In this document: positions 1 to 64,000 of the stretch, one piece after another
How the letters are laid out: each line of letters begins with the position of its first letter
Position numbering within the stretch: the stretch's first letter is position 1
Assembly (NCBI GenBank): GCA_014859095.1
Contig: JACUUV010000003.1
Span: 1 to 64,000 of the forward strand
Length of the DNA: 64,000 nucleotides
Direction: 5' to 3'
Origin: Clostridia bacterium
Lineage (GTDB): Bacteria; Bacillota; Clostridia; Peptostreptococcales; Acidaminobacteraceae
Made by a program: the position numbers and the translations under genes
Notes under the pieces: generated by a model
The model's input: the letters and a program-made list of their open reading frames with translations, nothing else
Told to the model about the DNA's origin: nothing
Databases searched by the model: none

Positions 1-212
1 TTCGCATCACTACCACCTGTAGAGGTGGTGGACTTCTTGCTGAATTCTGTTAAAAGTGTCGTTTTACCGCTACCGTTGTTGCCCAGCAGTGCGATTCGAT
101 CATTTTTACGGACCAACCCGTTGAAATTTTTAAGTATGACATTTTCTCCAAAGGCTTTCTTCACGCCTTCAAGTCTTGCCATTTCATTGCTTTTACTCTT
201 TATGGCATCAAA
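1..212 (-). pseudogene. ABC-F ATPase, second ATP-binding domain (frame-shifted, cut by window edge)
   Basis: Translating the minus strand from about 212 gives the start of a second ABC-F nucleotide-binding domain: a segment reading RLEGVKKAFGEN, then VRKNDRIALLG and a Walker A motif GNNGSGKTTLL. It is one frame away from the first domain, which stops at 208-210. Removing one T from the TTTT run next to that stop would fuse the two frames. The ATG at 180-182 has no ribosome binding site, so this piece is probably not translated on its own. The usual inter-domain linker of roughly 70-80 residues, which in this family reaches toward the peptidyl-transferase centre, is almost entirely missing. 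Seen: frame change and motifs. Inferred: gene decay, or a sequencing error for the single base. Confidence 0.7.
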
Positions 213-1071
213 ACCATTTGTCAGCTTTCTTTGCCCATTCGTGCATCCGCTTTGCTGCTTCTTCGAGTTGCTTAATCTTCTTTTGTTCAATAGTATATTG
301 TTCCATTTGCTGCTCCATCTGGAGCTTTTTCTGCTGTGAATATGCATCATAGTTACCTTTGAAACTTTGCGCCTGGCCGTCGTTGATTTCTATGATCCTC
401 GTAACTGCCTGATTAAGGAAGTATCTGTCATGTGAAATGACAACGACGGTTCCAGCAAATTTCTTGATGTGGTCTTCCACCCAATTGATGGTGGACAAAT
501 CGAGATGGTTTGTAGGCTCATCAAGTAACAATACGTTGATGTCGCTTAAAAAGAGGCAGGCCAAATTGACTTTGGTCTTCTCTCCTCCACTCAAGAGCAT
601 AAAAGGCTTTTCCAGGAATATTTCATCAAAATTGAAAGCTTTAGCCACTTCACTGACTCTGTCATCCATGGAATATCCATCAGCAAGCTCAAAACGGCTG
701 AGCTGCTCACCATATTTTTCAAGCAATCTATCACTGGATTCGCTTTTGAGTCGCTCTGTCATCTCGTCAAGTTCACGTTTTTGATCCATTAAAGGTTCAA
801 GGGGCGTGTAGAGACATTGCTTAACACTATAGTGTTCAGGATAAATAGGAATCTGATCCAGAACTCCAATTTTGGCTCCTCGAGTGATGAAAAGAGCCCC
901 TGTTTCATAATTTTCAGAACCTGAAATTATTTTGAAGGCAGTTGACTTTCCAGCTCCGTTTGGACCGAGAATGCCCACACGTTCCCCTTCGAAGATTTCC
1001 AAATTGAGTTTCTTCAGCACATAATTTGCACCAAAGTATTTTTCGATATCTTTCATGACTATTCTTATCAT
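208..1071 (-). CDS. ABC-F family ATPase, N-terminal half (truncated by frameshift)
   Basis: This 287-residue product holds one complete ABC domain: Walker A GPNGAGKST near residue 36, signature LLSGGEKTK, Walker B VLLLDEPTNHLD and the switch histidine in VVISHDRYFLNQ. A charged helix follows (about residues 245-285) that begins the ABC-F linker, then a stop. Family members carry two such domains and act on the ribosome, either as translation factors or in antibiotic protection. They are not membrane transporters. The start at 1071 follows GGGAGG with 5 bases between. A leader ORF and a terminator lie upstream, an arrangement known for inducible antibiotic-resistance ABC-F genes. With only one domain, the product is probably inactive. 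Confidence 0.8.
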   Translation of the reverse strand: MIRIVMKDIEKYFGANYVLKKLNLEIFEGERVGILGPNGAGKSTAFKIISGSENYETGALFITRGAKIGVLDQIPIYPEHYSVKQCLYTPLEPLMDQKRELDEMTERLKSESSDRLLEKYGEQLSRFELADGYSMDDRVSEVAKAFNFDEIFLEKPFMLLSGGEKTKVNLACLFLSDINVLLLDEPTNHLDLSTINWVEDHIKKFAGTVVVISHDRYFLNQAVTRIIEINDGQAQSFKGNYDAYSQQKKLQMEQQMEQYTIEQKKIKQLEEAAKRMHEWAKKADKWF

Positions 1072-1143
1072 AACTGCCTCCCAAATCTAAAACCAATTTG
1101 AATCAGATGAACCCAGTGATTCCGCAAAGGGTGAATTTGGACA

Positions 1144-1175
1144 CAAAAAACCTGAGCAAGTGAATCGCTCAGGTT
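1144..1175 (-). terminator. Rho-independent terminator or attenuator before the ABC-F gene
   Basis: On the minus strand, AACCTGAGC and GCTCAGGTT form a perfect 9-bp stem with a 9-base loop, followed by a run of T. It lies after the 39-codon ORF and about 70 bases before the ABC-F start, so it would end the short leader transcript or act as an attenuator. Confidence 0.8.
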
Positions 1176-1220
1176 CTATCTTTCGTTTAAGACTACAAAC
1201 TTAAGAAAACTGTGATCCGC

Positions 1221-1340
1221 TTACATGCGTTCATCTATTTTTTGACAGACTGCACCTAGGACTGATGAATTCAATGCTGAAACGCTTGAAATCACATGCT
1301 TGAGTCTATTCAAAACAATTAGATTGACATATAAACACAT
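1221..1340 (-). CDS. 39-residue leader peptide or small protein
   Basis: A short ORF begins MCLYVNLIVLNRLK and ends CQKIDERM. It has a strong ribosome binding site (GGAGG, 7 bases before the ATG at 1340), a near-consensus promoter just upstream and a terminator just downstream, so it sits on its own short transcript directly before the ABC-F gene. I do not recognise the peptide. The layout (promoter, small ORF, terminator, ABC-F) resembles ribosome-mediated attenuation, where stalling on the leader lets transcription continue into the resistance gene. That function is inference. It could equally be an independent small protein, since 39 codons is long for such leaders. Confidence 0.55.
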   Translation of the reverse strand: MCLYVNLIVLNRLKHVISSVSALNSSVLGAVCQKIDERM

Positions 1341-1363
1341 TTTGTTTCCTCCGTATGCAGAAA

Positions 1364-1392
1364 ATTATAGCATATGTTCCTACTTTAGTAAA
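1364..1392 (-). promoter_or_regulatory. Promoter of the 39-codon ORF
   Basis: On the minus strand, TTTACT (1387-1392) and TATAAT (1364-1369) are separated by 17 bases. The -10 box lies about 24 bases before the ATG of the small ORF. The -35 box overlaps the 3' end of the thioredoxin-like gene. Confidence 0.6.
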
Positions 1393-1610
1393 TTCATAAT
1401 TTCTTCTGTCTTCATCACCTTACCGTAGAACATCAATTTTTCATCCACCACCATGGCCGGAGTCGACATAACCCCATATCCCATGATTTCTTTGAAATCT
1501 TCCACTTTGACAATTTCTGCCTCGATTCCCAGTTTTGCAATGGCTTCCTTTGTGTTTTCTGTGAGTTTTGCACATTTTGAACATCCAGAGCCTAAAATTT
1601 TAATGATCAT
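1380..1610 (-). CDS. Thioredoxin-like small redox protein (redox-active disulfide family)
   Basis: The 76-residue protein begins MIIKILGSGCSKC, giving a CxxC redox motif at residues 10-13, and carries the cis-proline region VMSTPAMVVDEK typical of thioredoxin folds. Its size matches the TM0996/MTH895 family of mini-thioredoxins (about 75-80 residues). The start at 1610 follows AAGGAG. A longer open frame reaches 1685 but has no ribosome binding site there. The gene begins inside the 3' end of the broken upstream gene. Its substrate is unknown; cytoplasmic thiol-disulfide exchange is the family expectation. Confidence 0.8.
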   Translation of the reverse strand: MIIKILGSGCSKCAKLTENTKEAIAKLGIEAEIVKVEDFKEIMGYGVMSTPAMVVDEKLMFYGKVMKTEEIMNLLK

Positions 1611-2010
1611 AATTCTTCTCCTTTGATTTAAGTAACAATTTGTACCTGTCCCCATTTGGAATACAACCTGTGATTTCGATACCATCCATATTCGCGAAGG
1701 TCAGTTCATCCAGGGTGGACAAAGTATGACTCTCGTTGACCCATGTGTTGAAGTCTGTGACTCTTTTTTCCCGATCTGACTCAATGGCTTAGATTTCCCC
1801 AAGACTGTTGCCACGCATGGCGTTCATAAAGCTTTTGCCGTCAACGACATCAAATTCATAATCTTGGTCTTCTCTGAGCATTTCTAGAAATTTCTTTTTA
1901 GCCTCTTTGTCCAACAATTCGCCCTCCGAATTTCGGATCATAACCGGCGAGAAATTCATGCCTGACAGGAATTTGTATCCGGTAAACGCGTCTAAATCCA
2001 ATTTGTTCAT
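1600..2010 (-). pseudogene. Unknown gene interrupted by an in-frame TAA
   Basis: An ORF starts at 2010 (MNKLDLDAFTGYKFLSGMNF) and reaches a TAA at 1789-1791 after 73 codons. In exactly the same frame, the sequence stays open and protein-like for another 62 codons to a stop at 1600-1602. That second part includes FNTWVNESHTLSTLDELTF and IEITGCIPNGDRYKLL. The reunited product would be about 135 residues. The continuation overlaps the start of the thioredoxin-like gene by 11 bases, as expected for a former operon partner. I do not recognise the family. A nonsense mutation is the simplest reading. A sequencing error or translation of only the first part cannot be excluded. Confidence 0.5.
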
Positions 2011-2088
2011 AAATGGTCCCTTTTAAAAGTTCTGTTGAATGTCCCACTCTTTCATTATACGCTTATCATTCGAAAATCGAAATGTAAT

Positions 2089-2116
2089 TTTGTAAAACCA
2101 TCCTTTGTGATATAAT
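2089..2116 (+). promoter_or_regulatory. Promoter of the M23 peptidase gene
   Basis: TTTGTA (2089-2094) lies 16 bases before a perfect TATAAT (2111-2116), about 50 bases before the ATG at 2167. The -35 match is weak and the -10 is strong. Confidence 0.5.
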
Positions 2117-2166
2117 GAATTTGGCATCGTAAGACACATAATAAAAGTATTCTGGAGATAATTATA

Positions 2167-3783
2167 ATGAGAAGAGGCAAATTTGTTTTTGTATTTATAG
2201 TATTGATGATTGTGGCATTGGCAATGACTTATAAATTCTATGCCAACGTCTTCACCGTGGACAACTTGAGGTCCATTGACATACTTTCCGGAGAAAACTC
2301 GCAACCTGTTGTTTTCCAGCTTGATGAAACTGAAACCAATCACCTTTTCCAAAGTCTTTCAAGTTATGAAAGCATCGATTCCGTTTTGGAAATGGATTCA
2401 AACTTTGTACTGACATTGGTCAATCGATGGAACCTGAGTAAAAAAATCAAAGTTTATTTTTTTGAGGAAGGTAAAGTGGCCATTCAGGAGGAAAATGACA
2501 AACACATCTATGAACTCACAGATCCCCTGTTTTTTCACAGCCATCCCGGTTTTGACCGGGTATATCGAAATGCTTTTTTACCAGAGTTGAATTTGAAAGT
2601 CGAAGAAAACGATTATCCAGTGAAAATCACCGCAGGCAATTGGTCATACAAACGACTGAATGGCATCTGGGTGGAAATGGACACCGAATCAACTGACGAA
2701 GAACCTATGTATGAAGACATCAAAATCGCTTCATCAAGCTTGGCTTTTTCACTGAACTCATCCAAACAGCCCGATACAGTTTTTCTGACAATCGAGACCG
2801 TTGACACGAAAGAAGTTGTATTTCAAGGCCCGGCAGACATAAACGCATTACCGCTGCCAGAAATGGACGGCAATTTCTTCTATAAGACCCAATTGCTTTG
2901 GAATGAAGGTTCTGAAGCCTATAAAGGGGAGCTTGGAACCCAGTTTCGCATAACCGTCAATCGCCCTGCTGAAATTCATTTTTCAAAGACCAGTGTCATC
3001 CAGGGCGATTTCATGGAAATCGATATTCTTTATGCTGAAAGTCCTGATGAGTTCACTCTGAAGCAAAATCTATTCAGCAATTTCAAATGGATCAAGACAG
3101 GCAACACAATCAAAGGTTTTGTGCCAACCAATTATTTCACTGCTCCAGGCAAATATCCTTTTGTATTCACCAATCAGTCGCAAGGCACTTCAGCCACTGT
3201 GGAAGTGGAAGTTCTGCCATGGGATTATAAGGTCCAGAATCTGATCATTGATCCGAATATCAGCGCAAGCACCAGAAATGATGCGGCCTATGTTGAATAC
3301 AACCAATATTTCGTGCCGGCTAGAAATGTTTCGAATGAGACACGTTATTTCAACACGCCTTTTGTATTACCGACCATTGGACGTTTAACGACTGAATTCG
3401 GAGAAAAAAGGACCGTGAACGGAGAACTCACCTCCTATAGACACAACGGTTATGATATCGGTGCCCCGGAAGGTGCAGATGTCCTCGCGACCAATTCTGG
3501 CAAAGTGGTTCTTGCCATGAAAATGATCATGACAGGCAACACGATTATCATTGACCATGGCGGTGGCATATTCAGTGCATATGAGCACCTTTCGAAAATG
3601 CTGGTTACAGAAGGTCAGATGGTGGAACAGTCAGAACCGATCGCAAAAGTCGGTTCAACGGGTTTCTCAACCGGACCCCATCTGCATTTTATGATCTCCT
3701 ACTATGATATCAACCTGGACCCAGGATTTTTCATCTACGGGATCAACCTGACCAAAGAAAATTACAAAGACTATATCCAATAA
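2167..3783 (+). CDS. Membrane-anchored M23 family metallopeptidase
   Basis: The 538-residue protein has one N-terminal membrane segment (about residues 6-24, FVFVFIVLMIVALAM), a long extracellular region without a recognised fold, and a C-terminal LytM/M23 domain from about residue 400. Zinc ligands are visible in RHNGYDIGAPEG (H and D) and in TGPHLHF (HxH). M23 enzymes cut peptide cross-links in peptidoglycan or act as scaffolds; with the ligands intact, this one is probably catalytic outside the cell. It is transcribed alone, between its own promoter and a convergent terminator. The start at 2167 follows GGAG. Confidence 0.88.
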   Translation: MRRGKFVFVFIVLMIVALAMTYKFYANVFTVDNLRSIDILSGENSQPVVFQLDETETNHLFQSLSSYESIDSVLEMDSNFVLTLVNRWNLSKKIKVYFFEEGKVAIQEENDKHIYELTDPLFFHSHPGFDRVYRNAFLPELNLKVEENDYPVKITAGNWSYKRLNGIWVEMDTESTDEEPMYEDIKIASSSLAFSLNSSKQPDTVFLTIETVDTKEVVFQGPADINALPLPEMDGNFFYKTQLLWNEGSEAYKGELGTQFRITVNRPAEIHFSKTSVIQGDFMEIDILYAESPDEFTLKQNLFSNFKWIKTGNTIKGFVPTNYFTAPGKYPFVFTNQSQGTSATVEVEVLPWDYKVQNLIIDPNISASTRNDAAYVEYNQYFVPARNVSNETRYFNTPFVLPTIGRLTTEFGEKRTVNGELTSYRHNGYDIGAPEGADVLATNSGKVVLAMKMIMTGNTIIIDHGGGIFSAYEHLSKMLVTEGQMVEQSEPIAKVGSTGFSTGPHLHFMISYYDINLDPGFFIYGINLTKENYKDYIQ

Positions 3784-3827
3784 AAAAATGCAATTGATGA
3801 GAGAATGCTTTCATCAATTGCATTTTT
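3784..3827. terminator. Bidirectional terminator
   Basis: AAATGCAATTGATGA pairs with TCATCAATTGCATTT around a 10-base loop, with A-rich and T-rich flanks. It separates the convergent M23 peptidase and deoxynucleoside kinase genes and can serve both. Confidence 0.85.
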
Positions 3828-3828
3828 G

Positions 3829-4470
3829 TTATTTGGATTCTATGAATGGTTCAATGGCTTCAAGTATTTTACGAGTCACTTCAGGATTGATTTTGCCTTC
3901 AGGATCCAGAGCGCAATCATTTAAATCAATTCTTACTTTCGGGCATAAATCGAACGCTTCATACCACGCCTCATAATTGCGTCTCAAGTCTTCCATATAG
4001 TCTCTTGGAATCGTATCACCCTCAGTCGAACGCGCTCGTTCTCTGATTCTTTGCATGGCGGTATCCACTGTGACATCAATGTAGATCAGAACCTCTGGGG
4101 GATTGATATGCTGCAGCATGTTGTGCAGAAGATCCCTATAGATTTCAAACTCATCTTCAGTCATTTCACCGCGGTCATGGATGGTTTTGGCAAAAATTTC
4201 ATCGCCATAAATCGAACGGTCCAATATTGCGGAATCGCCCTCTTTTTCTATACGCTTCAAATCCTTGAAGCGGTCATTCAGAAACATCACTTGGATGATG
4301 GCACTCCACCGGGTAGAATCGGCATAAAAAAGATCCAGCATCCTTTGAGCCCTTGAATCCTTACCATCGTCCTTGAGTTCCTGATAAAGTGGCATATCAA
4401 GCTTTTCACTTAAAAAATGTCCTACTGTACTTTTTCCCGCACCGATTATGCCATCAATTACTATCGCCAT
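3829..4470 (-). CDS. Deoxynucleoside kinase (dNK family)
   Basis: The 213-residue protein begins MAIVIDGIIGAGKST, a P-loop at residues 7-15, and has the family DRS motif at 84-86 (ILDRSIYGDE) plus an arginine-rich lid (IRERARSTEGD). Such kinases phosphorylate deoxyadenosine, deoxyguanosine or deoxycytidine in nucleoside salvage; which one cannot be told here. The start at 4470 begins the conserved domain, with GGAGG 12 bases upstream (slightly long). An open extension to 4803 is out of frame with mnmA, which it would overlap, and is not credible. The gene lies 52 bases downstream of mnmA. Confidence 0.85.
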   Translation of the reverse strand: MAIVIDGIIGAGKSTVGHFLSEKLDMPLYQELKDDGKDSRAQRMLDLFYADSTRWSAIIQVMFLNDRFKDLKRIEKEGDSAILDRSIYGDEIFAKTIHDRGEMTEDEFEIYRDLLHNMLQHINPPEVLIYIDVTVDTAMQRIRERARSTEGDTIPRDYMEDLRRNYEAWYEAFDLCPKVRIDLNDCALDPEGKINPEVTRKILEAIEPFIESK

Positions 4471-4522
4471 ATTATGATTAATGCCTCCATCTTTAAAATT
4501 GTTTTTATCGTTGACCGCAAAT

Positions 4523-5635
4523 CTACCCATTGCCTTTGCCTTTGCCTTTGATAATAGTGCCCCCGCCGACAAGCCACTGATCTTTATAGAAAACCACTGC
4601 TTGACCTGGAGTGATGGCTCTTTGAGGTTCATCAAAGACAACTTTGACCTCATCCCCTTCAGGGTACAAGGTACACGGAGCCTCTTTGGCGCTGTATCTG
4701 ACTTTTGCCGTACATCTATATTCCTCTTCCAGACGATCGAATAAAATAAAATTGTTCTGGTCTGCAATGAGTTCTTTCTTGAACACATCGGAATTGTCAC
4801 CAAGTGTCACGACATTTTTGGTCGTATCGATGTCAATGACATACATGGGCTTTCCAAATGTCACTCCGAGCCCTTTCCTTTGACCGATGGTGTAATTCAC
4901 AATACCCTGGTGTTTGCCCAGCACTTCACCATCCGTGCCCACAAAAACACCTTCTTCGATTGCCATATCGCTGTTGCGTTTGAGGAAGCCCACATAATCC
5001 TGATCTGGAACAAAACAGATTTCTTGGCTGTCTGACTTTTGAGACATCTGCACATCAAATTGTGCCGCGACTTCTCTGACGTCGTCTTTGGATTCGAAAT
5101 CACCAAGTGGCATCAGAATATGTTTCAATTGATCTTGAGTCAGATTATATAGCGCATACGTCTGATCTTTTTCAACCGCATTGGATTTTTCAATGGTGTA
5201 TCGATCAAACCCATCATCGTATTTGATTTTGGCATAATGCCCTGTAGCCACATAATAAGCACCCAGTTGATGTGCCTTTTCCAAAAGGGCTTCAAATTTC
5301 ACGTATTTATTACAGGCGATGCATGGATTCGGAGTTTCCCCCTTCTGATAGGAGTCGATGAAATAATCGACAACAGTCGTTTTAAAGATTGCTTTGAAAT
5401 CCAGTGCATAAAAAGGAATCCCTATTTGTGCGCAAACTCTTCTCGCATCTTCAGCCGACGAAAGACTGCAGCAGCCTCCATCTTTTTCATAATGAGCTTC
5501 TTCAAGCGCATCATCCTGCCAAAGGCGCATGTTGACTCCAATGACGTCATAACCCATTTCTTTGAGTCTAAAGGCGGCGACAGTGCTGTCCACTCCGCCG
5601 CTCATGCCTACAACCACTCTATTGTTCTTAACCAT
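4523..5635 (-). CDS. mnmA: tRNA-specific 2-thiouridylase MnmA
   Basis: The 370-residue protein has the PP-loop SGGVDS at residues 12-17 and the two catalytic cysteines of the family: C105 in NPCIACN and C207 in SQEICFVPDQDYVG. MnmA adenylates and thiolates U34 of Lys, Glu and Gln tRNAs, taking sulfur from a persulfide donor. The cysteine desulfurase gene ends 3 bases upstream, so the two are co-transcribed, like the dedicated desulfurase-MnmA pair of Bacillus. The C-terminus (KGKGKGNG) is low-complexity and slightly longer than usual. Confidence 0.95.
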   Translation of the reverse strand: MVKNNRVVVGMSGGVDSTVAAFRLKEMGYDVIGVNMRLWQDDALEEAHYEKDGGCCSLSSAEDARRVCAQIGIPFYALDFKAIFKTTVVDYFIDSYQKGETPNPCIACNKYVKFEALLEKAHQLGAYYVATGHYAKIKYDDGFDRYTIEKSNAVEKDQTYALYNLTQDQLKHILMPLGDFESKDDVREVAAQFDVQMSQKSDSQEICFVPDQDYVGFLKRNSDMAIEEGVFVGTDGEVLGKHQGIVNYTIGQRKGLGVTFGKPMYVIDIDTTKNVVTLGDNSDVFKKELIADQNNFILFDRLEEEYRCTAKVRYSAKEAPCTLYPEGDEVKVVFDEPQRAITPGQAVVFYKDQWLVGGGTIIKGKGKGNG

Positions 5636-5638
5636 TGT

Positions 5639-6736
5639 TTATCCTTTCAAAATTCTTTCTGTTGTTTCGATCAGACGATCGATCTCATCATTTGTCGTTG
5701 GGAGTCCAAGTGAAAAACGCACACAGCGATTCGCTTGAATAGGATCCATACCAATCGCAAGAAGTACATGAGAAGCGGAGATCGCTCCGGAACTGCAAGC
5801 TGAGCCACTGGATACACAGAACCCTTCAAAATCATATTGAATGACCAGACCATCCCCATCCCTTGTGGGGAAATTAACACAGACTATTGCAGGATGGCTA
5901 TCGACCTGTTCACCTATGATTCTCAGACCGATGTCCAACTTCATCAAACCATCAATCAGTTTGAACTTAAGCGTTTCAAGGTGTTTGATATGATCTTTTA
6001 GTTTGATTTTTGAAATTTCAACTGCCTTTCCGAATCCTGCGATTGCAACTTCATCGACGTCACATAGACATGTTTTCAGTTCTTGTCTGAATTGGTTTGT
6101 ATACAGTGCGCCACATCCTTTTGGACCATAGATCTTATGAGCTGAAAAAGCCATCGTATCCGCTTTGATCCTTGAGACATCTATGACCGTTTTGCCAAGT
6201 GCCTGCACTGCGTCCACGTGAAATGCGATGTTCTTTTCATGCAAGAACTCACCAAGCTCTTCAACAGGCTGTCTCGTTCCGATTTCGTTGTTGAAAAACA
6301 TAACCGCCACCAATATCGTGTCAATCGTGACCATTGCTTTGGTGGCTTCGAGATCGATGACGCCCACTGGTGTCACAGGCAGTTTCACCACTTCAAAACC
6401 TTCAGATTCAAGTGCATTGAATACATTCAATACCGACGGGTGTTCAACAGCCGATACCAAAAGCCGTTTACCTCTGTGTTTTCCTCTGAAAGCGTGCCCA
6501 CGAATCGCCAAATTATTGGCTTCGGTCCCACTGGCGGTAAAGATAACATCCCCACTCTTTGCATTGATGGCATCCAGTAGTTTATATTTTGTTTTGTCCA
6601 TTTGATTTTCTATACATTTTTCATCATGCCAATCAAAAAATGCTTCAGAAGAATACTCCTTCAGCATGACATCCAGAACTTCATAGTCCATAGGAGTCGT
6701 TGCGGCATAATCCAAATAAATCTTATTTTTGATCAT
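5639..6736 (-). CDS. Cysteine desulfurase, class V aminotransferase fold, lacking a usual loop
   Basis: The 365-residue protein begins IYLDYAATTPMD. It has the PLP lysine in SAHKIYGPKG, the cofactor-ring region HVDAVQALGK and the catalytic loop SSGSACSSG. It lies directly upstream of mnmA and is its probable persulfide donor. Oddly, the glycine-rich GGGxERGxRSGT segment that normally follows GALY is absent. Here GALYTNQFRQELKTCLCDVDE runs directly into AIAGFGKAVEI, about 13 residues shorter, and in frame on both sides. That segment normally helps bind the PLP phosphate across the dimer. The start at 6736 follows GAGGAAACC; an upstream ATG at 6757 is less well placed. Confidence 0.85.
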   Translation of the reverse strand: MIKNKIYLDYAATTPMDYEVLDVMLKEYSSEAFFDWHDEKCIENQMDKTKYKLLDAINAKSGDVIFTASGTEANNLAIRGHAFRGKHRGKRLLVSAVEHPSVLNVFNALESEGFEVVKLPVTPVGVIDLEATKAMVTIDTILVAVMFFNNEIGTRQPVEELGEFLHEKNIAFHVDAVQALGKTVIDVSRIKADTMAFSAHKIYGPKGCGALYTNQFRQELKTCLCDVDEVAIAGFGKAVEISKIKLKDHIKHLETLKFKLIDGLMKLDIGLRIIGEQVDSHPAIVCVNFPTRDGDGLVIQYDFEGFCVSSGSACSSGAISASHVLLAIGMDPIQANRCVRFSLGLPTTNDEIDRLIETTERILKG

Positions 6737-6804
6737 GGTTTCCTCTTTATGATACAATTCTACCGGGTTACAATTCCTACTTCAACTGTAGGATATCAAA
6801 AAAT

Positions 6805-6833
6805 AGTATACCCTCTCGGGCCACTCCTGTCAA
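6805..6833 (-). promoter_or_regulatory. Promoter of the cysteine desulfurase-mnmA operon
   Basis: On the minus strand a perfect TTGACA (6828-6833) lies 17 bases from TATACT (6805-6810). The -10 box is about 70 bases before the desulfurase start at 6736. It is separate from, and downstream of, the small-RNA terminator at 6862-6900. Confidence 0.75.
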
Positions 6834-6861
6834 CTATACCTATTATAGCATATAAGGACAC

Positions 6862-6900
6862 AAAAAAGAGAAAATGGATGCTGGCGATGCATCCATTTTC
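6862..6900 (-). terminator. Terminator of the intergenic small-RNA candidate
   Basis: A perfect 12-bp stem (GAAAATGGATGC with GCATCCATTTTC) has a 7-base loop and is followed on the minus strand by TCTTTTTTG. The plus-strand side lacks a T run, which fixes the orientation. No minus-strand protein gene lies upstream for it to end. Confidence 0.85.
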
Positions 6901-7010
6901 GTGAGGTATTCTAAATAAAGTTTACGTTTTGGGGGGTACCTATTCTTTATAAGTCAGCGGGGTGGCTAAGATATAAAGTGTTTTGCGAGTATAAGGAGTT
7001 TTGTTTCAAT

Positions 7011-7025
7011 TGATATTGATTATCA
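7011..7025. promoter_or_regulatory. Fur box
   Basis: TGATATTGATTATCA matches the 7-1-7 Fur consensus (TGATAAT-N-ATTATCA) at 13 of the 14 defined positions. It lies just downstream of the -10 box of the minus-strand small-RNA promoter and about 120 bases upstream of the plus-strand gene at 7145, so it could control either or both under iron sufficiency. Confidence 0.7.
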
Positions 7026-7037
7026 ATCTCTATATAT

Positions 7038-7066
7038 AATATAACACTTGTTTTTATTTTTGTAAA
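7038..7066 (-). promoter_or_regulatory. Promoter of the small-RNA candidate
   Basis: On the minus strand, TTTACA (7061-7066) and TATATT (7038-7043) are separated by 17 bases. The predicted transcription start, near 7031, falls next to the Fur box. Confidence 0.6.
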
Positions 7067-7144
7067 GCCTTTTTTTAAAAAAAAGAGTTTTATTTTTTAG
7101 AATATGTTACGATGTTCATAAGTTCAGGAATCTGGTGGTGACAT

Positions 7145-8281
7145 ATGCACGATATTATTGAAAAACTTAAAAAATGGATTATACTTTCACTCAGTGATAT
7201 CCAAAAAATCAGATCCTCCATAGAGCTGCAGTACAGCAATTATTCCTCTCAGGAACGCGCCAAGCATTTCGCAGCCGCTGTACACAAGCTTTTGGACCAA
7301 CATCTTGACGGAATCTCCATAGACCAGAGGGAGTCCCTTAAAAAGGAAATCATCAACAGCACATTGCTCAAAAACATAGATTCCATAACGAAATTTGACG
7401 TGTTCACGTCCATTTTCGAATTGGATCTCGACAATGACACCCAGGTTATGCTTGCAAAAAACTGGTTGAAAGAAAGCGAGAAAATAGTTGTCAAAGAGGA
7501 GGAAATAAAATCATTCCTTAATTTCTACGATCAAGTCCCTTCTACTATTATCACTAAGAAACGCATTGCTTTCAAAGCAAAATGGTCAATTTTGAGTCTC
7601 TTGTCATTATTGATCATTGTCATAGCGTCCATCATCACATTCGCCCCTGAGGAAAAAAAACCAGTTGCCATTGCCCGACCTTTTGAAATCGTAGGGAGAA
7701 ATTACGCTGAGTCCTTTCCGGCATTCGGTCTGATCAACACATTTCACATCATTTCGGAGATCAACTACACCGACAATGAGGATTATGTTGGATTCATCCT
7801 ACACTATCAAGTGTATCATCCATTTTTCAAACAACATGAATTTCCATATCCATATAGATTGATCGATTATTTTTCATTGGTGGATTATATAAAAACCATA
7901 CGAAACGGTGCAATGGCAGAGTCCGGATATTTCAACATGGTGATGTCCCTCGCACGGATCAATGACATCGATCCCCTGCTGCTCTTTGCAATCATTGGTC
8001 ACGAACAAGCATTTGTACCGAAAGATCATGCGTATGCCTTTATGATGATCAACAACCCCTATAACGTCTACAATAGTTGGTGGGATTACAATACCACCCT
8101 CAGCGACAGCACTACTATTGCCATCAACACGATCAAGAACAGAATGCTCTCATTACCGTTAGGAACCGACCCGCTTGTCTGGTTGAACGGCATCTATGCC
8201 GAAGATCCTTATTGGCACATAGGTGTCGGATTAATTTACGGCCAATTGGATAAAATTGCAAGTGTTAAACGCATTTTATAG
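7145..8281 (+). CDS. Membrane-anchored lysozyme-like or glucosaminidase-like protein
   Basis: The 378-residue protein has a cytoplasmic N-terminal part of about 140 residues, one membrane segment (about 147-166, ILSLLSLLIIVIASII) and an extracellular C-terminal domain. That domain has features of lysozyme-like cell-wall hydrolases: a helix carrying a possible catalytic glutamate (LLFAIIGHEQAFVP), then NPYNVY, and GIYAEDPYWHIGVG, which resembles the YxxDPxW motif of bacterial glucosaminidases. The assignment rests on these motifs only. The start at 7145 follows GGTGG. A Fur box lies 120 bases upstream, but no clear promoter faces this gene. The unknown gene at 8316 follows within 35 bases. Confidence 0.6.
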   Translation: MHDIIEKLKKWIILSLSDIQKIRSSIELQYSNYSSQERAKHFAAAVHKLLDQHLDGISIDQRESLKKEIINSTLLKNIDSITKFDVFTSIFELDLDNDTQVMLAKNWLKESEKIVVKEEEIKSFLNFYDQVPSTIITKKRIAFKAKWSILSLLSLLIIVIASIITFAPEEKKPVAIARPFEIVGRNYAESFPAFGLINTFHIISEINYTDNEDYVGFILHYQVYHPFFKQHEFPYPYRLIDYFSLVDYIKTIRNGAMAESGYFNMVMSLARINDIDPLLLFAIIGHEQAFVPKDHAYAFMMINNPYNVYNSWWDYNTTLSDSTTIAINTIKNRMLSLPLGTDPLVWLNGIYAEDPYWHIGVGLIYGQLDKIASVKRIL

Positions 8282-8315
8282 GGTATTTAATCTATAAGTC
8301 TAGACAAGGAGTGTG

Positions 8316-8615
8316 ATGTCAATGCCTTACAGAGGTACAAATACCAAAAGGAATGTCGTACACGACAAAAGTCGTGGCACTATCCGAGAAGAGTCCAGAG
8401 CTCATTTTTTGAATGAAAAAAAAGAACACGAACATGAACTGAGCGAAGCACGCACCAGAATTCTAAAGTTGATGAACGAAGGTTATCGATATGAAAAACG
8501 AGAGGACCGAAATCATCAGATCTATGTGTACTTTGTGAGAGATAATAGAGAAAGAGAAGTCATAGAACTCAAATTTCCAATCAATGCGGATGTTTTGAAA
8601 GAATATTTGCACTAA
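8316..8615 (+). CDS. Unknown charged 99-residue protein
   Basis: I do not recognise this protein. It is hydrophilic and rich in Arg, Lys and Glu, with a helical middle (HELSEARTRILKLMNEGYRY) and a beta-rich C-terminal part (HQIYVYFVRDNREREVIELK). No membrane segment or metal-binding motif is visible. AAGGAG at 8306-8311 precedes a GTG at 8313 (too close), an ATG at 8316 and an ATG at 8322; either ATG is possible. It follows the lysozyme-like gene by 34 bases and ends at a strong terminator, so the two probably share a transcript. Confidence 0.7.
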   Translation: MSMPYRGTNTKRNVVHDKSRGTIREESRAHFLNEKKEHEHELSEARTRILKLMNEGYRYEKREDRNHQIYVYFVRDNREREVIELKFPINADVLKEYLH

Positions 8616-8657
8616 ATAAAAAATAAGAATTTGCGTCAGCAAATTCTTATTTTTTAT
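8616..8657. terminator. Bidirectional terminator
   Basis: AAAAAATAAGAATTTGC pairs with GCAAATTCTTATTTTTT around a GTCA loop, between the convergent genes ending at 8615 and 8654. It can end both transcripts; on the minus strand its first arm overlaps the stop region of the yitT-like gene. Confidence 0.85.
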
Positions 8658-9520
8658 TCACTCGTCAAACGGTCAAAACCCACACCTTCACCCCATACGG
8701 AGTTCACAGGCAATACACTTACGAATGCCTTTGGATCCAGACTTGCGATCATGTCGCGGACCAGAATGGATTCTCTAAATGAGCAAATGGTGACCAGTTT
8801 GATTCTGGTGAGATCGGTATAACCACCGACAATGTGGTATTTCGAAATCCCCCTTCTCAATTGAGTGAGAATGAATGCTTCAATTTCCGCCTCTTTTTCA
8901 CTGATGATTTCAAGTTTGACCATTTTGGAAGAAAAACCGAAAAGTACTGTCTCGACAGACTTCATGGCCACAACCTGTGTGAATAATGCGTACAGAGCGA
9001 CTTTGGTATCAAAGACAAAAGCCGCGAGGAAAATCACACTGATGTCGAGTACTGCGATTATTGCGGACAGACTCATAAATCGAAACCATTTTCTATTGAT
9101 GACAAGCGCAATCGTATCAGAGCCACCAGATGAGAACCCTCCCTTTAAAATCAGTCCTGTTCCTCCTCCTGCCATGACACCATAGTAGATTGAAGCCAGG
9201 AAAAGATCATCCTCTGTCAAATTGAATTTCAGGTTCTCAAATAAAATCAACACAAGCGGGAAAAACAGTGAGAACACCACAATTTTTCGAGCTTCCCGCT
9301 TTCCCAATGTCAAATAGGTCAAAATGAGCACGCCAAGTGACATCATATAATACATATACGTGTATTTAATATGAAAAATTTTCTCCATCACCAAAGAAAA
9401 TCCAGTGATTCCACCTGTGATAATCCCGTTCGGCTTTAAAATCGATGTGATGGCAAGGGCGATAACAATCGATCCGGCAATCACATACAAAATATCGTAA
9501 ATTTTCTTTTTCTTGTCCAT
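8654..9520 (-). CDS. YitT family membrane protein
   Basis: The 288-residue protein has five to six membrane segments over residues 8-180, with the family pattern of small-residue loops (PNGIITGGITGFS and KGGFSSGGSD). A cytoplasmic C-terminal DUF2179-type domain follows (IISEKEAEIEAFILTQLRRG and GGYTDLTRIKLVTIC). Bacillus species encode several paralogues, and no firm substrate is established. It is divergently transcribed from the LCP gene, and its -35 box overlaps one arm of an inverted repeat (9590-9618), which suggests regulated expression. Confidence 0.88.
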   Translation of the reverse strand: MDKKKKIYDILYVIAGSIVIALAITSILKPNGIITGGITGFSLVMEKIFHIKYTYMYYMMSLGVLILTYLTLGKREARKIVVFSLFFPLVLILFENLKFNLTEDDLFLASIYYGVMAGGGTGLILKGGFSSGGSDTIALVINRKWFRFMSLSAIIAVLDISVIFLAAFVFDTKVALYALFTQVVAMKSVETVLFGFSSKMVKLEIISEKEAEIEAFILTQLRRGISKYHIVGGYTDLTRIKLVTICSFRESILVRDMIASLDPKAFVSVLPVNSVWGEGVGFDRLTSE

Positions 9521-9568
9521 ATTGCTCTCCTAATCTTACAAAACCAAGTATCCAGGTCAATCGAAAAA

Positions 9569-9597
9569 ATTATAACACATAAGTGGAACGTTCACAA
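9569..9597 (-). promoter_or_regulatory. Promoter of the YitT family gene
   Basis: On the minus strand TTGTGA (9592-9597) and a perfect TATAAT (9569-9574) are separated by 17 bases, about 50 bases before the start at 9520. Confidence 0.55.
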
Positions 9598-9618
9598 ATT
9601 GTTTTCACGCTTGTGAAC
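9590..9618. promoter_or_regulatory. Inverted repeat, candidate operator between divergent genes
   Basis: GTTCACAA (9590-9597) and TTGTGAAC (9611-9618) are perfect inverted copies separated by 13 bases. One arm overlaps the -35 box of the yitT-like gene. The other lies 31 bases before the -35 of the LCP gene. The spacing, about two helical turns between arm centres, suits a dimeric repressor. No binding protein is suggested by neighbours. Confidence 0.4.
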
Positions 9619-9648
9619 AAAGCTTCATCTCTATTGCCTCCGCTACTA

Positions 9649-9676
9649 TTGACTAAACCTCTCAGTACCTTATAAT
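9649..9676 (+). promoter_or_regulatory. Promoter of the LCP gene
   Basis: TTGACT (9649-9654) and a perfect TATAAT (9671-9676) are separated by 16 bases. The predicted start of transcription, near 9683, leaves a leader of only about 25 bases before the ATG at 9709. Confidence 0.75.
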
Positions 9677-9708
9677 TGTTAATAGGATATAGAAAAGGAA
9701 GGTCTTTT

Positions 9709-10548
9709 ATGAGTACCAAAAAGAAAATCATCATTGGATTGGTCTTGTTCCTGGCGTTTATCGCCATCGGAGGAATTGTAATCAGCGCGGTCTACAGTGA
9801 TCAGTTGAACATCGTCGTCATGGGTGTCGAAGGCACTCGTACGGATACACTTTTTTTCATGACAATCGACACAAAATCCAATACAGTCAAAGCACTCTCC
9901 ATACCACGTGACACTTATGCACCAACCGAAGGTAAGAACGGCCTTGGTCAGAAAAAGATCAATGCTGTATACGGCTTCAAAGAAATCGGTGGAATCGAAG
10001 GCGTTATCCGAACCGTTGAGGATTTGCTGAATGTCAAAGTCGATCACTATGTCAAAGTGGATTATGACGGTGTAGAAGCCATCATCGACTTGATTGGTGG
10101 CGTCGAAGTCGATGTGCCGATCCGTATGCTGTACGACGATCCCTATTCCATACCACCTCTTCACATTGATTTTCAGCCGGGTCTACAAACCATTCATGGT
10201 GATCAGGCAATGGCTTATCTAAGATTCAGAAAATCCAACGATGGCAAAATCAGTGGTGGTGATGTGCAAAGGATTGAACGTCAACAGGATTTTTTGATCA
10301 ATGCCGCAAAAGGCTTGATCACACCAAAGCTTCCATATATAGCATATCAGGCCATGACTTTTGTCGATACCGATATGTCAGCGGCGAAAGCAGCTTTGCT
10401 CGGGACTGCCATGTATGGAGTTGATAAGGAGTCTGTAGAGTTTCAGACACTCCCTGAAGACTATATCGGCTCTGGAAAAGACGGCCTGAGCTACTTTTTC
10501 CACGACTCCGAAGCGACACAAGCATTGATGAATGAATGGGTCAAATAA
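9709..10548 (+). CDS. LytR-CpsA-Psr (LCP) family protein
   Basis: The 279-residue protein has one N-terminal membrane segment (about residues 5-25) and an extracellular LCP domain. The domain's conserved arginines and acids are visible in RTDTLFFMTIDT, KALSIPRDTY and IHGDQAMAYLRFRKS followed by DVQRIERQQ. LCP proteins transfer undecaprenyl-linked glycopolymers such as teichoic acids to peptidoglycan. The start at 9709 follows AAGGAAGG; an ATG-less extension to 9676 would overlap the promoter. The gene stands alone between its promoter and a strong terminator. Confidence 0.92.
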   Translation: MSTKKKIIIGLVLFLAFIAIGGIVISAVYSDQLNIVVMGVEGTRTDTLFFMTIDTKSNTVKALSIPRDTYAPTEGKNGLGQKKINAVYGFKEIGGIEGVIRTVEDLLNVKVDHYVKVDYDGVEAIIDLIGGVEVDVPIRMLYDDPYSIPPLHIDFQPGLQTIHGDQAMAYLRFRKSNDGKISGGDVQRIERQQDFLINAAKGLITPKLPYIAYQAMTFVDTDMSAAKAALLGTAMYGVDKESVEFQTLPEDYIGSGKDGLSYFFHDSEATQALMNEWVK

Positions 10549-10552
10549 GGTG

Positions 10553-10603
10553 AAAAAGTCTCTTTCAACCCAAGTGCCAAGTGGTTGAATGAGACTTTTT
10601 TTA
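10553..10603. terminator. Bidirectional terminator
   Basis: AAAAAGTCTCTTTCAACC pairs with GGTTGAATGAGACTTTTT with one internal mismatch around a loop of about 12 bases. It separates the convergent LCP gene and the gene ending at 10601. Confidence 0.85.
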
Positions 10604-11059
10604 GTGGTACATTTCGTTGGTTATGCCCTTTTCGAGATCCACCAACTCTTTTAGAATACTCTCTTGGTCGAAACCATAAAACGTCATTTCATAGATGCAG
10701 ATCGCAATAAGCTCTTCAGGCGATATCATAAGATCTTCCTGGATGATTATTTCTGCGTTTGCCCATTCTTCCCACTTGGAAAAACCAAGTGCAAAGTGCA
10801 AGTCCTCTTTGACGCTGTATCCAGAAATGCTGAGATAAGACTCTTCATCAACGCCTTCTTCATATTCCGCGTCGGAAGAAGGGTCTATGAGACCGACCTC
10901 GATGACGAACTCGTCGAAATTGGATACTGGAGTGCTCACCACATAATCGATCACTTCCTCATATGCCTCACTTTGAGCCAGACATTCTGGATACATTTCG
11001 ACAAGTGCTTCCATGATCAACGCCGGAGTTGAATTTTCAATGTATTTCTTTAATGTCAT
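10601..11059 (-). CDS. Small acidic protein, possibly DUF6557-like
   Basis: The 152-residue acidic protein has no membrane segment or catalytic motif that I recognise. The C-terminal stretch EEWANAEIIIQEDLMISPEE followed by YEMTFYGFDQESI resembles a Firmicutes family of unknown function (DUF6557) from memory; this is a weak assignment. It is monocistronic, convergent with the LCP gene, and divergent from proC across a gap of about 130 bases. Confidence 0.7.
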   Translation of the reverse strand: MTLKKYIENSTPALIMEALVEMYPECLAQSEAYEEVIDYVVSTPVSNFDEFVIEVGLIDPSSDAEYEEGVDEESYLSISGYSVKEDLHFALGFSKWEEWANAEIIIQEDLMISPEELIAICIYEMTFYGFDQESILKELVDLEKGITNEMYH

Positions 11060-11189
11060 TTTTTTTCCTTTCTATTCATATCTCAAAGATACATTAACAT
11101 ATTATCTGATTTTAAAGAATTTTTCAATGGAATTGAACGAAACAGATTATTTCATGTTACAATAATAGAAAATCATTCAGGAGGTACCC

Positions 11190-11993
11190 ATGTCTTATTC
11201 CATTGGTTTCATCGGTGGTGGCAACATGGCCGGCGCCATCGTCAAGGGTTTGGTAGGTGGCAATGTATATAGTAAAAATGAAATCCTAGTCAGCGTACTA
11301 AGAAGTGAAAGTCTGGAGCGGATAAAAACGGAGCTCGGTGTCGATGCCACGCTCGTCAACTCGGAAGTCGCAAAAAAAAGTAAAATAGTAATATTGGCTG
11401 TAAAACCTCATTTCATAGTCAAAGTGCTAGAGGAAATTTCACCTGTTCTCACTGAAGATCACTTGGTGATTTCCATAGCTGCTGGAATTACTCTCGATCA
11501 GATGAAATCCTACACAGGAAAAGCAAAACTGTTCAGGGCAATGCCAAACACTCCCGCCGCGGTAAGTGCGGCAATGACATCCATCTGTTCCCATATTCCA
11601 CAGAGTGACCCGGTCACTAAAACCGTATACGATATCTTCAGCGCCATCGGTCGAGTGGAATTCATCACCGAGGCGCAAATACATGCTGCAATTGCTGTGC
11701 ATGGTTCTTCTCCGGCCTATGCCTTCATGATGATGGAAGCCATGGGTGACGCGGGTGTGCTCCTCGGTCTACCACGTGACCAAGCTTACAGAATGGCTGC
11801 GCAAAGCTTATATGGGGCAGCCCTCATGCTGCTTGAAAGTGGCAAGCATCCAGGCGCGTTAAAAGATCAAGTCACCTCGCCAGGTGGCACTACCATAGTT
11901 GCGGTCGCATCGCTTGAGGAACAAGGATTCCGAAACGCAATCATTGACGCCATGAGAAAATGTGCCGACAAATCCAAAGAAATGTCATCCTAG
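11190..11993 (+). CDS. proC: Pyrroline-5-carboxylate reductase
   Basis: The 267-residue protein opens with the NAD(P)-binding motif GFIGGGNMAGAI (residues 6-17) and carries the C-terminal dimerisation signature LKDQVTSPGGTTIVAVASLE. It performs the last step of proline synthesis, reducing pyrroline-5-carboxylate to proline. The start at 11190 follows CAGGAGG. The 3' end overlaps the convergent YkgJ-type gene by 9 bases. No proA or proB is nearby. The length is normal for the family. Confidence 0.95.
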   Translation: MSYSIGFIGGGNMAGAIVKGLVGGNVYSKNEILVSVLRSESLERIKTELGVDATLVNSEVAKKSKIVILAVKPHFIVKVLEEISPVLTEDHLVISIAAGITLDQMKSYTGKAKLFRAMPNTPAAVSAAMTSICSHIPQSDPVTKTVYDIFSAIGRVEFITEAQIHAAIAVHGSSPAYAFMMMEAMGDAGVLLGLPRDQAYRMAAQSLYGAALMLLESGKHPGALKDQVTSPGGTTIVAVASLEEQGFRNAIIDAMRKCADKSKEMSS

Positions 11994-12686
11994 ATTTGCA
12001 GCCTTCAGCGCTTCCAGCCTAAGTTCACTGAGCATGACCCTAGAAAGGACTTTAGGGTCGATTTCATCCAGCAAAGCCTCTATAAACCAGCCGACCAGGT
12101 TCTGATTGAACTGGGTCGGCTTTAATAAGCCCTTGAAGACGAGACCCCCATCCATGTTGACAAGTTGGTCGTACATTTTTTGCACACTAGCACTGTCCAG
12201 CCTTTCGTTCACCACATAATCCTCACAAAACCCAATCTCCTTATGGAGAACACTTTTTGGCATTTTAAGATCCGATTCATGTAGAAGTTGACGGGCAACC
12301 TCCATATTCTGAATTCTGATGCCTTTGTAATTGGATTCATATGCCGCCTTGGTCGTATTGCCGAATATTCTACATGGCAATGGTCTGAATGCGTATACAT
12401 CACATAAGTTGTTCTCATTCAAGAATGGACATTTCATAGGTTGAACGAGTTCGAGCAAGTAGTATCGAATCAACCGATTCACGAAATCCGGGTGTTTCAT
12501 CAAACTTCCATCCCCCACAAAATGATTATGGACATTTAAAAACTCGACATAACTCATGTTGACAGACTCACTGCAACATCGGGTGCAACCGGCACAAGTG
12601 CCACTTGGTACTTTTCCGTAAAGGGTCTCAAGTTGATCCATTTGGCCATGCTCGATTGCATAAGTTTTGCTTGTGATAATCTTCAT
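11985..12686 (-). CDS. YkgJ family cysteine-cluster protein
   Basis: The 233-residue protein has the CxxCxxCC-type cluster CAGCTRCC near residue 32 and further cysteines in KCPFLNENNLCDVYAFRPLP followed by CRIFG, the usual pattern of YkgJ-type zinc or Fe-S proteins. No biochemical role is established for the family. The start is taken at ATG 12686 with AGAGGTG just upstream; a GTG two codons earlier lies inside that ribosome binding site. It begins 9 bases after the PAP2 gene ends, so the two are probably co-transcribed. Confidence 0.82.
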   Translation of the reverse strand: MKIITSKTYAIEHGQMDQLETLYGKVPSGTCAGCTRCCSESVNMSYVEFLNVHNHFVGDGSLMKHPDFVNRLIRYYLLELVQPMKCPFLNENNLCDVYAFRPLPCRIFGNTTKAAYESNYKGIRIQNMEVARQLLHESDLKMPKSVLHKEIGFCEDYVVNERLDSASVQKMYDQLVNMDGGLVFKGLLKPTQFNQNLVGWFIEALLDEIDPKVLSRVMLSELRLEALKAANLG

Positions 12687-12694
12687 GTTCACCT

Positions 12695-13549
12695 CTAAAA
12701 AATTCTATGTCTAGATAGTTTCATCACCATAAACAGTGCCGGAGCACCGAACATCACAAAAAATATGGTCAGAAAATATCTCAGGCTATCCCAATAAATT
12801 CCGGTGGGAAGTATCATTTTGAGACCTAGAAAAATAGCACCTGTTACTGCCAATCCGATGGTGTATTTGATGATTTGTGTCAACCATGGCCCTCTGACGT
12901 CAAACTGCAGAAAGTTCTCTTCAAAAAAATATCCGACGAGATAACCGATCAATAAGGCAACTGCTTTAATGTAAGCTGATGAATCCAAGAAGAAAACAGA
13001 AGCGACAGCAAGTGTCAAAATTGCAAAATATGGCCAAAATTCACCTTCTCGTTCACATTTGTCATAGATAAATTTGCCAACTGCTATGGAAAGAACACCG
13101 AATCCGATGCCTGCGACGACATCCATTGGCCAATGCACTCCGAGATATAGTCTCGAAATCGCGACTAAAAAAATGAGAGTCAAAAACACGATCCATAGCA
13201 ATGGTTTTTTTGCAACAAGTCCGGCGGATCCGAAAAATGCAGTGGCATTTTGGGTATGGCCACTTGGAAATGAAGTCCCTTCAGCAGTATCGGTATAAAT
13301 GGACCGAACGCCTTCTTCACCAATTGGTCTGCTGTAACCTACAATTTCCTTGATCGCTCCGTTGAATGTGGCCGACAATGCGAGAATCAAGACGAGAAAT
13401 CTTGCTGTCTGCTTGTTGATGTTCCAGTAAATCAAACTGAGTATGGCGATATAAAAATACTCTTCACCCAACATTGTGACGAGTATGAAAAATTGATCCA
13501 TCCAATCGCTATGAAAAGATTGTATCCATTTGATTAAATCTGATGTCAT
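12695..13549 (-). CDS. PAP2 superfamily membrane phosphatase
   Basis: The 284-residue protein has several membrane segments and the three PAP2 motifs: KEIVGYSRP (KxxxxxxRP type), SFPSGHTQ (PSGH) and SRLYLGVHWPMD (SRxxxxxHxxxD). Such enzymes dephosphorylate lipid phosphates, including undecaprenyl pyrophosphate, on the outer face of the membrane; the substrate here is not determined. Additional membrane helices follow the catalytic part, up to about residue 275. The gene is upstream of, and close to, the YkgJ-type gene. Confidence 0.9.
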   Translation of the reverse strand: MTSDLIKWIQSFHSDWMDQFFILVTMLGEEYFYIAILSLIYWNINKQTARFLVLILALSATFNGAIKEIVGYSRPIGEEGVRSIYTDTAEGTSFPSGHTQNATAFFGSAGLVAKKPLLWIVFLTLIFLVAISRLYLGVHWPMDVVAGIGFGVLSIAVGKFIYDKCEREGEFWPYFAILTLAVASVFFLDSSAYIKAVALLIGYLVGYFFEENFLQFDVRGPWLTQIIKYTIGLAVTGAIFLGLKMILPTGIYWDSLRYFLTIFFVMFGAPALFMVMKLSRHRIF

Positions 13550-13652
13550 TCATGCCTCCAACGCTTTTTTAACAGTATACCCTATTTTTTTCTTCAGTTC
13601 CACTGTGATTTATCACTAATTTGTGGTATATTATGATAAAGGAGGTTGACCC

Positions 13653-13853
13653 ATGAAAAAGTTATCCAATGTTTTATTTGTCCTTGCTGTCGGTGTCAGC
13701 GCTTACACATTGATCAGCACTTATCTTATCAGGAATAACCTGCCACCGGGGGTCTGTCCCATCGATTCCCGTTCGGAGCTTTATTATATTTCAATCGGAC
13801 TTTTGATCGTATCATTTGTTTTGTCATTTTTTGAAAAGAAAAGTAAAGCCTGA
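13653..13853 (+). CDS. Small two-helix membrane protein
   Basis: The 66-residue protein has two hydrophobic segments (about 5-25 and 46-60) with a short loop containing NNLPPGVCPIDSR, and a basic C-terminus (FEKKSKA). A strong AAAGGAGG lies just before the ATG at 13653, which supports translation. The family is not recognised. The last 70 bases overlap the 3' end of the convergent pflA gene, so the two transcripts would be complementary there. Confidence 0.7.
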   Translation: MKKLSNVLFVLAVGVSAYTLISTYLIRNNLPPGVCPIDSRSELYYISIGLLIVSFVLSFFEKKSKA

Positions 13854-14533
13854 TTGAGGTGGTCCATGGTCTCCGGCGAGGTTTCATCCGCATCCGTTTT
13901 TGTGATCGGTGAGTCGGCAGACCATTTGTGCTCGCCCATGGTGTGATATGGCAAAAGCTCAATCTTTTTGCGATATTCTGAATGTGTTATTTTTTCCAGT
14001 GTTTCCAGCTGTTCGATTGTATCATTGATGCCTTCGACGATGACCTGGCGAATCCAATACTCCATTTTATGGTTCATCAGAAATCCAAGAAACTCCAGTG
14101 TGATTTCCATGGTTTCACCGGTCAGCCATAAAAAAGTTTCAAAGTGCACGTGTTTGATGTCCATTATCACCAAATCCACGAATTTTAGAAGGTTTTTCAC
14201 ATCTTGACTCAATGTCACCCCTGCGGTGTCAATGGCGATGTGGAAACCTTCTTTTTTTAGCATTTCACAGAGACCCACAAGTTCTTTTGCCTGCAAAAGT
14301 GGCTCACCACCTGAAAATGTGATCCCACCATTCCTAAGATAATACCCCTTGTTCCTCATGATCCAGTCGTAGACAGCCTCCGCAGACCATACCTCTCCAC
14401 CTGAAAGCGACCAAGAATCGGCATTATGACAATACCGGCACCTTTTATGGCATCCACTGAGGAAGATCACACCTCTAAGTCCGGGACCGTCGAGTGTACC
14501 AAACGATTCCATTTTATGCACTTGGATTCCCAT
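13784..14533 (-). CDS. pflA: Pyruvate formate-lyase-activating enzyme
   Basis: The 249-residue radical-SAM protein carries the cluster motif CHKRCRYCHNAD (CxxxCxxC) near residue 28 and the glycine-rich SAM site GGITFSGGEPLLQ. It installs the glycyl radical on PflB. The start at 14533 lies one base after the pflB stop and is preceded by GAGAGGG within pflB; an in-frame ATG at 14548 lies inside pflB and lacks a ribosome binding site. The C-terminal tail (FFSKNDKTNDTIKSPIEI) is unlike the usual ending and overlaps the convergent small membrane-protein gene. Confidence 0.93.
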   Translation of the reverse strand: MGIQVHKMESFGTLDGPGLRGVIFLSGCHKRCRYCHNADSWSLSGGEVWSAEAVYDWIMRNKGYYLRNGGITFSGGEPLLQAKELVGLCEMLKKEGFHIAIDTAGVTLSQDVKNLLKFVDLVIMDIKHVHFETFLWLTGETMEITLEFLGFLMNHKMEYWIRQVIVEGINDTIEQLETLEKITHSEYRKKIELLPYHTMGEHKWSADSPITKTDADETSPETMDHLNQALLFFSKNDKTNDTIKSPIEI

Positions 14534-14534
14534 A

Positions 14535-16760
14535 TCAAACCCTCTCATGAAAAGTTCTGCCGATGACCTCCAATTGTTGGTCCTTGCTCAGTTTGTGGAA
14601 ATCAACCGCATAACCCGAAACGCGAATCGTAAGTGATGGATGTTTTTCCGGATGCTCCATGGCATCAATCAACCGTTCCTTGTTGAGAACATTCACATTG
14701 AGATGATGAGCACCGCCTTCGAAATACCCTTCCAATAAAGCGACCAAATTGGCTCTTCTGTCGGATTCAATTCTCCCAAGGGTCCCAGGTGTGACAGAAA
14801 ATGTGCACGAAATGCCATCTTTGCAATCTGAAAAAGGGAGTTTTGCCACCGAATTCAATGCTGCGATAGCACCATTTTTCTCGCGTCCCCTCATCGGATT
14901 CGCTCCAGGTGCGAAAGGTTCCCCTTTTCTTCTTCCATCGGGCGTATTGCCCGTTTTAAGACCATAAACGACATTGGATGTTATAGTCAGTAAGGAAAGC
15001 GTGTGTTCCGCATTTCTGTAGGTGTCGTATTTCGACAAATGCTTATGGAATGATTTTGGTATTTCTGTAGCAATTTGGTCCACCCGATCATCATCATTCC
15101 CAAATACAGGATAATCACCTTCCGTCACAAAATCCACTATCCAACCTTGATCATTTCTTACAGGTGTCACCTTTGAATGTTTTATTGCAGAAAGTGAATC
15201 CACAACAACGCTAAGCCCTGCTATTCCAAAAGCCATATATCGATGGACGTCTGTGTCGTGTAATGCCATCTGGGTTTTCTCATAGGCATATTTATCGTGC
15301 ATGTAATGGATCACATTCATGGTGTTGACATACTGCCCGCTCAACCAATCCGTATAAAAGTCAAAGCGTTCCATCACGGCTTCAAATTCCAGAGTCCGAT
15401 TGCCCATGACATCCATTTGTGGACCAATTTGTTCTCCGGTCATTTCATCATATCCTCCATTGAGCGCCAGCAAGAACACTTTTGGCAAATTGCATCTCGC
15501 TCCGAAAAATTGCATCTCTTTTCCAATCCTCATGGCGGAAACACAGCAAGCTATGCCATAATCATCCCCGAAGGTCGGTCTCATGAGATCATCATTCTCA
15601 TATTGTATGGCATCCGTCCGGATTGAGATTGCGGCACAATAGGCTTTGAACGGTTCGGGAAGACCTTTGGACCACAGCACTGTCAAATTGGGTTCTGGAG
15701 CCGCACCCAGGTTGACAAGCGTATTCAAGAAACGATAGGCGTTTTTAGTTACAAGCGTTCTCCCCTGAAGATCCATCCCCCCGACAGCCTCTGTGATCCA
15801 AAGGGGATCGCCCGCGAACAATTCGTTGTAATCCGGAGTCCTGAGTTGTCTTGCCAAGCGCAATTTTATGATAAAATCATCTATCAGTTCTTGTGCGCAC
15901 TTTTCGGACAAAACACCATTCAAAAGATCTCTTTCGATATAAATATCCAAAAATCCTCCAACTCTTCCAAGCGACATGGCAGCTCCATTTTGTTCTTTTA
16001 TGGCACCTAAATAGCCGTAGTAGGTCCACTGTATTGCTTCCTTGGCAGTTTCAGCCGGCCGTCCGATGTCGTGACCATATGCCCTAGCCATAACTTTCAA
16101 TTTGCCCAGAAAATCCACTTGTCTAAAGACTTCCTCCATCAAGCGTATGTTCTCCTCATTCATCGGCCGTTCTGATAAAACCTTCTGATCCGCTGATTTA
16201 TGTTCCATTAGTACATCGATGCCGTAAAGGGCAATTCTCCGATAGTCCCCGATGATGCGTCCTCTTCCATATGCGTCCGGCAAACCTGTGATCAGGCCAC
16301 TTTTTCTCAATTTTTTCATGGTTTCACTGTAAACTCTGAAGACTCCGTCATTGTGGGTTGTCTTGAACGAGAATTGCTCCTCGACACGATCTGATAATTT
16401 GTAGCCATAAGCCTCACAAGCATCTCTTGCCATTCGCATTCCCCCAAATGGGTTCACACTTCTCTTTAGTGGTGCGTCCGTCTGAAGCCCTACAATTTCT
16501 TCCAGAACAGCATCAATATAGCCTGGTTCGTAACTGAGAAGACTGGATACCCTATCGGTATCAATATCGAGCACCCCACCTCTCCGTTGTTCTTCTTCCA
16601 TCAGAGATGTCACCTTGCTCCAGAGTATTTCTGTCCGTTTAGTCGGTCCCTTTAAAAATGATTCATCTCCATAATAAGGTGTCACATTGCTTACAATGAA
16701 ATCTCTCACATCCACTTGTTCTTTCCACTTTGTTCCTTTAAATCCTTTCCATGCTTTCAT
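14535..16760 (-). CDS. pflB: Formate C-acetyltransferase (pyruvate formate-lyase)
   Basis: The 741-residue enzyme splits pyruvate with CoA into acetyl-CoA and formate. The adjacent catalytic cysteines ([12 protein letters not shown]) and the C-terminal glycyl-radical motif [12 protein letters not shown] are intact. The start at 16760 ([12 protein letters not shown]) follows CAGGAGG. A longer open frame to 16886 would run through the riboswitch and is rejected. pflA follows immediately. Expression is probably controlled by the ZTP riboswitch at 16809-16910: ZTP signals a lack of 10-formyl-tetrahydrofolate, which formate helps to make. Confidence 0.97.
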
Positions 16761-16808
16761 CTCAAAATCCTCCTGTCCAAATGGTTGTTCCAGGCGCGTC
16801 AGGTAATA

Positions 16809-16910
16809 AAAAAACCGACACGCCCAGACATAGATATGCCCAGGCGGTCGGCTGTTGATCCTTCTCAATCCCTCGTGGTATCCCACTTATTCCGCCAGTT
16901 TTGAGAATTC
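16809..16910 (-). promoter_or_regulatory. ZTP (pfl motif) riboswitch with terminator upstream of pflB
   Basis: On the minus strand the leader contains GGCGGAATAAG, a GTGG...CCAC hairpin (GTGGGATACCAC), GAGGGA, and then the hallmark CCGACCGCCTGGGCA, all in the order of the ZTP riboswitch aptamer. The last conserved segment forms the 5' side of a long terminator (CCGAC...GTCGG, 16815-16851) followed by seven T. This is the usual expression platform, in which ligand binding prevents termination. It lies about 50 bases before pflB, the gene after which the motif was first named. Identification is by eye from known consensus features. Confidence 0.88.
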
Positions 16911-16921
16911 TTTTTATTGAT

Positions 16922-18889
16922 TTATTTTTTTAAAAGCTTCTTTGATCGAGCCACAACGTTTTGAACTGTGAAACCAAAAGCTTCGAAAAGTACTTCCGCT
17001 GGTGCTGATGCACCGAAATCATCCATTCCAATCACATCACACGCATATTTGTGCCATCCGAATGAAGAGCCTGCCTCAATAGCGAGTTTAGGTATACCGT
17101 CCACCAGAATCGAGCGTTTGTAGTCGTCGGACTGTCCATCAAAAAGTTCCTGGCAAGGCATCGAAACCACTCTTGCATCTATACCTTCAGCTAAAAGCGC
17201 TGATTGTGCATCCATAGCTAGTGCCACTTCAGAACCGGTAGCGATGAGAATCAACTCCGCTTTGCTTTTCTCTTTTGAGATCACATAAGCACCCTTTAGC
17301 GCTTCTCTTGAAGAACCATCGAATTCGCGAAGATTCTGACGGGTCAAGACCAATGCAGTCGGGCGATCTTTTGTTGTCATAGCAACATACCATGCCGCCG
17401 AAACTTCTCTTGCATCTGCAGGTCTTATCACTTGCAATCTTGGTACTGCACGAAGCATCGCAAGTTGATCTACAGGTTGGTGGGTTGGACCATCTTCACC
17501 GACACCGATGCTGTCATGAGTAAGAATGTATGTCACAGGTAAATTCATAAGAGCGGCCAAACGAATTGCAGGCTTCATGTAATCCGCGAACACAAAGAAT
17601 GTTGCGGCATATGCACGAAGACCACCATGTGCCTGGATGCCATTTGCAATTGCTGTCATGGCATGTTCTCTTACACCAAAGTGAAGGTTTGAACCATGAC
17701 GTTGATGTGCAAAGTAAGAATCTCTCTTTTTCATATCTGAGTTGTTCGATGGAGAGAGGTCCGCTGAACCTCCGAAGAAGTTAGGTACCACATCAGCCAA
17801 CTTGTTAAGGACTTTTCCGGATGAACTTCTTGAAGCCACTGCTTCTGAATAATTCCAAAATTCATCTGATTCAAGGAAAGCCATTGGCGCATCGCCACTG
17901 AACCATTGCTTGTAAGCTGCTGCCAGTTCAGGATAAGCTTTTTCATATTGTTCAAAAAGTGAGTTCCACTCAGTTTCTTTTTCAGTGAGCTTCACTACTT
18001 CATTTTTCAAAAATGCTCTGATGTCTGCAGGGACATCAAATGGTGCTTTGCCTTCCCAACCAGCAAATGCTTTCAGTTCAGCCACACCGTCATCGCCAAG
18101 TGGTGAGCCATGGACTTTATTAGAGCCTTGCTTTGAGGCAACGCCGTAACCGATTATGGTTTTAACTATGATGATCGAAGGTCTTTCAGTTTCAGCTTTA
18201 GCCGCTTCAAGAGCTTCTTGGATAGCTGCCACATCATTGCCATCTTCAACAGTGAGCACTTGCCAGTGCATGGCTTCGAAACGCATGCCTACATCTTCTG
18301 TGAAAGCAAGATCTGTACTGCCTTCAATGGAAATTTTGTTGGAATCGTACATCAAAATGAGTTTTCCAAGTTTCAATGTCCCTGCAAGTGATGCGGCTTC
18401 ATATGAAATGCCTTCCATTAAACAACCGTCACCTGAAAGTGCGAACGTGTAATGATCTACAATAGGGAATTCCGGTTTGTTGAACTCCGCTGCGAGTCTT
18501 GTTTCTGCCATGGCAAATCCAACCGCATTCGCAAGACCTTGACCAAGTGGTCCGGTAGAGATTTCAATACCTTTGGTATGACCGTATTCAGGGTGTCCTG
18601 GTGTCTTGCTGCCAAATTGTCTGAAGTTTTTGATTTCTTCCATTGGAAGATCATACTCAAATAAATTGAGTAATGAATAAATAAGCATGGACCCATGGCC
18701 TGCCGAGAGGATAAATCTGTCTCTGTTATGCCATTCAGGATTGCCAGGACTGTGTTTCAGGACCTTTGACCATAATGTGTATGCCATCGGTGCAGCGCCA
18801 AGCGGAAGGCCTGGGTGACCCGAATTTGCAGCTTGAACGCCTTCAGCCGAAAGAACTCTTATGGCGTTTATAACCTTTGTATCCATCAT
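16922..18889 (-). CDS. tkt: Transketolase
   Basis: The 655-residue thiamine-diphosphate enzyme has the N-terminal sugar-phosphate region SGHPGLPLGAAPMAY, the TPP-binding segment SGDGCLMEG, and the pyrimidine-domain motifs FGVREHAM and THDSIGVGEDGPTHQP. It moves two-carbon units in the non-oxidative pentose phosphate pathway. A promoter (TTGTTA, 17 bases, TATAAT) lies just upstream. The next terminator downstream is the one inside the pflB riboswitch, so read-through from tkt could also be governed by ZTP. Confidence 0.97.
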   Translation of the reverse strand: MMDTKVINAIRVLSAEGVQAANSGHPGLPLGAAPMAYTLWSKVLKHSPGNPEWHNRDRFILSAGHGSMLIYSLLNLFEYDLPMEEIKNFRQFGSKTPGHPEYGHTKGIEISTGPLGQGLANAVGFAMAETRLAAEFNKPEFPIVDHYTFALSGDGCLMEGISYEAASLAGTLKLGKLILMYDSNKISIEGSTDLAFTEDVGMRFEAMHWQVLTVEDGNDVAAIQEALEAAKAETERPSIIIVKTIIGYGVASKQGSNKVHGSPLGDDGVAELKAFAGWEGKAPFDVPADIRAFLKNEVVKLTEKETEWNSLFEQYEKAYPELAAAYKQWFSGDAPMAFLESDEFWNYSEAVASRSSSGKVLNKLADVVPNFFGGSADLSPSNNSDMKKRDSYFAHQRHGSNLHFGVREHAMTAIANGIQAHGGLRAYAATFFVFADYMKPAIRLAALMNLPVTYILTHDSIGVGEDGPTHQPVDQLAMLRAVPRLQVIRPADAREVSAAWYVAMTTKDRPTALVLTRQNLREFDGSSREALKGAYVISKEKSKAELILIATGSEVALAMDAQSALLAEGIDARVVSMPCQELFDGQSDDYKRSILVDGIPKLAIEAGSSFGWHKYACDVIGMDDFGASAPAEVLFEAFGFTVQNVVARSKKLLKK

Positions 18890-18929
18890 ATTGATACCAA
18901 CCTTTCTTCAACTTAAATATTCCATAAAT

Positions 18930-18958
18930 ATTATATAGGTTCTTACTTAGAATAACAA
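18930..18958 (-). promoter_or_regulatory. Promoter of transketolase
   Basis: On the minus strand TTGTTA (18953-18958) and TATAAT (18930-18935) are separated by 17 bases, about 40 bases before the start codon at 18889. Confidence 0.6.
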
Positions 18959-18978
18959 CCGCTTATTCACACTAAAAT

Positions 18979-19023
18979 GAAAAGAGCGTTCTTGGAATCG
19001 ATGCCCTTAAACGCTCTTTTTCT
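18979..19023 (-). terminator. Terminator after hfq
   Basis: AAAAAGAGCGTT pairs with AACGCTCTTTT around a loop of 18-19 bases, with T-rich flanks, just after the hfq stop codon. It ends the miaB-mutS-mutL-miaA-hfq series. Confidence 0.85.
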
Positions 19024-19028
19024 AAATG

Positions 19029-19250
19029 TCATGCCTGAAAATTAATGGTTTTCGATGGTATAATCGTTGAAATCGCATGCTTGTAAATCATTTGTTGCTT
19101 GCCTTCGCTGTCAAGCACAATCGTGTAACTGTCAAAACCCTTTACCAAACCTCTGATCTGGTATCCGCTGATCAAGAAAATTGTAATCGGTGTTTGGTCT
19201 TTCCTACATTGATTCAAAAATACATCTTGTAAATTGATTGTATTTTTCAT
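19029..19250 (-). CDS. hfq: RNA chaperone Hfq
   Basis: The 73-residue protein has the Sm1 region ([20 protein letters not shown]) and the Sm2 motif [12 protein letters not shown], with almost no C-terminal tail, as in other Gram-positive Hfq proteins. It forms a hexamer that binds small RNAs and mRNAs. It follows miaA by 18 bases, the classic miaA-hfq arrangement, and is followed by a strong terminator. It is a possible partner for the small RNA proposed at 6862-7031. Confidence 0.96.
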
Positions 19251-19268
19251 AAATCCCCCTCCTTCTCT

Positions 19269-20192
19269 CTATTTTTTTATCTTTGACAGGATTTCTTCTG
19301 TGATGTCCTTTACCGATGTGAACTTATCGAGGTCAATCCATTCCATATCTCTATATCGTCTGAACCATGTCATTTGTCTTTTGGCATATCTTCTGCTGCT
19401 TTGTTTTAAAACAGTCACCATGGTGTCAAAATCATATTTGTCTTCCAGATAATCCAAAACTTCCTTATATCCTATACCCTGCATGGACTGATAACTACCA
19501 TCAATTCCATCATTTTTTAATTTTTTTACTTCTTCGAGTAAACCGGATGAAAACATGATATCCACACGCTGGTTGATGCGCCCGTAAAGCTTTAGGCGCG
19601 AACGGGTAAGGCCTATGATGATAGTCTCATAATCGGCAGTCGGGATCGGATCGGATGCAAAGTCAGACATGGGTTTTCCAGTCCGTTTATTGACTTCAAG
19701 CGCCCTGATGACCCTGCGAAGATTATTGGCATGAACTTTTCCCGCTGCCTCAGGATCGATGGCTTCAAGCATTTGATGCAATGCCTCTTTCCCTTTTTCC
19801 TCTGCTATCTTCTCAAGTGATTGTCTGTATTCATCATCAGACTCTGTTTTTCCAAAATCCATATCATATAGCAGCGCATTGACATAAAGTCCGGTACCAC
19901 CTGTGACGATTGGGGTTTTGCCTCTTGACCTGATCTCTCGAATCGCTTCTTTTGCCAGATGAGTATAATCGCTGACAGAAAAGGAAATTTCCGGATCAAC
20001 GAAATCGAGGAGATGATGTGGTACGCCATCCATTTCTTCAGGTGTCGGTTTTGCTGATCCTATATCCAGTTTCTTGTAGATTTGAACAGAATCGGCTGAA
20101 ACGATTTCTCCATTCAGCGCTTTCGCGAGTTCGATGGACACATCAGTCTTTCCTACTGCCGTCGGTCCTACTATGAAAATGACTTTATCCAT
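19269..20192 (-). CDS. miaA: tRNA dimethylallyltransferase
   Basis: The 307-residue enzyme has the P-loop GPTAVGKT and the family motifs SADSVQIYKKLDIGSAKP and GGTGLYVNALLY. It adds a dimethylallyl group to A37 of tRNAs that read codons starting with U; MiaB, encoded upstream in the same series, then thiolates the product. The start is taken at ATG 20192, with AGGTG 8 bases upstream; an in-frame GTG at 20201 lies within that ribosome binding site. Confidence 0.95.
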   Translation of the reverse strand: MDKVIFIVGPTAVGKTDVSIELAKALNGEIVSADSVQIYKKLDIGSAKPTPEEMDGVPHHLLDFVDPEISFSVSDYTHLAKEAIREIRSRGKTPIVTGGTGLYVNALLYDMDFGKTESDDEYRQSLEKIAEEKGKEALHQMLEAIDPEAAGKVHANNLRRVIRALEVNKRTGKPMSDFASDPIPTADYETIIIGLTRSRLKLYGRINQRVDIMFSSGLLEEVKKLKNDGIDGSYQSMQGIGYKEVLDYLEDKYDFDTMVTVLKQSSRRYAKRQMTWFRRYRDMEWIDLDKFTSVKDITEEILSKIKK

Positions 20193-20256
20193 TACTGCCA
20201 CACCTACTTATTATAATATAATTTTGTCAAAATTGTAACACTATAGAATCGTTTTT

Positions 20257-22059
20257 TCACAATATCCTTTTGAACTTTCTTTCAATCTCAGGTTTTCCGA
20301 ACTGGATGACTATCGGTCTGCCATGAGGACAAGTGTAAGGCGATTCAAGGGTCGATAGTTGTTCCACCAATGCATCCACTTCTATGGAATGAATCGCATC
20401 ATTGGCTTTTATCGCAGCCTTGCATGCTCTGGAAGCCAGTTTTTCCTCTATATGGTCTTCTATTCCCGTTCTTGTGCCTTCAAGAATTTCCGAAAACATC
20501 AATTTGGCGCTCTGAATGGAAAGAAGGCTTGGAATCTCCCTCAGTATAACAGTCGAATTGCCAAAAATCTCATATTCAAATCCCATACTGATGATAAAGG
20601 AAGCCATTTGATCCAGTGCACCCATATCCATGGCATCCAATTCCACTGTTTCGGGAATCAAAAGCATCTGAGAGGAAATTTCCTGGTTATTGAAGGCATG
20701 CATGAACTGTTCATATAGTATTTTTTCATGGGCGGCATGCTGATCAATCATGACCAACTGAGAATTTTTTTCAAAAATAAGATAGGTCTTGTCAAAAACA
20801 CCTATATAGACCAGTCCATCATAAACGGAGTCTCTGCTGATTTCCGGGGATTCCCGCACCAAATCATCTGCGAAGGCATTCATCTGCGAGATGGCCTCAA
20901 AATCGACTTTTTCAGGTGTGAATGCCGGTGGTGAATATGCAGGTTGTGAATATGCAGGTTGTGAATATGTCGCGGTCGGAGGCTCCAATATGGCTTCTGG
21001 TCTGCCCGAATCGGAGGGTTTCACAAACACTTCCTTTTCACTGAAAGTCACTTGGGGAACTTGATCGTACAGATGAAATGATTTTTTAAGTGCCATATAG
21101 ATCAATTGTTTGATTTTTCCCTCATCGTGAAATTTGATCTCCGTTTTGGCGGGATGAATGTTCACATCCACCGATGCGGGTGGGACATCAATGAAGAGAA
21201 AACATACGGCATGCCTGCCACCCATCAGATATGGTCTATAAGCCATTTGTACGACGTCTTTGATTACATCGCTCTTTACATACCTCCCATTGACAAAAGT
21301 CAGCTGATGGCTCTTAGTGCCCTTTGTATAGTCGAATTTGGAAACGAATCCGTGAATGCTGATATCGTCATGGGATTCGCTGATTTTATGGAGATGTTTG
21401 AGTATTCCTGTTTCGTAGATCGAAAAAATGGCATTCCCGAGATCACCTTTGCCGGGGGTATGGAACACAAGTCGATCATCGTTCGCATACTTGAATGCGA
21501 TTTCGGGGTGCGAAATGGCGAGTGTGCTGACAAGCTCGGTGATGGACTTCGCTTCAGCTTGATCGCTTTTCAAAAATTTGAGTCTGGCGGGTGTATTGAA
21601 GAAGAGGTCTTTGACAAAGATGCTCGTTCCTCTTATGGCACCGACTTCAGTTTGCTTCAGGATCTTGCCGCCCGCTGCCAGAATTTTGGTCCCGTAGGAG
21701 GCGCCTTCGCACATTGTGATCATCTCGACCTGAGAAACAGCGCAAATGCTGGAGAGCGCCTCACCTCTAAAACCCAAGCTATGTGTGTCATATAGGTCCT
21801 CAATCGATCTGATTTTGCTTGTAGCATGGCGTTCAAACACCAAAGTCAAGTCCTCAATGTGTATGCCTGAACCATTGTCAGAGACCCTTATGCTTTTTTT
21901 TCCACCGTTTTTGACGTCGATCACAATTTCATCCGCACCGGCATCGATGGCATTCTCCACCAGTTCTTTAACGACCATGGCAGGTCTTTCCACCACTTCT
22001 CCGGCTGCGATTTTACTTGCGGTGAACTCATCCAATAATTTTATGCGTCTCATTTCCAT
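20257..22059 (-). CDS. mutL: DNA mismatch repair protein MutL
   Basis: The 600-residue protein has the GHKL ATPase motifs ELVENAIDAGADE, DNGSGI and GFRGEALSSI in the first 110 residues. A proline-rich linker with tandem copies of SQPAY follows, then a C-terminal endonuclease-type domain containing DQHAAHEKILYE (the DQHAxxE metal site), ACKAAIKAND and CPHGRP. The intact DQHA motif implies a nicking MutL, as in organisms without MutH. The start at 22059 lies one base after the mutS stop, with AGGAAGAGG inside mutS. Confidence 0.96.
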   Translation of the reverse strand: MEMRRIKLLDEFTASKIAAGEVVERPAMVVKELVENAIDAGADEIVIDVKNGGKKSIRVSDNGSGIHIEDLTLVFERHATSKIRSIEDLYDTHSLGFRGEALSSICAVSQVEMITMCEGASYGTKILAAGGKILKQTEVGAIRGTSIFVKDLFFNTPARLKFLKSDQAEAKSITELVSTLAISHPEIAFKYANDDRLVFHTPGKGDLGNAIFSIYETGILKHLHKISESHDDISIHGFVSKFDYTKGTKSHQLTFVNGRYVKSDVIKDVVQMAYRPYLMGGRHAVCFLFIDVPPASVDVNIHPAKTEIKFHDEGKIKQLIYMALKKSFHLYDQVPQVTFSEKEVFVKPSDSGRPEAILEPPTATYSQPAYSQPAYSPPAFTPEKVDFEAISQMNAFADDLVRESPEISRDSVYDGLVYIGVFDKTYLIFEKNSQLVMIDQHAAHEKILYEQFMHAFNNQEISSQMLLIPETVELDAMDMGALDQMASFIISMGFEYEIFGNSTVILREIPSLLSIQSAKLMFSEILEGTRTGIEDHIEEKLASRACKAAIKANDAIHSIEVDALVEQLSTLESPYTCPHGRPIVIQFGKPEIERKFKRIL

Positions 22060-22060
22060 C

Positions 22061-24706
22061 TCAACCTCTTCCTGATTGATCTTTGAAATCGGTGACAATC
22101 TTATAAAGCGTGTTCATTGCTTCGATGGGCGTCATCCGATCGATTTCCAATTGGTCGATGAACCTGTAAAGCCCTTCTGTGATGCCAAATTCAGATGGTG
22201 CTGTCACAAATTGCCCGTTTGAACCGCTTTGTTCATCGTGTTCCTTGAGATTTTGAATATTGTTGTTGATGTCATTGATTTCCAGCTTCGCAAGAATCTC
22301 TTTGGCCCTTTGAATGACCGGTCCCGGTACTCCTGCCAGTTTTGCCACCTGGATTCCGAAACTCTGGTTGGCACCACCCGGCTCGATCTTTCGGAGAAAT
22401 ATGATGTCGTCCTTGGATTCTTTTACGGCAATCCTGAAATTTTTGACCCCTTCTATGTGCCCTTCAAGCTCTGTTAGCTCATGATAATGAGTCGCAAACA
22501 AAGTCTTCGCATGAATGCCTGAATGTTTGGCTATATATTCCACCACACTCCACGCGATGCTGAGGCCGTCATAAGTGCTCGTTCCTCTACCAATTTCGTC
22601 GAGAATGATCAGAGATTTTGGCGTGGCATTGTTGAGTATGTTCGCCAGTTCGTTCATTTCCACCATGAAAGTCGACTGCCCTTGAGACAGGTCATCCGAC
22701 GCTCCAACTCTGGTGAATATACGGTCTACTATACCGATTTCCGCTTTTTCAGCTGGAACATAACACCCGATTTGAGCCATCAAGGTGATGAGTGCAACCT
22801 GTCTGAGATAGGTGGACTTACCAGCCATATTGGGACCGGTGATGATATAGAATTGATGTCCTTTGTGATCCAGATGGGTATCGTTTGGAACAAAAATCGT
22901 ATCGTTGAATATGCGTTCAATCACCGGGTGCCTTCCATGCTTGATTTTTATGGTGGATTGATCGTTTATTTTCGGTTTGACATAGCCGTATCTGTAACTG
23001 CATTCCGCGAATGAGAGCAGTGCGTCCAATGATGCGATCGCATTCGCTGTACTCTTGATCTGGTCGATATGAACCATGATGTCCTGTTTGAGTGTGATGA
23101 AGAGTTCCAGTTCCAGTCGCCCGATTTTTTCTTCCGCACCGAGCACGGTCTCTTCAAGTTGTTTGAGCTCAGGGGTGATATATCTTTCCGCATTTGCAAG
23201 CGTTTGTTTTCTGATATACTCCTCAGGTGCATTTTTGATGCTGCCTCTGGAAATTTCGATATAGTAGCCGAACACTTTATTGAACCCGATTTTCAGATTC
23301 TTTATACCCGTGCGCTCCCTTTCACTGTGTTCAATGCCCAATATCCATTGTTTGCCGTTCAGTGCGGCATCTCTTAAGCTATCGAGCTCCACATTGTACC
23401 CGGATCGGATCACTCCACCCTCTTTAATGCCAAACGGAGGCTCCTCAATAATGGCATTGTCTATAAGTTGAAATACATTTTGAAGCGGATCGATTTCAGA
23501 ATCTATGGTCTCAAATTCTCCTGTGGAGAGATCTGAAATATAGGCTTTGATATCAGGTAAAACGAGCAGTGATTGCTTGAGAGCCACCAGATCTCTCGGA
23601 TTGACACTGCCATAAACCAGTTTGGAGGTCAAGCGCTCAAGATCGTAGATTTCTTTTAAAAGCGTTCTCAGATCACTTCTGAGCATCAGGTCATCAACAA
23701 GGACTTCCACTGTACTCAGACGTTTTTCTATGCTTTTTTTATTGAGCAAAGGTTCTTCCACCCATGATTTGATCCGCCTGGCTCCCATTGCCGTACAAGT
23801 TTTGTCGATAACCCATAATAGACTTCCTTTCTTATCCCCCGTCCTCATGGTCTCAACGAGTTCAAGATTGCGTCTAGTGAATTTGTCGAGCATCATGAAA
23901 TTCGAGTGATTGTACAGTTCTATCCTGGAAATATGCATGAGCGGCACTTTAGCGGTCTCTTCAACATAGGCAAGAAGCGCACCGCTGGCGCAAAGTGCCA
24001 CAGGATAATCAGAAAACCCTAGTGATTCCGGTGAATAGACATTAAGGATACGTTCTATGGTGATCTCACTCGAATGGATCAGGAATGCATGGTCCAAATA
24101 AGGGGTGAAACTGATGTTGTTCGCTTTGATGTAATCCGCCAGTTGAGGGTCGATTTCACCGCTTATAGGATAAATGATCTCACTCGGTTCGATTTTCATG
24201 ACTTCATCCATCAAAATTGAAAAGCCGACCACTTCAGTGGATTTGAATGCACCGGTAGTGATATCACAGTAAGCGAGTCCATAGCCGTTTTCACTTTTGA
24301 AGACCGCCGCAATGTAATTGTTGCTCGAGGCATCGAGCATTTCAGGATCTGTGATTGTACCGGGTGTCACAATTCTGACAACTTCCCTTTTTACGATGCC
24401 TTTGGCGAGGGCGGGATCTTCTGTCTGTTCACAAATGGCGACTTTTATGCCCTTTTCCACCAGTTTCTTGATGTAACCATCCACTGCGTGGTAAGGAACC
24501 CCACAGAGCGGAGCCTTATCCTCAAGCCCGCAGTTTCGAGCCGTTAAAGTGATTTCGAGTTCTCTTGCCGCCTTGACGGCATCGTCAAAGAACATTTCGT
24601 AGAAATCACCCAATCGGTAGAGTAGGATATAGTCCATATATTGGTCTTTAATTTCAAAATACTGTTTCATCATCGGTGTTAGCTTGGAACGATCCACATT
24701 CATCAT
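22061..24706 (-). CDS. mutS: DNA mismatch repair protein MutS
   Basis: The 881-residue protein has the mismatch-reading DFYEMFFDDA motif near the N-terminus (the family F-x-E), connector and lever domains, and a C-terminal ABC-type ATPase with Walker A GPNMAGKST, DDLSQGQSTFMVEM and Walker B LIILDEIGRGTST. It recognises base mismatches and recruits MutL, encoded immediately downstream. The start at 24706 follows AAGGAACC, 19 bases after miaB ends. The length is normal. Confidence 0.97.
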   Translation of the reverse strand: MMNVDRSKLTPMMKQYFEIKDQYMDYILLYRLGDFYEMFFDDAVKAARELEITLTARNCGLEDKAPLCGVPYHAVDGYIKKLVEKGIKVAICEQTEDPALAKGIVKREVVRIVTPGTITDPEMLDASSNNYIAAVFKSENGYGLAYCDITTGAFKSTEVVGFSILMDEVMKIEPSEIIYPISGEIDPQLADYIKANNISFTPYLDHAFLIHSSEITIERILNVYSPESLGFSDYPVALCASGALLAYVEETAKVPLMHISRIELYNHSNFMMLDKFTRRNLELVETMRTGDKKGSLLWVIDKTCTAMGARRIKSWVEEPLLNKKSIEKRLSTVEVLVDDLMLRSDLRTLLKEIYDLERLTSKLVYGSVNPRDLVALKQSLLVLPDIKAYISDLSTGEFETIDSEIDPLQNVFQLIDNAIIEEPPFGIKEGGVIRSGYNVELDSLRDAALNGKQWILGIEHSERERTGIKNLKIGFNKVFGYYIEISRGSIKNAPEEYIRKQTLANAERYITPELKQLEETVLGAEEKIGRLELELFITLKQDIMVHIDQIKSTANAIASLDALLSFAECSYRYGYVKPKINDQSTIKIKHGRHPVIERIFNDTIFVPNDTHLDHKGHQFYIITGPNMAGKSTYLRQVALITLMAQIGCYVPAEKAEIGIVDRIFTRVGASDDLSQGQSTFMVEMNELANILNNATPKSLIILDEIGRGTSTYDGLSIAWSVVEYIAKHSGIHAKTLFATHYHELTELEGHIEGVKNFRIAVKESKDDIIFLRKIEPGGANQSFGIQVAKLAGVPGPVIQRAKEILAKLEINDINNNIQNLKEHDEQSGSNGQFVTAPSEFGITEGLYRFIDQLEIDRMTPIEAMNTLYKIVTDFKDQSGRG

Positions 24707-24725
24707 ATTAGGTTCCTTCGATTAA

Positions 24726-26162
24726 TTATTCTACCACTTCGCCAAACAATGAGAATTTTTTGGGTTTGGTTATTTTGATGTTGACGAGTTTGCCAATCAA
24801 GGATGCACCACCTTTGAAATTGACAATTTGGTTTTGACGTGTTCTGCCCATCAAGAATTCATCAGATGTCTTGGATACGCCTTCCACCAGTATTTCCACG
24901 ACTTTGCCATCGAATGTTCTCATTTTCTCATGGATCATCGGATTGAGCAGAGCCAAGAGTCTGTTCATTCGATCGTGTTTATCCTCTTCGGCGACTTGGT
25001 TGTCATGGGTTGCAGCCGGGGTACCGGTTCGCTTCGAGTACAGATAGGTAAACGCTGAATCATACTTGATGGTCTCGATCATATTCATTGTATCCATAAA
25101 ATCCGACTCAGTCTCTCCAGGAAAACCTAGAATGATGTCCGTGGTGACTCCGAGTTCCGGCATCAGCCCTTTCGCTCTATCAATGATATCCATATAGTGT
25201 TCTCTGGTATATTTGCGGTTCATATGCTTCAGGATGGCGTTGCTTCCCGACTGGATCGGTAGATGTAAGTATTCACAGACCTTGTCCGATTCCGCCATGG
25301 TCTCTAAAAGTTTTTGGGTGATGTCTTTGGGATGTGAAGTCATGAACCGGATGCGCTCGATGCCATCAACCGCACCTACCATCTTCAAAAGATCTGCGAA
25401 ATCCACACTTTCATTGATGTTGTTGCCATACGAGTTGACATTTTGACCTAGAAGCATCACTTCTTTGGTGCCCTCAAAAGCAAGTTGTCTGATTTCCCCA
25501 ACAATGTCCTCAGGTCTTCTACTTCGCTCCCTGCCTCTAGTGTATGGAACGATACAGTAGGAACAGAAATTGTCACAACCGTACATGATGTTCACATAGG
25601 CTTTGACCTCTTTTTTTCTCGAGATTTGCATCCCTTCCACCACATCGCCCTGTGAATCCCATACTTCCACGACCTGGTGGTTTCCAGTCAGCGTCTCTTC
25701 AAGCAGTACAGGAAAATTGTGCAAATTGTGGGTTCCGAACACGAGGTCCACATACTTGTACTTTTTCTTGATTTGTTCCACAACATGGGGTTGTTGCATC
25801 ATGCATCCGCAAACCGCAAGAATCAGATCCGGTTTGGTTTCCTTGAGTTTCTTGATACGGCCTAAGTTGCCATAGACTTTGAATTCCGCATTTTCTCTGA
25901 CACAGCACGTGTTGAAGATCACCAAATCGGACTCCTCCACACTTTTTACAATATTATAGCCCATATCCATAAGCATGGCTTCGAGCTTCTCTGAATCGTG
26001 TTCATTCATCTGGCAACCGTAGGTCACAGTGAATGCGTTCTTTTGATTTCCTGATTCCTTGAAAATCTGATCGTTAATTGTTTTGATGTTCCTTATGACT
26101 TCATCGTTCCTGTTTAAAATTTCTTCAACGGATTCGATGTTGAACACTTCTCTTTTTGACAT
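24726..26162 (-). CDS. miaB: tRNA-2-methylthio-N6-dimethylallyladenosine synthase
   Basis: The 478-residue radical-SAM enzyme has an N-terminal cluster domain with cysteines in TYGCQMNEHDSE, TCCVREN and CGCMMQQ, the radical-SAM motif CDNFCSYCIVPY and a C-terminal TRAM domain (DGKVVEILVEG to the end). It adds the methylthio group to isopentenylated A37, the product of MiaA. An N-terminal extension of about 40 residues before the first domain is common in Clostridia. AGGAG lies before the ATG at 26162. Confidence 0.96.
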   Translation of the reverse strand: MSKREVFNIESVEEILNRNDEVIRNIKTINDQIFKESGNQKNAFTVTYGCQMNEHDSEKLEAMLMDMGYNIVKSVEESDLVIFNTCCVRENAEFKVYGNLGRIKKLKETKPDLILAVCGCMMQQPHVVEQIKKKYKYVDLVFGTHNLHNFPVLLEETLTGNHQVVEVWDSQGDVVEGMQISRKKEVKAYVNIMYGCDNFCSYCIVPYTRGRERSRRPEDIVGEIRQLAFEGTKEVMLLGQNVNSYGNNINESVDFADLLKMVGAVDGIERIRFMTSHPKDITQKLLETMAESDKVCEYLHLPIQSGSNAILKHMNRKYTREHYMDIIDRAKGLMPELGVTTDIILGFPGETESDFMDTMNMIETIKYDSAFTYLYSKRTGTPAATHDNQVAEEDKHDRMNRLLALLNPMIHEKMRTFDGKVVEILVEGVSKTSDEFLMGRTRQNQIVNFKGGASLIGKLVNIKITKPKKFSLFGEVVE

Positions 26163-26193
26163 TGATTTCTCCTCATTTTACACTTTTAAGCAC

Positions 26194-26225
26194 TAAAAAA
26201 AAGGGAGCTAAGTCCCTTTTTTATT
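26194..26225 (-). terminator. Terminator after the two-component pair
   Basis: AAAAAGGGA pairs with TCCCTTTTT around a GCTAAG-type loop, with T-rich flanks on both strands. It ends the response-regulator transcript before miaB. Confidence 0.8.
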
Positions 26226-26280
26226 ATATCAACTCTCATCTTAAAAACAAACCCTTAAATTGTAAACATTTCATTCAAAA

Positions 26281-27183
26281 TCAATTGTTTTGGGCTTCTG
26301 ACACCAATCCGATTATGAATTTCTTGATGTTGATTTTCCCCCTGATTTTTGAAACGCGTTTTATGTAGTCCATCTCTTTTCGGACTTCCCTGAACTCGAA
26401 AAGTGTCGATGCGTATCGCATGAATGCGAGGTGTTCATAATCATCCAGAGCCAATTCCGACACGTTCTCAAGCGCTTGACCGATCGCCCTGCGAATCCTC
26501 TGTTCAATAGCCTTCTCATTGACAATCTCGCCGCGTTCCTTCTCATACTTGGTGCTGAGATAGGCATAAAGATCCGCAAGCTTGAACTCAATGAGTTTCT
26601 TATGACTCATATTGTCGTTTTGCACGACAAATTCCAGTATGTTGATGATGTCCTTGCAGCCCGCCTCGCTGAGTATGCCAAGTTGATTTAAAATTTCTTT
26701 TGCGTTTTCCAGTATAGGGTCGAGTTTTACCGCTTTGGAACCTGCGGAAATCTCATCCAATGTCCTGATACTTTGAAAAGCGTTTTGGAACGAATCAATC
26801 ACTTTTTTCATTCTCAGTTTCTCGTCCACCCTTTTAATGACATTCTTGACTTCTATGACGTTGATGGGTTTATTGACAAAAAATTCAACGCCACTGTTGT
26901 ATGCTTTGGAAACCATTTCCTTGGAATGGACTTCACTGATCATGATGAATGGCATTTCGGGGAATAAGATCTTGAGTCGTTCCACCAATGTGATGCCATC
27001 CACTTTGGGCAGCAAAAGATCCACTATGACTATGTCTGGTGAAAGTTTGGGGATTTCCATGGCTGCCTGTTCACCATCAATGGCTTTTCCAATAATGTCC
27101 CCTAAATTTTGATTGACGATAATCTTGCTCAATATGCTGAGAACGCTTTTATCGTCATCGACCAAATAAAAGTTGTAATTCAT
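26281..27183 (-). CDS. Response regulator with YcbB-type output domain (GlnL-like)
   Basis: The 300-residue protein has an N-terminal receiver domain with the acidic pocket at D9-D11 and the phospho-acceptor D55 (IVIVDLLLPKVDG). The C-terminal half resembles the YcbB DNA-binding domain (GCKDIINILEFVV and IEQRIRRAIGQALENVSELA). In Bacillus subtilis the homologous pair GlnK/GlnL senses glutamine and activates glutaminase and transporter genes. Neither target lies nearby, so the regulon here is unknown. It starts directly after the kinase stop codon, which indicates translational coupling. Confidence 0.85.
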   Translation of the reverse strand: MNYNFYLVDDDKSVLSILSKIIVNQNLGDIIGKAIDGEQAAMEIPKLSPDIVIVDLLLPKVDGITLVERLKILFPEMPFIMISEVHSKEMVSKAYNSGVEFFVNKPINVIEVKNVIKRVDEKLRMKKVIDSFQNAFQSIRTLDEISAGSKAVKLDPILENAKEILNQLGILSEAGCKDIINILEFVVQNDNMSHKKLIEFKLADLYAYLSTKYEKERGEIVNEKAIEQRIRRAIGQALENVSELALDDYEHLAFMRYASTLFEFREVRKEMDYIKRVSKIRGKINIKKFIIGLVSEAQNN

Positions 27184-28482
27184 TTACACCTCACCTGTCA
27201 TCATCGTATCTGTTTTAAACTCATGTGGCTCGAGCAGTTTGGAAAGGGGCATCCAAAGTTCAAAACGCGTCCACTCGCCTTTTTTGGATTCCACTTTGAT
27301 GTCGCCACAAAAAAATGACCTCACCAATTGTTTGACGTGTGTCAGTCCTATGCCGGAAGCCATAATGCCGTTGTTTTCATTGAATTTGGTTGAAAATCCC
27401 GGTTCAAAGATCAGTTCCATATCATATTCATCAATACCCGATCCGTTGTCTGAAATCGACAGGTGCAGATTCTCACTCTGGAAATCACCGATGACGACAA
27501 TTTCACCGGATGTCTGAATGGCGTCTATGGCATTGGTGATCAGGTTGTTGAGTATGGATATAAGCGCATAGAATTCAGGCGTTTTAAAATCGCAATTGAC
27601 GGAAAATTGAAATCGGATAGACTTGTCTTTGGATTGGGCATTTTTTTCATTGGCGTCTTTGACGATTTTCATAATCTCTTTGAAATGCATAAGATAGATC
27701 GGTGTTTCCTCAATGCTTTTTTCAATTCCGGAAATAACCCTCGAATAATCTTTTTTGATCTCATGGATATCCTTGGCGACAGTGAGCATGGAATCCTTTA
27801 GTAGAGTCTCATTCAACTGCTCATAGACTTCATAGCTGCGATGCATGGCATTTTCGATGTCATTTTTGGATTTTCGAAGAAAAAAAAGTTCTGTTTTGAG
27901 ATTCGACATCAAAATGATTTTCTCGACAAATTTCTGATGGTGTTCCCTTTCTTTTACGAAGGAATAATAGTAACGTGTCAAATAAATCAGAATAACAGTC
28001 ATAAGTGTTCTGACCAGCCCGATCAATATGATTACATAAATGGCCTCTTCCAGATTGACTCCTTGCCAATCACCTCTGACCATAATCTCAACGAAATTCG
28101 GAATCGTGTCGCAGATCCAAATGCCCAAAAATAAACTGACCGGTGTCTTGATCAAAGATCTGACATTGAGGACGACAAAGAAAAAACTGTAAAACAAATA
28201 AAAGAAGATTACAGGATAATATACTGAAAAGGCCTCGAAAATTGTACCATTCTGATTGTACACATAGACTATGCTGCGCACTGAAAACATCATTATTCCC
28301 ACAAGATTGATTGTCGGAATCGGTTTGATCTCAAGGAATGTCAGCATCAGGACATTGAGCACCATAACGGCGATCGTCAACCTAAAACTGGTCCCGAATG
28401 GCGTGACATAGATTTGGCCCATGAATGTGGTGAAAATGGCCACCAATAAAATTTTTTCAATGTTTCTAAGGCGCTCGTTCAT
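27184..28482 (-). CDS. Sensor histidine kinase, GlnK (YcbA)-like
   Basis: The 432-residue protein has about six N-terminal membrane segments (residues 8-180), a helical region, an atypical H-box (AKDIHEIKKDYSRVISGIE) and a GHKL ATPase with the N-box ILNNLITNAIDAI and G-boxes DNGSGIDEYD and ASGIGLTHVKQ. The H-box and the partner regulator match the GlnK/YcbA group of kinases. The start at ATG 28482 has GGGG 6 bases upstream; a GTG at 28494 is closer to no ribosome binding site. The gene lies upstream of, and abuts, its regulator. Confidence 0.87.
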   Translation of the reverse strand: MNERLRNIEKILLVAIFTTFMGQIYVTPFGTSFRLTIAVMVLNVLMLTFLEIKPIPTINLVGIMMFSVRSIVYVYNQNGTIFEAFSVYYPVIFFYLFYSFFFVVLNVRSLIKTPVSLFLGIWICDTIPNFVEIMVRGDWQGVNLEEAIYVIILIGLVRTLMTVILIYLTRYYYSFVKEREHHQKFVEKIILMSNLKTELFFLRKSKNDIENAMHRSYEVYEQLNETLLKDSMLTVAKDIHEIKKDYSRVISGIEKSIEETPIYLMHFKEIMKIVKDANEKNAQSKDKSIRFQFSVNCDFKTPEFYALISILNNLITNAIDAIQTSGEIVVIGDFQSENLHLSISDNGSGIDEYDMELIFEPGFSTKFNENNGIMASGIGLTHVKQLVRSFFCGDIKVESKKGEWTRFELWMPLSKLLEPHEFKTDTMMTGEV

Positions 28483-28531
28483 TGGATTCCCCACTTACAA
28501 ATATAACATTATACTAACATATTTTTCCCCA

Positions 28532-28584
28532 TAAAAAAAGAAAACAATGATCACACAAATAGTTGTTGTGCAATCATTGTTTCT
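28532..28584 (-). terminator. Terminator after the aminotransferase gene
   Basis: AGAAACAATGATTGCACA pairs with TGTGTGATCATTGTTTTCT with small internal mismatches, followed on the minus strand by a run of T. It lies just after the stop at 28588. Confidence 0.8.
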
Positions 28585-28587
28585 ATT

Positions 28588-29769
28588 TTAGTAAGTTTCA
28601 CAGAACTTTTTGATTCTTGCCAGTCCCTCTTCGATATTCGCCATGCTGGTCGCATAAGATAGACGGATATAATCATCCACACCAAATGCTATGCCCGGAA
28701 TCACTGACACCATCGCCTTTTCCAACAATACGGAAGCAAAATCAATGGAGCCCACAATTTTCGTTTCGCCTATTGTCTTGCCAAAGAAAGCAGAGACATC
28801 GACCATGACATAAAATGCACCTTTCGGTTCAACACAGGTGATTTGAGGAATTGCATGAATGGTTTCCACCATGTATTTTCTTCTTTCATCAAAAGCGATT
28901 CTCATCTCCTCTATCGGTGTAGCATCTCCATTAAGGGCTTCAATACTTGCATATTGGGCAATCGTGTTGGGATTCGATGTGGCATGGGATTGGATATTGC
29001 TCATGACTTTTGCGATTTCCACCGAACTTGCGGTATATCCGATTCTCCATCCGGTCATCGCGTATGCCTTGCTGAGCCCATTGACGACTATTGTACGGTC
29101 GTATGCGAATTTGGCGATACTGACATGTTCCTCACCGTAAATAAGTTTTTCGTAGATTTCATCTGAGATGATGTATAAATCGTACTCTTCACAAAGTTCA
29201 GCTATCGCCTTCAGTTCCCCGGCAGTATATACGGCACCGGTGGGATTGTTGGGACTGTTGATCATAATCGCCTTTGTCTTTTCTGTGACGGCGTTTCTAA
29301 GTTGTTCGATGCTCACCTTGAACTCCTGGGTTGATGATGCTTCCACCAAAGTCGGTTCAGCATCGGCCAGTTTTGTGAGTTCATAATAGCTCACCCAGTA
29401 TGGTGATGGGATTATGACTTCATCACCAGGATTGCAAATGGCCTGCAGTGCATTGAAAAGCGAATGTTTTGCGCCACAAGACACCACTATTTGTTTGTTT
29501 TTATATTCGAGTCCATTGTCATCTCTGAGTTTATTGCAGATTGCCGTTTTGAGCTCAGGCAATCCTGAAGCGTCCGTATAACCATTGCCTCCCTTTTCGA
29601 TGCGTTTGATGGCTGCTGTTCTGATGTACTCGGGAGTGTTGAAATCCGGTTCACCGGCTCCGAAACTGATAATATTGGCACCTTCGGCCTTCAATTGTTT
29701 GGCCTTTGCTGAAATCGCCAAAGTCATTGATTCAGAAATACCTAAATTCTTTATAGACAACGCTTTCAT
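28588..29769 (-). CDS. Class I aminotransferase (aspartate aminotransferase-like)
   Basis: The 393-residue PLP enzyme has FGAGEPDFNTPEYI near the N-terminus, the nucleotide-loop NSPNNPTGAVY, the PLP aspartate/tyrosine region DLYIISDEIYEKL, the lysine motif VNGLSKAYAMTGWRIGY and a C-terminal arginine in YIRLSYA. These features fit subgroup Ib aspartate/prephenate-type aminotransferases. The exact amino donor is not determined. The start is taken at ATG 29769, 5 bases after GGAGG; an in-frame GTG four codons earlier overlaps the ribosome binding site. Confidence 0.92.
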   Translation of the reverse strand: MKALSIKNLGISESMTLAISAKAKQLKAEGANIISFGAGEPDFNTPEYIRTAAIKRIEKGGNGYTDASGLPELKTAICNKLRDDNGLEYKNKQIVVSCGAKHSLFNALQAICNPGDEVIIPSPYWVSYYELTKLADAEPTLVEASSTQEFKVSIEQLRNAVTEKTKAIMINSPNNPTGAVYTAGELKAIAELCEEYDLYIISDEIYEKLIYGEEHVSIAKFAYDRTIVVNGLSKAYAMTGWRIGYTASSVEIAKVMSNIQSHATSNPNTIAQYASIEALNGDATPIEEMRIAFDERRKYMVETIHAIPQITCVEPKGAFYVMVDVSAFFGKTIGETKIVGSIDFASVLLEKAMVSVIPGIAFGVDDYIRLSYATSMANIEEGLARIKKFCETY

Positions 29770-29913
29770 ATTTACCTCCACAAATCTAAATAATCATTGA
29801 TTGACATCATTATAACAAGTGCTAGCAAACTTGTACATGTGAGAAAACAATATTTTCGAGAAATCCGTTTTTTATAATTAAGCAATTCGATGAAAAAGTT
29901 ACTTTTGCTTTGT

Positions 29914-30543
29914 TCAGAATCTTTTTGAGAAATACCCTTCCTGGGCGCTCACTTCTATTATCGCGTCAAACTTTTCGCCGTCATAATGATAATGCACCGG
30001 TTTTGCGTTTTGAGATAGGGCATATGTTCCGATGTTTGCAATCACATCTCGGTTGAAAATAAGCTGCATCATCATAAGAGTCAACCCATGTGTCACAATC
30101 AACACCTTCTTGTTGACCTTCTTATTGTAAAACCGCTCTATGACCTCATCTACAAAAGCGGAGACGCGCTTATGAAGATCCGAGTAATCCTCTCCGCCTT
30201 CAAGTCTGAAGTTCTCAGGTTCGAAGAAATAATTATAATAGGCTTCAGGAAACTCCTTTTCTATCGTTTCAATTGTTTTCCCTTGCCATGAACCCAGACA
30301 GATCTCTTTCAATCTGTCGTCGATGACATATAAAACTTCAGGCATTGCAATACTCAAGGTGGTGATAGCTCGTCCACTCGGAGAAGAAAAGACTTGATCG
30401 AATTCGATTGCACCAATCTCTTCTCTTAGTAAAAGCGCGCTTCGCTCCCCCTCAAGAGTAAGCGGTGAATCCAGCCACCCCTGAAGACGTTTCTCAACAT
30501 TCCACTGAGTCTGTCCATGCCTTACAATATAAATATCAAGCAT
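29914..30543 (-). CDS. Histidine phosphatase family protein
   Basis: The 209-residue protein begins MLDIYIVRHGQTQWN, giving the catalytic RHG motif at residues 8-10, and has the second histidine in VLIVTHGLTLMMM. The family includes cofactor-dependent phosphoglycerate mutases and many small-molecule phosphatases; the substrate cannot be told. The start at 30543 follows GGAGGTTTTTTT. A longer open frame to 30663 runs through the upstream terminator and is not credible. Confidence 0.9.
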   Translation of the reverse strand: MLDIYIVRHGQTQWNVEKRLQGWLDSPLTLEGERSALLLREEIGAIEFDQVFSSPSGRAITTLSIAMPEVLYVIDDRLKEICLGSWQGKTIETIEKEFPEAYYNYFFEPENFRLEGGEDYSDLHKRVSAFVDEVIERFYNKKVNKKVLIVTHGLTLMMMQLIFNRDVIANIGTYALSQNAKPVHYHYDGEKFDAIIEVSAQEGYFSKRF

Positions 30544-30591
30544 AAAAAAACCTCCACGTCCATTGTATTGCATCCGCCCTTCAAAATCAAC

Positions 30592-30620
30592 AAAAAAGGC
30601 TGAGCCTCGGCTCAACCTTG
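30592..30620 (-). terminator. Terminator after the DUF975 gene
   Basis: GGTTGAGCC pairs with GGCTCAGCC around a short GA loop, followed on the minus strand by TTTTTTG. It lies 20 bases after the stop at 30642. Confidence 0.85.
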
Positions 30621-30641
30621 ATTCCCAAATAACATCTGATT

Positions 30642-31457
30642 TTATGATTCGTATCTGTACCAATCCTCATCCACTTCTTCCACCTCAAGAACATCAAGGT
30701 TCAATTCCTCTGAACTGCATATGTGAACACCTACGGCTATCTTTCTAAGTGTCAGATAAAGCTCAGCTTTTGTCGAATCCACATAAGGATTCACAAATAA
30801 TGTGCCTATTCCAAATGCAAGCGCACCTAAAATGTACCAACCGATAAATGACAAATCAAGAACAAACATTTCCCATTTGTGCCCCTTTGTCATTTCATTA
30901 CTGAGTTCCAGTGCCCGCCCATGGCCGATTTCCGGATTGTCCGTCAAAATGTAAGGCACCATTGAATAGGCATAGGACTTGACGACACCCGGGATAAATA
31001 ATAACAGATAAAAAAGAAAATTGATAAAGCCTTTGTATAGCATGGCCATCACGATCTTAAAATAGTGATCTCCGTTGAAAGTACTGGTGATATTGGAAAA
31101 TTCCACTTCACCTTCCGCTCCCCTGACGAAGAATTTTCTGCCTCCTACTTCAAGAGGATAGCCGAGAAATATTCTAAATGCCAAGGATCCGATGATGAGC
31201 ACTGCAATAATTATGAAACTGAGGCCAAAGATGAATCCGAATGGCACCACATCATTCACTGTTCTACCCATTTCAGACATATTGGAAAAATCGACGTCCA
31301 GCACGGCGTTGCGTTCTTCTTTCCACGACGAATTGGAAACGCCTGAACCGCCTGATCCACCGACAATCATTATCAACAAACTGACGAAAAAAGCTTTGAT
31401 ATAATTTTTGCTCAAGAATTTTTTAGCACTAGATTTTAAATCCGATCGTAACCACAT
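30642..31457 (-). CDS. DUF975 family membrane protein
   Basis: The 271-residue protein has about five membrane segments. The DUF975 signature is visible: GYPLEVGGRKFF, LLLFIPGVVKSYAYSMVPYI, then NPEIGHGRALELSNEMTKGH and KWEMFVLDLSFIGWYILGAL. The family is widespread in Firmicutes and its function is unknown. The N-terminal part contains a low-complexity GGSGGSGVSNSS loop after the first helix. GAAGGGAG precedes the ATG at 31457. It appears monocistronic. Confidence 0.88.
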   Translation of the reverse strand: MWLRSDLKSSAKKFLSKNYIKAFFVSLLIMIVGGSGGSGVSNSSWKEERNAVLDVDFSNMSEMGRTVNDVVPFGFIFGLSFIIIAVLIIGSLAFRIFLGYPLEVGGRKFFVRGAEGEVEFSNITSTFNGDHYFKIVMAMLYKGFINFLFYLLLFIPGVVKSYAYSMVPYILTDNPEIGHGRALELSNEMTKGHKWEMFVLDLSFIGWYILGALAFGIGTLFVNPYVDSTKAELYLTLRKIAVGVHICSSEELNLDVLEVEEVDEDWYRYES

Positions 31458-31557
31458 GTTGTTCTCCCTTCACTACTTTTCTATAAGATACAACATAATT
31501 CTTATTAAATCCTTAAGAAAAAACATGAAAACCATTAATAAAGGGTTAAAACATCAA

Positions 31558-32643
31558 CTAATATGTCTCTTTAATGAACCATTTTGTGTTAATCGACAAA
31601 TCGACATCAAAATAAAGCCGTTTGATATTCTGTTCTTTTGGTGTGAAGACTCTTACAATCGGGCTTTCAGGATAAAGCTTGTTCTGATGAAGTACAATGC
31701 CACGGTGACCTGAATTGAGTATGATTCCCGTGCCAGTGGGATATATGTTGATATGCTTCGCAAAGGTTTCCATGATATGGGCATCAAAATGCTTGTCACC
31801 CAGATGTGTTATCTCCCTGAATACTTTGTCAGGAAGCGTCCGTCGTTGATAGACCCTGTCGTTCGACATGGCATCATAAACATCGGCCACAGCCACAATT
31901 CGGGCAAATAATGGTATGTTGGTGTTTCTAAGTCCCCAACAATAACCTGTCCCATCATATTTTTCATGATGATGGAGCGCAATTTGTGCCGATTCCTCCG
32001 CGATATTGGTCTGCATCAAGATCTCATAACCATAAAGTGTGTGTTTTTTGACTTCACTGAATTCAGCTATAGTCAATTTGGAAGGTTTTTTAATCAAATC
32101 TTCCGCAATCATTATTTTTCCTATATCATGTAAAATGGCTCCGGTTCCCAAATGCCTGAGTTGGTCCTTGTCCAGCATCAGGTCTATGCCTATGATAAGC
32201 GCAAGAACCCCTACGTTCACAGAATGCTGATACGTATAGTCGTCAACAGAGCGCAGTTGAGACAGTGCAAACACAAAGTCCTTTTGATCCAAGAGTTGTT
32301 CTATCATGTCCTCGACGATTTGACCGATTTTTTGGATATCACTGCGGCTGACCGATTTGAACTTCATCATGGTCTTTTTGATCTGGTTATGCGCATGTGA
32401 CCGGGTCTTTTCGTGGATGACATCTTGAATGTTGAGTGACTTGCGTATTGCATTTATCGTATCTGTTGACATTTCGCCATTTTCTTCAATTGATATTTCC
32501 TGGACGCCCGCCTCTTTGAACCTGGGCGTGTAGTGTTCGCGGAACGGTGTGCCTTTTTTGATCAGCAAAACACCGTCCGTTCCATACACATCCTGAGCTA
32601 TGATTGAGCCGGGAGACACCCCACTGATTAGTGTTTTTTGCAT
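31558..32643 (-). CDS. HD-GYP domain protein, probable c-di-GMP phosphodiesterase
   Basis: The 361-residue protein has an N-terminal region of about 110 residues resembling those found before HD-GYP domains, then the HD motif GAILHDIGKI and the HHEKYDGTGY stretch, followed by NIPLFARIVAVADVYDAMSN. The usual GYP-xGL is here GYCWGL, with cysteine in place of proline; the metal ligands are intact. It probably hydrolyses c-di-GMP. A GGDEF protein is encoded at 51459. The start at 32643 follows GGTGGGG. Confidence 0.88.
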   Translation of the reverse strand: MQKTLISGVSPGSIIAQDVYGTDGVLLIKKGTPFREHYTPRFKEAGVQEISIEENGEMSTDTINAIRKSLNIQDVIHEKTRSHAHNQIKKTMMKFKSVSRSDIQKIGQIVEDMIEQLLDQKDFVFALSQLRSVDDYTYQHSVNVGVLALIIGIDLMLDKDQLRHLGTGAILHDIGKIMIAEDLIKKPSKLTIAEFSEVKKHTLYGYEILMQTNIAEESAQIALHHHEKYDGTGYCWGLRNTNIPLFARIVAVADVYDAMSNDRVYQRRTLPDKVFREITHLGDKHFDAHIMETFAKHINIYPTGTGIILNSGHRGIVLHQNKLYPESPIVRVFTPKEQNIKRLYFDVDLSINTKWFIKETY

Positions 32644-32760
32644 TTCCCCACCATATAGTATATTTTTTGCTACTTTATTATTGTACAACACTATATATGC
32701 TTACTTTATGCTATTTGTGAGTAAAATGCAACTTTTTTTGCCGAATCCCATTTTTTTTTT

Positions 32761-34551
32761 TTAAATCGGCCAAATCCATAGAATCAAAGGGGTGCCGACC
32801 AGCAATATGATGATGGAAAGTGGTAGACCCATCAGCCAATAATCCCCGAATTTATACCCCCCCGGTCCCATGATCAATGTATTGGATTGATGACCGATCG
32901 GCGTCAAAAATGCTGATGACGCACCAACGGCCACCACCATAAGCAACGGATCCACAGAAATGCCCATGACACCTGCCATACTGATTGCAATTGGAGCCAT
33001 CAATACCGCCGCCGCAGAGTTGTTGATCAGATTGGTCAGGAACATCGTCACCCCCATAAGCATCATAGTGAGTACAGTGGGCGAGGATACCCCGGTCATC
33101 CCAAGCATCAATCCAGCAATGGTATCAGCTCCTCCAGTGCTTTGAAGTGCCTCACCAAGCGGCAACATGGCACCCAGCATAATGATAATCGGCCATTCGA
33201 TTGTCTCATAAAGTTCTTTGGTGGTCACTAGACCCATAAGGACCATTGTAACAGCGACCAAAGTGAATGCGATATGTACTGGCAGCAATCCAAATGTGGT
33301 CAGTGCGATTCCGGCACCAAAAACAAAAATGGCGACCCATTTCTTGTCTGAAGTACCCATTTTGCCCAAAGTGATGCCCCTCTCAGCCAATGGAAGGCAT
33401 CTCAAACTGTCAAGCGTGTCTGTAATGCTCGAACTTGCTATCAACATAAGCAAGACGTCTCCTGATTTGAAGGCAACTTCTCCCAATCTTGAATAAAGAG
33501 ATTCACCATGCCTTGAAATAGCAACCAGATTCATATTGTAATTGTTTCTGAGCCTCATTTCTATTGCCGTCTTTCCGATCAGGACTGAGTCGTCCCTGAT
33601 CACTGTTTCAACGAGAGTGAACTCATCTGAATTGAGCAATTGACCAGTTTCATCGTGGGACAGCTTCGCCCCTTCCAATATAAAGCCTGATTTTTCAAGC
33701 AAACCAACCAGCTCCTCCGGATCGGTTTTTACCAGAAGGACATCTCCCGCTTGAAGATACTCGTAGGCGACAGGTGCCAAAACATAGTTTTTTTGCCTGA
33801 TGATGTTGAGGACATTGAATTCCAGTCCGTTCTCGATATTTAACTCTCTAAGACTTTTCCCAATGAGTTTGTTACCTTCGGGCACAAGCAATTCAGAAAG
33901 ATAATCCTCTATTTTAAAGAGCATTTCACCAGATTCATATGGTTTTCTATGGGGTATGAACCTCCATCCTATGAATCCGATGTAGATTAGTCCGATGAAC
34001 GTGATTGTCAAACCTACAGGGGCAAAATCAAAGAACGAGAAAGGCTTTAGTCCCACCTGATTCCTGTACATGGATATGATGAGATTCGGAGGTGTTCCTA
34101 TTTCAGTGATCATGCCTCCCAAAAGGGATGAGAATGCCACTGGCATCAGAAATAAGGAAGATGATGTCTTATTGTCCTTGGCCATTTTTATGGCGATCGG
34201 CATAACAAGTGCCAGTGCTCCAACATTGTTCATGAAGCTCGATAAAACTGCAGTCAAAAACATGAGCCCCATGAGTCTCATTGTATTGTTTTTACTGGTT
34301 CTGTTGAGGATGATTACAAGATCGTTCAACGCCCCGGAATTTATGAGTCCCCTGCTGACAACCAGAACAGCAGCAACAGTTATTATAGCCGAGTGTGCGA
34401 ATCCATCAAAGGCTTTCCCGGCAGGAACGATTCCCGTCAACACGAGAAAAAGCAAAGACAACATCGCCACCAAATCAAACCTCAGTGAACTCTTGACAAA
34501 TAAAATCAAAGTGATGAAAATGGTCAAAAATACGATTATCTGATCCAACAT
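32761..34551 (-). CDS. SLC13-type (DASS) transporter with two RCK_C domains
   Basis: The 596-residue protein has two blocks of membrane helices, about residues 1-195 and 395-596. Between them is a cytoplasmic section with two TrkA-C-like domains (YLSELLVPEGNKLIGKSLRE and VLIGKTAIEMRLRNNYNMN). The repeats SFMNNVGALALVMPIAI and FLTNLINNSAAAVLMAPIAI are the paired helix-hairpin motifs of DASS carriers, which move sulfate, dicarboxylates or similar anions with sodium. The substrate is unknown. The gene stands alone; a run of 12 T lies immediately after its stop. Confidence 0.9.
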   Translation of the reverse strand: MLDQIIVFLTIFITLILFVKSSLRFDLVAMLSLLFLVLTGIVPAGKAFDGFAHSAIITVAAVLVVSRGLINSGALNDLVIILNRTSKNNTMRLMGLMFLTAVLSSFMNNVGALALVMPIAIKMAKDNKTSSSLFLMPVAFSSLLGGMITEIGTPPNLIISMYRNQVGLKPFSFFDFAPVGLTITFIGLIYIGFIGWRFIPHRKPYESGEMLFKIEDYLSELLVPEGNKLIGKSLRELNIENGLEFNVLNIIRQKNYVLAPVAYEYLQAGDVLLVKTDPEELVGLLEKSGFILEGAKLSHDETGQLLNSDEFTLVETVIRDDSVLIGKTAIEMRLRNNYNMNLVAISRHGESLYSRLGEVAFKSGDVLLMLIASSSITDTLDSLRCLPLAERGITLGKMGTSDKKWVAIFVFGAGIALTTFGLLPVHIAFTLVAVTMVLMGLVTTKELYETIEWPIIIMLGAMLPLGEALQSTGGADTIAGLMLGMTGVSSPTVLTMMLMGVTMFLTNLINNSAAAVLMAPIAISMAGVMGISVDPLLMVVAVGASSAFLTPIGHQSNTLIMGPGGYKFGDYWLMGLPLSIIILLVGTPLILWIWPI

Positions 34552-34568
34552 GGCGCATCCTCCTAACT

Positions 34569-34832
34569 TCAGGTTGCCTCAATTTTAGCACATTCAAAGC
34601 CTACAATAAAGACATTAAAAAAGATGGCTTCCACAGAATATTGATCCCAGTAAAACCCAATCCATTTTTTGTGCATTTCGGCAATTTCCTTACCAATCGC
34701 ACTGTCTGGCGCAGCATTTTCTTCTACAGCTTTCACCAATTGATCGATCAAGTCGCTTACAAGGGTACTGATATATCCGCTTGGTTTCTTCTGGATTTTG
34801 CCAATTCTTGAACCAAATATTCCATTTGACAA
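34569..34832 (-). pseudogene. Possible remnant of a TipAS-like ligand-binding domain
   Basis: The minus-strand frame carries LVKAVEENAAPDSAIGKEIA followed by EMHKKWIGFYWDQYSVEA, which resembles the middle of TipAS antibiotic-recognition domains found behind MerR-type regulators. The conserved end of that domain (a HxGLxxMYVxDERF-like stretch) is not found in frame. A strong AGGAGG is placed for an ATG at 34822 in another frame, which stops after 22 codons; in this frame only a TTG touches it. The mismatch between start signal and frame suggests a frameshifted leftover gene. The family call is weak. Confidence 0.35.
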
Positions 34833-34978
34833 CCTCCTGATAACTACATTCTAGACTATGACGTTGCATCACTGTCAAATGAATTTTCAAAAAAATATTT
34901 ATAAAAAAAATTTTATATGGTAAACTTATAAATATTAAGTGTAACGAAATACTATAAACAACCAACAGGGGGATAACT

Positions 34979-36790
34979 ATGAATACTTCCGAAAAAAGAC
35001 TCCACCGTTCAGAGGTTCCGGTTGAAAGCACTTGGGACCTATCAGCGCTCTTTCCATCAGAAGAGGCCTGGCTTGATAAACTCAAGACCACAGAAGCATT
35101 GTTTGATGATTTATTGAAATACAAGGATAAGCTCTGCGAAAATGGAAACACCCTCTTTGAAGCCATGTCATTACTTGAAACGGCATATACTCAAATGGTA
35201 CAACTCGGTACATACTCAAATCTTCTTCAGGCAGAAGATGGCACAAACACAAAAAACCAGGAAAACAGCATGATTTTCGCTACTTTTTCAACGGGAATTC
35301 TTGCCAAGATCACTTTCATCAATTCAGAGATCACAGCACTTGACGAACCCGAATACATCTCGTTATTTGATGATGAACCGAAGCTCATGGCTTTTAGATT
35401 ATACCTGGATGATCTCTACAAGGAAAAATCGCATATGTTGTCTCCAGAGTCAGAAAAAGTATTGGCTTCACTCGGAGAAATCACCAGCGCCCCATACAGA
35501 ATCTATTCCATCAGCAAAGCTGCCGATATGACTTTCTCCGACTTCACCGACTCAAGTGGAAAGACATACCCCAACTCTTTCGCACTTTATGAAAGCAAGT
35601 ACGAATTCTCCAGCGACCGTTCCATCAGAGAGAGTGCCTACACCTCGTTCTGCAACACACTGAAAAATTATGAAAACACATTTGCTGCGGTTTATGCGGC
35701 GGAGGTCAGAAAACAGATCGCCACGAGCAGACTCAGACATTATGCTTCAGCGACTGAAATGTTGCTCGAACCCCACAAAGTTTCAATCGACATGTACGAA
35801 AACCAAATCAAAGTCATATATAATGAACTCGCACCACACATGAGAAGATTCGCTACTCTCAAAAAAGAGCAACTCGGACTGGAACAAATGCACTTTTATG
35901 ATCTGAAGGCACCACTTGATGTGGATTTCAACCCACCTGCAAACATTGAGACCATCCAATCGACTATTTTGGATGCCTTGGCCGTTTTAGGGGACGATTA
36001 CAAAAAAATCATAAAACGCGCTTTCGATGAGCGATGGATCGATTTTTCCGATAATATCGGGAAATCCACAGGTGCCTTTTGCGCTTCACCTTATGGTGCT
36101 CATCCTTATATTTTAATTACCTATCAAGACAATATGCGTTCAGCTTTCACACTTGCACACGAACTTGGGCATGCGGGTCATTTCGCGAATGCCAACAAAT
36201 ACCAACGTGTATTTGACACAAGACCTTCAACTTACTTTGTTGAAGCACCATCGACCATCAATGAAATGCTCCTCGCAGAGCATCTCATGCGAAATACGGA
36301 CGATCCACGAATGAAGAGATGGGTGATTCTTCAACTCATGGGCACCTATTACCATAACTTTGTGACCCATCTCCTGGAAGCGGAATTTCAAAGAAGAATT
36401 TATGAAATGAGCGAAAACGGTGTTTCACTTACCGCAAAAATGCTCAGTTCCACAAAACTCGATGTCCTCACAACATTTTGGGGAGATTCCGTGGAAATAG
36501 ATGAACATGCGGGAATGACCTGGATGAGACAACCCCATTATTATATGGGACTGTATCCATACACTTATTCGGCAGGTTTGACTGCTGCTACCGCCGTATC
36601 CAAACGTATTTTTGAAGAAGGAAAGCCGATTGTTGAAAAATGGCTGGATGTGCTCAGAGCCGGCGGTACCAAATCACCACTTGAGTTGCTCAAGCTGGTT
36701 GACATTGACATGAGTACTACCGAACCGGTGCAGATTGCGGTCGACCACGTCGGCAAATTGATTACGGAACTGGAAGAACTGTTCAACTGA
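34979..36790 (+). CDS. pepF: Oligoendopeptidase F (M3B family)
   Basis: The 603-residue zinc peptidase has the active-site motif AHELGHAGHF (HExxH), with the downstream glutamate ligand in YFVEAPSTINEML. It degrades oligopeptides in the cytoplasm. The length is standard for PepF. CAGGGGGAT precedes the ATG at 34979. It is the only plus-strand gene between 13853 and the right edge, and is monocistronic with a strong terminator. Confidence 0.95.
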   Translation: MNTSEKRLHRSEVPVESTWDLSALFPSEEAWLDKLKTTEALFDDLLKYKDKLCENGNTLFEAMSLLETAYTQMVQLGTYSNLLQAEDGTNTKNQENSMIFATFSTGILAKITFINSEITALDEPEYISLFDDEPKLMAFRLYLDDLYKEKSHMLSPESEKVLASLGEITSAPYRIYSISKAADMTFSDFTDSSGKTYPNSFALYESKYEFSSDRSIRESAYTSFCNTLKNYENTFAAVYAAEVRKQIATSRLRHYASATEMLLEPHKVSIDMYENQIKVIYNELAPHMRRFATLKKEQLGLEQMHFYDLKAPLDVDFNPPANIETIQSTILDALAVLGDDYKKIIKRAFDERWIDFSDNIGKSTGAFCASPYGAHPYILITYQDNMRSAFTLAHELGHAGHFANANKYQRVFDTRPSTYFVEAPSTINEMLLAEHLMRNTDDPRMKRWVILQLMGTYYHNFVTHLLEAEFQRRIYEMSENGVSLTAKMLSSTKLDVLTTFWGDSVEIDEHAGMTWMRQPHYYMGLYPYTYSAGLTAATAVSKRIFEEGKPIVEKWLDVLRAGGTKSPLELLKLVDIDMSTTEPVQIAVDHVGKLITELEELFN

Positions 36791-36793
36791 CAC

Positions 36794-36843
36794 AAAAAGG
36801 TGCCGTTTCAAGTGAATCATATCACTTGAAGCAGCACCTTTTC
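36794..36843. terminator. Bidirectional terminator
   Basis: AAAAAGGTGC and TTCAAGTGA pair with TCACTTGAA and GCACCTTTT across a small internal loop, separating convergent pepF and cheR. Confidence 0.85.
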
Positions 36844-36847
36844 ATAT

Positions 36848-37618
36848 TTATCTCTTATAATAAAAGAATGTCTTACTGGACTCAAATTTGTACCTTTGCG
36901 GTTGTATGATTTGTTCAGTGCTGCCTACAAAAAAATAACCGTCGCTGACCAATGAAGCATAGAACTTCTTGTACATTTCGTCTTTTGCCTCTTCTGTGAA
37001 ATAGATCATTACATTTCTACAGACGATCATATCAAACCCTTTGGGATATTCATCCCTTAAAAGGTTCATTTTCTTGAATTCAACACAGTTCTTTACTTCA
37101 TCCTTGATTCTGAATCCCCGACCAATGGGCTCAAAAAATTTCTCTACGTATTGTGGAGGAACATTCTTGATGCTTTTCTCATTGTACATTCCGATTTTTG
37201 CTTTTCCAATCGCTTCCTCATCGAAATCCACAGCGAAAATCTTTATATCTCTAAGCGGCAAGAATTCACTCAAACACATGACAAGAGAATAGGGTTCCTC
37301 TCCAGTGGAACAAGCAGCTGACCAAATCTTGGGGCGTTTTGTCCGCTTGAGCAAGGCTGGAAATATATCACTTCTAAGTGTATCCCACTGACTTGGGTTT
37401 CTATAGAATTCTGAAACATTGATCGTCAAATAATTGATAAATTCATCAAAACTTGCTTTATCGGTGTTGAGTAATTTGTAATAGGACTCAAAATCCATCA
37501 AACCGTGTCTGGAGATCAAAGATTCAATGCGACGTTTCATCTGTCTTTCTTTGTAAAGTGACAAATCCAGTTTGGTTTTTGCAAATATCTTATCTTTAAA
37601 TTGATCATAGCCTTCCAT
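36848..37618 (-). CDS. cheR: Chemotaxis protein methyltransferase CheR
   Basis: The 256-residue protein has the all-helical N-terminal CheR domain (residues 1-75) and the SAM-dependent methyltransferase domain with IWSAACSTGEEPYSL (motif I) and FDMIVCRNVMIYF. It methylates glutamates of chemoreceptors to adjust their signalling. No other chemotaxis gene lies in the window, so this is an isolated copy. GGGGGGAA precedes the ATG at 37618. The C-terminus is the usual beta-subdomain end (SSKTFFYYKR). Confidence 0.93.
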   Translation of the reverse strand: MEGYDQFKDKIFAKTKLDLSLYKERQMKRRIESLISRHGLMDFESYYKLLNTDKASFDEFINYLTINVSEFYRNPSQWDTLRSDIFPALLKRTKRPKIWSAACSTGEEPYSLVMCLSEFLPLRDIKIFAVDFDEEAIGKAKIGMYNEKSIKNVPPQYVEKFFEPIGRGFRIKDEVKNCVEFKKMNLLRDEYPKGFDMIVCRNVMIYFTEEAKDEMYKKFYASLVSDGYFFVGSTEQIIQPQRYKFESSKTFFYYKR

Positions 37619-37656
37619 ATGTTCCCCCCAGCTGAAAGTTTTAGACGCATACTATA

Positions 37657-37702
37657 AATCCCAGAATTTTACGATGAAATCGCGTCTATTCTGGGATTTT
37701 AT
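37657..37702 (-). terminator. Terminator after rpsA
   Basis: AAATCCCAGAAT and ATTCTGGGATTT form a 12-bp stem with a long loop of about 19 bases and T/A-rich flanks, placed between the rpsA stop and cheR. Confidence 0.65.
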
Positions 37703-37733
37703 AAATATTGTTGATCTGTGCTTGACTTAAAGA

Positions 37734-38867
37734 TTACTCTTCAGTTGATTCCACAGTTTCAGAAGTTTCAACTTCAGCTTCAACTTCCTCAATTGCAGGT
37801 TCGCTGACAGCTTTCATTGAGAGCTTGACTTTCTTTTCATCAGAAACATATTCGAGAATCTTCACTTCAACCACTTGGTTGACGCGAAGCACGTCAGCAG
37901 GTTTTTCAACATGCTCTTTAGCAATATGTGATACGTGAACAAGTCCTTCAATACCAGGCTCAAGTTCAACGAACGCGCCAAAATCAGTCAAGTTGACAAC
38001 TTTACCTTCGTAAACGCCATCCACAGAATATTTTTCTTCAAACTGTGACCAAGGCTCATCAGTAAGTTGCTTGATACTTAAGGAAATCTTGTTTTCAGGT
38101 TGGTTGAGGTCGATGATTTTCACATTGACTTTGTCACCGACTTTTACGAACTCAGAAGCAGGTTTGATTCTACCCCAACTCATTTCAGTAACGTGAACCA
38201 ATCCATCCATACCGCCGATATCAACAAATGCTCCGAAATTAGTGATGCGTTTTACTTCACCTTCAACAACTTTGCCAACTTCGATTTCTTTCCAGAACGC
38301 TTCTCTTTGAGCTTGTTTTTCTAAGATAGCGTACTCTTTATGAGAGAATACAGCCCTTCTCTTTTGCTTGTTGATTTCAATCACTTTAACTTTTAAGGAT
38401 TGACCCACGTATGGTCTGAGATTCTTTACAAAACGATCTGATAATTGAGATGCAGGAATAAATCCTCTGATCTCCTTGTAGAATGCAATCAATCCGCCAT
38501 TTACTGAATCAGTTACATTGACCATGATTGGTTCGTCTTTTTCGTTGATGTTTTCCAGTTCTTCCCAATCCTTATCGATATTGACTTTTCTGAGTGACAA
38601 TAAAATATTGCCTTCGCCGTTGTCGTGGCTAACGACAAAAACGTCCAGCTCATCGCCTTCTTTGAAATTTTTCTGAAGATCCATACTTGAATCCGCAGTC
38701 ACTTCACTTCTAGGAATTACGCCGTCAGATTTATAGCCAATGTTAACGATGATTACATCAGTGTTAACTTGAATTATGCTTCCTTTAACGATCGACCCTC
38801 TTCTCGGGATTTTTAATGATTCTTCGATTTGTTCCATCATTTCAGCCATTGAATTATGATTTTCCAT
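37734..38867 (-). CDS. rpsA: S1 RNA-binding protein (30S ribosomal protein S1 homologue)
   Basis: The 377-residue protein has four S1 domains; the last two are clearest (VVEGEVKRITNFGAFVDIGG and YEGKVVNLTDFGAFVELEPG), each followed by LVHVTEM or LVHVSHI. A short acidic tail follows. It binds mRNA and, in related bacteria, the ribosome. The start is taken at ATG 38867, which lies inside the 3' end of ispH in another frame; an ATG at 38888 is possible but has a poorer ribosome binding site. In many Clostridia IspH and S1 are fused; here they are separate but overlapping. Confidence 0.92.
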   Translation of the reverse strand: MENHNSMAEMMEQIEESLKIPRRGSIVKGSIIQVNTDVIIVNIGYKSDGVIPRSEVTADSSMDLQKNFKEGDELDVFVVSHDNGEGNILLSLRKVNIDKDWEELENINEKDEPIMVNVTDSVNGGLIAFYKEIRGFIPASQLSDRFVKNLRPYVGQSLKVKVIEINKQKRRAVFSHKEYAILEKQAQREAFWKEIEVGKVVEGEVKRITNFGAFVDIGGMDGLVHVTEMSWGRIKPASEFVKVGDKVNVKIIDLNQPENKISLSIKQLTDEPWSQFEEKYSVDGVYEGKVVNLTDFGAFVELEPGIEGLVHVSHIAKEHVEKPADVLRVNQVVEVKILEYVSDEKKVKLSMKAVSEPAIEEVEAEVETSETVESTEE

Positions 38868-39735
38868 CAAAGTATACCTCGCCTTCATTTTCTATTTTAA
38901 GAATGACAGATTGCACTATCCAATCCGGTGTCGATGCACCAGCAGTGATGCCAATAACTTCATCACCGCGTAAAATTGAAAGATCTAGTTCATCCTTAGT
39001 TTCTATGTGTATCGTTTTCACCACACTGCTGCAGATGTTTGCAAGCTTAATGGTGTTGGAGCTGTGTTTGCCACCGATTACAATCATACAATCAACTTGT
39101 TCGGCCAATTCTCTACAAGCTTGTTGACGCTGTTCGGTAGCAAGGCAAATAGTGTTGTGAACCACACTGTTTGAGAATTTCTTTTTTAAAATTTCGGTGA
39201 TGTCTTTCCATATTGTCAAATTGAAAGTCGTTTGCGCAACGATACATACCGGTGCGTCACTTTCCACCAATTTTTCCACATCTTCAATGTTTTCAACAAT
39301 AGTTGCCTGGTGATCACACCATCCATCGATTCCTATGACTTCCGGATGATCGGAGTCTCCCACAATAATTATATTATACCCTTTAGAAGCATATGTTGAA
39401 ACCGTATTTTGAATTTTTTTTACATAAGGACATGTGGCGTCCAAAATTTCGATCTGCATTTTTCCTGCATCATCGTAAACTTTTTTGGGTGCGCCGTGGG
39501 ATCTGATGACAACTTTTTCGCCACCTCTTCTATTATCGTCGAAAACGGAAAGCTTTTCAATGACTTTTACTCCACGTTCCTCATAAAATTCCGTGACTTG
39601 TTTGTTGTGGATGATTGGTCCAAGCGTATAAACAGGATGATTTTCATCATGTTCTTCGATTAATTCATCTAAAATCTGAACCGCTCTTTTTACACCATAA
39701 CAAAAACCGGAATGGGCTGCCACTAAAATTTTCAT
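38854..39735 (-). CDS. ispH: 4-hydroxy-3-methylbut-2-enyl diphosphate reductase
   Basis: The 293-residue enzyme has the three cluster-binding cysteines in HSGFCYGVKRAV, LDATCPYVKK and HNTICLATEQRQ, and the substrate-site GGKHSSNT. It makes IPP and DMAPP in the last step of the methylerythritol phosphate pathway, whose first step (Dxs) is encoded at 56831. The length is normal for the stand-alone form. It is followed by an overlapping S1 gene and preceded by plsC and cmk. Confidence 0.96.
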   Translation of the reverse strand: MKILVAAHSGFCYGVKRAVQILDELIEEHDENHPVYTLGPIIHNKQVTEFYEERGVKVIEKLSVFDDNRRGGEKVVIRSHGAPKKVYDDAGKMQIEILDATCPYVKKIQNTVSTYASKGYNIIIVGDSDHPEVIGIDGWCDHQATIVENIEDVEKLVESDAPVCIVAQTTFNLTIWKDITEILKKKFSNSVVHNTICLATEQRQQACRELAEQVDCMIVIGGKHSSNTIKLANICSSVVKTIHIETKDELDLSILRGDEVIGITAGASTPDWIVQSVILKIENEGEVYFDGKS

Positions 39736-39761
39736 AATAAACCTCGTAATTATACCACATT

Positions 39762-40376
39762 TTAATGTGGCTTGTCCAGTAATGGTTTGTAATATTTCAT
39801 ATCAGAATATAATCCATTGACTATTTCTTGTGAAATACGTTCCAATTCCTCAGTGTCTGTCTTTTGATCATAGTACTGGTCCAGTTCGACCGAATTATGA
39901 AAAACAACCCTGACCGGTCCCCAAAACTTGAAATGGGAGTCTATGGTAATTGGCAGAACAGGAGTCTTCGTTTTGATTGCGAGCATCGCCACACCAGCTT
40001 TTACTGCCAATGGCTCATAACCCTTGTTTCGAGTTGCTTCAGGAAACAAACCCAAACTGCCTTTGTTTTTAAGTACTGTCAAAGCCACTTTTATCGCTTT
40101 TAAATCATTTGCGTCCCTCTCGACTGGAAAAACGCCAATCTTACCTAAAAATCCAGCGACAATCTTGTATTTGAAGAGTTCTTTTTTTGCCATGAATCTC
40201 GTTTCGAAAGGAAGAAGACCACCTAAAATAAACGGATCGTTCACATTTAGATGATTGGCACACACGACATAATTGCGCGACGTGTCCACTTGTTCAAGTC
40301 CTTCGACCTCAAGCTTGAAAAAAACATTGTAATAAACGAAAGCACCTTTTTTACATATTTGATAAAGCAATCCCAT
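39762..40376 (-). CDS. plsC: 1-acyl-sn-glycerol-3-phosphate acyltransferase
   Basis: The 204-residue membrane-associated enzyme has the catalytic NHLNVND (NHxxxxD) near residue 40 and the substrate motif GLFPEATRN (FPEGxR-type). It makes phosphatidic acid from lysophosphatidic acid. The start at 40376 follows AAGGGCGGG; a longer frame would overlap the end of cmk. The cmk-plsC-ispH-rpsA order is typical of Clostridia. Confidence 0.92.
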   Translation of the reverse strand: MGLLYQICKKGAFVYYNVFFKLEVEGLEQVDTSRNYVVCANHLNVNDPFILGGLLPFETRFMAKKELFKYKIVAGFLGKIGVFPVERDANDLKAIKVALTVLKNKGSLGLFPEATRNKGYEPLAVKAGVAMLAIKTKTPVLPITIDSHFKFWGPVRVVFHNSVELDQYYDQKTDTEELERISQEIVNGLYSDMKYYKPLLDKPH

Positions 40377-40389
40377 AGAATACCCGCCC

Positions 40390-41049
40390 TTATAAAAGAT
40401 CCTTACCGATGCGTTCAAGAATGAAACTTATGACCTCTTCAATTGTCATCTCTGTCGTATCCACTCTGATGGCATCTTCTGCTTGTCTTAACGGAGAAAC
40501 TTCTCTTTCGGTGTCGAGTCTGTCACGTTTATCGATTTCATCAATCAATGTCACTATAGGAATATCATACCCCTTTTCCGAAAGTTCAACTTGTCTTCTT
40601 TTCGCGCGCTCATCCGAGGAAGCCACAAGAAAAAATTTAAAATTGGCATTGGGCAATACATGTGTGGCTATGTCGCGACCATCCATGACTACAGATTGAT
40701 CTCCAGCAATTTTTTGCTGAAGTTCCACCATTTTTTCTCTGACATAGGCATCCATAGCGACGAATGAGACGTTTTGACTCACTTTTGGAGTCCTGATTGC
40801 TTCCGTGACATCATGGCCATTCACATAAACGTGATTGGGAGTCAATTCGAGCTTCATTTGATCGACAACACGTTTCAAAACCTCTGAATCTTTTGCAGAC
40901 TGGCCTTGACTCAGAACCATATGGGTCACTGCCCTGTACATGGCGCCAGTATCAAGATATAGGATCTCCAGCCTTTCTGCGATTTCTTTCGCTACGGTAC
41001 TCTTGCCGGAACCTGCGGGACCATCAATTGCAATTTGTATCTTTTTCAT
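40390..41049 (-). CDS. cmk: Cytidylate kinase
   Basis: The 219-residue kinase has the P-loop IDGPAGSGKSTVAKE (residues 8-22), LYLDTGAMYRA, and the CMP-specific region GRDIATHVLPNA. It phosphorylates CMP and dCMP with ATP. It is the first gene of the cmk-plsC-ispH-rpsA operon. The length is typical of bacterial Cmk. Confidence 0.96.
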   Translation of the reverse strand: MKKIQIAIDGPAGSGKSTVAKEIAERLEILYLDTGAMYRAVTHMVLSQGQSAKDSEVLKRVVDQMKLELTPNHVYVNGHDVTEAIRTPKVSQNVSFVAMDAYVREKMVELQQKIAGDQSVVMDGRDIATHVLPNANFKFFLVASSDERAKRRQVELSEKGYDIPIVTLIDEIDKRDRLDTEREVSPLRQAEDAIRVDTTEMTIEEVISFILERIGKDLL

Positions 41050-41068
41050 TTTTAACCTCTAATATTTA

Positions 41069-41098
41069 ATAAAAACAAATACCACCTAACGGTGGTAT
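41069..41098 (-). terminator. Terminator after the RpiR-type regulator gene
   Basis: ATACCACC and GGTGGTAT form a perfect 8-bp stem with a 4-base loop (GTTA on the minus strand), followed by TTGTTTTTATT. It ends the kor-rpiR transcript before cmk. Confidence 0.85.
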
Positions 41099-41144
41099 AT
41101 GCTCCTTACAAATTATAACTCAATTTTACAATATAATCAAATCA

Positions 41145-41996
41145 CTATTTATTGTTGTAAACACCATAATCTTCCCATATGCGTTCAAGTCTTTCCAAAT
41201 TGGACTCGACGCCCTCTTTTCTTATGCTCGTTCCTATAATCAAGGCGTTCATAAGACTCATTGGCGCTACAAAAGAATCCACAAAAGTATTCATGCTATA
41301 TTTGGCAGTAAGACAAAACTCGGTCTTATCAAAGAGAGGTGAGTTGAGACCGTCTGTGACCCCAAGTATGGGAATAAGATTGGCGATCGCATACTCCACA
41401 CAATCGTATGTCCTTTTTGAATATCGCGGAAATGAAAACGCAATCAAGACATCGTCACTTGTCATATTTAAAAGTTGATCGTATACGTCCTGCGCGGTTT
41501 CACGAATGACGTGTACATCAGGTAAAATGAAATTGAGATAGAAACCAAGGTAATTTGCGAGGATTGAAGAACTTCTAAGTCCAAGGATGTGAACTTTTCT
41601 TGCTCCAATCATCTTACTTATGAACGTGTTGATCATATCCACATCGACATGATCGATCGTATGGCGAATATTGTCAATGTCACCCATCATGATTTTAGTC
41701 AGGTAGTCGGACTCGTTGTGACCTTTTGACATCTCAAACCGTTGAACTGTAGTCAGCTTGCTCTTTATGCTTTCTTGTAGTTCCCTCTGAAGTTCAGGGT
41801 AACCGTCGTAGCCTATCGAACCGGCAAATCGTACAACTGTTGATTCACTGATGTTCACTTTCTTACCCAGTGAAGATGCTGTCATAAAGGCCACCTTATC
41901 ATAGTTTGATAAAATGTAGTCTGCTATTTTCTTATGACTTTTGCTGAGTGTTATATACTGTTGTCTGATGCGTCCCAACAAATCTGCATGCGCCAT
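41145..41996 (-). CDS. RpiR/MurR family transcriptional regulator
   Basis: The 283-residue protein has an N-terminal helix-turn-helix domain of the RpiR type (KKIADYILSNYDKVAFMTAS followed by VNISESTVVRFAGSIGYDGY) and a C-terminal SIS domain (about residues 125-260) that would bind a phosphorylated metabolite. Such proteins usually control sugar or amino-sugar genes. Here it lies 14 bases after the last kor subunit gene, so it is probably co-transcribed with an oxidoreductase, which is unusual for the family. Confidence 0.88.
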   Translation of the reverse strand: MAHADLLGRIRQQYITLSKSHKKIADYILSNYDKVAFMTASSLGKKVNISESTVVRFAGSIGYDGYPELQRELQESIKSKLTTVQRFEMSKGHNESDYLTKIMMGDIDNIRHTIDHVDVDMINTFISKMIGARKVHILGLRSSSILANYLGFYLNFILPDVHVIRETAQDVYDQLLNMTSDDVLIAFSFPRYSKRTYDCVEYAIANLIPILGVTDGLNSPLFDKTEFCLTAKYSMNTFVDSFVAPMSLMNALIIGTSIRKEGVESNLERLERIWEDYGVYNNK

Positions 41997-42010
41997 TTGA
42001 TCACCATTTC

Positions 42011-42553
42011 TTAATATAGTTTCGCCAACTCGTATCCTTTTTGAAGAGCCATTTTATTGAGTTCTTCCGTACCGCGAGGCACTCTGGACAAGATGGACGC
42101 TTCAAGACTTTCTCTCGTAACAATACCTGTAAGTCCCACGATCAATCCGAGTGCGACAATGTTGGCTACGATTTCTTTGCCTATATCGTTTTTAGCCGTC
42201 TTTATAATCGGTACACTTAGAATTTTACCAGCTTTTATCCCTTCTGGCAATACTATTGAATCATCAACGATTACAGTGCCCTCTTCAGAAATATCCATTA
42301 TATACTTGTCACTTGCGATCTGTGTGAGGGCAAGTGTCATATTTGGTAAAGTCACTTTCGGAAAATCGATGACGTCATCACTGATGATGACTTCCGCTTT
42401 ACTTGCTCCGCCACGCGCTTCTGGACCGTAACTTTGCGTTTGGATGGCGTTCTTATCATCTTTCAGTGCCGCTTCAGCCAATATGATTCCAGCGGTGATC
42501 AGTCCTTGTCCGCCAGATCCGGACAGTCTTAATTCTAATTGCTTACTCATCAC
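42011..42553 (-). CDS. korC: 2-oxoacid:ferredoxin oxidoreductase, gamma subunit
   Basis: The 180-residue protein begins with LRLSGSGGQGLITAGIILAE, the typical gamma-subunit motif, and contains SYGPEARGGASKAEVIIS. With the alpha, beta and delta subunits upstream it forms a CoA- and TPP-dependent complex that decarboxylates a 2-oxoacid and reduces ferredoxin. The substrate may be 2-oxoglutarate or branched-chain 2-oxoacids; the sequence read by eye does not decide. Confidence 0.88.
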   Translation of the reverse strand: MMSKQLELRLSGSGGQGLITAGIILAEAALKDDKNAIQTQSYGPEARGGASKAEVIISDDVIDFPKVTLPNMTLALTQIASDKYIMDISEEGTVIVDDSIVLPEGIKAGKILSVPIIKTAKNDIGKEIVANIVALGLIVGLTGIVTRESLEASILSRVPRGTEELNKMALQKGYELAKLY

Positions 42554-42563
42554 TATCTCCTCA

Positions 42564-43379
42564 CTACTTTTTTAGGCTTTCAATGATTCCATCGTAAAGT
42601 TCAGTATATTCAGGTTCGCTTTTGTTGATGAACTCGCCCATTAAAAATTTGCCTTCCTTTTTATCGGCAGGTAATTTTTCAGCGACTTTATGGTCGACAA
42701 AACTGTCTTTTAGGAAAGTCATCATATCAACGACCGATCCTTTTTTGTTCTTTCTTCCGTAGTATGTCGGACAGATGGAAATCGCCTCAACGAGGGAAAA
42801 ACCTTTGTGTTTAATGGCCGCTTCAATGAATTTGTCCATCTGATTCACATGATACACAGTGGTTTTTGCCGCATATGTCGCTCCAGCTCCAATCGCAAGC
42901 TGTGTGATGTCAAACGGTTTATCGATGTTGCCATAAGGTGCTGTAGTGCCTTTTTCATGCGTCGGTGTGGTCGGAGAATATTGTCCACCGGTCATACCGT
43001 ATATATTGTTGTTGAAACAGATCGTAGTGAGTCCGATGTTTCTTCTGGCAGCGTGAATCAAATGATTGCCACCGATGGCGGAAAGATCTCCATCTCCTGA
43101 AATGACGATGACTTCGAGTTCAGGGTTGGCCAGTTTGACTCCTGTCGCAAAAGCCAGAGCTCTACCATGTGTCGTATGAAGTGTGTTGAAATCCATATAT
43201 CCTGGTGCTCTTGAAGAGCATCCGATACCCGAAACCACACAAACCTTGTCTTTATCGAGTCCAAGTTTCTCAATCGCTCTGGCGATGGATGCCATAATGA
43301 TTCCATGACCACAGCCTGGACACCATATATGTGGTAACTTGTCCATTCTAAAATAATTCTCAACCAATGGATGATTCAT
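42564..43379 (-). CDS. korB: 2-oxoacid:ferredoxin oxidoreductase, beta subunit (TPP-binding)
   Basis: The 271-residue subunit has iron-sulfur and TPP features: WCPGCGHGI, GIGCSSRAPGY and the TPP-binding ISGDGDLSAIGGNHLIHA with NNNIYGMTGGQ. It carries the catalytic thiamine cofactor. It starts immediately after the alpha gene ends (one base) and lies 10 bases before the gamma gene. Confidence 0.92.
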   Translation of the reverse strand: MNHPLVENYFRMDKLPHIWCPGCGHGIIMASIARAIEKLGLDKDKVCVVSGIGCSSRAPGYMDFNTLHTTHGRALAFATGVKLANPELEVIVISGDGDLSAIGGNHLIHAARRNIGLTTICFNNNIYGMTGGQYSPTTPTHEKGTTAPYGNIDKPFDITQLAIGAGATYAAKTTVYHVNQMDKFIEAAIKHKGFSLVEAISICPTYYGRKNKKGSVVDMMTFLKDSFVDHKVAEKLPADKKEGKFLMGEFINKSEPEYTELYDGIIESLKK

Positions 43380-44513
43380 CTAAAGTACCTCCTTAAAACT
43401 AAGGATCAATTGTTCCGGTGTTAAAACCTCACCGTTGGCTTTACCAAAGAATCTGACAGGACAATTGCCTCTTACAACACGTTCCACTTCAAGTTTGAGT
43501 TGACCGTAATTGAGTTCCGTCACCAGTATATCTTTGACATTCTTGCTGATCTCGTTCATGCGGGCTTCAGCAAACGGCCAGAGGCTGATTGGTCTGAATA
43601 GTCCTACTTTGATGCCTTCGGCTCTGAGTTTCTTTACGGCTGATTTTGCAGTTCTTGCATTTCCACCGTATGCCACTATGACGTATTCTGCATCTTCGAT
43701 CCCAATTTCCTCGTAATCCACAAGATCATCCAAATGGTCTGTAATTTTAGCCATCAGACGGTCCATGAGAATTCCTGCGTTACTGGTGCTGTTACTTGGG
43801 AATCCGGTTTCATCATGCATAAGTCCAGTGACATGGTATCTGAATCCTTCTCCAAAATTAGCCATTTTAGGAACTATATCTCCCTCATAGACTTTGTAGG
43901 CTTTATATTCATCACCCATTTCAGGTTTGATTCTATTGTAAATTTCAATTTCAGATTGATCCGGAATTTCGATTTTTTCACGCATATGTCCTGTGATTTC
44001 GTCAGTCAACAAAATGACAGGAGTTCTATATTTTTCCGCGAGGTTGAAAGCTCTCACAGTCAAATCAAATGTTTCTTTTACTGAATCAGGTGTCAAACAA
44101 ATGACAGGATGATCTCCGTGGGTCCCCCACATCGCCTGCATGACGTCGCCTTGACTCGGTGCTGTAGGAAGTCCGGTACTTGGGCCTCCACGTTGTACAT
44201 TCACGATCACAAGGGGAATTTCAGTCAATGCGGCATAGCCGATGTTTTCCTGTTTCAGCGAGAATCCTGGTCCGGATGTCGCAGTCATTGATTTGAGACC
44301 GGTGAGTGATGCACCGATTGCCGCGGCAATACCCGCGATTTCATCTTCCATCTGAATGAATTTTCCACCGATTCTTGGTAATCTTTCAGCGGATAATTCA
44401 GCAATTTCTGTTGAAGGAGTGATCGGATATCCTGAGTAAAATCGCATACCGGCCATCAATGCGCCTTCTATACATGCTTCATTTCCTTGAAGAAACTTAA
44501 CTTGTCTCGCCAT
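43380..44513 (-). CDS. korA: 2-oxoacid:ferredoxin oxidoreductase, alpha subunit
   Basis: The 377-residue subunit begins with the substrate region GNEACIEGALMAGMRFYSGY followed by PITPSTEIAE, and contains MEDEIAGIAAAIGASLTG and TATSGPGFSL. It lacks an N-terminal gamma-type domain, as in KOR/VOR enzymes with a separate gamma subunit. It overlaps the ferredoxin gene by one base upstream. The order delta-alpha-beta-gamma fits KOR or VOR operons. Confidence 0.92.
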   Translation of the reverse strand: MARQVKFLQGNEACIEGALMAGMRFYSGYPITPSTEIAELSAERLPRIGGKFIQMEDEIAGIAAAIGASLTGLKSMTATSGPGFSLKQENIGYAALTEIPLVIVNVQRGGPSTGLPTAPSQGDVMQAMWGTHGDHPVICLTPDSVKETFDLTVRAFNLAEKYRTPVILLTDEITGHMREKIEIPDQSEIEIYNRIKPEMGDEYKAYKVYEGDIVPKMANFGEGFRYHVTGLMHDETGFPSNSTSNAGILMDRLMAKITDHLDDLVDYEEIGIEDAEYVIVAYGGNARTAKSAVKKLRAEGIKVGLFRPISLWPFAEARMNEISKNVKDILVTELNYGQLKLEVERVVRGNCPVRFFGKANGEVLTPEQLILSFKEVL

Positions 44514-44722
44514 TATTCCTTACCTCCTAGAAAAATTGCAAAATCAGGGCATCTCATTTGACACATGCCACATTTGATACAATTTTCTCTGTCTAACATG
44601 GTTACTTTTCCGTTTTCATTGAATCCCAAAACCTGTTTTGGACAAAAAGCAATACAAATGCCACAACCCTTACACCAATCTTCTTTGATGTGAATGGTTA
44701 AATTTTCTCTGCTATCAGCCAT
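44513..44722 (-). CDS. korD: Ferredoxin-type delta subunit (two 4Fe-4S clusters)
   Basis: The 69-residue protein has two classical cluster motifs, CKGCGICIAFCPK and CIKCGMCQMRCPD. It passes electrons from the catalytic subunits to free ferredoxin. It is the first gene of the operon, preceded by AAGGAGG and a promoter at 44751-44778. Confidence 0.92.
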   Translation of the reverse strand: MADSRENLTIHIKEDWCKGCGICIAFCPKQVLGFNENGKVTMLDRENCIKCGMCQMRCPDFAIFLGGKE

Positions 44723-44750
44723 TGCAAGACCTCCTTTGCGCTCTATTTAA

Positions 44751-44778
44751 TCATACCATAGGCGCATTGTTTTGCAAG
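44751..44778 (-). promoter_or_regulatory. Promoter of the kor operon
   Basis: On the minus strand TTGCAA (44773-44778) and TATGAT (44751-44756) are separated by 16 bases, about 30 bases before the korD start. Confidence 0.6.
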
Positions 44779-44858
44779 GATTATTTCATTTTTATTCGAT
44801 AAAAAATTTTTTTGCAATTTGTCATTCATTTTGTATATTTGACTTTTGGTATCACTGT

Positions 44859-44873
44859 ATACAATTATTGTAT
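44859..44873. promoter_or_regulatory. Short palindrome upstream of the kor operon
   Basis: ATACAATTATTGTAT is a perfect 7-1-7 palindrome at the junction of the GNAT gene end and the kor leader, about 80 bases above the kor -35 box. It could be a regulator site, possibly for the RpiR-type protein in the operon. This is a weak inference from symmetry alone. Confidence 0.25.
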
Positions 44874-45307
44874 CAGACTATGGAGCCTTTGCATGGGGTG
44901 TTGAAGAATTGCGGTAATTGAACCACAAACGTCAATAGATCCGAGTTCTCAGGATCAGTATAGATGATTTCAAGGCCCTCCGAGACATAAAATCCATTTG
45001 TAGCCAAATTCGATTCAATAAGCACTTCTTTCACACCTTGATGATCGAGGTGATTCAAAACGGCACGCAATAGTCCGTCTCCAAGTTTGAAACCACGGTC
45101 CTGTTCCCTGATGAATATGAAATCTATTTTCGCCTTTTGATCACCGAGTATTTCATAGGCGCATAACCCACAGAGATTTTTCTGTTCCACAACAACATAA
45201 AATTCATTGCCATACCTTTTGATGTCTGAAAATTCAAGTTGCAATTCTCTTAACAAACGTGGCAAAGCTTGAATATCGGAATCACTCATCGATCTTATCT
45301 GGATCAT
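44873..45307 (-). CDS. GNAT family acetyltransferase
   Basis: The 144-residue protein begins MIQIRSMSDSDIQALPRLL and has the GNAT beta4/beta5 region KIDFIFIREQDRGFKLGDGL (a degenerate acetyl-CoA loop), with a C-terminal NGFYVSEGLEIIY. The substrate is unknown. The start at 45307 follows GGAGGAGG and lies 26 bases inside the end of scpB, which suggests translational coupling. Confidence 0.85.
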   Translation of the reverse strand: MIQIRSMSDSDIQALPRLLRELQLEFSDIKRYGNEFYVVVEQKNLCGLCAYEILGDQKAKIDFIFIREQDRGFKLGDGLLRAVLNHLDHQGVKEVLIESNLATNGFYVSEGLEIIYTDPENSDLLTFVVQLPQFFNTPCKGSIV

Positions 45308-45905
45308 CGGTACCTCCTCCTTCTTCTTCGGAATGTCCAAATGCTTCTGAAAACAACTGGATTCCACCAAATTCCTCTAAACTTGGCAATTCTTTCAACG
45401 ATTTGAATCCAAAACTTTTCAGGAACAAATCAGTTGTTCCATATATTTGCGGGCGACCTATCTTTTCAAGTTTTCCAGTGACCTCGACAAGTCCCCGTTC
45501 CAATAGATTTTGAAGCGGACTGTCACAGTTTACACCCCTGATTTGTTCAATATCCAGTTTTGTAATGGGCTGCTGATAAGCTATAATCGCCAACACTTCA
45601 AGGGCGGAATTGGAAAGTCCCTTGCTTTTCGTAGTCACACAAAGTTTCTCTATATAGGCATAATTATCTTTTAAAGTCGAGTATTGGTAATGCTTATTCA
45701 CCTCAATAATCTGGATGCCCCTTTTTTCTTCCTTGTATTGCTCCATCATCTCATGGATAATTCTTTCCACAGTAGAGGGTTTTATTTCTAGGATTTTCGC
45801 GATTTTGTTGTGGCTGAGTGGATCTCCCCAAACAAACAACAGCGACTCTATAACGGATTTGTACCCTGTTTCGCGATCGATCTCTTCAAGATGGAATTCA
45901 TTCAT
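45282..45905 (-). CDS. scpB: Segregation and condensation protein B
   Basis: The 207-residue protein has the paired winged-helix domains of ScpB (SVIESLLFVWGDPLSHNKIA and LEVLAIIAYQQPITKLDIEQ followed by IRGVNCDSPLQNLLERGLVE). It binds ScpA and SMC in the condensin complex. The start overlaps the scpA stop by 4 bases. The acidic, glycine-rich C-terminal tail (EEEGGGTDDPDKIDE) encodes the ribosome binding site of the next gene. Confidence 0.94.
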   Translation of the reverse strand: MNEFHLEEIDRETGYKSVIESLLFVWGDPLSHNKIAKILEIKPSTVERIIHEMMEQYKEEKRGIQIIEVNKHYQYSTLKDNYAYIEKLCVTTKSKGLSNSALEVLAIIAYQQPITKLDIEQIRGVNCDSPLQNLLERGLVEVTGKLEKIGRPQIYGTTDLFLKSFGFKSLKELPSLEEFGGIQLFSEAFGHSEEEGGGTDDPDKIDE

Positions 45906-46669
45906 AGCTCTTCCTCCGTCACTTCTTTTTTATGTTCGATATAGATTTCATCGAACAAATGATCTTGCCGTATGGCGATGCGCTTCATTTTTAGGAGCTC
46001 TAGTATTGCGAGAAACGTAACGACCACTTCCTCTCTCGTCTTGACGCGTTCGAAAAGCTCAGAAAATGATATGGCACGATCCATGGAGAGCTTGGACTGA
46101 ACATAATCTATTTTCTCTTCAACAGTGAACAGATCCCTCTTTATGCCTTTGAAGAATGTCTTTCTATGATGATCAAAACGTTCGATTTTTTGTATCAATC
46201 GCTTGACCGCCTCAGTGAGCAAGTCCGCTTCGAGTCCCTGATTGAGTTCCTCCGGTGAGAGGCTCCTGGTATAGTCGTTGAGTTCCTCCTGGTCCTTGAA
46301 TATGATTTCATCCAGTGCGCTTTCCTTATCTCTGAGCACTCCGGCGGCATCCTTGAATTTCTTGTATTCAATCAACCTCTTGACCAGTTCACGCCTTGGG
46401 TCATCCCCTTCGATATCAAATACATCGAAAGATCCATTTTGATCGGGTAGAAGCATTCTCGATTTGATTTCAAGAAGTGTCGCCGCCATCACCAAAAATT
46501 CGGTTGTAAGGTCCAAATCCATCTCCGGCAGGAACTCGATGGTCTTCAGATATTGGTCAGTGATATTTACGATCGGAATATCATAAATATCTATTTCTTC
46601 TTTTGTGATCAAGTGCAAAAGCAGATCCAAAGGACCTTCAAAAGCATCTATTTTAATTTCCAGTCTCAT
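45902..46669 (-). CDS. scpA: Segregation and condensation protein A
   Basis: The 255-residue kleisin begins MRLEIKIDAFEGPLDLLLHL and has the C-terminal winged helix with VVVTFLAILELLKMKRIAI. It bridges the SMC heads. The start is taken at ATG 46669; an in-frame GTG three codons earlier is possible. It overlaps the end of the nucleotidyltransferase gene, so both are probably co-transcribed. Confidence 0.94.
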   Translation of the reverse strand: MRLEIKIDAFEGPLDLLLHLITKEEIDIYDIPIVNITDQYLKTIEFLPEMDLDLTTEFLVMAATLLEIKSRMLLPDQNGSFDVFDIEGDDPRRELVKRLIEYKKFKDAAGVLRDKESALDEIIFKDQEELNDYTRSLSPEELNQGLEADLLTEAVKRLIQKIERFDHHRKTFFKGIKRDLFTVEEKIDYVQSKLSMDRAISFSELFERVKTREEVVVTFLAILELLKMKRIAIRQDHLFDEIYIEHKKEVTEEEL

Positions 46670-47891
46670 TTTTCGCACTCTCTATCCATCTTATTTCCCC
46701 TTCAATATCCATATCGGGGTTTTCACACAATTTGTAGATCAATAACGCCTCTTTGAGCTTACCTATAAGAGGTCCCTCCTGGATGCCCATTCGAATGAGA
46801 TCCGAACCGGTCAAATAAACTTTGACATGGCGTAATCTCTTAATATATAGAGTGAACCACTCGGAATCACCATGCAATAAGTTGGCACAGGCAATGCTAT
46901 CAACCTTTTTATTATACAATATTTTGTATGCCAGGTATTTCTTTTTTGCAGAGACCTCAAAAGATAGACTATCGATGGCTTCCAGAATGGTTTCGGTCTC
47001 TTTGACAGTACAGTTGAGAAGAACACCAAGAAGCTTCATCTGTTCTTTGAATCCATAGAATAGGGTGACATAGGTGACGACCTTCAAATCGAGGTCATCA
47101 CTCGCCCATTCGGATTTGAGTGCCTCTGCTTTTTCAACGATATCCAAGTATCTACGTTTCCCTTGCAAAAGTCCATGTTCCTCCAATTTCATCATCAGCT
47201 TGTGAGCATTGTCATGATGAAAATAATCCCACATGATTCTCAGATATCTTGAAGTGTCCAGTTGTTCAATCCTTCTGTCTTCGTACGCTTTATTGAAAAG
47301 CTTTTCAGTGTCCCGCTCCATAGTAAGATTCAACTGGATCTGATATTTTACAGCTCTTAGCAATCTTGAGGGGTCTTCTTCAAAGGAGTTCTCATGAAGA
47401 ACTCTAATTTTTTTGTTTTGAATATCGTTTTCAAACATCGGGTGGGCATACCTCAATTTGCTCATGATCTGTTTTGGATCGGGACGTTCACCTTTGAACC
47501 AATTGACACTTTGAACCGAGAATTCCAAATACCCTGTATTGACAGTGAAGTCCCTTCTGGAAAGATCTTCCTCTACAGTAGTCCCCACTATATTTGGCAT
47601 CCCGTTTTGTTTAGGATAATCATCTTTTCTGGGTGAGGCAAAATCAAATTCGAAAAAATCGCCATTTAACGAAATCGTGGATAAGTTTGACTTTTGTGGG
47701 CTATATTTTTTTGGTCCGTTGTCCAACTCTTCCATGAGTTCATCAATGTCCCCTTCAAAAACAATGTCTATATCACGGGAGTGGATTCCATAGCAAAGGT
47801 CCCTGACGCATCCTCCAACAAAGTAGAAGACAAATCGCCCTTTGTTTTGAAGATCCAACAATTTTCTCCAAATTCGCTCATCCATTTTCAT
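46653..47891 (-). CDS. cca: tRNA nucleotidyltransferase / poly(A) polymerase family protein
   Basis: The 412-residue class II nucleotidyltransferase has FYFVGGCVRDLCYG and the catalytic DIDIVFEGD, then DLSRRDFTVNTGYLEF and EEDPSRLLRAVKYQIQLNL. It probably adds or repairs the CCA end of tRNAs, though in some bacteria relatives split the C- and A-adding steps. The start at 47891 follows GGAGG. The distal domain is diverged and no HD domain is evident. Confidence 0.85.
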   Translation of the reverse strand: MKMDERIWRKLLDLQNKGRFVFYFVGGCVRDLCYGIHSRDIDIVFEGDIDELMEELDNGPKKYSPQKSNLSTISLNGDFFEFDFASPRKDDYPKQNGMPNIVGTTVEEDLSRRDFTVNTGYLEFSVQSVNWFKGERPDPKQIMSKLRYAHPMFENDIQNKKIRVLHENSFEEDPSRLLRAVKYQIQLNLTMERDTEKLFNKAYEDRRIEQLDTSRYLRIMWDYFHHDNAHKLMMKLEEHGLLQGKRRYLDIVEKAEALKSEWASDDLDLKVVTYVTLFYGFKEQMKLLGVLLNCTVKETETILEAIDSLSFEVSAKKKYLAYKILYNKKVDSIACANLLHGDSEWFTLYIKRLRHVKVYLTGSDLIRMGIQEGPLIGKLKEALLIYKLCENPDMDIEGEIRWIESAKNETGN

Positions 47892-47930
47892 TTTGACCTC
47901 CAAGCTGTATCACATCTATATTATAACCGT

Positions 47931-47967
47931 AAAAAACGCCTCCTGCAATTGCTCAGGAAGCGTTTTG
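47931..47967 (-). terminator. Terminator after pyrimidine-nucleoside phosphorylase
   Basis: AAAACGCTTCCTG pairs with CAGGAGGCGTTTT around an 8-base loop, followed on the minus strand by TTTTTT. It ends the deoB-pdp transcript. Confidence 0.88.
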
Positions 47968-47978
47968 ATCTTTATTGG

Positions 47979-49280
47979 CTATTCTATGATGTCATAAATA
48001 TATTGTATTGGTTCAGGTGCCACAGAACTGAAGAAAAATGCTGATCTTACTGTTTTCTCTGCTTCAGCGGTCTTCTCGTCATTTGTATGAAGAATACAGA
48101 GAACATCTCCCATATTGACATGGTCGCCTATTTTCTTCTTAAGAGTGATGCCCGCAGAATAATCTATTTTATCTTCCTTTTTACGCCTACCCGCTCCCAA
48201 CATCATCGCCGCTATTCCAACTTTTTCAGCATCGAATCCGCTCACATAACCTTCAAACTCTGATTTGACTTCAATGTGCAATGCGGCTTGAGGTAATTTT
48301 TCTGGATGGTCCACCACATCAGGATCTCCACCCTGAATTTTGATAAAAATCTTAAGTTGCTCCAGCGCTTCACCTGAAGCAAGGGTTTTTTTGAAATGTT
48401 CTTTAGCTTCACTCAGTTCCTTGAACGCACCTCCAAGTACCGCCATGTATGATGCGATGGTTAAAGCCACTTCAGTTTCGTCTTCAGCACCTTTTCCACC
48501 AAGCACGTCAATCGCTTCCCTGACTTCATTGGCATTGCCGATTTCATGACCAAGTGGTTGATCCATGTTGGTTATGACAGCAACGGTTCTTCTATTGAGG
48601 GAATTGCCTATGTCTACCATAGTTCTAGCAAGAATTTTTGCTTCATCAAGTGATTTCATAAACGCGCCGGAACCGACTTTGATATCAAGCACTATGGCAT
48701 CGGATCCTGATGCGATTTTTTTACTCATGATGGAGCTGGCGATTAGAGGAATACTGTTGATGGTTCCAGTTACATCCCTAAGTGCGTAGATTTTCTTGTC
48801 TGCAGGTGTCAAATCACCGGATTGTCCGACCAATGCCATCTTGTAGGTGTTGACGTTATGAATGAATTCTTCAGCCGAGAGTTCTATTTTGAACCCTTCA
48901 ATGGACTCAAGTTTGTCAATGGTGCCTCCGGTGTGACCCAGTCCACGCCCAGACATCTTTGCCACAGGCACTCCAACAGAAGCCACAAGAGGGGTCACAA
49001 CCAAACTGATTTTATCGCCTACACCACCTGTTGAATGTTTGTCTACTTTAATGCCCTGAATTGCTGAAAGATCCACTGTATCTCCGGATCTGACAAATGA
49101 GTCCGTTAGATAAGCGATTTCCTGATTGTCCATTCCAACAAAATATATGGCCATCAAAAAAGCGGACACCTGATAATCTGGAATTTCCCCACGGGTATAT
49201 CCCAGCACCATAAAATCAATTTCTTCCTTATTCAACATTTCACCGTTTTTCTTTTTGTTGATTACATCTACTGCTCTCAT
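47979..49280 (-). CDS. pdp: Pyrimidine-nucleoside phosphorylase
   Basis: The 433-residue enzyme has the thymidine-phosphorylase family signature KVDKHSTGGVGDKISLVVTP and SGRGLGHTGGTIDKLESIEG, and a C-terminal barrel-sandwich domain. It splits uridine, thymidine or deoxyuridine with phosphate. With DeoB upstream it channels (deoxy)ribose-1-phosphate into central metabolism. It begins 21 bases after deoB. Confidence 0.95.
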   Translation of the reverse strand: MRAVDVINKKKNGEMLNKEEIDFMVLGYTRGEIPDYQVSAFLMAIYFVGMDNQEIAYLTDSFVRSGDTVDLSAIQGIKVDKHSTGGVGDKISLVVTPLVASVGVPVAKMSGRGLGHTGGTIDKLESIEGFKIELSAEEFIHNVNTYKMALVGQSGDLTPADKKIYALRDVTGTINSIPLIASSIMSKKIASGSDAIVLDIKVGSGAFMKSLDEAKILARTMVDIGNSLNRRTVAVITNMDQPLGHEIGNANEVREAIDVLGGKGAEDETEVALTIASYMAVLGGAFKELSEAKEHFKKTLASGEALEQLKIFIKIQGGDPDVVDHPEKLPQAALHIEVKSEFEGYVSGFDAEKVGIAAMMLGAGRRKKEDKIDYSAGITLKKKIGDHVNMGDVLCILHTNDEKTAEAEKTVRSAFFFSSVAPEPIQYIYDIIE

Positions 49281-49301
49281 TATATGCCTCCATTGATGTG
49301 G

Positions 49302-50471
49302 TTATAGAATTTCATTTATAAAACTTGTGCCATAAGGAGTGGCAGGAATCTCCAAAATATCAGAGATGGTTGCGGCGATATCTGCAAAAGTCTTTCTTGT
49401 TCCGATATCCACACCTTTTTTCACTTGGTCTCCATAGATTAGAATCGGAATATACTCTCTCGTATGATCTGATCCTTTGTATGCAGGGTCATTGCCGTGA
49501 TCCGCAAGAACAATCAATAAATCATCCTCTTTCATGAGCGACATCATTTCTGGAAACCTTGCATCCACTTCTTCTAGAGCTTGTCGATAACCGTTGACAT
49601 CTCGTCTGTGTCCGAACTTGGCATCAAAGTCCACCAAATTGGTAAATAAAATACCTTTGAAATCCTCTTTCATAAATCGAATAGTCTGATCGACGCCATC
49701 CATATTGTCCTTTGTGTGAACATCCTCTGTGATGCCTTCACCGTCATAGATATCCACAATTTTACCTACCGCTTTAACTTCGAGTCCCGATTCCTTTGCA
49801 AAGTCTAGAACCGTCTTGTCAAATGGCTTCAATGAATAATCTCTTCTGTTGGATGTTCTCTGGAAATTGCCTGGAGTTCCAACAAAAGGTCTCGCTATGA
49901 CTCTGGCGACTTGATCATCTCCACGAAGCATGTCTCTGGCAATCTGACACATGTTATAAAGTTCATCAAGCGGAATGATTTCTTCATGAGCCGCAATTTG
50001 AAAAACGCTGTCCGCAGAAGTGTAAACTATCGGATTGCCCGTATTCATATGCTCTTCACCATATTCATCAAGTACAACGGTTCCTGAAGCAGGCTTGTTG
50101 AAAATAACTTTTCTACCCGTCTTATCTTCAAAACCCTTGATGATGTGCTCAGGAAAACCATCCGGATACGTTTTAAATGGATGCTCGATATAAAGGCCAG
50201 CGATTTCCCAGTGGCCGGTTGTCGTATCTTTTCCGTTGGAAGCTTCAAGAGAACGGCCATATGCTCCGATCGGTAAAGGATCCGCTTCGATATAATCCAC
50301 ACCTTCGATATTGCCGATACCCATTTTTTTTAAATTCGGGATTTTAAAATCATCTGCAGATTTTGCGATACTTCCAAGCGTGTTGACACCGAAATCTCCG
50401 AACTGCTCAGCATCCGGTAAACCACCTATGCCGACACTGTCGAGTACAAATAATATAATTCTGTTGATCAT
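49302..50471 (-). CDS. deoB: Phosphopentomutase
   Basis: The 389-residue metalloenzyme begins MINRIILFVLDSVGIGGLPD and has DTTTGHWEIAG and VLADHGNDPAYKGSDHTRE, which carry the metal-binding residues of the alkaline-phosphatase-like fold. It interconverts (deoxy)ribose 1- and 5-phosphates. The start at 50471 follows GAGGAGG; the longer frame to 50561 would run through the xerD terminator. Confidence 0.96.
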   Translation of the reverse strand: MINRIILFVLDSVGIGGLPDAEQFGDFGVNTLGSIAKSADDFKIPNLKKMGIGNIEGVDYIEADPLPIGAYGRSLEASNGKDTTTGHWEIAGLYIEHPFKTYPDGFPEHIIKGFEDKTGRKVIFNKPASGTVVLDEYGEEHMNTGNPIVYTSADSVFQIAAHEEIIPLDELYNMCQIARDMLRGDDQVARVIARPFVGTPGNFQRTSNRRDYSLKPFDKTVLDFAKESGLEVKAVGKIVDIYDGEGITEDVHTKDNMDGVDQTIRFMKEDFKGILFTNLVDFDAKFGHRRDVNGYRQALEEVDARFPEMMSLMKEDDLLIVLADHGNDPAYKGSDHTREYIPILIYGDQVKKGVDIGTRKTFADIAATISDILEIPATPYGTSFINEIL

Positions 50472-50487
50472 ATAAACCTCCTCAATA

Positions 50488-50511
50488 AAATAAGAGCCTA
50501 TGCTAGGCTCT
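50488..50511 (-). terminator. Terminator overlapping the xerD stop codon
   Basis: AGAGCCTA and TAGGCTCT form an 8-bp stem with a 3-base loop, followed on the minus strand by TATTTTATT. The stem contains the xerD stop codon. The T run is imperfect. Confidence 0.6.
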
Positions 50512-51384
50512 AGGATGTGCTTTCTCGTATACGTCCTTGATCTTGGAATTCGACATTTCAAGATAAATTTGGGTGGTGGTCACATCTGAATGGCCCATCA
50601 TTTCTTGAACTGCTTTTAGATCAGCTCCATTTTGCACCAAATGCAAAGCGAAAGAATGTCTCAAAGTGTGCGGAGCGATATTTTTATCGATGCCCGCCTC
50701 TTCAGAATATCTTTTCACGACTTTCCAAAAACCTTGTCGTGTGATGCGCTTGCCGTAATAGTTGACAAAAAGCGCTTCATCCGCCTCGTTAATAAGTTGA
50801 GTCCTTCCGTCTTTCAAATAGATATCCACTGCTTTGGATGCCATCGATCCCAGTGGAATCACCCTTGATTTGGAGGTTCCCTTGCAGCGGATGTAACCCA
50901 TTGCCGTATTGATATCCGAGAGGTTCAATGATATTAACTCGGTCACTCGAATGCCAGTTGCATAAAGCAACTCGATCATAGCCTTGTCCCGTTTGCCTAT
51001 GGATGTTCTTGTATCTGGTTTTGAAATGAGATGTTCCACTTCCTGAAGTGTCAGCACCGCTGGCATTTTCTTTTCAGCCTTCGGTGATTCAAGCTCCAAT
51101 GAAGGGTTATGCATTATATACCCTTTATTACTAAGAAATGAATAAAAAGTTCGAATCGTTGCGATATTTCTTGAAAGCGTTGCGTTGGCTTTGCCCTCCT
51201 TCTTCAAATGGATCACATATTTGAGCAGGTCAATATTGGATACATCATGATAATGTTCAACATTTTGATTTCTCAAATAAATGCCAAAATACTTCAAATC
51301 CCTTTTATAGGACTGAAGTGTGTTGAGAGAGAGTTTTCTCTGATCTCTTAAGAAGGTTTCAAATTCAATGACGCATCTTTCCAT
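50503..51384 (-). CDS. xerD: Site-specific tyrosine recombinase XerD-like
   Basis: The 293-residue recombinase has a SAM-like N-terminal DNA-binding domain and the catalytic set R (TGIRVTELISL), HTLRHSFALHLV (HxxR), MGHSDVTTTQIYLEM (H and the nucleophile Y). The length and order match XerD, which resolves chromosome dimers at dif together with XerC. Its position with recN, deoB and pyrimidine phosphorylase is common in Firmicutes. Confidence 0.93.
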   Translation of the reverse strand: MERCVIEFETFLRDQRKLSLNTLQSYKRDLKYFGIYLRNQNVEHYHDVSNIDLLKYVIHLKKEGKANATLSRNIATIRTFYSFLSNKGYIMHNPSLELESPKAEKKMPAVLTLQEVEHLISKPDTRTSIGKRDKAMIELLYATGIRVTELISLNLSDINTAMGYIRCKGTSKSRVIPLGSMASKAVDIYLKDGRTQLINEADEALFVNYYGKRITRQGFWKVVKRYSEEAGIDKNIAPHTLRHSFALHLVQNGADLKAVQEMMGHSDVTTTQIYLEMSNSKIKDVYEKAHPRA

Positions 51385-51458
51385 AGCTACAACCCCTAAC
51401 GTAATTTTATATTAATTCCTAAAATATTAAAGCAAATATCCATTATTTTGTATATGTT

Positions 51459-52649
51459 TCACAAACGCGCCGCTTTGATGGATTTCTTTTGAAGGTACAT
51501 GGCCTCATCCGCCTCGTGGATCAACTGAATGACACTTTGATGTTTGGAAGGATGGTACTCAGTAAAACCAGCGCTGGCACTAATTTTAAAATTGTATTCC
51601 CCGGTTGTGTTCAATTTTAGAAATTCATCCGTTATGCGGTACCAAACCTTTCGTGCTTGTAAAACATTACACTTACGGAATATCACCATGAACTCGTCCC
51701 CACCAAGTCTGGCTATCACGTCGAACTCTCTTAGATTATCTTGGATAATGCCGGATAAGACCTTAATTAAACGGTCCCCTTCCTTATGACCAAACTTGTC
51801 ATTGACCACTTTGAGGTCATTGATGTCAATATAAGCGACTGTCAAATCCTGGCCTTTGACCACTGAATTCATCATTTCTTCCTTCAGATAGGTGAGACCT
51901 GCTTCACGGCTCAGCACCCCTGTCATGAGATCGGTTTCTGCCTTATACTTATAATTTTCCATATTGTTGTCCACAATGCAAAGCCTATTGATCAAAATCA
52001 CCACTGAGAATGTGAGCATGGTGGTGAGCACATATGTGGAATTCATATAAACGGGCACGGATGAACTTGAAGCGGCATCAATCAATCCAGTTGAATTGAT
52101 TTTCACCAAATTAACAAAAGTCATCTTTTGATAGGCGACAATGAATGAAAAAACAAGTACATTGCTGACGACCAACAATCTCTCGATTCTGGAATTGAAA
52201 TTGTTGATTTTCTTAAAAATCTTCATGATCAATTGATAGTATCTGAGCAAAACAATGTACATCATCCAGAATATCACGACCACGTTGAACTGATCGGTGA
52301 CAAACGCAGCTCTGAAATCGATGACTTTGCTGAGCATCAGAATGCCCAAGTTCGATGTGATCATAGAGGTCAGGATAAGAATCAGATATAAAAAAAGTAC
52401 CGAAAGAGAGGCTATGAATGAACTCCTGCCAAAGACCCACTTGAGAAAATAGATCAATAAAGCGCAAAGGATCAGGACATTCTTCAAGATCGAAACGTCA
52501 AAAAAAACGAGAAACACAGTCAAAACGACTGTCAACACGATCGATTTTGAGCGGGTCTGTTCCTTGAATTCAGGAACAATACCTCTTAATCCATATAAAA
52601 TTGCCAGCGCACCCATTGCTGAAAACAACAGTTTTGATAAGATATCCAT
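51459..52649 (-). CDS. Membrane-bound diguanylate cyclase (GGDEF)
   Basis: The 396-residue protein has about seven hydrophobic segments in the first 220 residues and a C-terminal GGDEF domain: DLMTGVLSREAGLTYLKEE, DLKVVNDKFGHKEGDRLIK and the active-site IARLGGDEFMVIFR. No clear RxxD inhibitory site is seen five residues before GGDEF. It probably makes c-di-GMP. The HD-GYP protein at 31558 would be the opposing activity. Confidence 0.9.
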   Translation of the reverse strand: MDILSKLLFSAMGALAILYGLRGIVPEFKEQTRSKSIVLTVVLTVFLVFFDVSILKNVLILCALLIYFLKWVFGRSSFIASLSVLFLYLILILTSMITSNLGILMLSKVIDFRAAFVTDQFNVVVIFWMMYIVLLRYYQLIMKIFKKINNFNSRIERLLVVSNVLVFSFIVAYQKMTFVNLVKINSTGLIDAASSSSVPVYMNSTYVLTTMLTFSVVILINRLCIVDNNMENYKYKAETDLMTGVLSREAGLTYLKEEMMNSVVKGQDLTVAYIDINDLKVVNDKFGHKEGDRLIKVLSGIIQDNLREFDVIARLGGDEFMVIFRKCNVLQARKVWYRITDEFLKLNTTGEYNFKISASAGFTEYHPSKHQSVIQLIHEADEAMYLQKKSIKAARL

Positions 52650-52683
52650 CTTCCCAAACCCCTATGTGCTATTATTTATATTC

Positions 52684-54372
52684 TTACTTGAACATTTCTT
52701 TCTTTTTATGTGCGGTCTGAATCATCTCCCTGGAATGGATACTGGTGGTTTCAGTCACTTCAAGACCACCCACCAATCGATTGATTTCGTTTTCCACTTC
52801 TTTGGATGTGATTGATTTGATGTGAGTGATTGTATTCTGATCTTCGACATTTTTCTCGATCAACAGATGATGATCTGAAAATACCGCTATCTGAGGCAGA
52901 TGGGTGATGCAGATCACTTGGCTGAAACTGGACAGTTTCGCTAGTTTCTCACCAACGACATTTGCCGTCACGCCACTGATTCCCGTGTCTATTTCATCAA
53001 AAACCAAAGTTGGAATCGCGTCCATTGTCCCCAAAACAATCTTAATTCCAAGCATGATCCTTGAAAGCTCTCCGCCTGAGACCACTTTTTTCAGTGGACG
53101 ATAAGGTTGCCCAATATTGGTGGAAATTGTAAATTCAATGTCATCTAGGCCGTGTGCGGTCGGTTCGGCCAGAACATTCAGATCGATTTTGAAACTGGTC
53201 TCCTTCATATTGAGCTCGAAAAGTTCCTTTTGAAGCGTTTCCTCAAATGCTTTTGATGCCTTTAAACGAAGTGATGTCAATTGTTCCGATACTTTAGTGT
53301 AATCATTAAGCATGCTTTCAAGGCGCTCTTTCCCCATCTTCAGCTCAGCTTCCACATTTTCATAATCGTCCAGTTCTGCCTGAAATTTTGCTTTGAGATC
53401 AAATATGATTTCAATTGTTTTACCATATTTTGATTTAAGGTGATTGATTTCATCAAGTCTTCGCTCAATCCATTCAAGTCTTTCAGGATCCTGCTCCAAT
53501 TTGCTCTTGTAATCGACCACATCTTTGGCCAAATCGTCCATAAGAAAATATATTTCTTTGAAACGTTTCGAAAAATCATCCAACGATTCATCATAATGTA
53601 CAAATTTCGAGAATGCATTCGCTATGGAAGAAACTTCCGACACGGCACCATCTCCGTATTCACCAGAGAACCATCCTGTCGCCCTCTCAAAAATCTCGAC
53701 AATACTGCCCAAATGGGTCAGAAGCTCGAACTCCTTCTCCAGCGTCAAATCCTCACCGATTTTCAATTTGGCATTTTCAATTTCATCAATCTGAAATGAC
53801 AAGAAATCAGTCTGCCTTTGGCGGTCATATGATTTTTCCTCAAGTAAGGCTATTTCAGATTTTAGAGTTCTTATCTCATTGAACAAATGCTGGATTTGTT
53901 GACGGGTCCTGATATTTTCAGTTCCACCGAACTTATCCAGCAAATTCAATTGTTCTTCTCTGATTAAAAGTGTTTGGTTGTCATTTTGCCCATGGATTGC
54001 AATGAGGTTTTTGGTGATTTCCTTCAAATGATTAAGAGTGACCACTTGACCGTTGATTCTCGAGATACTTTTTCCTTTGCTTTGAACTTCTCTCGATAAA
54101 ATGACGATGTCCTCATCGAACGGAATACCCATTTCATTCAGATAGATGTTCACTTTCTCATTGGTATAGAAACTCGCGTTGACCAAAGTCCTATCAGCAC
54201 CTATTCTTACTGAATCCTTGTTGGCTTGTTCACCGGACAACAAATCGATTGCTCCAAGAATCATCGATTTTCCGGCTCCGGTTTCACCCGTTATTGTATT
54301 GAAGCCTTGTTTAAATTTTATCAAAACTTCATCAATCAGTATAAAATCCTTTATATGTAGTTCAAAAAGCAT
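52684..54372 (-). CDS. recN: DNA repair protein RecN
   Basis: The 562-residue SMC-like ATPase has Walker A TGETGAGKSMILGAID near the N-terminus, long coiled-coil segments (about 160-360), the ABC signature KVVSGGELSRIMLGIK and Walker B TLVFDEIDTGISG. It acts early in double-strand break repair. It follows argR by 21 bases in the standard argR-recN order. The length is normal. Confidence 0.96.
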   Translation of the reverse strand: MLFELHIKDFILIDEVLIKFKQGFNTITGETGAGKSMILGAIDLLSGEQANKDSVRIGADRTLVNASFYTNEKVNIYLNEMGIPFDEDIVILSREVQSKGKSISRINGQVVTLNHLKEITKNLIAIHGQNDNQTLLIREEQLNLLDKFGGTENIRTRQQIQHLFNEIRTLKSEIALLEEKSYDRQRQTDFLSFQIDEIENAKLKIGEDLTLEKEFELLTHLGSIVEIFERATGWFSGEYGDGAVSEVSSIANAFSKFVHYDESLDDFSKRFKEIYFLMDDLAKDVVDYKSKLEQDPERLEWIERRLDEINHLKSKYGKTIEIIFDLKAKFQAELDDYENVEAELKMGKERLESMLNDYTKVSEQLTSLRLKASKAFEETLQKELFELNMKETSFKIDLNVLAEPTAHGLDDIEFTISTNIGQPYRPLKKVVSGGELSRIMLGIKIVLGTMDAIPTLVFDEIDTGISGVTANVVGEKLAKLSSFSQVICITHLPQIAVFSDHHLLIEKNVEDQNTITHIKSITSKEVENEINRLVGGLEVTETTSIHSREMIQTAHKKKEMFK

Positions 54373-54393
54373 AATGCCTCCATCGCTTCGGAA

Positions 54394-54843
54394 TCAAATG
54401 AGCAAATCCTTGAACCGGTTCATCAATTCATCAATTTTATCGGTTTCTTTAACCACTAGAAATATAGTGTCATCCCCTGCTATGCTCCCGACGATTTCTT
54501 TTATGTTGAATGCATCAATGGAAACGGCCGCTGCACTTGCAGACCCCACCAAAGTCTTTATGACAATTATGTTTCCCGCAAAATCTATTGAGGTTACTGA
54601 ATTTCTGAAAATTTTCAGAAAGCGGTCGTTGACGACACCTTCTTTGTCTCTTATGGATGCGTATTTGTATCTGCCATCCTTGGTCAGCACTTTGATCAAT
54701 CTCATTTCTTTGATATCTCTGGACACAGTGGCCTGAGTAACTTGGAATCCCGACGTTTTGAGTTCCATCGCCAACTCATCTTGAGTCTCTATGTCTTTCG
54801 CCTCAATGATTTCAATTATCTTAGAATGTCTTGAATATTTCAT
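54394..54843 (-). CDS. argR: Arginine repressor ArgR
   Basis: The 149-residue protein has the N-terminal winged helix with TQDELAMELKTSGFQVTQAT followed by VSRDIKEMRLIK, and the C-terminal hexamerisation and arginine-binding domain (GSASAAAVSIDAFN and GSIAGDDTIFLVVK, containing GDD). It regulates arginine metabolism in response to arginine. It sits between the chromate transporter pair and recN. Confidence 0.95.
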   Translation of the reverse strand: MKYSRHSKIIEIIEAKDIETQDELAMELKTSGFQVTQATVSRDIKEMRLIKVLTKDGRYKYASIRDKEGVVNDRFLKIFRNSVTSIDFAGNIIVIKTLVGSASAAAVSIDAFNIKEIVGSIAGDDTIFLVVKETDKIDELMNRFKDLLI

Positions 54844-54909
54844 AAGATCCCTCCAACAGTTCCATTATATTATATTATTAATTTTTAGTAAAATGTTAAT
54901 TTCCTGATG

Positions 54910-55467
54910 CTACCATATCAAAAGGCTTGCCAATCCTCCAATGGTGATATAGATCAGCGGATGCTTTTGATATTTTTTTATGAAAAAATAGAAAACAAGC
55001 ATAAATGCGACAGCTTTCAGGTCGAGTCCCACCCAAAGCCGGCCGAGTCTTCCCGGTTCGTTTCCATAAAGTGAAACCAGAGCCACTTGGACCACAGATG
55101 TCCCAATAAGACCGATAATCGTCGCTTTGAGCCCGACAAAAGCAGCTTGAACAAAAGGATGCCGATTGTATTTTGAAAGAAATTTTCCAAGTAGGATTGC
55201 CAGTAGAAATGCGGGCGCGATAATTGTGAGCGAAGCCAATATTGCGCCCATATAAGAAAATTCTCTATAGCCGATATAAGTTGCCATGTTGATCGCAATG
55301 GGTCCCGGAGTCGACTGGGAGATGGCAATCAAATCCGTAAAATGACTTTCCGAAAGCCATTGTTTGTTTACCGAGATAGCTCTAAGAATAGGAATCATCG
55401 CCAGACCGCCGCCATAGGTGAACAACCCGATCTTAAAAAATTCAAATAGAAAAGCGATGAGCGTCAT
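54910..55467 (-). CDS. Chromate transporter family protein, half-size, second copy
   Basis: The 185-residue membrane protein is a single CHR domain, with FFKIGLFTYGGGLAMIPILR near the start and SQSTPGPIAINMATYIGYRE in the middle. It overlaps the end of its sister gene by 4 bases (ATGA). Paired half-size CHR proteins usually work as a heterodimer with opposite membrane orientation. True chromate efflux is shown for only some members. Confidence 0.88.
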   Translation of the reverse strand: MTLIAFLFEFFKIGLFTYGGGLAMIPILRAISVNKQWLSESHFTDLIAISQSTPGPIAINMATYIGYREFSYMGAILASLTIIAPAFLLAILLGKFLSKYNRHPFVQAAFVGLKATIIGLIGTSVVQVALVSLYGNEPGRLGRLWVGLDLKAVAFMLVFYFFIKKYQKHPLIYITIGGLASLLIW

Positions 55468-56012
55468 GACCCCACCCGCTCTCTGTAGACATATAGCCCG
55501 AAGAGCGCACCTATGATGAGAATCAGAATTGGCGATGCCCAGTTCATGAGCACCAAAACAAACGAGACCATGGCTACAGCAAAGGTCTTCTTATCAAAGA
55601 CCGCCACTTTGAAAAGACGCATGAAAGAATCGAACAAAAGCGCCAAAACGACTATACGAATCCCAATAAACGCATTTTGAACCCCTTCAAGATGTCCAAA
55701 CTTGCGAAATACCATCGCAATCACGGTGATGATTCCAATGGATGGCGTTATGACGCCAAGTGAGGAAGCGATGGCACCGGGTATGCCGAACAACTTGTAT
55801 CCAATCAATGCTGCGGCATTGGAAGCGATCACTCCAGGCAAAGTCTGTGCCAGGGAATAACTCTCCATAACGGAATCCATTGTTGACAGGTTCGCTTCCT
55901 CAACCAGTTCTCGCTCGACAATCGGCAACATCGCATACCCCCCACCGATTGTGAACAGCCCCACTTTGAAAAATATGATATACAATTTGACAAGATACTT
56001 GAAGATTTTCAT
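55464..56012 (-). CDS. Chromate transporter family protein, half-size, first copy
   Basis: The 182-residue CHR domain protein has FFKVGLFTIGGGYAMLPIVE and SLAQTLPGVIASNAAALIGY, matching the motifs of its downstream partner. The start at 56012 follows AGGAAGGAAATC; longer open sequence upstream belongs to another frame of tlyA. The pair is inserted between tlyA and argR, genes that are usually adjacent in this operon. Confidence 0.88.
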   Translation of the reverse strand: MKIFKYLVKLYIIFFKVGLFTIGGGYAMLPIVERELVEEANLSTMDSVMESYSLAQTLPGVIASNAAALIGYKLFGIPGAIASSLGVITPSIGIITVIAMVFRKFGHLEGVQNAFIGIRIVVLALLFDSFMRLFKVAVFDKKTFAVAMVSFVLVLMNWASPILILIIGALFGLYVYRERVGS

Positions 56013-56022
56013 GATTTCCTTC

Positions 56023-56838
56023 CTATTTCTCGGTTTTGTCGCCCAAATCCAAATGGGCCTGGTCAACCAAAGCGGAGACATCGAAGGCAACAGAATCACA
56101 GAAATCATCTTTGATGGCATAAGCCAAGAATTCCATATTGCCCTTAGGTCCTTTAATCGGTGAAAAAGTGATATCTTTGATACAAAATCCATTATCTGTC
56201 GCGAAACCGATGACATGTTCAATCACATCAACGTGAATTTTACGATCCCGAACAACGCCGCTTTTTTTCATATGTTCCCTACCGGCCTCAAATTGAGGTT
56301 TTATGAGAAACACAATTTCTCCACCGGTTTTCAAAAGCAAAGCCGCAACTGGAAGAACCAGTTTGAGCGATATGAATGAGACGTCGATGCTAATGAAGTC
56401 AAGTGGCTCTCCGATCTGATCCAAGGTCACATATCTGATATTGGTCCTTTCCATGTTTGTGACACGTTCGTCATTTCTGAGTTTCCAGTCGAGCTGTCCA
56501 TAACCGACATCCACGGATAAAACTTGCATCGCACCATTTTGCAACATGCAATCGGTAAATCCGCCGGTAGACGCGCCAATATCCATACATCGTTTCCCAT
56601 CCAGTGTCAGACCATAGGATTGAATCGCCTTCTCAAGTTTAAGCCCACCTCTGCTGACATAAGGGAGTGCGTTGCCTCTGACTTCAATCTTCGAATCCAC
56701 ATCCACTTTTGTTCCAGCCTTGTCCACTCGCATATTATCGATGAAGACCAAACCCGCCATAATGGTTTTCTGTGCCTTTTCTCGGGACTCGAAACCCATC
56801 TTCTCGACAAGCAGGACATCAATACGTTCCTTAGGCAT
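56023..56838 (-). CDS. tlyA: TlyA family RNA methyltransferase
   Basis: The 271-residue protein has an N-terminal S4 RNA-binding domain (ERIDVLLVEKMGFESREKAQ) and an FtsJ-like methyltransferase domain with CMDIGASTGGFTDCMLQNGA (SAM site). Relatives methylate ribosomal RNA at 2'-O positions; the older name hemolysin is misleading. It overlaps the dxs stop by 8 bases. Confidence 0.94.
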   Translation of the reverse strand: MPKERIDVLLVEKMGFESREKAQKTIMAGLVFIDNMRVDKAGTKVDVDSKIEVRGNALPYVSRGGLKLEKAIQSYGLTLDGKRCMDIGASTGGFTDCMLQNGAMQVLSVDVGYGQLDWKLRNDERVTNMERTNIRYVTLDQIGEPLDFISIDVSFISLKLVLPVAALLLKTGGEIVFLIKPQFEAGREHMKKSGVVRDRKIHVDVIEHVIGFATDNGFCIKDITFSPIKGPKGNMEFLAYAIKDDFCDSVAFDVSALVDQAHLDLGDKTEK

Positions 56839-58693
56839 TGTTCACCGCCCTAATCTTCTCAAACACACCACCTGAATCAAGCGAATGGGCTTTGAAAATA
56901 TCTTCCACATTGCCCTGTTCCACAAAGGAGTCAGCAAAACCCATCTTGTAAATGGTTCTTTGAGGACTCTCATTGAGGAGCAGACTTCCGATTTGATCAC
57001 CGAGTCCACCAATTATCGAGTGGTCCTCAAGTGTTATGATGATTTTATGATTTTTAAGCAACGCCTTGATTTCTTTTGAATCAAGTGGCTTGATTTTTCT
57101 GATATTGACCACGCTGATACGTTCTCCGAAAACCGCCTCGAATTTTTTGGCAGCCTCTAGTGCTATTCCAACCATTTTCCCGGTCGCAACAAGAGCGATT
57201 TTTTCTCCGGCATGAATCATTTCAGGAAGCAAATTGGTAATGGGACCACTTGACAAGTGCTCCACATTGCCACGTGGGTATCGGATGGCAATTGGTCCTT
57301 CATTGTATTCCGCTGCATAACGCATCATATATTCAAGTTCCTCACCGTCTTTCGGTGACAACAACATCATATTCGGAATCGCATTCAGGTATGAGATGTC
57401 AAAGAGGCCATGATGTGTTTCACCATCGTTGCCTACGATTCCAGCCCTGTCTATGCAAAATACCACCGGTAGATTTTGGATGCAAACATCATGAAGCACC
57501 TGATCATAAGCTCTTTGAAGAAACGTGGAATAGATGGCCACGAAGGGCTTGATGCCTTGAGTCATGAGCCCTGCAGCCATGGTGACAGCGTGTTGCTCGG
57601 CTATACCCACATCGAAGGTCCGATTTGGAAAGCGCTTGCAAAATCCAGTGAGTCCTGTACCGTCTATCATAGCCGCACTTATTGCCACGACATGATCGTA
57701 CTTTTCACCTATATCCACCAAAGTATCACCGAACAATTGTGAATAATCCGTTTTTGTTTTCTCTACAATGGGGTTTTGAGGATTGAACTTGCCCACGCCA
57801 TGATAGAGATATGGACGCTGCTCTGAGAAACCATATCCTTTGCCTTTTTGTGTGACCACATGCAAAACCACAGGATCTTTTGCTTTTTTGACCATAATAA
57901 GATGATCGATCAAAGCCCCAAGGTCATGTCCATCCACCGGACCGATATAGGTCAGTCCCAAATCTTCAAAAAACTGCCCCTGGTTGACCAGGAAATATTT
58001 CAGGCCACCTTTTGCTTTGCTGATCAGTCTCACCAGTGGCTCTCCCACCGATGGAAACTTGGACAGCTTCACTTTTGTCTTGCCTTTTATAGAGTAATAG
58101 CCTTGAGTTGTTCTAAGTTTATTCAATGCCCGAGACAAGCCTCCGACATTTTTGGAAATTGACATTTCATTGTCATTCAAGATGATTTTCATATTGGTGT
58201 TCGAATGCCCCAGATGGTTCATGGCTTCGAATGCCATCCCTCCTGTCATTGCACCATCTCCGATGACTGCAACCACATCAAAATTCTCACCTTTCAGATC
58301 ACGTGCTATTGACACACCTACACCCGCTGATATAGAAGTGCTGCTGTGTCCGGTATCGAACTTGTCATGTTCCGATTCCGCTCTTTTGACAAACCCGCTC
58401 ATTCCACCAAGTTGTCTCAAAGTTTCAAACCCGGCTTGTCTTCCAGTCAGGATTTTGTGCACATAAGCCTGATGGCTCACATCCCAAATGATATGGTCCA
58501 CAGGACTGTCAAAAACATAATGCAAGGCGATTGTGAGTTCCACAACACCCAAATTGGAAGCGAGATGCCCCCCCGTTTTCGATACGGTATCTATTAAAAA
58601 GAGCCTCACCTCATAGGCGAGCACTTTGAGTTCTTCAACAGTGAGTTTCTTTAAATCCTCAGGACCTTTGATGGCATCCAAGTATTTGTACAT
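56831..58693 (-). CDS. dxs: 1-deoxy-D-xylulose-5-phosphate synthase
   Basis: The 620-residue TPP enzyme has GHLASNLGVVELTIALHYVF, the TPP motif VIGDGAMTGGMAFEAMN with NDNEMSIS, and DVGIAEQHAVTMAAG. It condenses pyruvate and glyceraldehyde 3-phosphate, the first step of the methylerythritol phosphate pathway. It follows oapA by 3 bases and precedes tlyA in the OLE RNA operon. Confidence 0.97.
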   Translation of the reverse strand: MYKYLDAIKGPEDLKKLTVEELKVLAYEVRLFLIDTVSKTGGHLASNLGVVELTIALHYVFDSPVDHIIWDVSHQAYVHKILTGRQAGFETLRQLGGMSGFVKRAESEHDKFDTGHSSTSISAGVGVSIARDLKGENFDVVAVIGDGAMTGGMAFEAMNHLGHSNTNMKIILNDNEMSISKNVGGLSRALNKLRTTQGYYSIKGKTKVKLSKFPSVGEPLVRLISKAKGGLKYFLVNQGQFFEDLGLTYIGPVDGHDLGALIDHLIMVKKAKDPVVLHVVTQKGKGYGFSEQRPYLYHGVGKFNPQNPIVEKTKTDYSQLFGDTLVDIGEKYDHVVAISAAMIDGTGLTGFCKRFPNRTFDVGIAEQHAVTMAAGLMTQGIKPFVAIYSTFLQRAYDQVLHDVCIQNLPVVFCIDRAGIVGNDGETHHGLFDISYLNAIPNMMLLSPKDGEELEYMMRYAAEYNEGPIAIRYPRGNVEHLSSGPITNLLPEMIHAGEKIALVATGKMVGIALEAAKKFEAVFGERISVVNIRKIKPLDSKEIKALLKNHKIIITLEDHSIIGGLGDQIGSLLLNESPQRTIYKMGFADSFVEQGNVEDIFKAHSLDSGGVFEKIRAVNNA

Positions 58694-58696
58694 AAA

Positions 58697-59281
58697 TTAT
58701 TCCTTTCTGATTTTCACATTGTGGACAAATGTCTTTTTGAGTGTCAAAACATCAAAAAAATAAATCACTTTGCCTGTCAAATCAACTACCTCTTTGGATT
58801 TCGAAATCGCAATCTCCTTGCCGATGGCTTTTCCACCGACGGTCAATGCGGCGATCACACCACTGAATGCGATAGTGATGTACACCTGAATTTCCGGATT
58901 GATATTGTATTGTCTAAAGAATCCCATAATGATTCCAATCGTTGTACCACTGACAATCCCCGCTATGTCACCTATGACATCGTTGCAGAAATTTGAAACC
59001 TTTGATGCGTTCTTGATGAGTCTTATGGAGTATTTCGCACTTTTCACTTTCGAAGCGGCCATGGCATGAAATGGCTTTTCGTCTGCGGCAGCGACAGCTA
59101 TGCCGATGGCGTCAAAAAAAACGCCTACCGAGACAATCACCAAAAGGAGCAGTATCGCCACAGCGATATTCACCTTCCTGATCAATGCTTCTGAAACGAT
59201 ACTGAAAATAATCGCAAGTATAAATGTCATCAGAAAAGTGTGCAAAATCCATTTCTTGTTGATTGTGATTTTCTTTTTCAT
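58697..59281 (-). CDS. oapA: OLE-associated membrane protein OapA
   Basis: The 194-residue protein has about four membrane segments (roughly 12-30, 38-66, 105-122 and 133-150) and a conserved-looking stretch, FFDAIGIAVAAADEKPFHAM, between them. It is encoded immediately after a long structured RNA and before dxs, the position of OapA in Bacillus halodurans and other OLE-bearing bacteria. OapA binds OLE RNA at the membrane and affects tolerance to cold, alcohols and magnesium stress. The call relies on context together with size and topology. Confidence 0.85.
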   Translation of the reverse strand: MKKKITINKKWILHTFLMTFILAIIFSIVSEALIRKVNIAVAILLLLVIVSVGVFFDAIGIAVAAADEKPFHAMAASKVKSAKYSIRLIKNASKVSNFCNDVIGDIAGIVSGTTIGIIMGFFRQYNINPEIQVYITIAFSGVIAALTVGGKAIGKEIAISKSKEVVDLTGKVIYFFDVLTLKKTFVHNVKIRKE

Positions 59282-59303
59282 ATTTTGTCACCCTTATATA
59301 ATG

Positions 59304-59855
59304 AAAAGAGGCAATCAATCGGATTAATTCTGCGGCTTAGGTCTAGTAGGATTTCCCATAGGCTTGCTATTCTGTCGCCAAAATAGCGGTTTCCCTTTAA
59401 AAACCTATTTGCAATGTTTCCATTTGCAAGACTAGACTACCACTTAGTCCACACTTCAATCCCCGATCGACCTTAATACAGTCTAGGAGCTTTCCTCAAC
59501 AGGCCTTCTAATTCCTAGCCTCTTTTGCAACAACGGTTTGGAGCGGCAATAATCCTTGTGAATTGGCCAATCCACTCAAATCTGAACCATCGTCTACCGC
59601 CACCACTCAAGGCAGGCTACTCTGCACTAAGCCTTTCGACCACATGCAGGTTTAATCTCGTCGAAACGAGTCTCCACAGGTTGAGGGTCAAGGTCCACAT
59701 GCCATTGTAGTTTGCCCCCATACCCTTACTCCCAGCTCCAACCCGAAACTGGGCGTCTCAAGCAAGAACCAGGAACTTCATCGATGTGCCCTCTAGCGAA
59801 TTTTTAGCCCCGCCTTCAGAATTAGAATTTCTGACTAGAATACTGCGCCTCTTTT
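59304..59855 (-). ncRNA. OLE RNA (ornate large extremophilic RNA)
   Basis: A 570-base stretch without any credible gene lies inside the isoprenoid/DNA-repair operon, between the divergent PAP2 gene and oapA. The minus-strand ends pair (AAAAGAGGC near 59855 with GCCTCTTTT near 59304), which closes a terminal stem around about 550 bases with many internal helices. Examples are CTCGTTTCGACGAG and GCAAATGGAAACATTTGC-like hairpins. Length, operon position and the following oapA gene all fit OLE RNA. Exact ends are estimated from the terminal stem. Confidence 0.9.
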
Positions 59856-59857
59856 TA

Positions 59858-60307
59858 TTATCTTACTATGATGTTGGCGATTAAAATTCCCAGCAGTGCG
59901 CCAACTGCCACTTCCGTAGGTTTGTGTCCCACAAGCTCCTTCAATTTTTCTTCTTCGAGATGCTTATGCTTGTAAAGGTCTTTTATGATGTCATTGAGTA
60001 GTTTCGCCTGTTTGCCCACCGATCTGCGTACACCGGATGCATCGTACATCACAATGAATGCCATGATCAGCGAAAGTGCATAAACCGATGATGACCATCC
60101 ATCCAAAATGCCGATTGCCGTGGATGCGGCAACTATTGTGGCTGTGTGTGAGCTCGGCATTCCACCCGAACCATGAAACCGCTCAAATTTAAATTCCTTA
60201 TTCACCAAAAGTGAAATCAACACTTTAAGTGATTGGGCAATAATCCATGAGACCATTGCAGCCATAAAAACTCTATTTGCAACAATCTCATCCATAAAAT
60301 CAGCCAT
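59858..60307 (-). CDS. Divergent PAP2 family protein (DUF212, YuiD-like)
   Basis: The 149-residue membrane protein has HGSGGMPSSHTATIVAASTA, which contains the PSSH motif, and MYDASGVRRSVGKQAKLLND, typical of DUF212. Its activity is not established, though acid-phosphatase-like motifs suggest a lipid phosphate substrate. It lies between polyprenyl synthase and OLE RNA, so a role on prenyl phosphates is plausible but inferred. Confidence 0.9.
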   Translation of the reverse strand: MADFMDEIVANRVFMAAMVSWIIAQSLKVLISLLVNKEFKFERFHGSGGMPSSHTATIVAASTAIGILDGWSSSVYALSLIMAFIVMYDASGVRRSVGKQAKLLNDIIKDLYKHKHLEEEKLKELVGHKPTEVAVGALLGILIANIIVR

Positions 60308-60320
60308 ATTGCCTCCTTTT

Positions 60321-61208
60321 TCAATAATCCCTGAGCGCCAAAAAACGTACCAGTTCCTTTAGAAATCCAGTATCCACACTCAGTCTATCCAAATAATCGA
60401 TCAACCGGTTCTCATAGGCTTTGATCTGGGATTTGACCCCATCAATTCCGATGAGCATCGGATAGGTCCTTTTATCGTTTTTCACATCCATTTGTGTTCG
60501 TTTGCCAAGTTTTTCGGGATCTCCGGTAAGGTCAAGTACATCATCTACCATTTGAAACATCAATCCCATGTCCTCACCGATTTTACCAAGCAAAATCACG
60601 TCCTCTTCCGGAGCATTGGCCAGCATACCACCTGCGGTGAGTGCTGCGACAATCAGTTTTCCGGTTTTGTGCCTGTTTATAAAATCAAGGGTTTCACGAT
60701 CCATGCTTTCAGTTTCATATTTGATGTCAGCTACTTGCCCTAATATCATACCACTTGGACCGGATGCTTTCAAGATTTCTCGCATGGCATCGATAAAATT
60801 GGGCAAATAGTTGTTTCTGATGACGGTTTCGAGCATGATTTCTGCGGCGAGATTCAAAAGACCATCTCCAGCCAACACTGCGATATCATAACCAAAAACG
60901 ATATGGTTTGTGGGTTTGCCACGTCTGAGGTCATCATCATCCATACAGGGTAAATCATCATGAACCAATGAATAGGTATGAATCATTTCGAGAGCAAGTG
61001 CAAATTGAACAGCGGCTTCCTCATTTCCAGCATAAAGCCTGTTGACTTCCATAAGCAGGGCTGGTCTCAATCTTTTTCCACCGGCATTCATACTATACAT
61101 CATCGATTCTCGAATAATGCCATGTGCCGGGGTATCCCCCCAAAAGCTTCCATTTATTGCGCTTTCAATACTTTCAATATGTTCTTTCAAACGGTTTTCA
61201 AAATTCAT
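60321..61208 (-). CDS. ispA: Polyprenyl synthetase (farnesyl diphosphate synthase type)
   Basis: The 295-residue enzyme has the first aspartate-rich motif VHDDLPCMDDDDLRRGKPT (DDxxxxD with the short-chain insertion) and the second, QMVDDVLDLTGDPEKLGK (DDxxD). It joins IPP units to allylic diphosphates to make short-chain (C15) or similar products. It lies 9 bases after xseB, as in the Bacillus xseA-xseB-ispA order. Confidence 0.94.
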   Translation of the reverse strand: MNFENRLKEHIESIESAINGSFWGDTPAHGIIRESMMYSMNAGGKRLRPALLMEVNRLYAGNEEAAVQFALALEMIHTYSLVHDDLPCMDDDDLRRGKPTNHIVFGYDIAVLAGDGLLNLAAEIMLETVIRNNYLPNFIDAMREILKASGPSGMILGQVADIKYETESMDRETLDFINRHKTGKLIVAALTAGGMLANAPEEDVILLGKIGEDMGLMFQMVDDVLDLTGDPEKLGKRTQMDVKNDKRTYPMLIGIDGVKSQIKAYENRLIDYLDRLSVDTGFLKELVRFLALRDY

Positions 61209-61217
61209 GACCCGCTC

Positions 61218-61412
61218 CTATTCTTCCGTCATCAACATTTGAATCTTTGCTTCAGTCGATTCGAGTATTGTATTGCATTCCCTATACACTTTGATGCCCT
61301 CTTCGAAAGCTTTCAACATTTCTTCAAGAGAAAGTTCACCCTTTTCAAGTGCGTTCGCTATTTCTTGCAATCGGTTGAGTTTTTCTTCGAAACTACTTTT
61401 CTTTGCTGCCAT
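61218..61412 (-). CDS. xseB: Exodeoxyribonuclease VII small subunit
   Basis: The 64-residue protein begins MAAKKSSFEEKLNRLQEIAN, with ALEKGELSLEEMLKAFEEGI, the typical XseB motif. Several XseB subunits coil around XseA to form the single-strand exonuclease. The start at 61412 follows GTGAGG and lies inside the end of xseA. Confidence 0.94.
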   Translation of the reverse strand: MAAKKSSFEEKLNRLQEIANALEKGELSLEEMLKAFEEGIKVYRECNTILESTEAKIQMLMTEE

Positions 61413-62643
61413 ATTCAGCCTCACTTTCTTGCATTCTCAAACTTTTTCCCACAGAATCTATTGTACTGGTGGCTTTGCCATCCACAAACTGAATAGCGAT
61501 GTGATCGCCCTGTGCCAATTGTTCGACGCTGCTGATCACTTGTTCACCCTTTGAAACGATCCCGTACCCTCTTGACAATACATTGAGTGGGCTGAGCGCC
61601 GACAATTGGGTGCCATATGCATTCAATCTCGAACGTTCCATGGCGCTGAAGTTTTTAGCCGCATTAATGGTCCGTTCATGAAAATATTCCATTTTTTGAA
61701 CTTTATTGTCAGTGTATTGTTTCACCAAGCCCGCCATCATTTTTTCAGAAAAGCGTTCCAATCTGGTGGCTTTGAGTTCAACTTTTCTATTGACCTGCAA
61801 CATGATGCTTTGAAGCGACTTGTTGATCATCAGACGAATCTCTTCTTTGGATTTGACCGCGATTTCTGCGGCAGCCGATGGCGTAGGCGCCCTATGGTCG
61901 GCGACAAAATCACTGATGGTGAAATCGGTCTCATGACCTACGCCAGTTATGATCGGCACCTTGGATTTAAAAATCGCATCTGCTACAATCTCTTCATTGA
62001 AGGACCACAATTCTTCTATCGATCCTCCACCACGTGCCAATACAATCAGGTCCACAGGATTTCTTTCGTTGAAATACTTGATGGCGTGAGCAATTTCAGA
62101 ACTCGATCCTTCACCTTGTACCCTGACCGGATAGATTAAAATTTCTGAATATGTAGACCTTCTTTTGGCGACTGATAGGATATCTTGAATGGCAGCTCCG
62201 GTGGGCGAGGTGATTACACCGATCCTCTTTGGCAGTTCAGGCAGTTTTTTCTTATGTCTTATGTCAAAGTACCCTCTTTTTTCAAGAGAATCCTTCAACA
62301 ACTGAAATTTGATGTGAAGCGCACCAAGACCAATATTTTCAATCTCGTGAACATACAATTGGTATTTGCCGTCCCTTTCAAAAATGGTGATTTGCCCCTT
62401 GGCATGCACCTTGTCTCCATTTTTGAGCATGTGGATATTTTCTGTGACGTATTGTGCAAATAGTACACAAGTCATCCTGCTTTGATCATCTTTGAGCGTG
62501 AAATAACAATGACCGCTGGAATGTCTGGTAAAATTTGATATTTCACCCTCAACGATCACATTGTTCAAAATGGGGTCTGCTCCAATGATCCGCTTTATAT
62601 ATCTCGTGATTTCCGTCACAGTGAATGCTTTCATTTTAATCAC
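61393..62643 (-). CDS. xseA: Exodeoxyribonuclease VII large subunit
   Basis: The 416-residue protein has the N-terminal OB-fold (VEGEISNFTRHSSGHCYFTL) and the catalytic region with PKRIGVITSPTGAAIQDIL, LARGGGSIEELWSFNEE and VGHETDFTISDFVADHRAPT. It degrades single-stranded DNA together with XseB. A GTG at 62643 is 7 bases from AGGAG and is preferred over the ATG three codons later. The length is slightly short of the usual 440-450. Confidence 0.95.
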   Translation of the reverse strand: MIKMKAFTVTEITRYIKRIIGADPILNNVIVEGEISNFTRHSSGHCYFTLKDDQSRMTCVLFAQYVTENIHMLKNGDKVHAKGQITIFERDGKYQLYVHEIENIGLGALHIKFQLLKDSLEKRGYFDIRHKKKLPELPKRIGVITSPTGAAIQDILSVAKRRSTYSEILIYPVRVQGEGSSSEIAHAIKYFNERNPVDLIVLARGGGSIEELWSFNEEIVADAIFKSKVPIITGVGHETDFTISDFVADHRAPTPSAAAEIAVKSKEEIRLMINKSLQSIMLQVNRKVELKATRLERFSEKMMAGLVKQYTDNKVQKMEYFHERTINAAKNFSAMERSRLNAYGTQLSALSPLNVLSRGYGIVSKGEQVISSVEQLAQGDHIAIQFVDGKATSTIDSVGKSLRMQESEAEYGSKEK

Positions 62644-62646
62644 GTC

Positions 62647-63570
62647 TTATCTCCTCCAAAACCTTATCCTGCCTAGTTCGGCTATACCGTAGGCATTGTC
62701 TCTCGAGTAATCCGGACTTGCGAAATAGACATTTGCTTTTTTCTCAAGATAGGCCTTAATGATACGGTTTGATGCCACTCCACCCACGAGTACAATCGGA
62801 ATCTCCTTGTCCCTATCTTCGATCCACAGCTCAATCAATCGTCCAATCGTGTTGAAAATATGTTTGCATACATAGGCCGTTTCATGTGAGCCCATCATCT
62901 TCATATATTTGTTTTCAAGACCTGATATATTGAAATCCTCATGAAATTTGAAATCGACTTTGAAAAACGATTCGCAATCTGAAGTGCTCGCCAGTTCATC
63001 CATCTCTCTTCCAGCAGGAAAAGACAGCCCGAGCCCCACACCGATGCGATCGATCAATTGACCGAAATTGATGTCCAGTGTTCTTCCAATAATATTGATT
63101 TCATAACGGTCACCCTCATTTTTCACATCCAATAGTTCTGTGGTACCTCCTGAAAGGTGCATAGAAATAAAATGAGAAGGTTCATCATCCAGTCCACACG
63201 TCTTAAGTGCCGCTTTGATGTGACCTTCCTGATGAGAAAATTCATAAAGTGGAATCCTTAGTGCAGTTGAGATATTCCTGCAAAACAAAAGACCAGCATG
63301 AAATACTGGCATATAGGAATTTTCTATATTTCTGGGTCTGCTGCTCAGTGCGATTGCCTTCAATCCAGCAACAGGTAATTGACGGGACATCTCTTCAAAT
63401 ATTTCGGTCAATTGTCCTGAATGCTTGAAAAAACCTTCGGATTGACGCAATCCACGTTCTCCATTTTTAACCTTAAGCAACCGGTTGTCTTCGAACAGAA
63501 TTTCTCCGGTTTCGATGGACAGCACTATGAAGGAGGTCGTGTAACAACTGGTATCAATACCAAGTATCAT
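62647..63570 (-). CDS. TsaD/Kae1-like paralogue (not canonical TsaD)
   Basis: The 307-residue protein has the ASKHA fold of the TsaD/Kae1 family: MILGIDTSCYTTSF, the metal-site HQEGHIKAAL (HxxxH) and PIVLVGGVASNRII, with DNAYGIAELG near the end. The canonical SGGHTEL is changed to LSGGTTEL, so a conserved histidine is lost, and the protein is about 30 residues shorter than true TsaD. Paralogues of this sort recur between nusB and xseA in Clostridia. True TsaD, needed for the t6A modification of tRNA, should be encoded elsewhere. Confidence 0.85.
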   Translation of the reverse strand: MILGIDTSCYTTSFIVLSIETGEILFEDNRLLKVKNGERGLRQSEGFFKHSGQLTEIFEEMSRQLPVAGLKAIALSSRPRNIENSYMPVFHAGLLFCRNISTALRIPLYEFSHQEGHIKAALKTCGLDDEPSHFISMHLSGGTTELLDVKNEGDRYEINIIGRTLDINFGQLIDRIGVGLGLSFPAGREMDELASTSDCESFFKVDFKFHEDFNISGLENKYMKMMGSHETAYVCKHIFNTIGRLIELWIEDRDKEIPIVLVGGVASNRIIKAYLEKKANVYFASPDYSRDNAYGIAELGRIRFWRR

Positions 63571-63573
63571 AAT

Positions 63574-63969
63574 TTATTCCTCTTCTGCAAAATGACTGAG
63601 TACGCCATTGACAAATTTGCCTGATTTTTCATCGACATATTTTTTTGCCAAATTAACGGCTTCATTGATGCTGACTTTTATGGGGATATCATCCGCATAG
63701 ACGAGTTCTGTGATGCCGAGTCTCAATATGGCCAAATCAATTTTGGCGATTCGATCGAGTTTCCAACCCTTAAGATGTTCAGTGATCTTGTTTTCCACCT
63801 CGTCACGGTGGGTCAACCATAATTCCACAAGTCTATGGATATACTGCGTATCCAAAACTTCTTCATAATGTACCAAAAATTTATGCATGTCATCCATTTC
63901 ATAAGTCTTGTGGATTTCCATCTGATACATTATTTCCATGACAACTTCACGACTTCTTGCGCGATTCAT
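63574..63969 (-). CDS. nusB: Transcription antitermination protein NusB
   Basis: The 131-residue all-helical protein begins MNRARSREVVMEIMYQMEIH and ends with IKVSINEAVNLAKKYVDEKS and GKFVNGVLSHFAEE, the conserved NusB C-terminus. It binds boxA RNA with S10 during rRNA transcription. It heads the nusB-to-recN series; TAAGGAGG precedes the ATG at 63969. Confidence 0.95.
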   Translation of the reverse strand: MNRARSREVVMEIMYQMEIHKTYEMDDMHKFLVHYEEVLDTQYIHRLVELWLTHRDEVENKITEHLKGWKLDRIAKIDLAILRLGITELVYADDIPIKVSINEAVNLAKKYVDEKSGKFVNGVLSHFAEEE

Positions 63970-64000
63970 GTATCCTCCTTACATGAAAATGACCAACTTC

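Follow-up and report, generated by a model that had tools for sequence, protein, structure and literature searches.

The window analysed here, a stretch of 64,000 nucleotides of DNA, carries on its minus strand a conserved locus that probably specifies a trans-acting, Fur-repressed small RNA (sRNA) of about 170 nt, which would spare iron by occluding ribosome-binding sites. The sequence feature itself, described in an earlier note on this DNA, is real. The conserved sRNA is very probably controlled by Fur, and an iron-sparing role is the most likely reading of it. By its sequence the locus has its own promoter with a Fur operator and an intrinsic terminator, and is non-coding; we infer from this that it is transcribed and controlled by Fur, how it pairs, which mRNAs it targets and that Hfq may assist. 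In iron-replete cells Fe-Fur, sitting at about +7 to +21, would block transcription of the sRNA, and under iron starvation the sRNA would be made from its own promoter and would stop at its own terminator. Its anti-Shine-Dalgarno (anti-SD) arms would then pair with selected mRNAs at the ribosome-binding site and the first codons and block their translation, and scarce iron would thereby be spared. The candidate target mRNAs encode the iron-sulfur (Fe-S) proteins RnfC, KorD and KorB, together with the fur mRNA.

Features of the sRNA locus and related genes in the 64,000-nt window
Feature	Position	Strand	Basis or score
Extended -10 promoter TTTACA-17-TATATT, TG ahead of -10	7038..7066	minus	10/12 score
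Fur box TGATAATCAATATCA	7011..7025	minus	1 mismatch of 14
Predicted sRNA transcript, ~170 nt	6862..7031	minus	start inferred from promoter
5' single-stranded arm ACTCCTTATACTCGC, anti-SD, containing invariant TCCTTATA	6985..6999	minus	alignment and predicted folds
Central hairpin with CCACCCCGC loop, the loop limited to the window's genus	6945..6978	minus	predicted fold; other genera differ
Conserved core ACCCCCCAAAACGTAAACTTTATTTAGAATACCTCAC, largely single-stranded, complementary to SD-start codon regions	6901..6937	minus	alignment, folds, pairing
Intrinsic terminator, covarying stem, invariant TCGCC loop	6862..6900	minus	7/12 pairs with double changes, n=13
Promoter-like TTGACA-17-TATACT before cysteine desulfurase gene	6805..6833	minus	11/12 score
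NifS/IscS-type cysteine desulfurase	5639..6736	minus	best ncbifam match NifS, below curated cut-off
MnmA, tRNA 2-thiouridine synthase	4523..5635	minus	ncbifam, over cut-off
Hfq domain, possible chaperone	19044..19232	minus	112 bits
KorB-like 2-oxoacid:ferredoxin oxidoreductase subunit, candidate target	42564..43379	minus	named by N-terminal sequence

The minus-strand promoter TTTACA-17-TATATT that had been proposed is present at 7066-7038, with a TG before the -10 element in addition. The Fur box had been placed at the start of transcription; its 13/14 match stands, but the box sits slightly downstream of the predicted start and not on it, beginning 12 nt past the -10 element, which for a start at 7031 puts it at about +7 to +21. 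A scan of the whole window found no other Fur-box match with at most one mismatch in the 64 kb, and at up to two mismatches there were 2 matches against 0.74 expected. The 12-bp terminator with its T run was also recovered, as a hairpin of 12 pairs spanning 31 nt (6900-6870) and followed by a T-rich tail to about 6862. The predicted fold of 7031-6862 has an energy of -35.1 kcal/mol (z -5.7). Promoter-like matches are common in this DNA (47 found versus 33 expected in 14 kb), and this is what can be said for a chance coincidence of promoter, box and terminator that has no function. We consider such a coincidence extremely improbable, because it is already contradicted by the conservation, element by element, across 14 genomes of five genera and by a covarying terminator.

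A covariance model placed the sRNA in 14 of the 41 genomes of the Fusibacter family, which represent 5 of 21 genera, as a single copy per genome. The model was built from 13 sequences, all among the 14 genomes matched, and therefore one genome, G023, is the only independent find. Ten of the genomes had been reached by BLAST and three more by a pattern search before G023 was added by the model. The BLAST search, with 261 bases, returned clear relatives in the window's genus and in neighbouring genera, and the pattern of the 3' core returned 11 records, including Fusibacter tunisiensis, F. bizertensis, F. ferrireducens and Fusibacter sp. 3D3. The window copy matched the model over 6862-6999 with 138 bits, its own sequence being part of the model. 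No plasmid similarity of the sRNA region was found.

All 14 genomes retain the TTTACA-17-TG-(-10) promoter, and in 13 of them the -10 element is followed by a Fur box that has no more than two mismatches (six perfect, six with one mismatch and one with two). The exception is G019, where by eye a longer palindrome occupies this position; strict matching there scores best on a second Fur-like site, located upstream. Such a second site, of the TGAGAATAATTTTCA type, lies upstream of the sRNA -35 element in the three loci of the F. ferrireducens group (L008, L010 and L029); in G019 it was measured, and in the remaining two loci it was recognized visually. Conservation was measured as the mean frequency of the most common base per 20 bases in 12 of the 14 genomes, with the near-duplicates G001 and G002 excluded. 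From promoter to terminator it ranged over 0.57-0.90; the stretches next to these had 0.68 and 0.56, and at the far ends of the flanks the values were 0.37-0.45. Poor conservation of the terminator and the C-rich motifs in relatives had been named in the earlier note as what would speak against an sRNA; what we found is that the terminator stem covaries, with double changes at 7 of its 12 pairs in 13 sequences, and that the element containing CTCCTT is present in 14 of 14 genomes. As a separate observation, the terminator loop TCGCC is identical in all 14 genomes despite the covarying stem, a constancy that an ordinary terminator would not need.

The conserved arms of the RNA are UCCUUAUA and a core ending in AAUACCUC, and both are complementary to ribosome-binding sites. 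From the sequence they appear to be the complement of a ribosome-binding site, a spacer and a start codon. The 5' arm contains TCCTTATA without variation in all 14 genomes, and the 3' core is closed by a further invariant anti-SD element, AATACCTC, which was absent from the motifs first listed. In the predicted folds of 10 sequences the 5' arm and the 3' core are mostly single-stranded. The C run is more variable: before AAAACGTAAAC, some genera have it in a shorter form or lack it; ahead of the AAACGTAAAC stretch it varies from CCCC to CCCCCC in most, and F. ferrireducens and genus g21 have lost it. CTCCTT, CCACCCC and CCCCCC, the three C-rich motifs proposed as anti-SD elements, all occur in the window transcript. 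CTCCTT lies within the invariant TCCTTATA, but CCACCCC, which is confined to the window's genus, and CCCCCC are not generally conserved. The proposal of a Fur-regulated iron-sparing sRNA is partly supported, through the stand-alone unit, the Fur box, the anti-SD arms, their conservation, the adjacent cysteine desulfurase-mnmA genes and the presence of Hfq and Fur-family genes; of the three C-rich motifs listed, only one is part of an invariant element.

It is very unlikely that the locus codes for a small protein. Short ORFs do occur in single genomes, the longest of them extending beyond the scanned sequence in G021 and G031, but among the 11 genomes scanned there was no ORF common to different genera, and this reading was rejected. 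Start codons differ between genomes, and the indels are not all in threes. About 110 nt separate the Fur box from the terminator without a start codon that has a good SD, which agrees with the earlier observation that the transcript has no start codon with a ribosome-binding site.

The sRNA locus adjoins the cysteine desulfurase-mnmA genes, as the earlier note had stated; the lysozyme-like gene named there as the other neighbour has no ncbifam match, and it was matched upstream at only 6 of 13 loci, with too little upstream sequence to tell at L029. Downstream of the sRNA, and on its strand, 13 of the 14 genomes have a nifS-like gene (12 of the 13 loci searched, and the window); in the fourteenth, G034, the contig ends 226 bases after the sRNA match. 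At the 12 relatives the nifS-like match begins 91-188 nt after the AATACCTC element. This arrangement, and the invariant terminator loop, could suggest that the region instead belongs to the cysteine desulfurase mRNA as its 5' leader, acting as an iron-responsive attenuator or riboswitch, with the terminator controlling read-through into nifS-mnmA. We think that this is unlikely. In the window a separate promoter-like site with an 11/12 score stands between the terminator and the gene, about 30 nt beyond the terminator, and comparable -10 elements were seen by eye in several relatives. The terminator is the only consensus helix, and consequently no conserved alternative pairing is apparent; the 5' arms are mostly unstructured and anti-SD in character. 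An inverted repeat with the arms ATTCCTAC and GTAGGAT was also noticed at 6773-6794, in the 5' region of the cysteine desulfurase gene, and it may be an operator or leader element; resembling repeats were seen by eye in L006 and L045.

Returning to a trans-acting sRNA, all 14 genomes have an Hfq gene and between 2 and 4 Fur-family matches each. Pairing with candidate mRNAs was scored with a purpose-made local scorer; duplex scoring with unlimited loops was noisy. The background for the window's genome consisted of 279 start regions, covering about 11% of the genome and including the window, to which a Fer4 panel was added. The 28 Fer4 matches gave 24 distinct ORFs, of which 15 passed the SD and cysteine-motif filters, and one more from the background brought the panel to 16 genes, some with start positions that are probably misassigned. 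The own-genome backgrounds elsewhere were small, with 64 to 74 start regions each. Against 277 other genes the 16-gene Fe-S panel paired better with the 3' arm (p 0.003; 2 of 99 dinucleotide shuffles as good), and with the 5' arm the difference was not significant (p 0.09; 13 of 189 shuffles). The SDs of the panel are slightly stronger than those of other genes (p 0.09). A genome-wide pattern, a 10-mer complementary to the AAUACCUCAC arm with G-U allowed, together with a start codon, occurred at 56 places in the 14 genomes versus 23 for the reversed control, an excess that can be explained by SD-like sequence alone. No common Fe-S target was found among the 30 of these 56 places that were read; the loci, named by eye, are mixed and include cardiolipin-synthase-like, PurA-like and Rex-like genes.

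In the window's genome rnfC came top for the 5' arm and korD for the 3'-most arm, each above all 279 sampled genes, and with longer arms and regions the two ranked 1 and 2 of 276. RnfC was identified over the ncbifam cut-off and KorD was named from matches below cut-offs. Because both genes were picked in the window's genome, their pairing in its own genus is not independent evidence. Orthologs of korD are present in 14 of 14 genomes. Against the window-genome background of 279, the rank of korD with the core was 0 in G034 and G023, 2 in G000-G002, 4 in G019, 13 in G031, 18 in G021, 20 in G062 and 27 in G064, and was poor in G003 (99) and in three of the four genomes of genus g9 (G029, 156; G011, 52; G063, 225). 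Against the own-genome samples korD ranked 0/74 in G023, beating all the genes sampled, 1/69 in G019, 3/64 in G031, 26/73 in G003 and 44/65 in G063; in the last of these it ranked 1/65 with the 5' arm. The site that is paired varies by genus, being the SD in g1 and the first codons in g17, g19 and g21. For rnfC and the 5' arm the ranks were 1/276 in G000, 1/65 in G063 and 6/73 in G003, weaker in g17 (6/64 in G031 and 31/69 in G019), and the pairing was absent in g21 (65/74 in G023). With 400 shuffles per genome, korD with the core gave p <=0.025 in 5 of 14 genomes, and rnfC with the 5' arm gave p <=0.05 in 6 of 13, the rnfC fragment of G021 (L138) having been left out of scoring. The KorB-like gene had entered the sample fortuitously; it came third among 276 in G000, among 69 in G019 and among 64 in G031, but stood at 57/74 in G023.

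The start region of fur had been chosen as a decoy, and it paired with the sRNA about as well as the candidate targets. In G019 fur beat every sampled gene of its own genome (0/69), which counts in favour of the trans-acting sRNA. For the paralog used, the best match is an iron-type Fur model, at a score under the curated cut-off; scoring covered 12 of the 14 genomes (not G001 and G021). Since the decoy behaves like the candidates, the test cannot tell targets from ordinary ribosome-binding sites, and we have lowered the target claim: with regard to the expectation in the earlier note that target prediction would point to Fe-S mRNAs, the panel shows a weak enrichment, the conservation is partial and fur does about equally well.

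The behaviour of fur may also be taken the other way, as a sign that the Fur-regulated sRNA serves mainly for feedback on fur or on the adjacent sulfur-transfer operon, or on both, rather than for general iron sparing. Of the 11 fur orthologs listed, 9 pair with the core at the SD in one and the same register, and the pairing there is weaker in G064. The shuffle p values were 0.002 in G003 and G019, 0.007 in G031, 0.025 in G062 and 0.04 in G063, that is, between 0.002 and 0.04 in 5 of 12 genomes, and about 0.1 in G000, G002, G034 and G023. However, they were 0.48-0.86 in G029, G011 and G064, the fur SD (GAGGUG) is of a common type, and the result is post hoc since fur was examined as a decoy. 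We regard feedback as the main role to be rather unlikely, and iron sparing remains our preferred reading. Taken together, rnfC, korD, korB and fur are suggestive candidate targets with partial, lineage-dependent complementarity. The pairing results would fit the occlusion of ribosome-binding sites with several targets, and generic SD complementarity could give part of them.

Perhaps, more speculatively, the locus represents a new clostridial RNA family that mimics the generic complement of SD, spacer and start codon, such that Fur represses the sRNA and the sRNA represses both fur and the low-potential ferredoxin enzymes (Rnf and the 2-oxoacid:ferredoxin oxidoreductases). This fuller scheme is possible but doubtful; if true, central anaerobic energy metabolism would be governed by a double-negative iron switch. 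The anaerobes that bear the sRNA do carry Rnf and 2-oxoacid:ferredoxin oxidoreductase genes, so an iron-rationing RNA in them would mean that such RNAs had arisen independently once more, here with a set of targets that can be tested.

Outside the family, a covariance search of 297 genomes of the order (family included) gave weak matches in 8 genomes. Three of these, L046, L047 and L048, are in genus g55 of another family of the order and have a core similar to that of the sRNA. Their loci have a promoter, ATTCTCCGAAAACATAACCTTAGTTAATACCTAA and a terminator, and just past the -10 element, where the Fur box would be, stands a GTTAG-N6-CTAAC palindrome. The g55 unit may be a shortened relative of the sRNA under another repressor, or it may be a case of convergence. 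Of the other five weak outside matches, L049, L050 and L051 were read and look like chance. A model derived from g55 and applied to 11 genomes recovered its own three loci; the weak places L204, L205 and L208 that it gave also look like chance, and its remaining three matches are the opposite strand of places already listed.

Searching Rfam 15 at the gathering threshold gave no family at the sRNA locus. The only families found in the window lie elsewhere, namely a full-length OLE RNA at 59292-59867 on the minus strand (484.9 bits, E 3.2e-139) and a ZTP riboswitch at 16831-16912, also on the minus strand (61.3 bits). With E values up to 10 the sRNA region gave two matches, both far below the gathering score and neither of them to RyhB or PrrF. 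Among the open-licence papers searched we found neither this RNA nor any other iron-sparing sRNA for Fusibacter or its relatives. An alignment and a covariance model now exist for this RNA family without an Rfam match.

FsrA is a Fur-controlled sRNA of a Firmicute. The FsrA model (RF02273) exceeded its cut-off in 0 of the 14 genomes, none of the weak matches listed falls at the sRNA locus, and Bacillus subtilis was found in the same test, and identity with FsrA was therefore rejected. The two RNAs nevertheless resemble each other in the Fur box at the locus and in the C-rich anti-SD pairing that we propose. FsrA of B. subtilis binds Shine-Dalgarno sequences through a C-rich motif and works with the chaperones FbpA/B/C (PMC9410917). 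The same paper describes IsrR of staphylococci as Fur-repressed and conserved in its lineage, with two Fur boxes, three stem-loops and three C-rich single-stranded regions, of which regions 1 and 3 are in loops, and with predicted Fe-S targets (PMC9410917). Compared with IsrR by this description only, our sRNA is similar in its Fur box, its conservation within a lineage and its SD-complementary single-stranded regions, and is set apart by the invariant arms UCCUUAUA and AAUACCUC and by having usually one Fur box. With RyhB and PrrF it would share, by analogy, an iron-sparing role, as well as Fur control and an Hfq gene in the genomes, although the sRNA region matches neither in Rfam at E up to 10. 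The RNA is new as a family, in the sense that it has no Rfam match, and its functional kind is already known. Iron-sparing sRNAs from several bacterial lineages have common targets without common sequence or synteny (PMC9410917).
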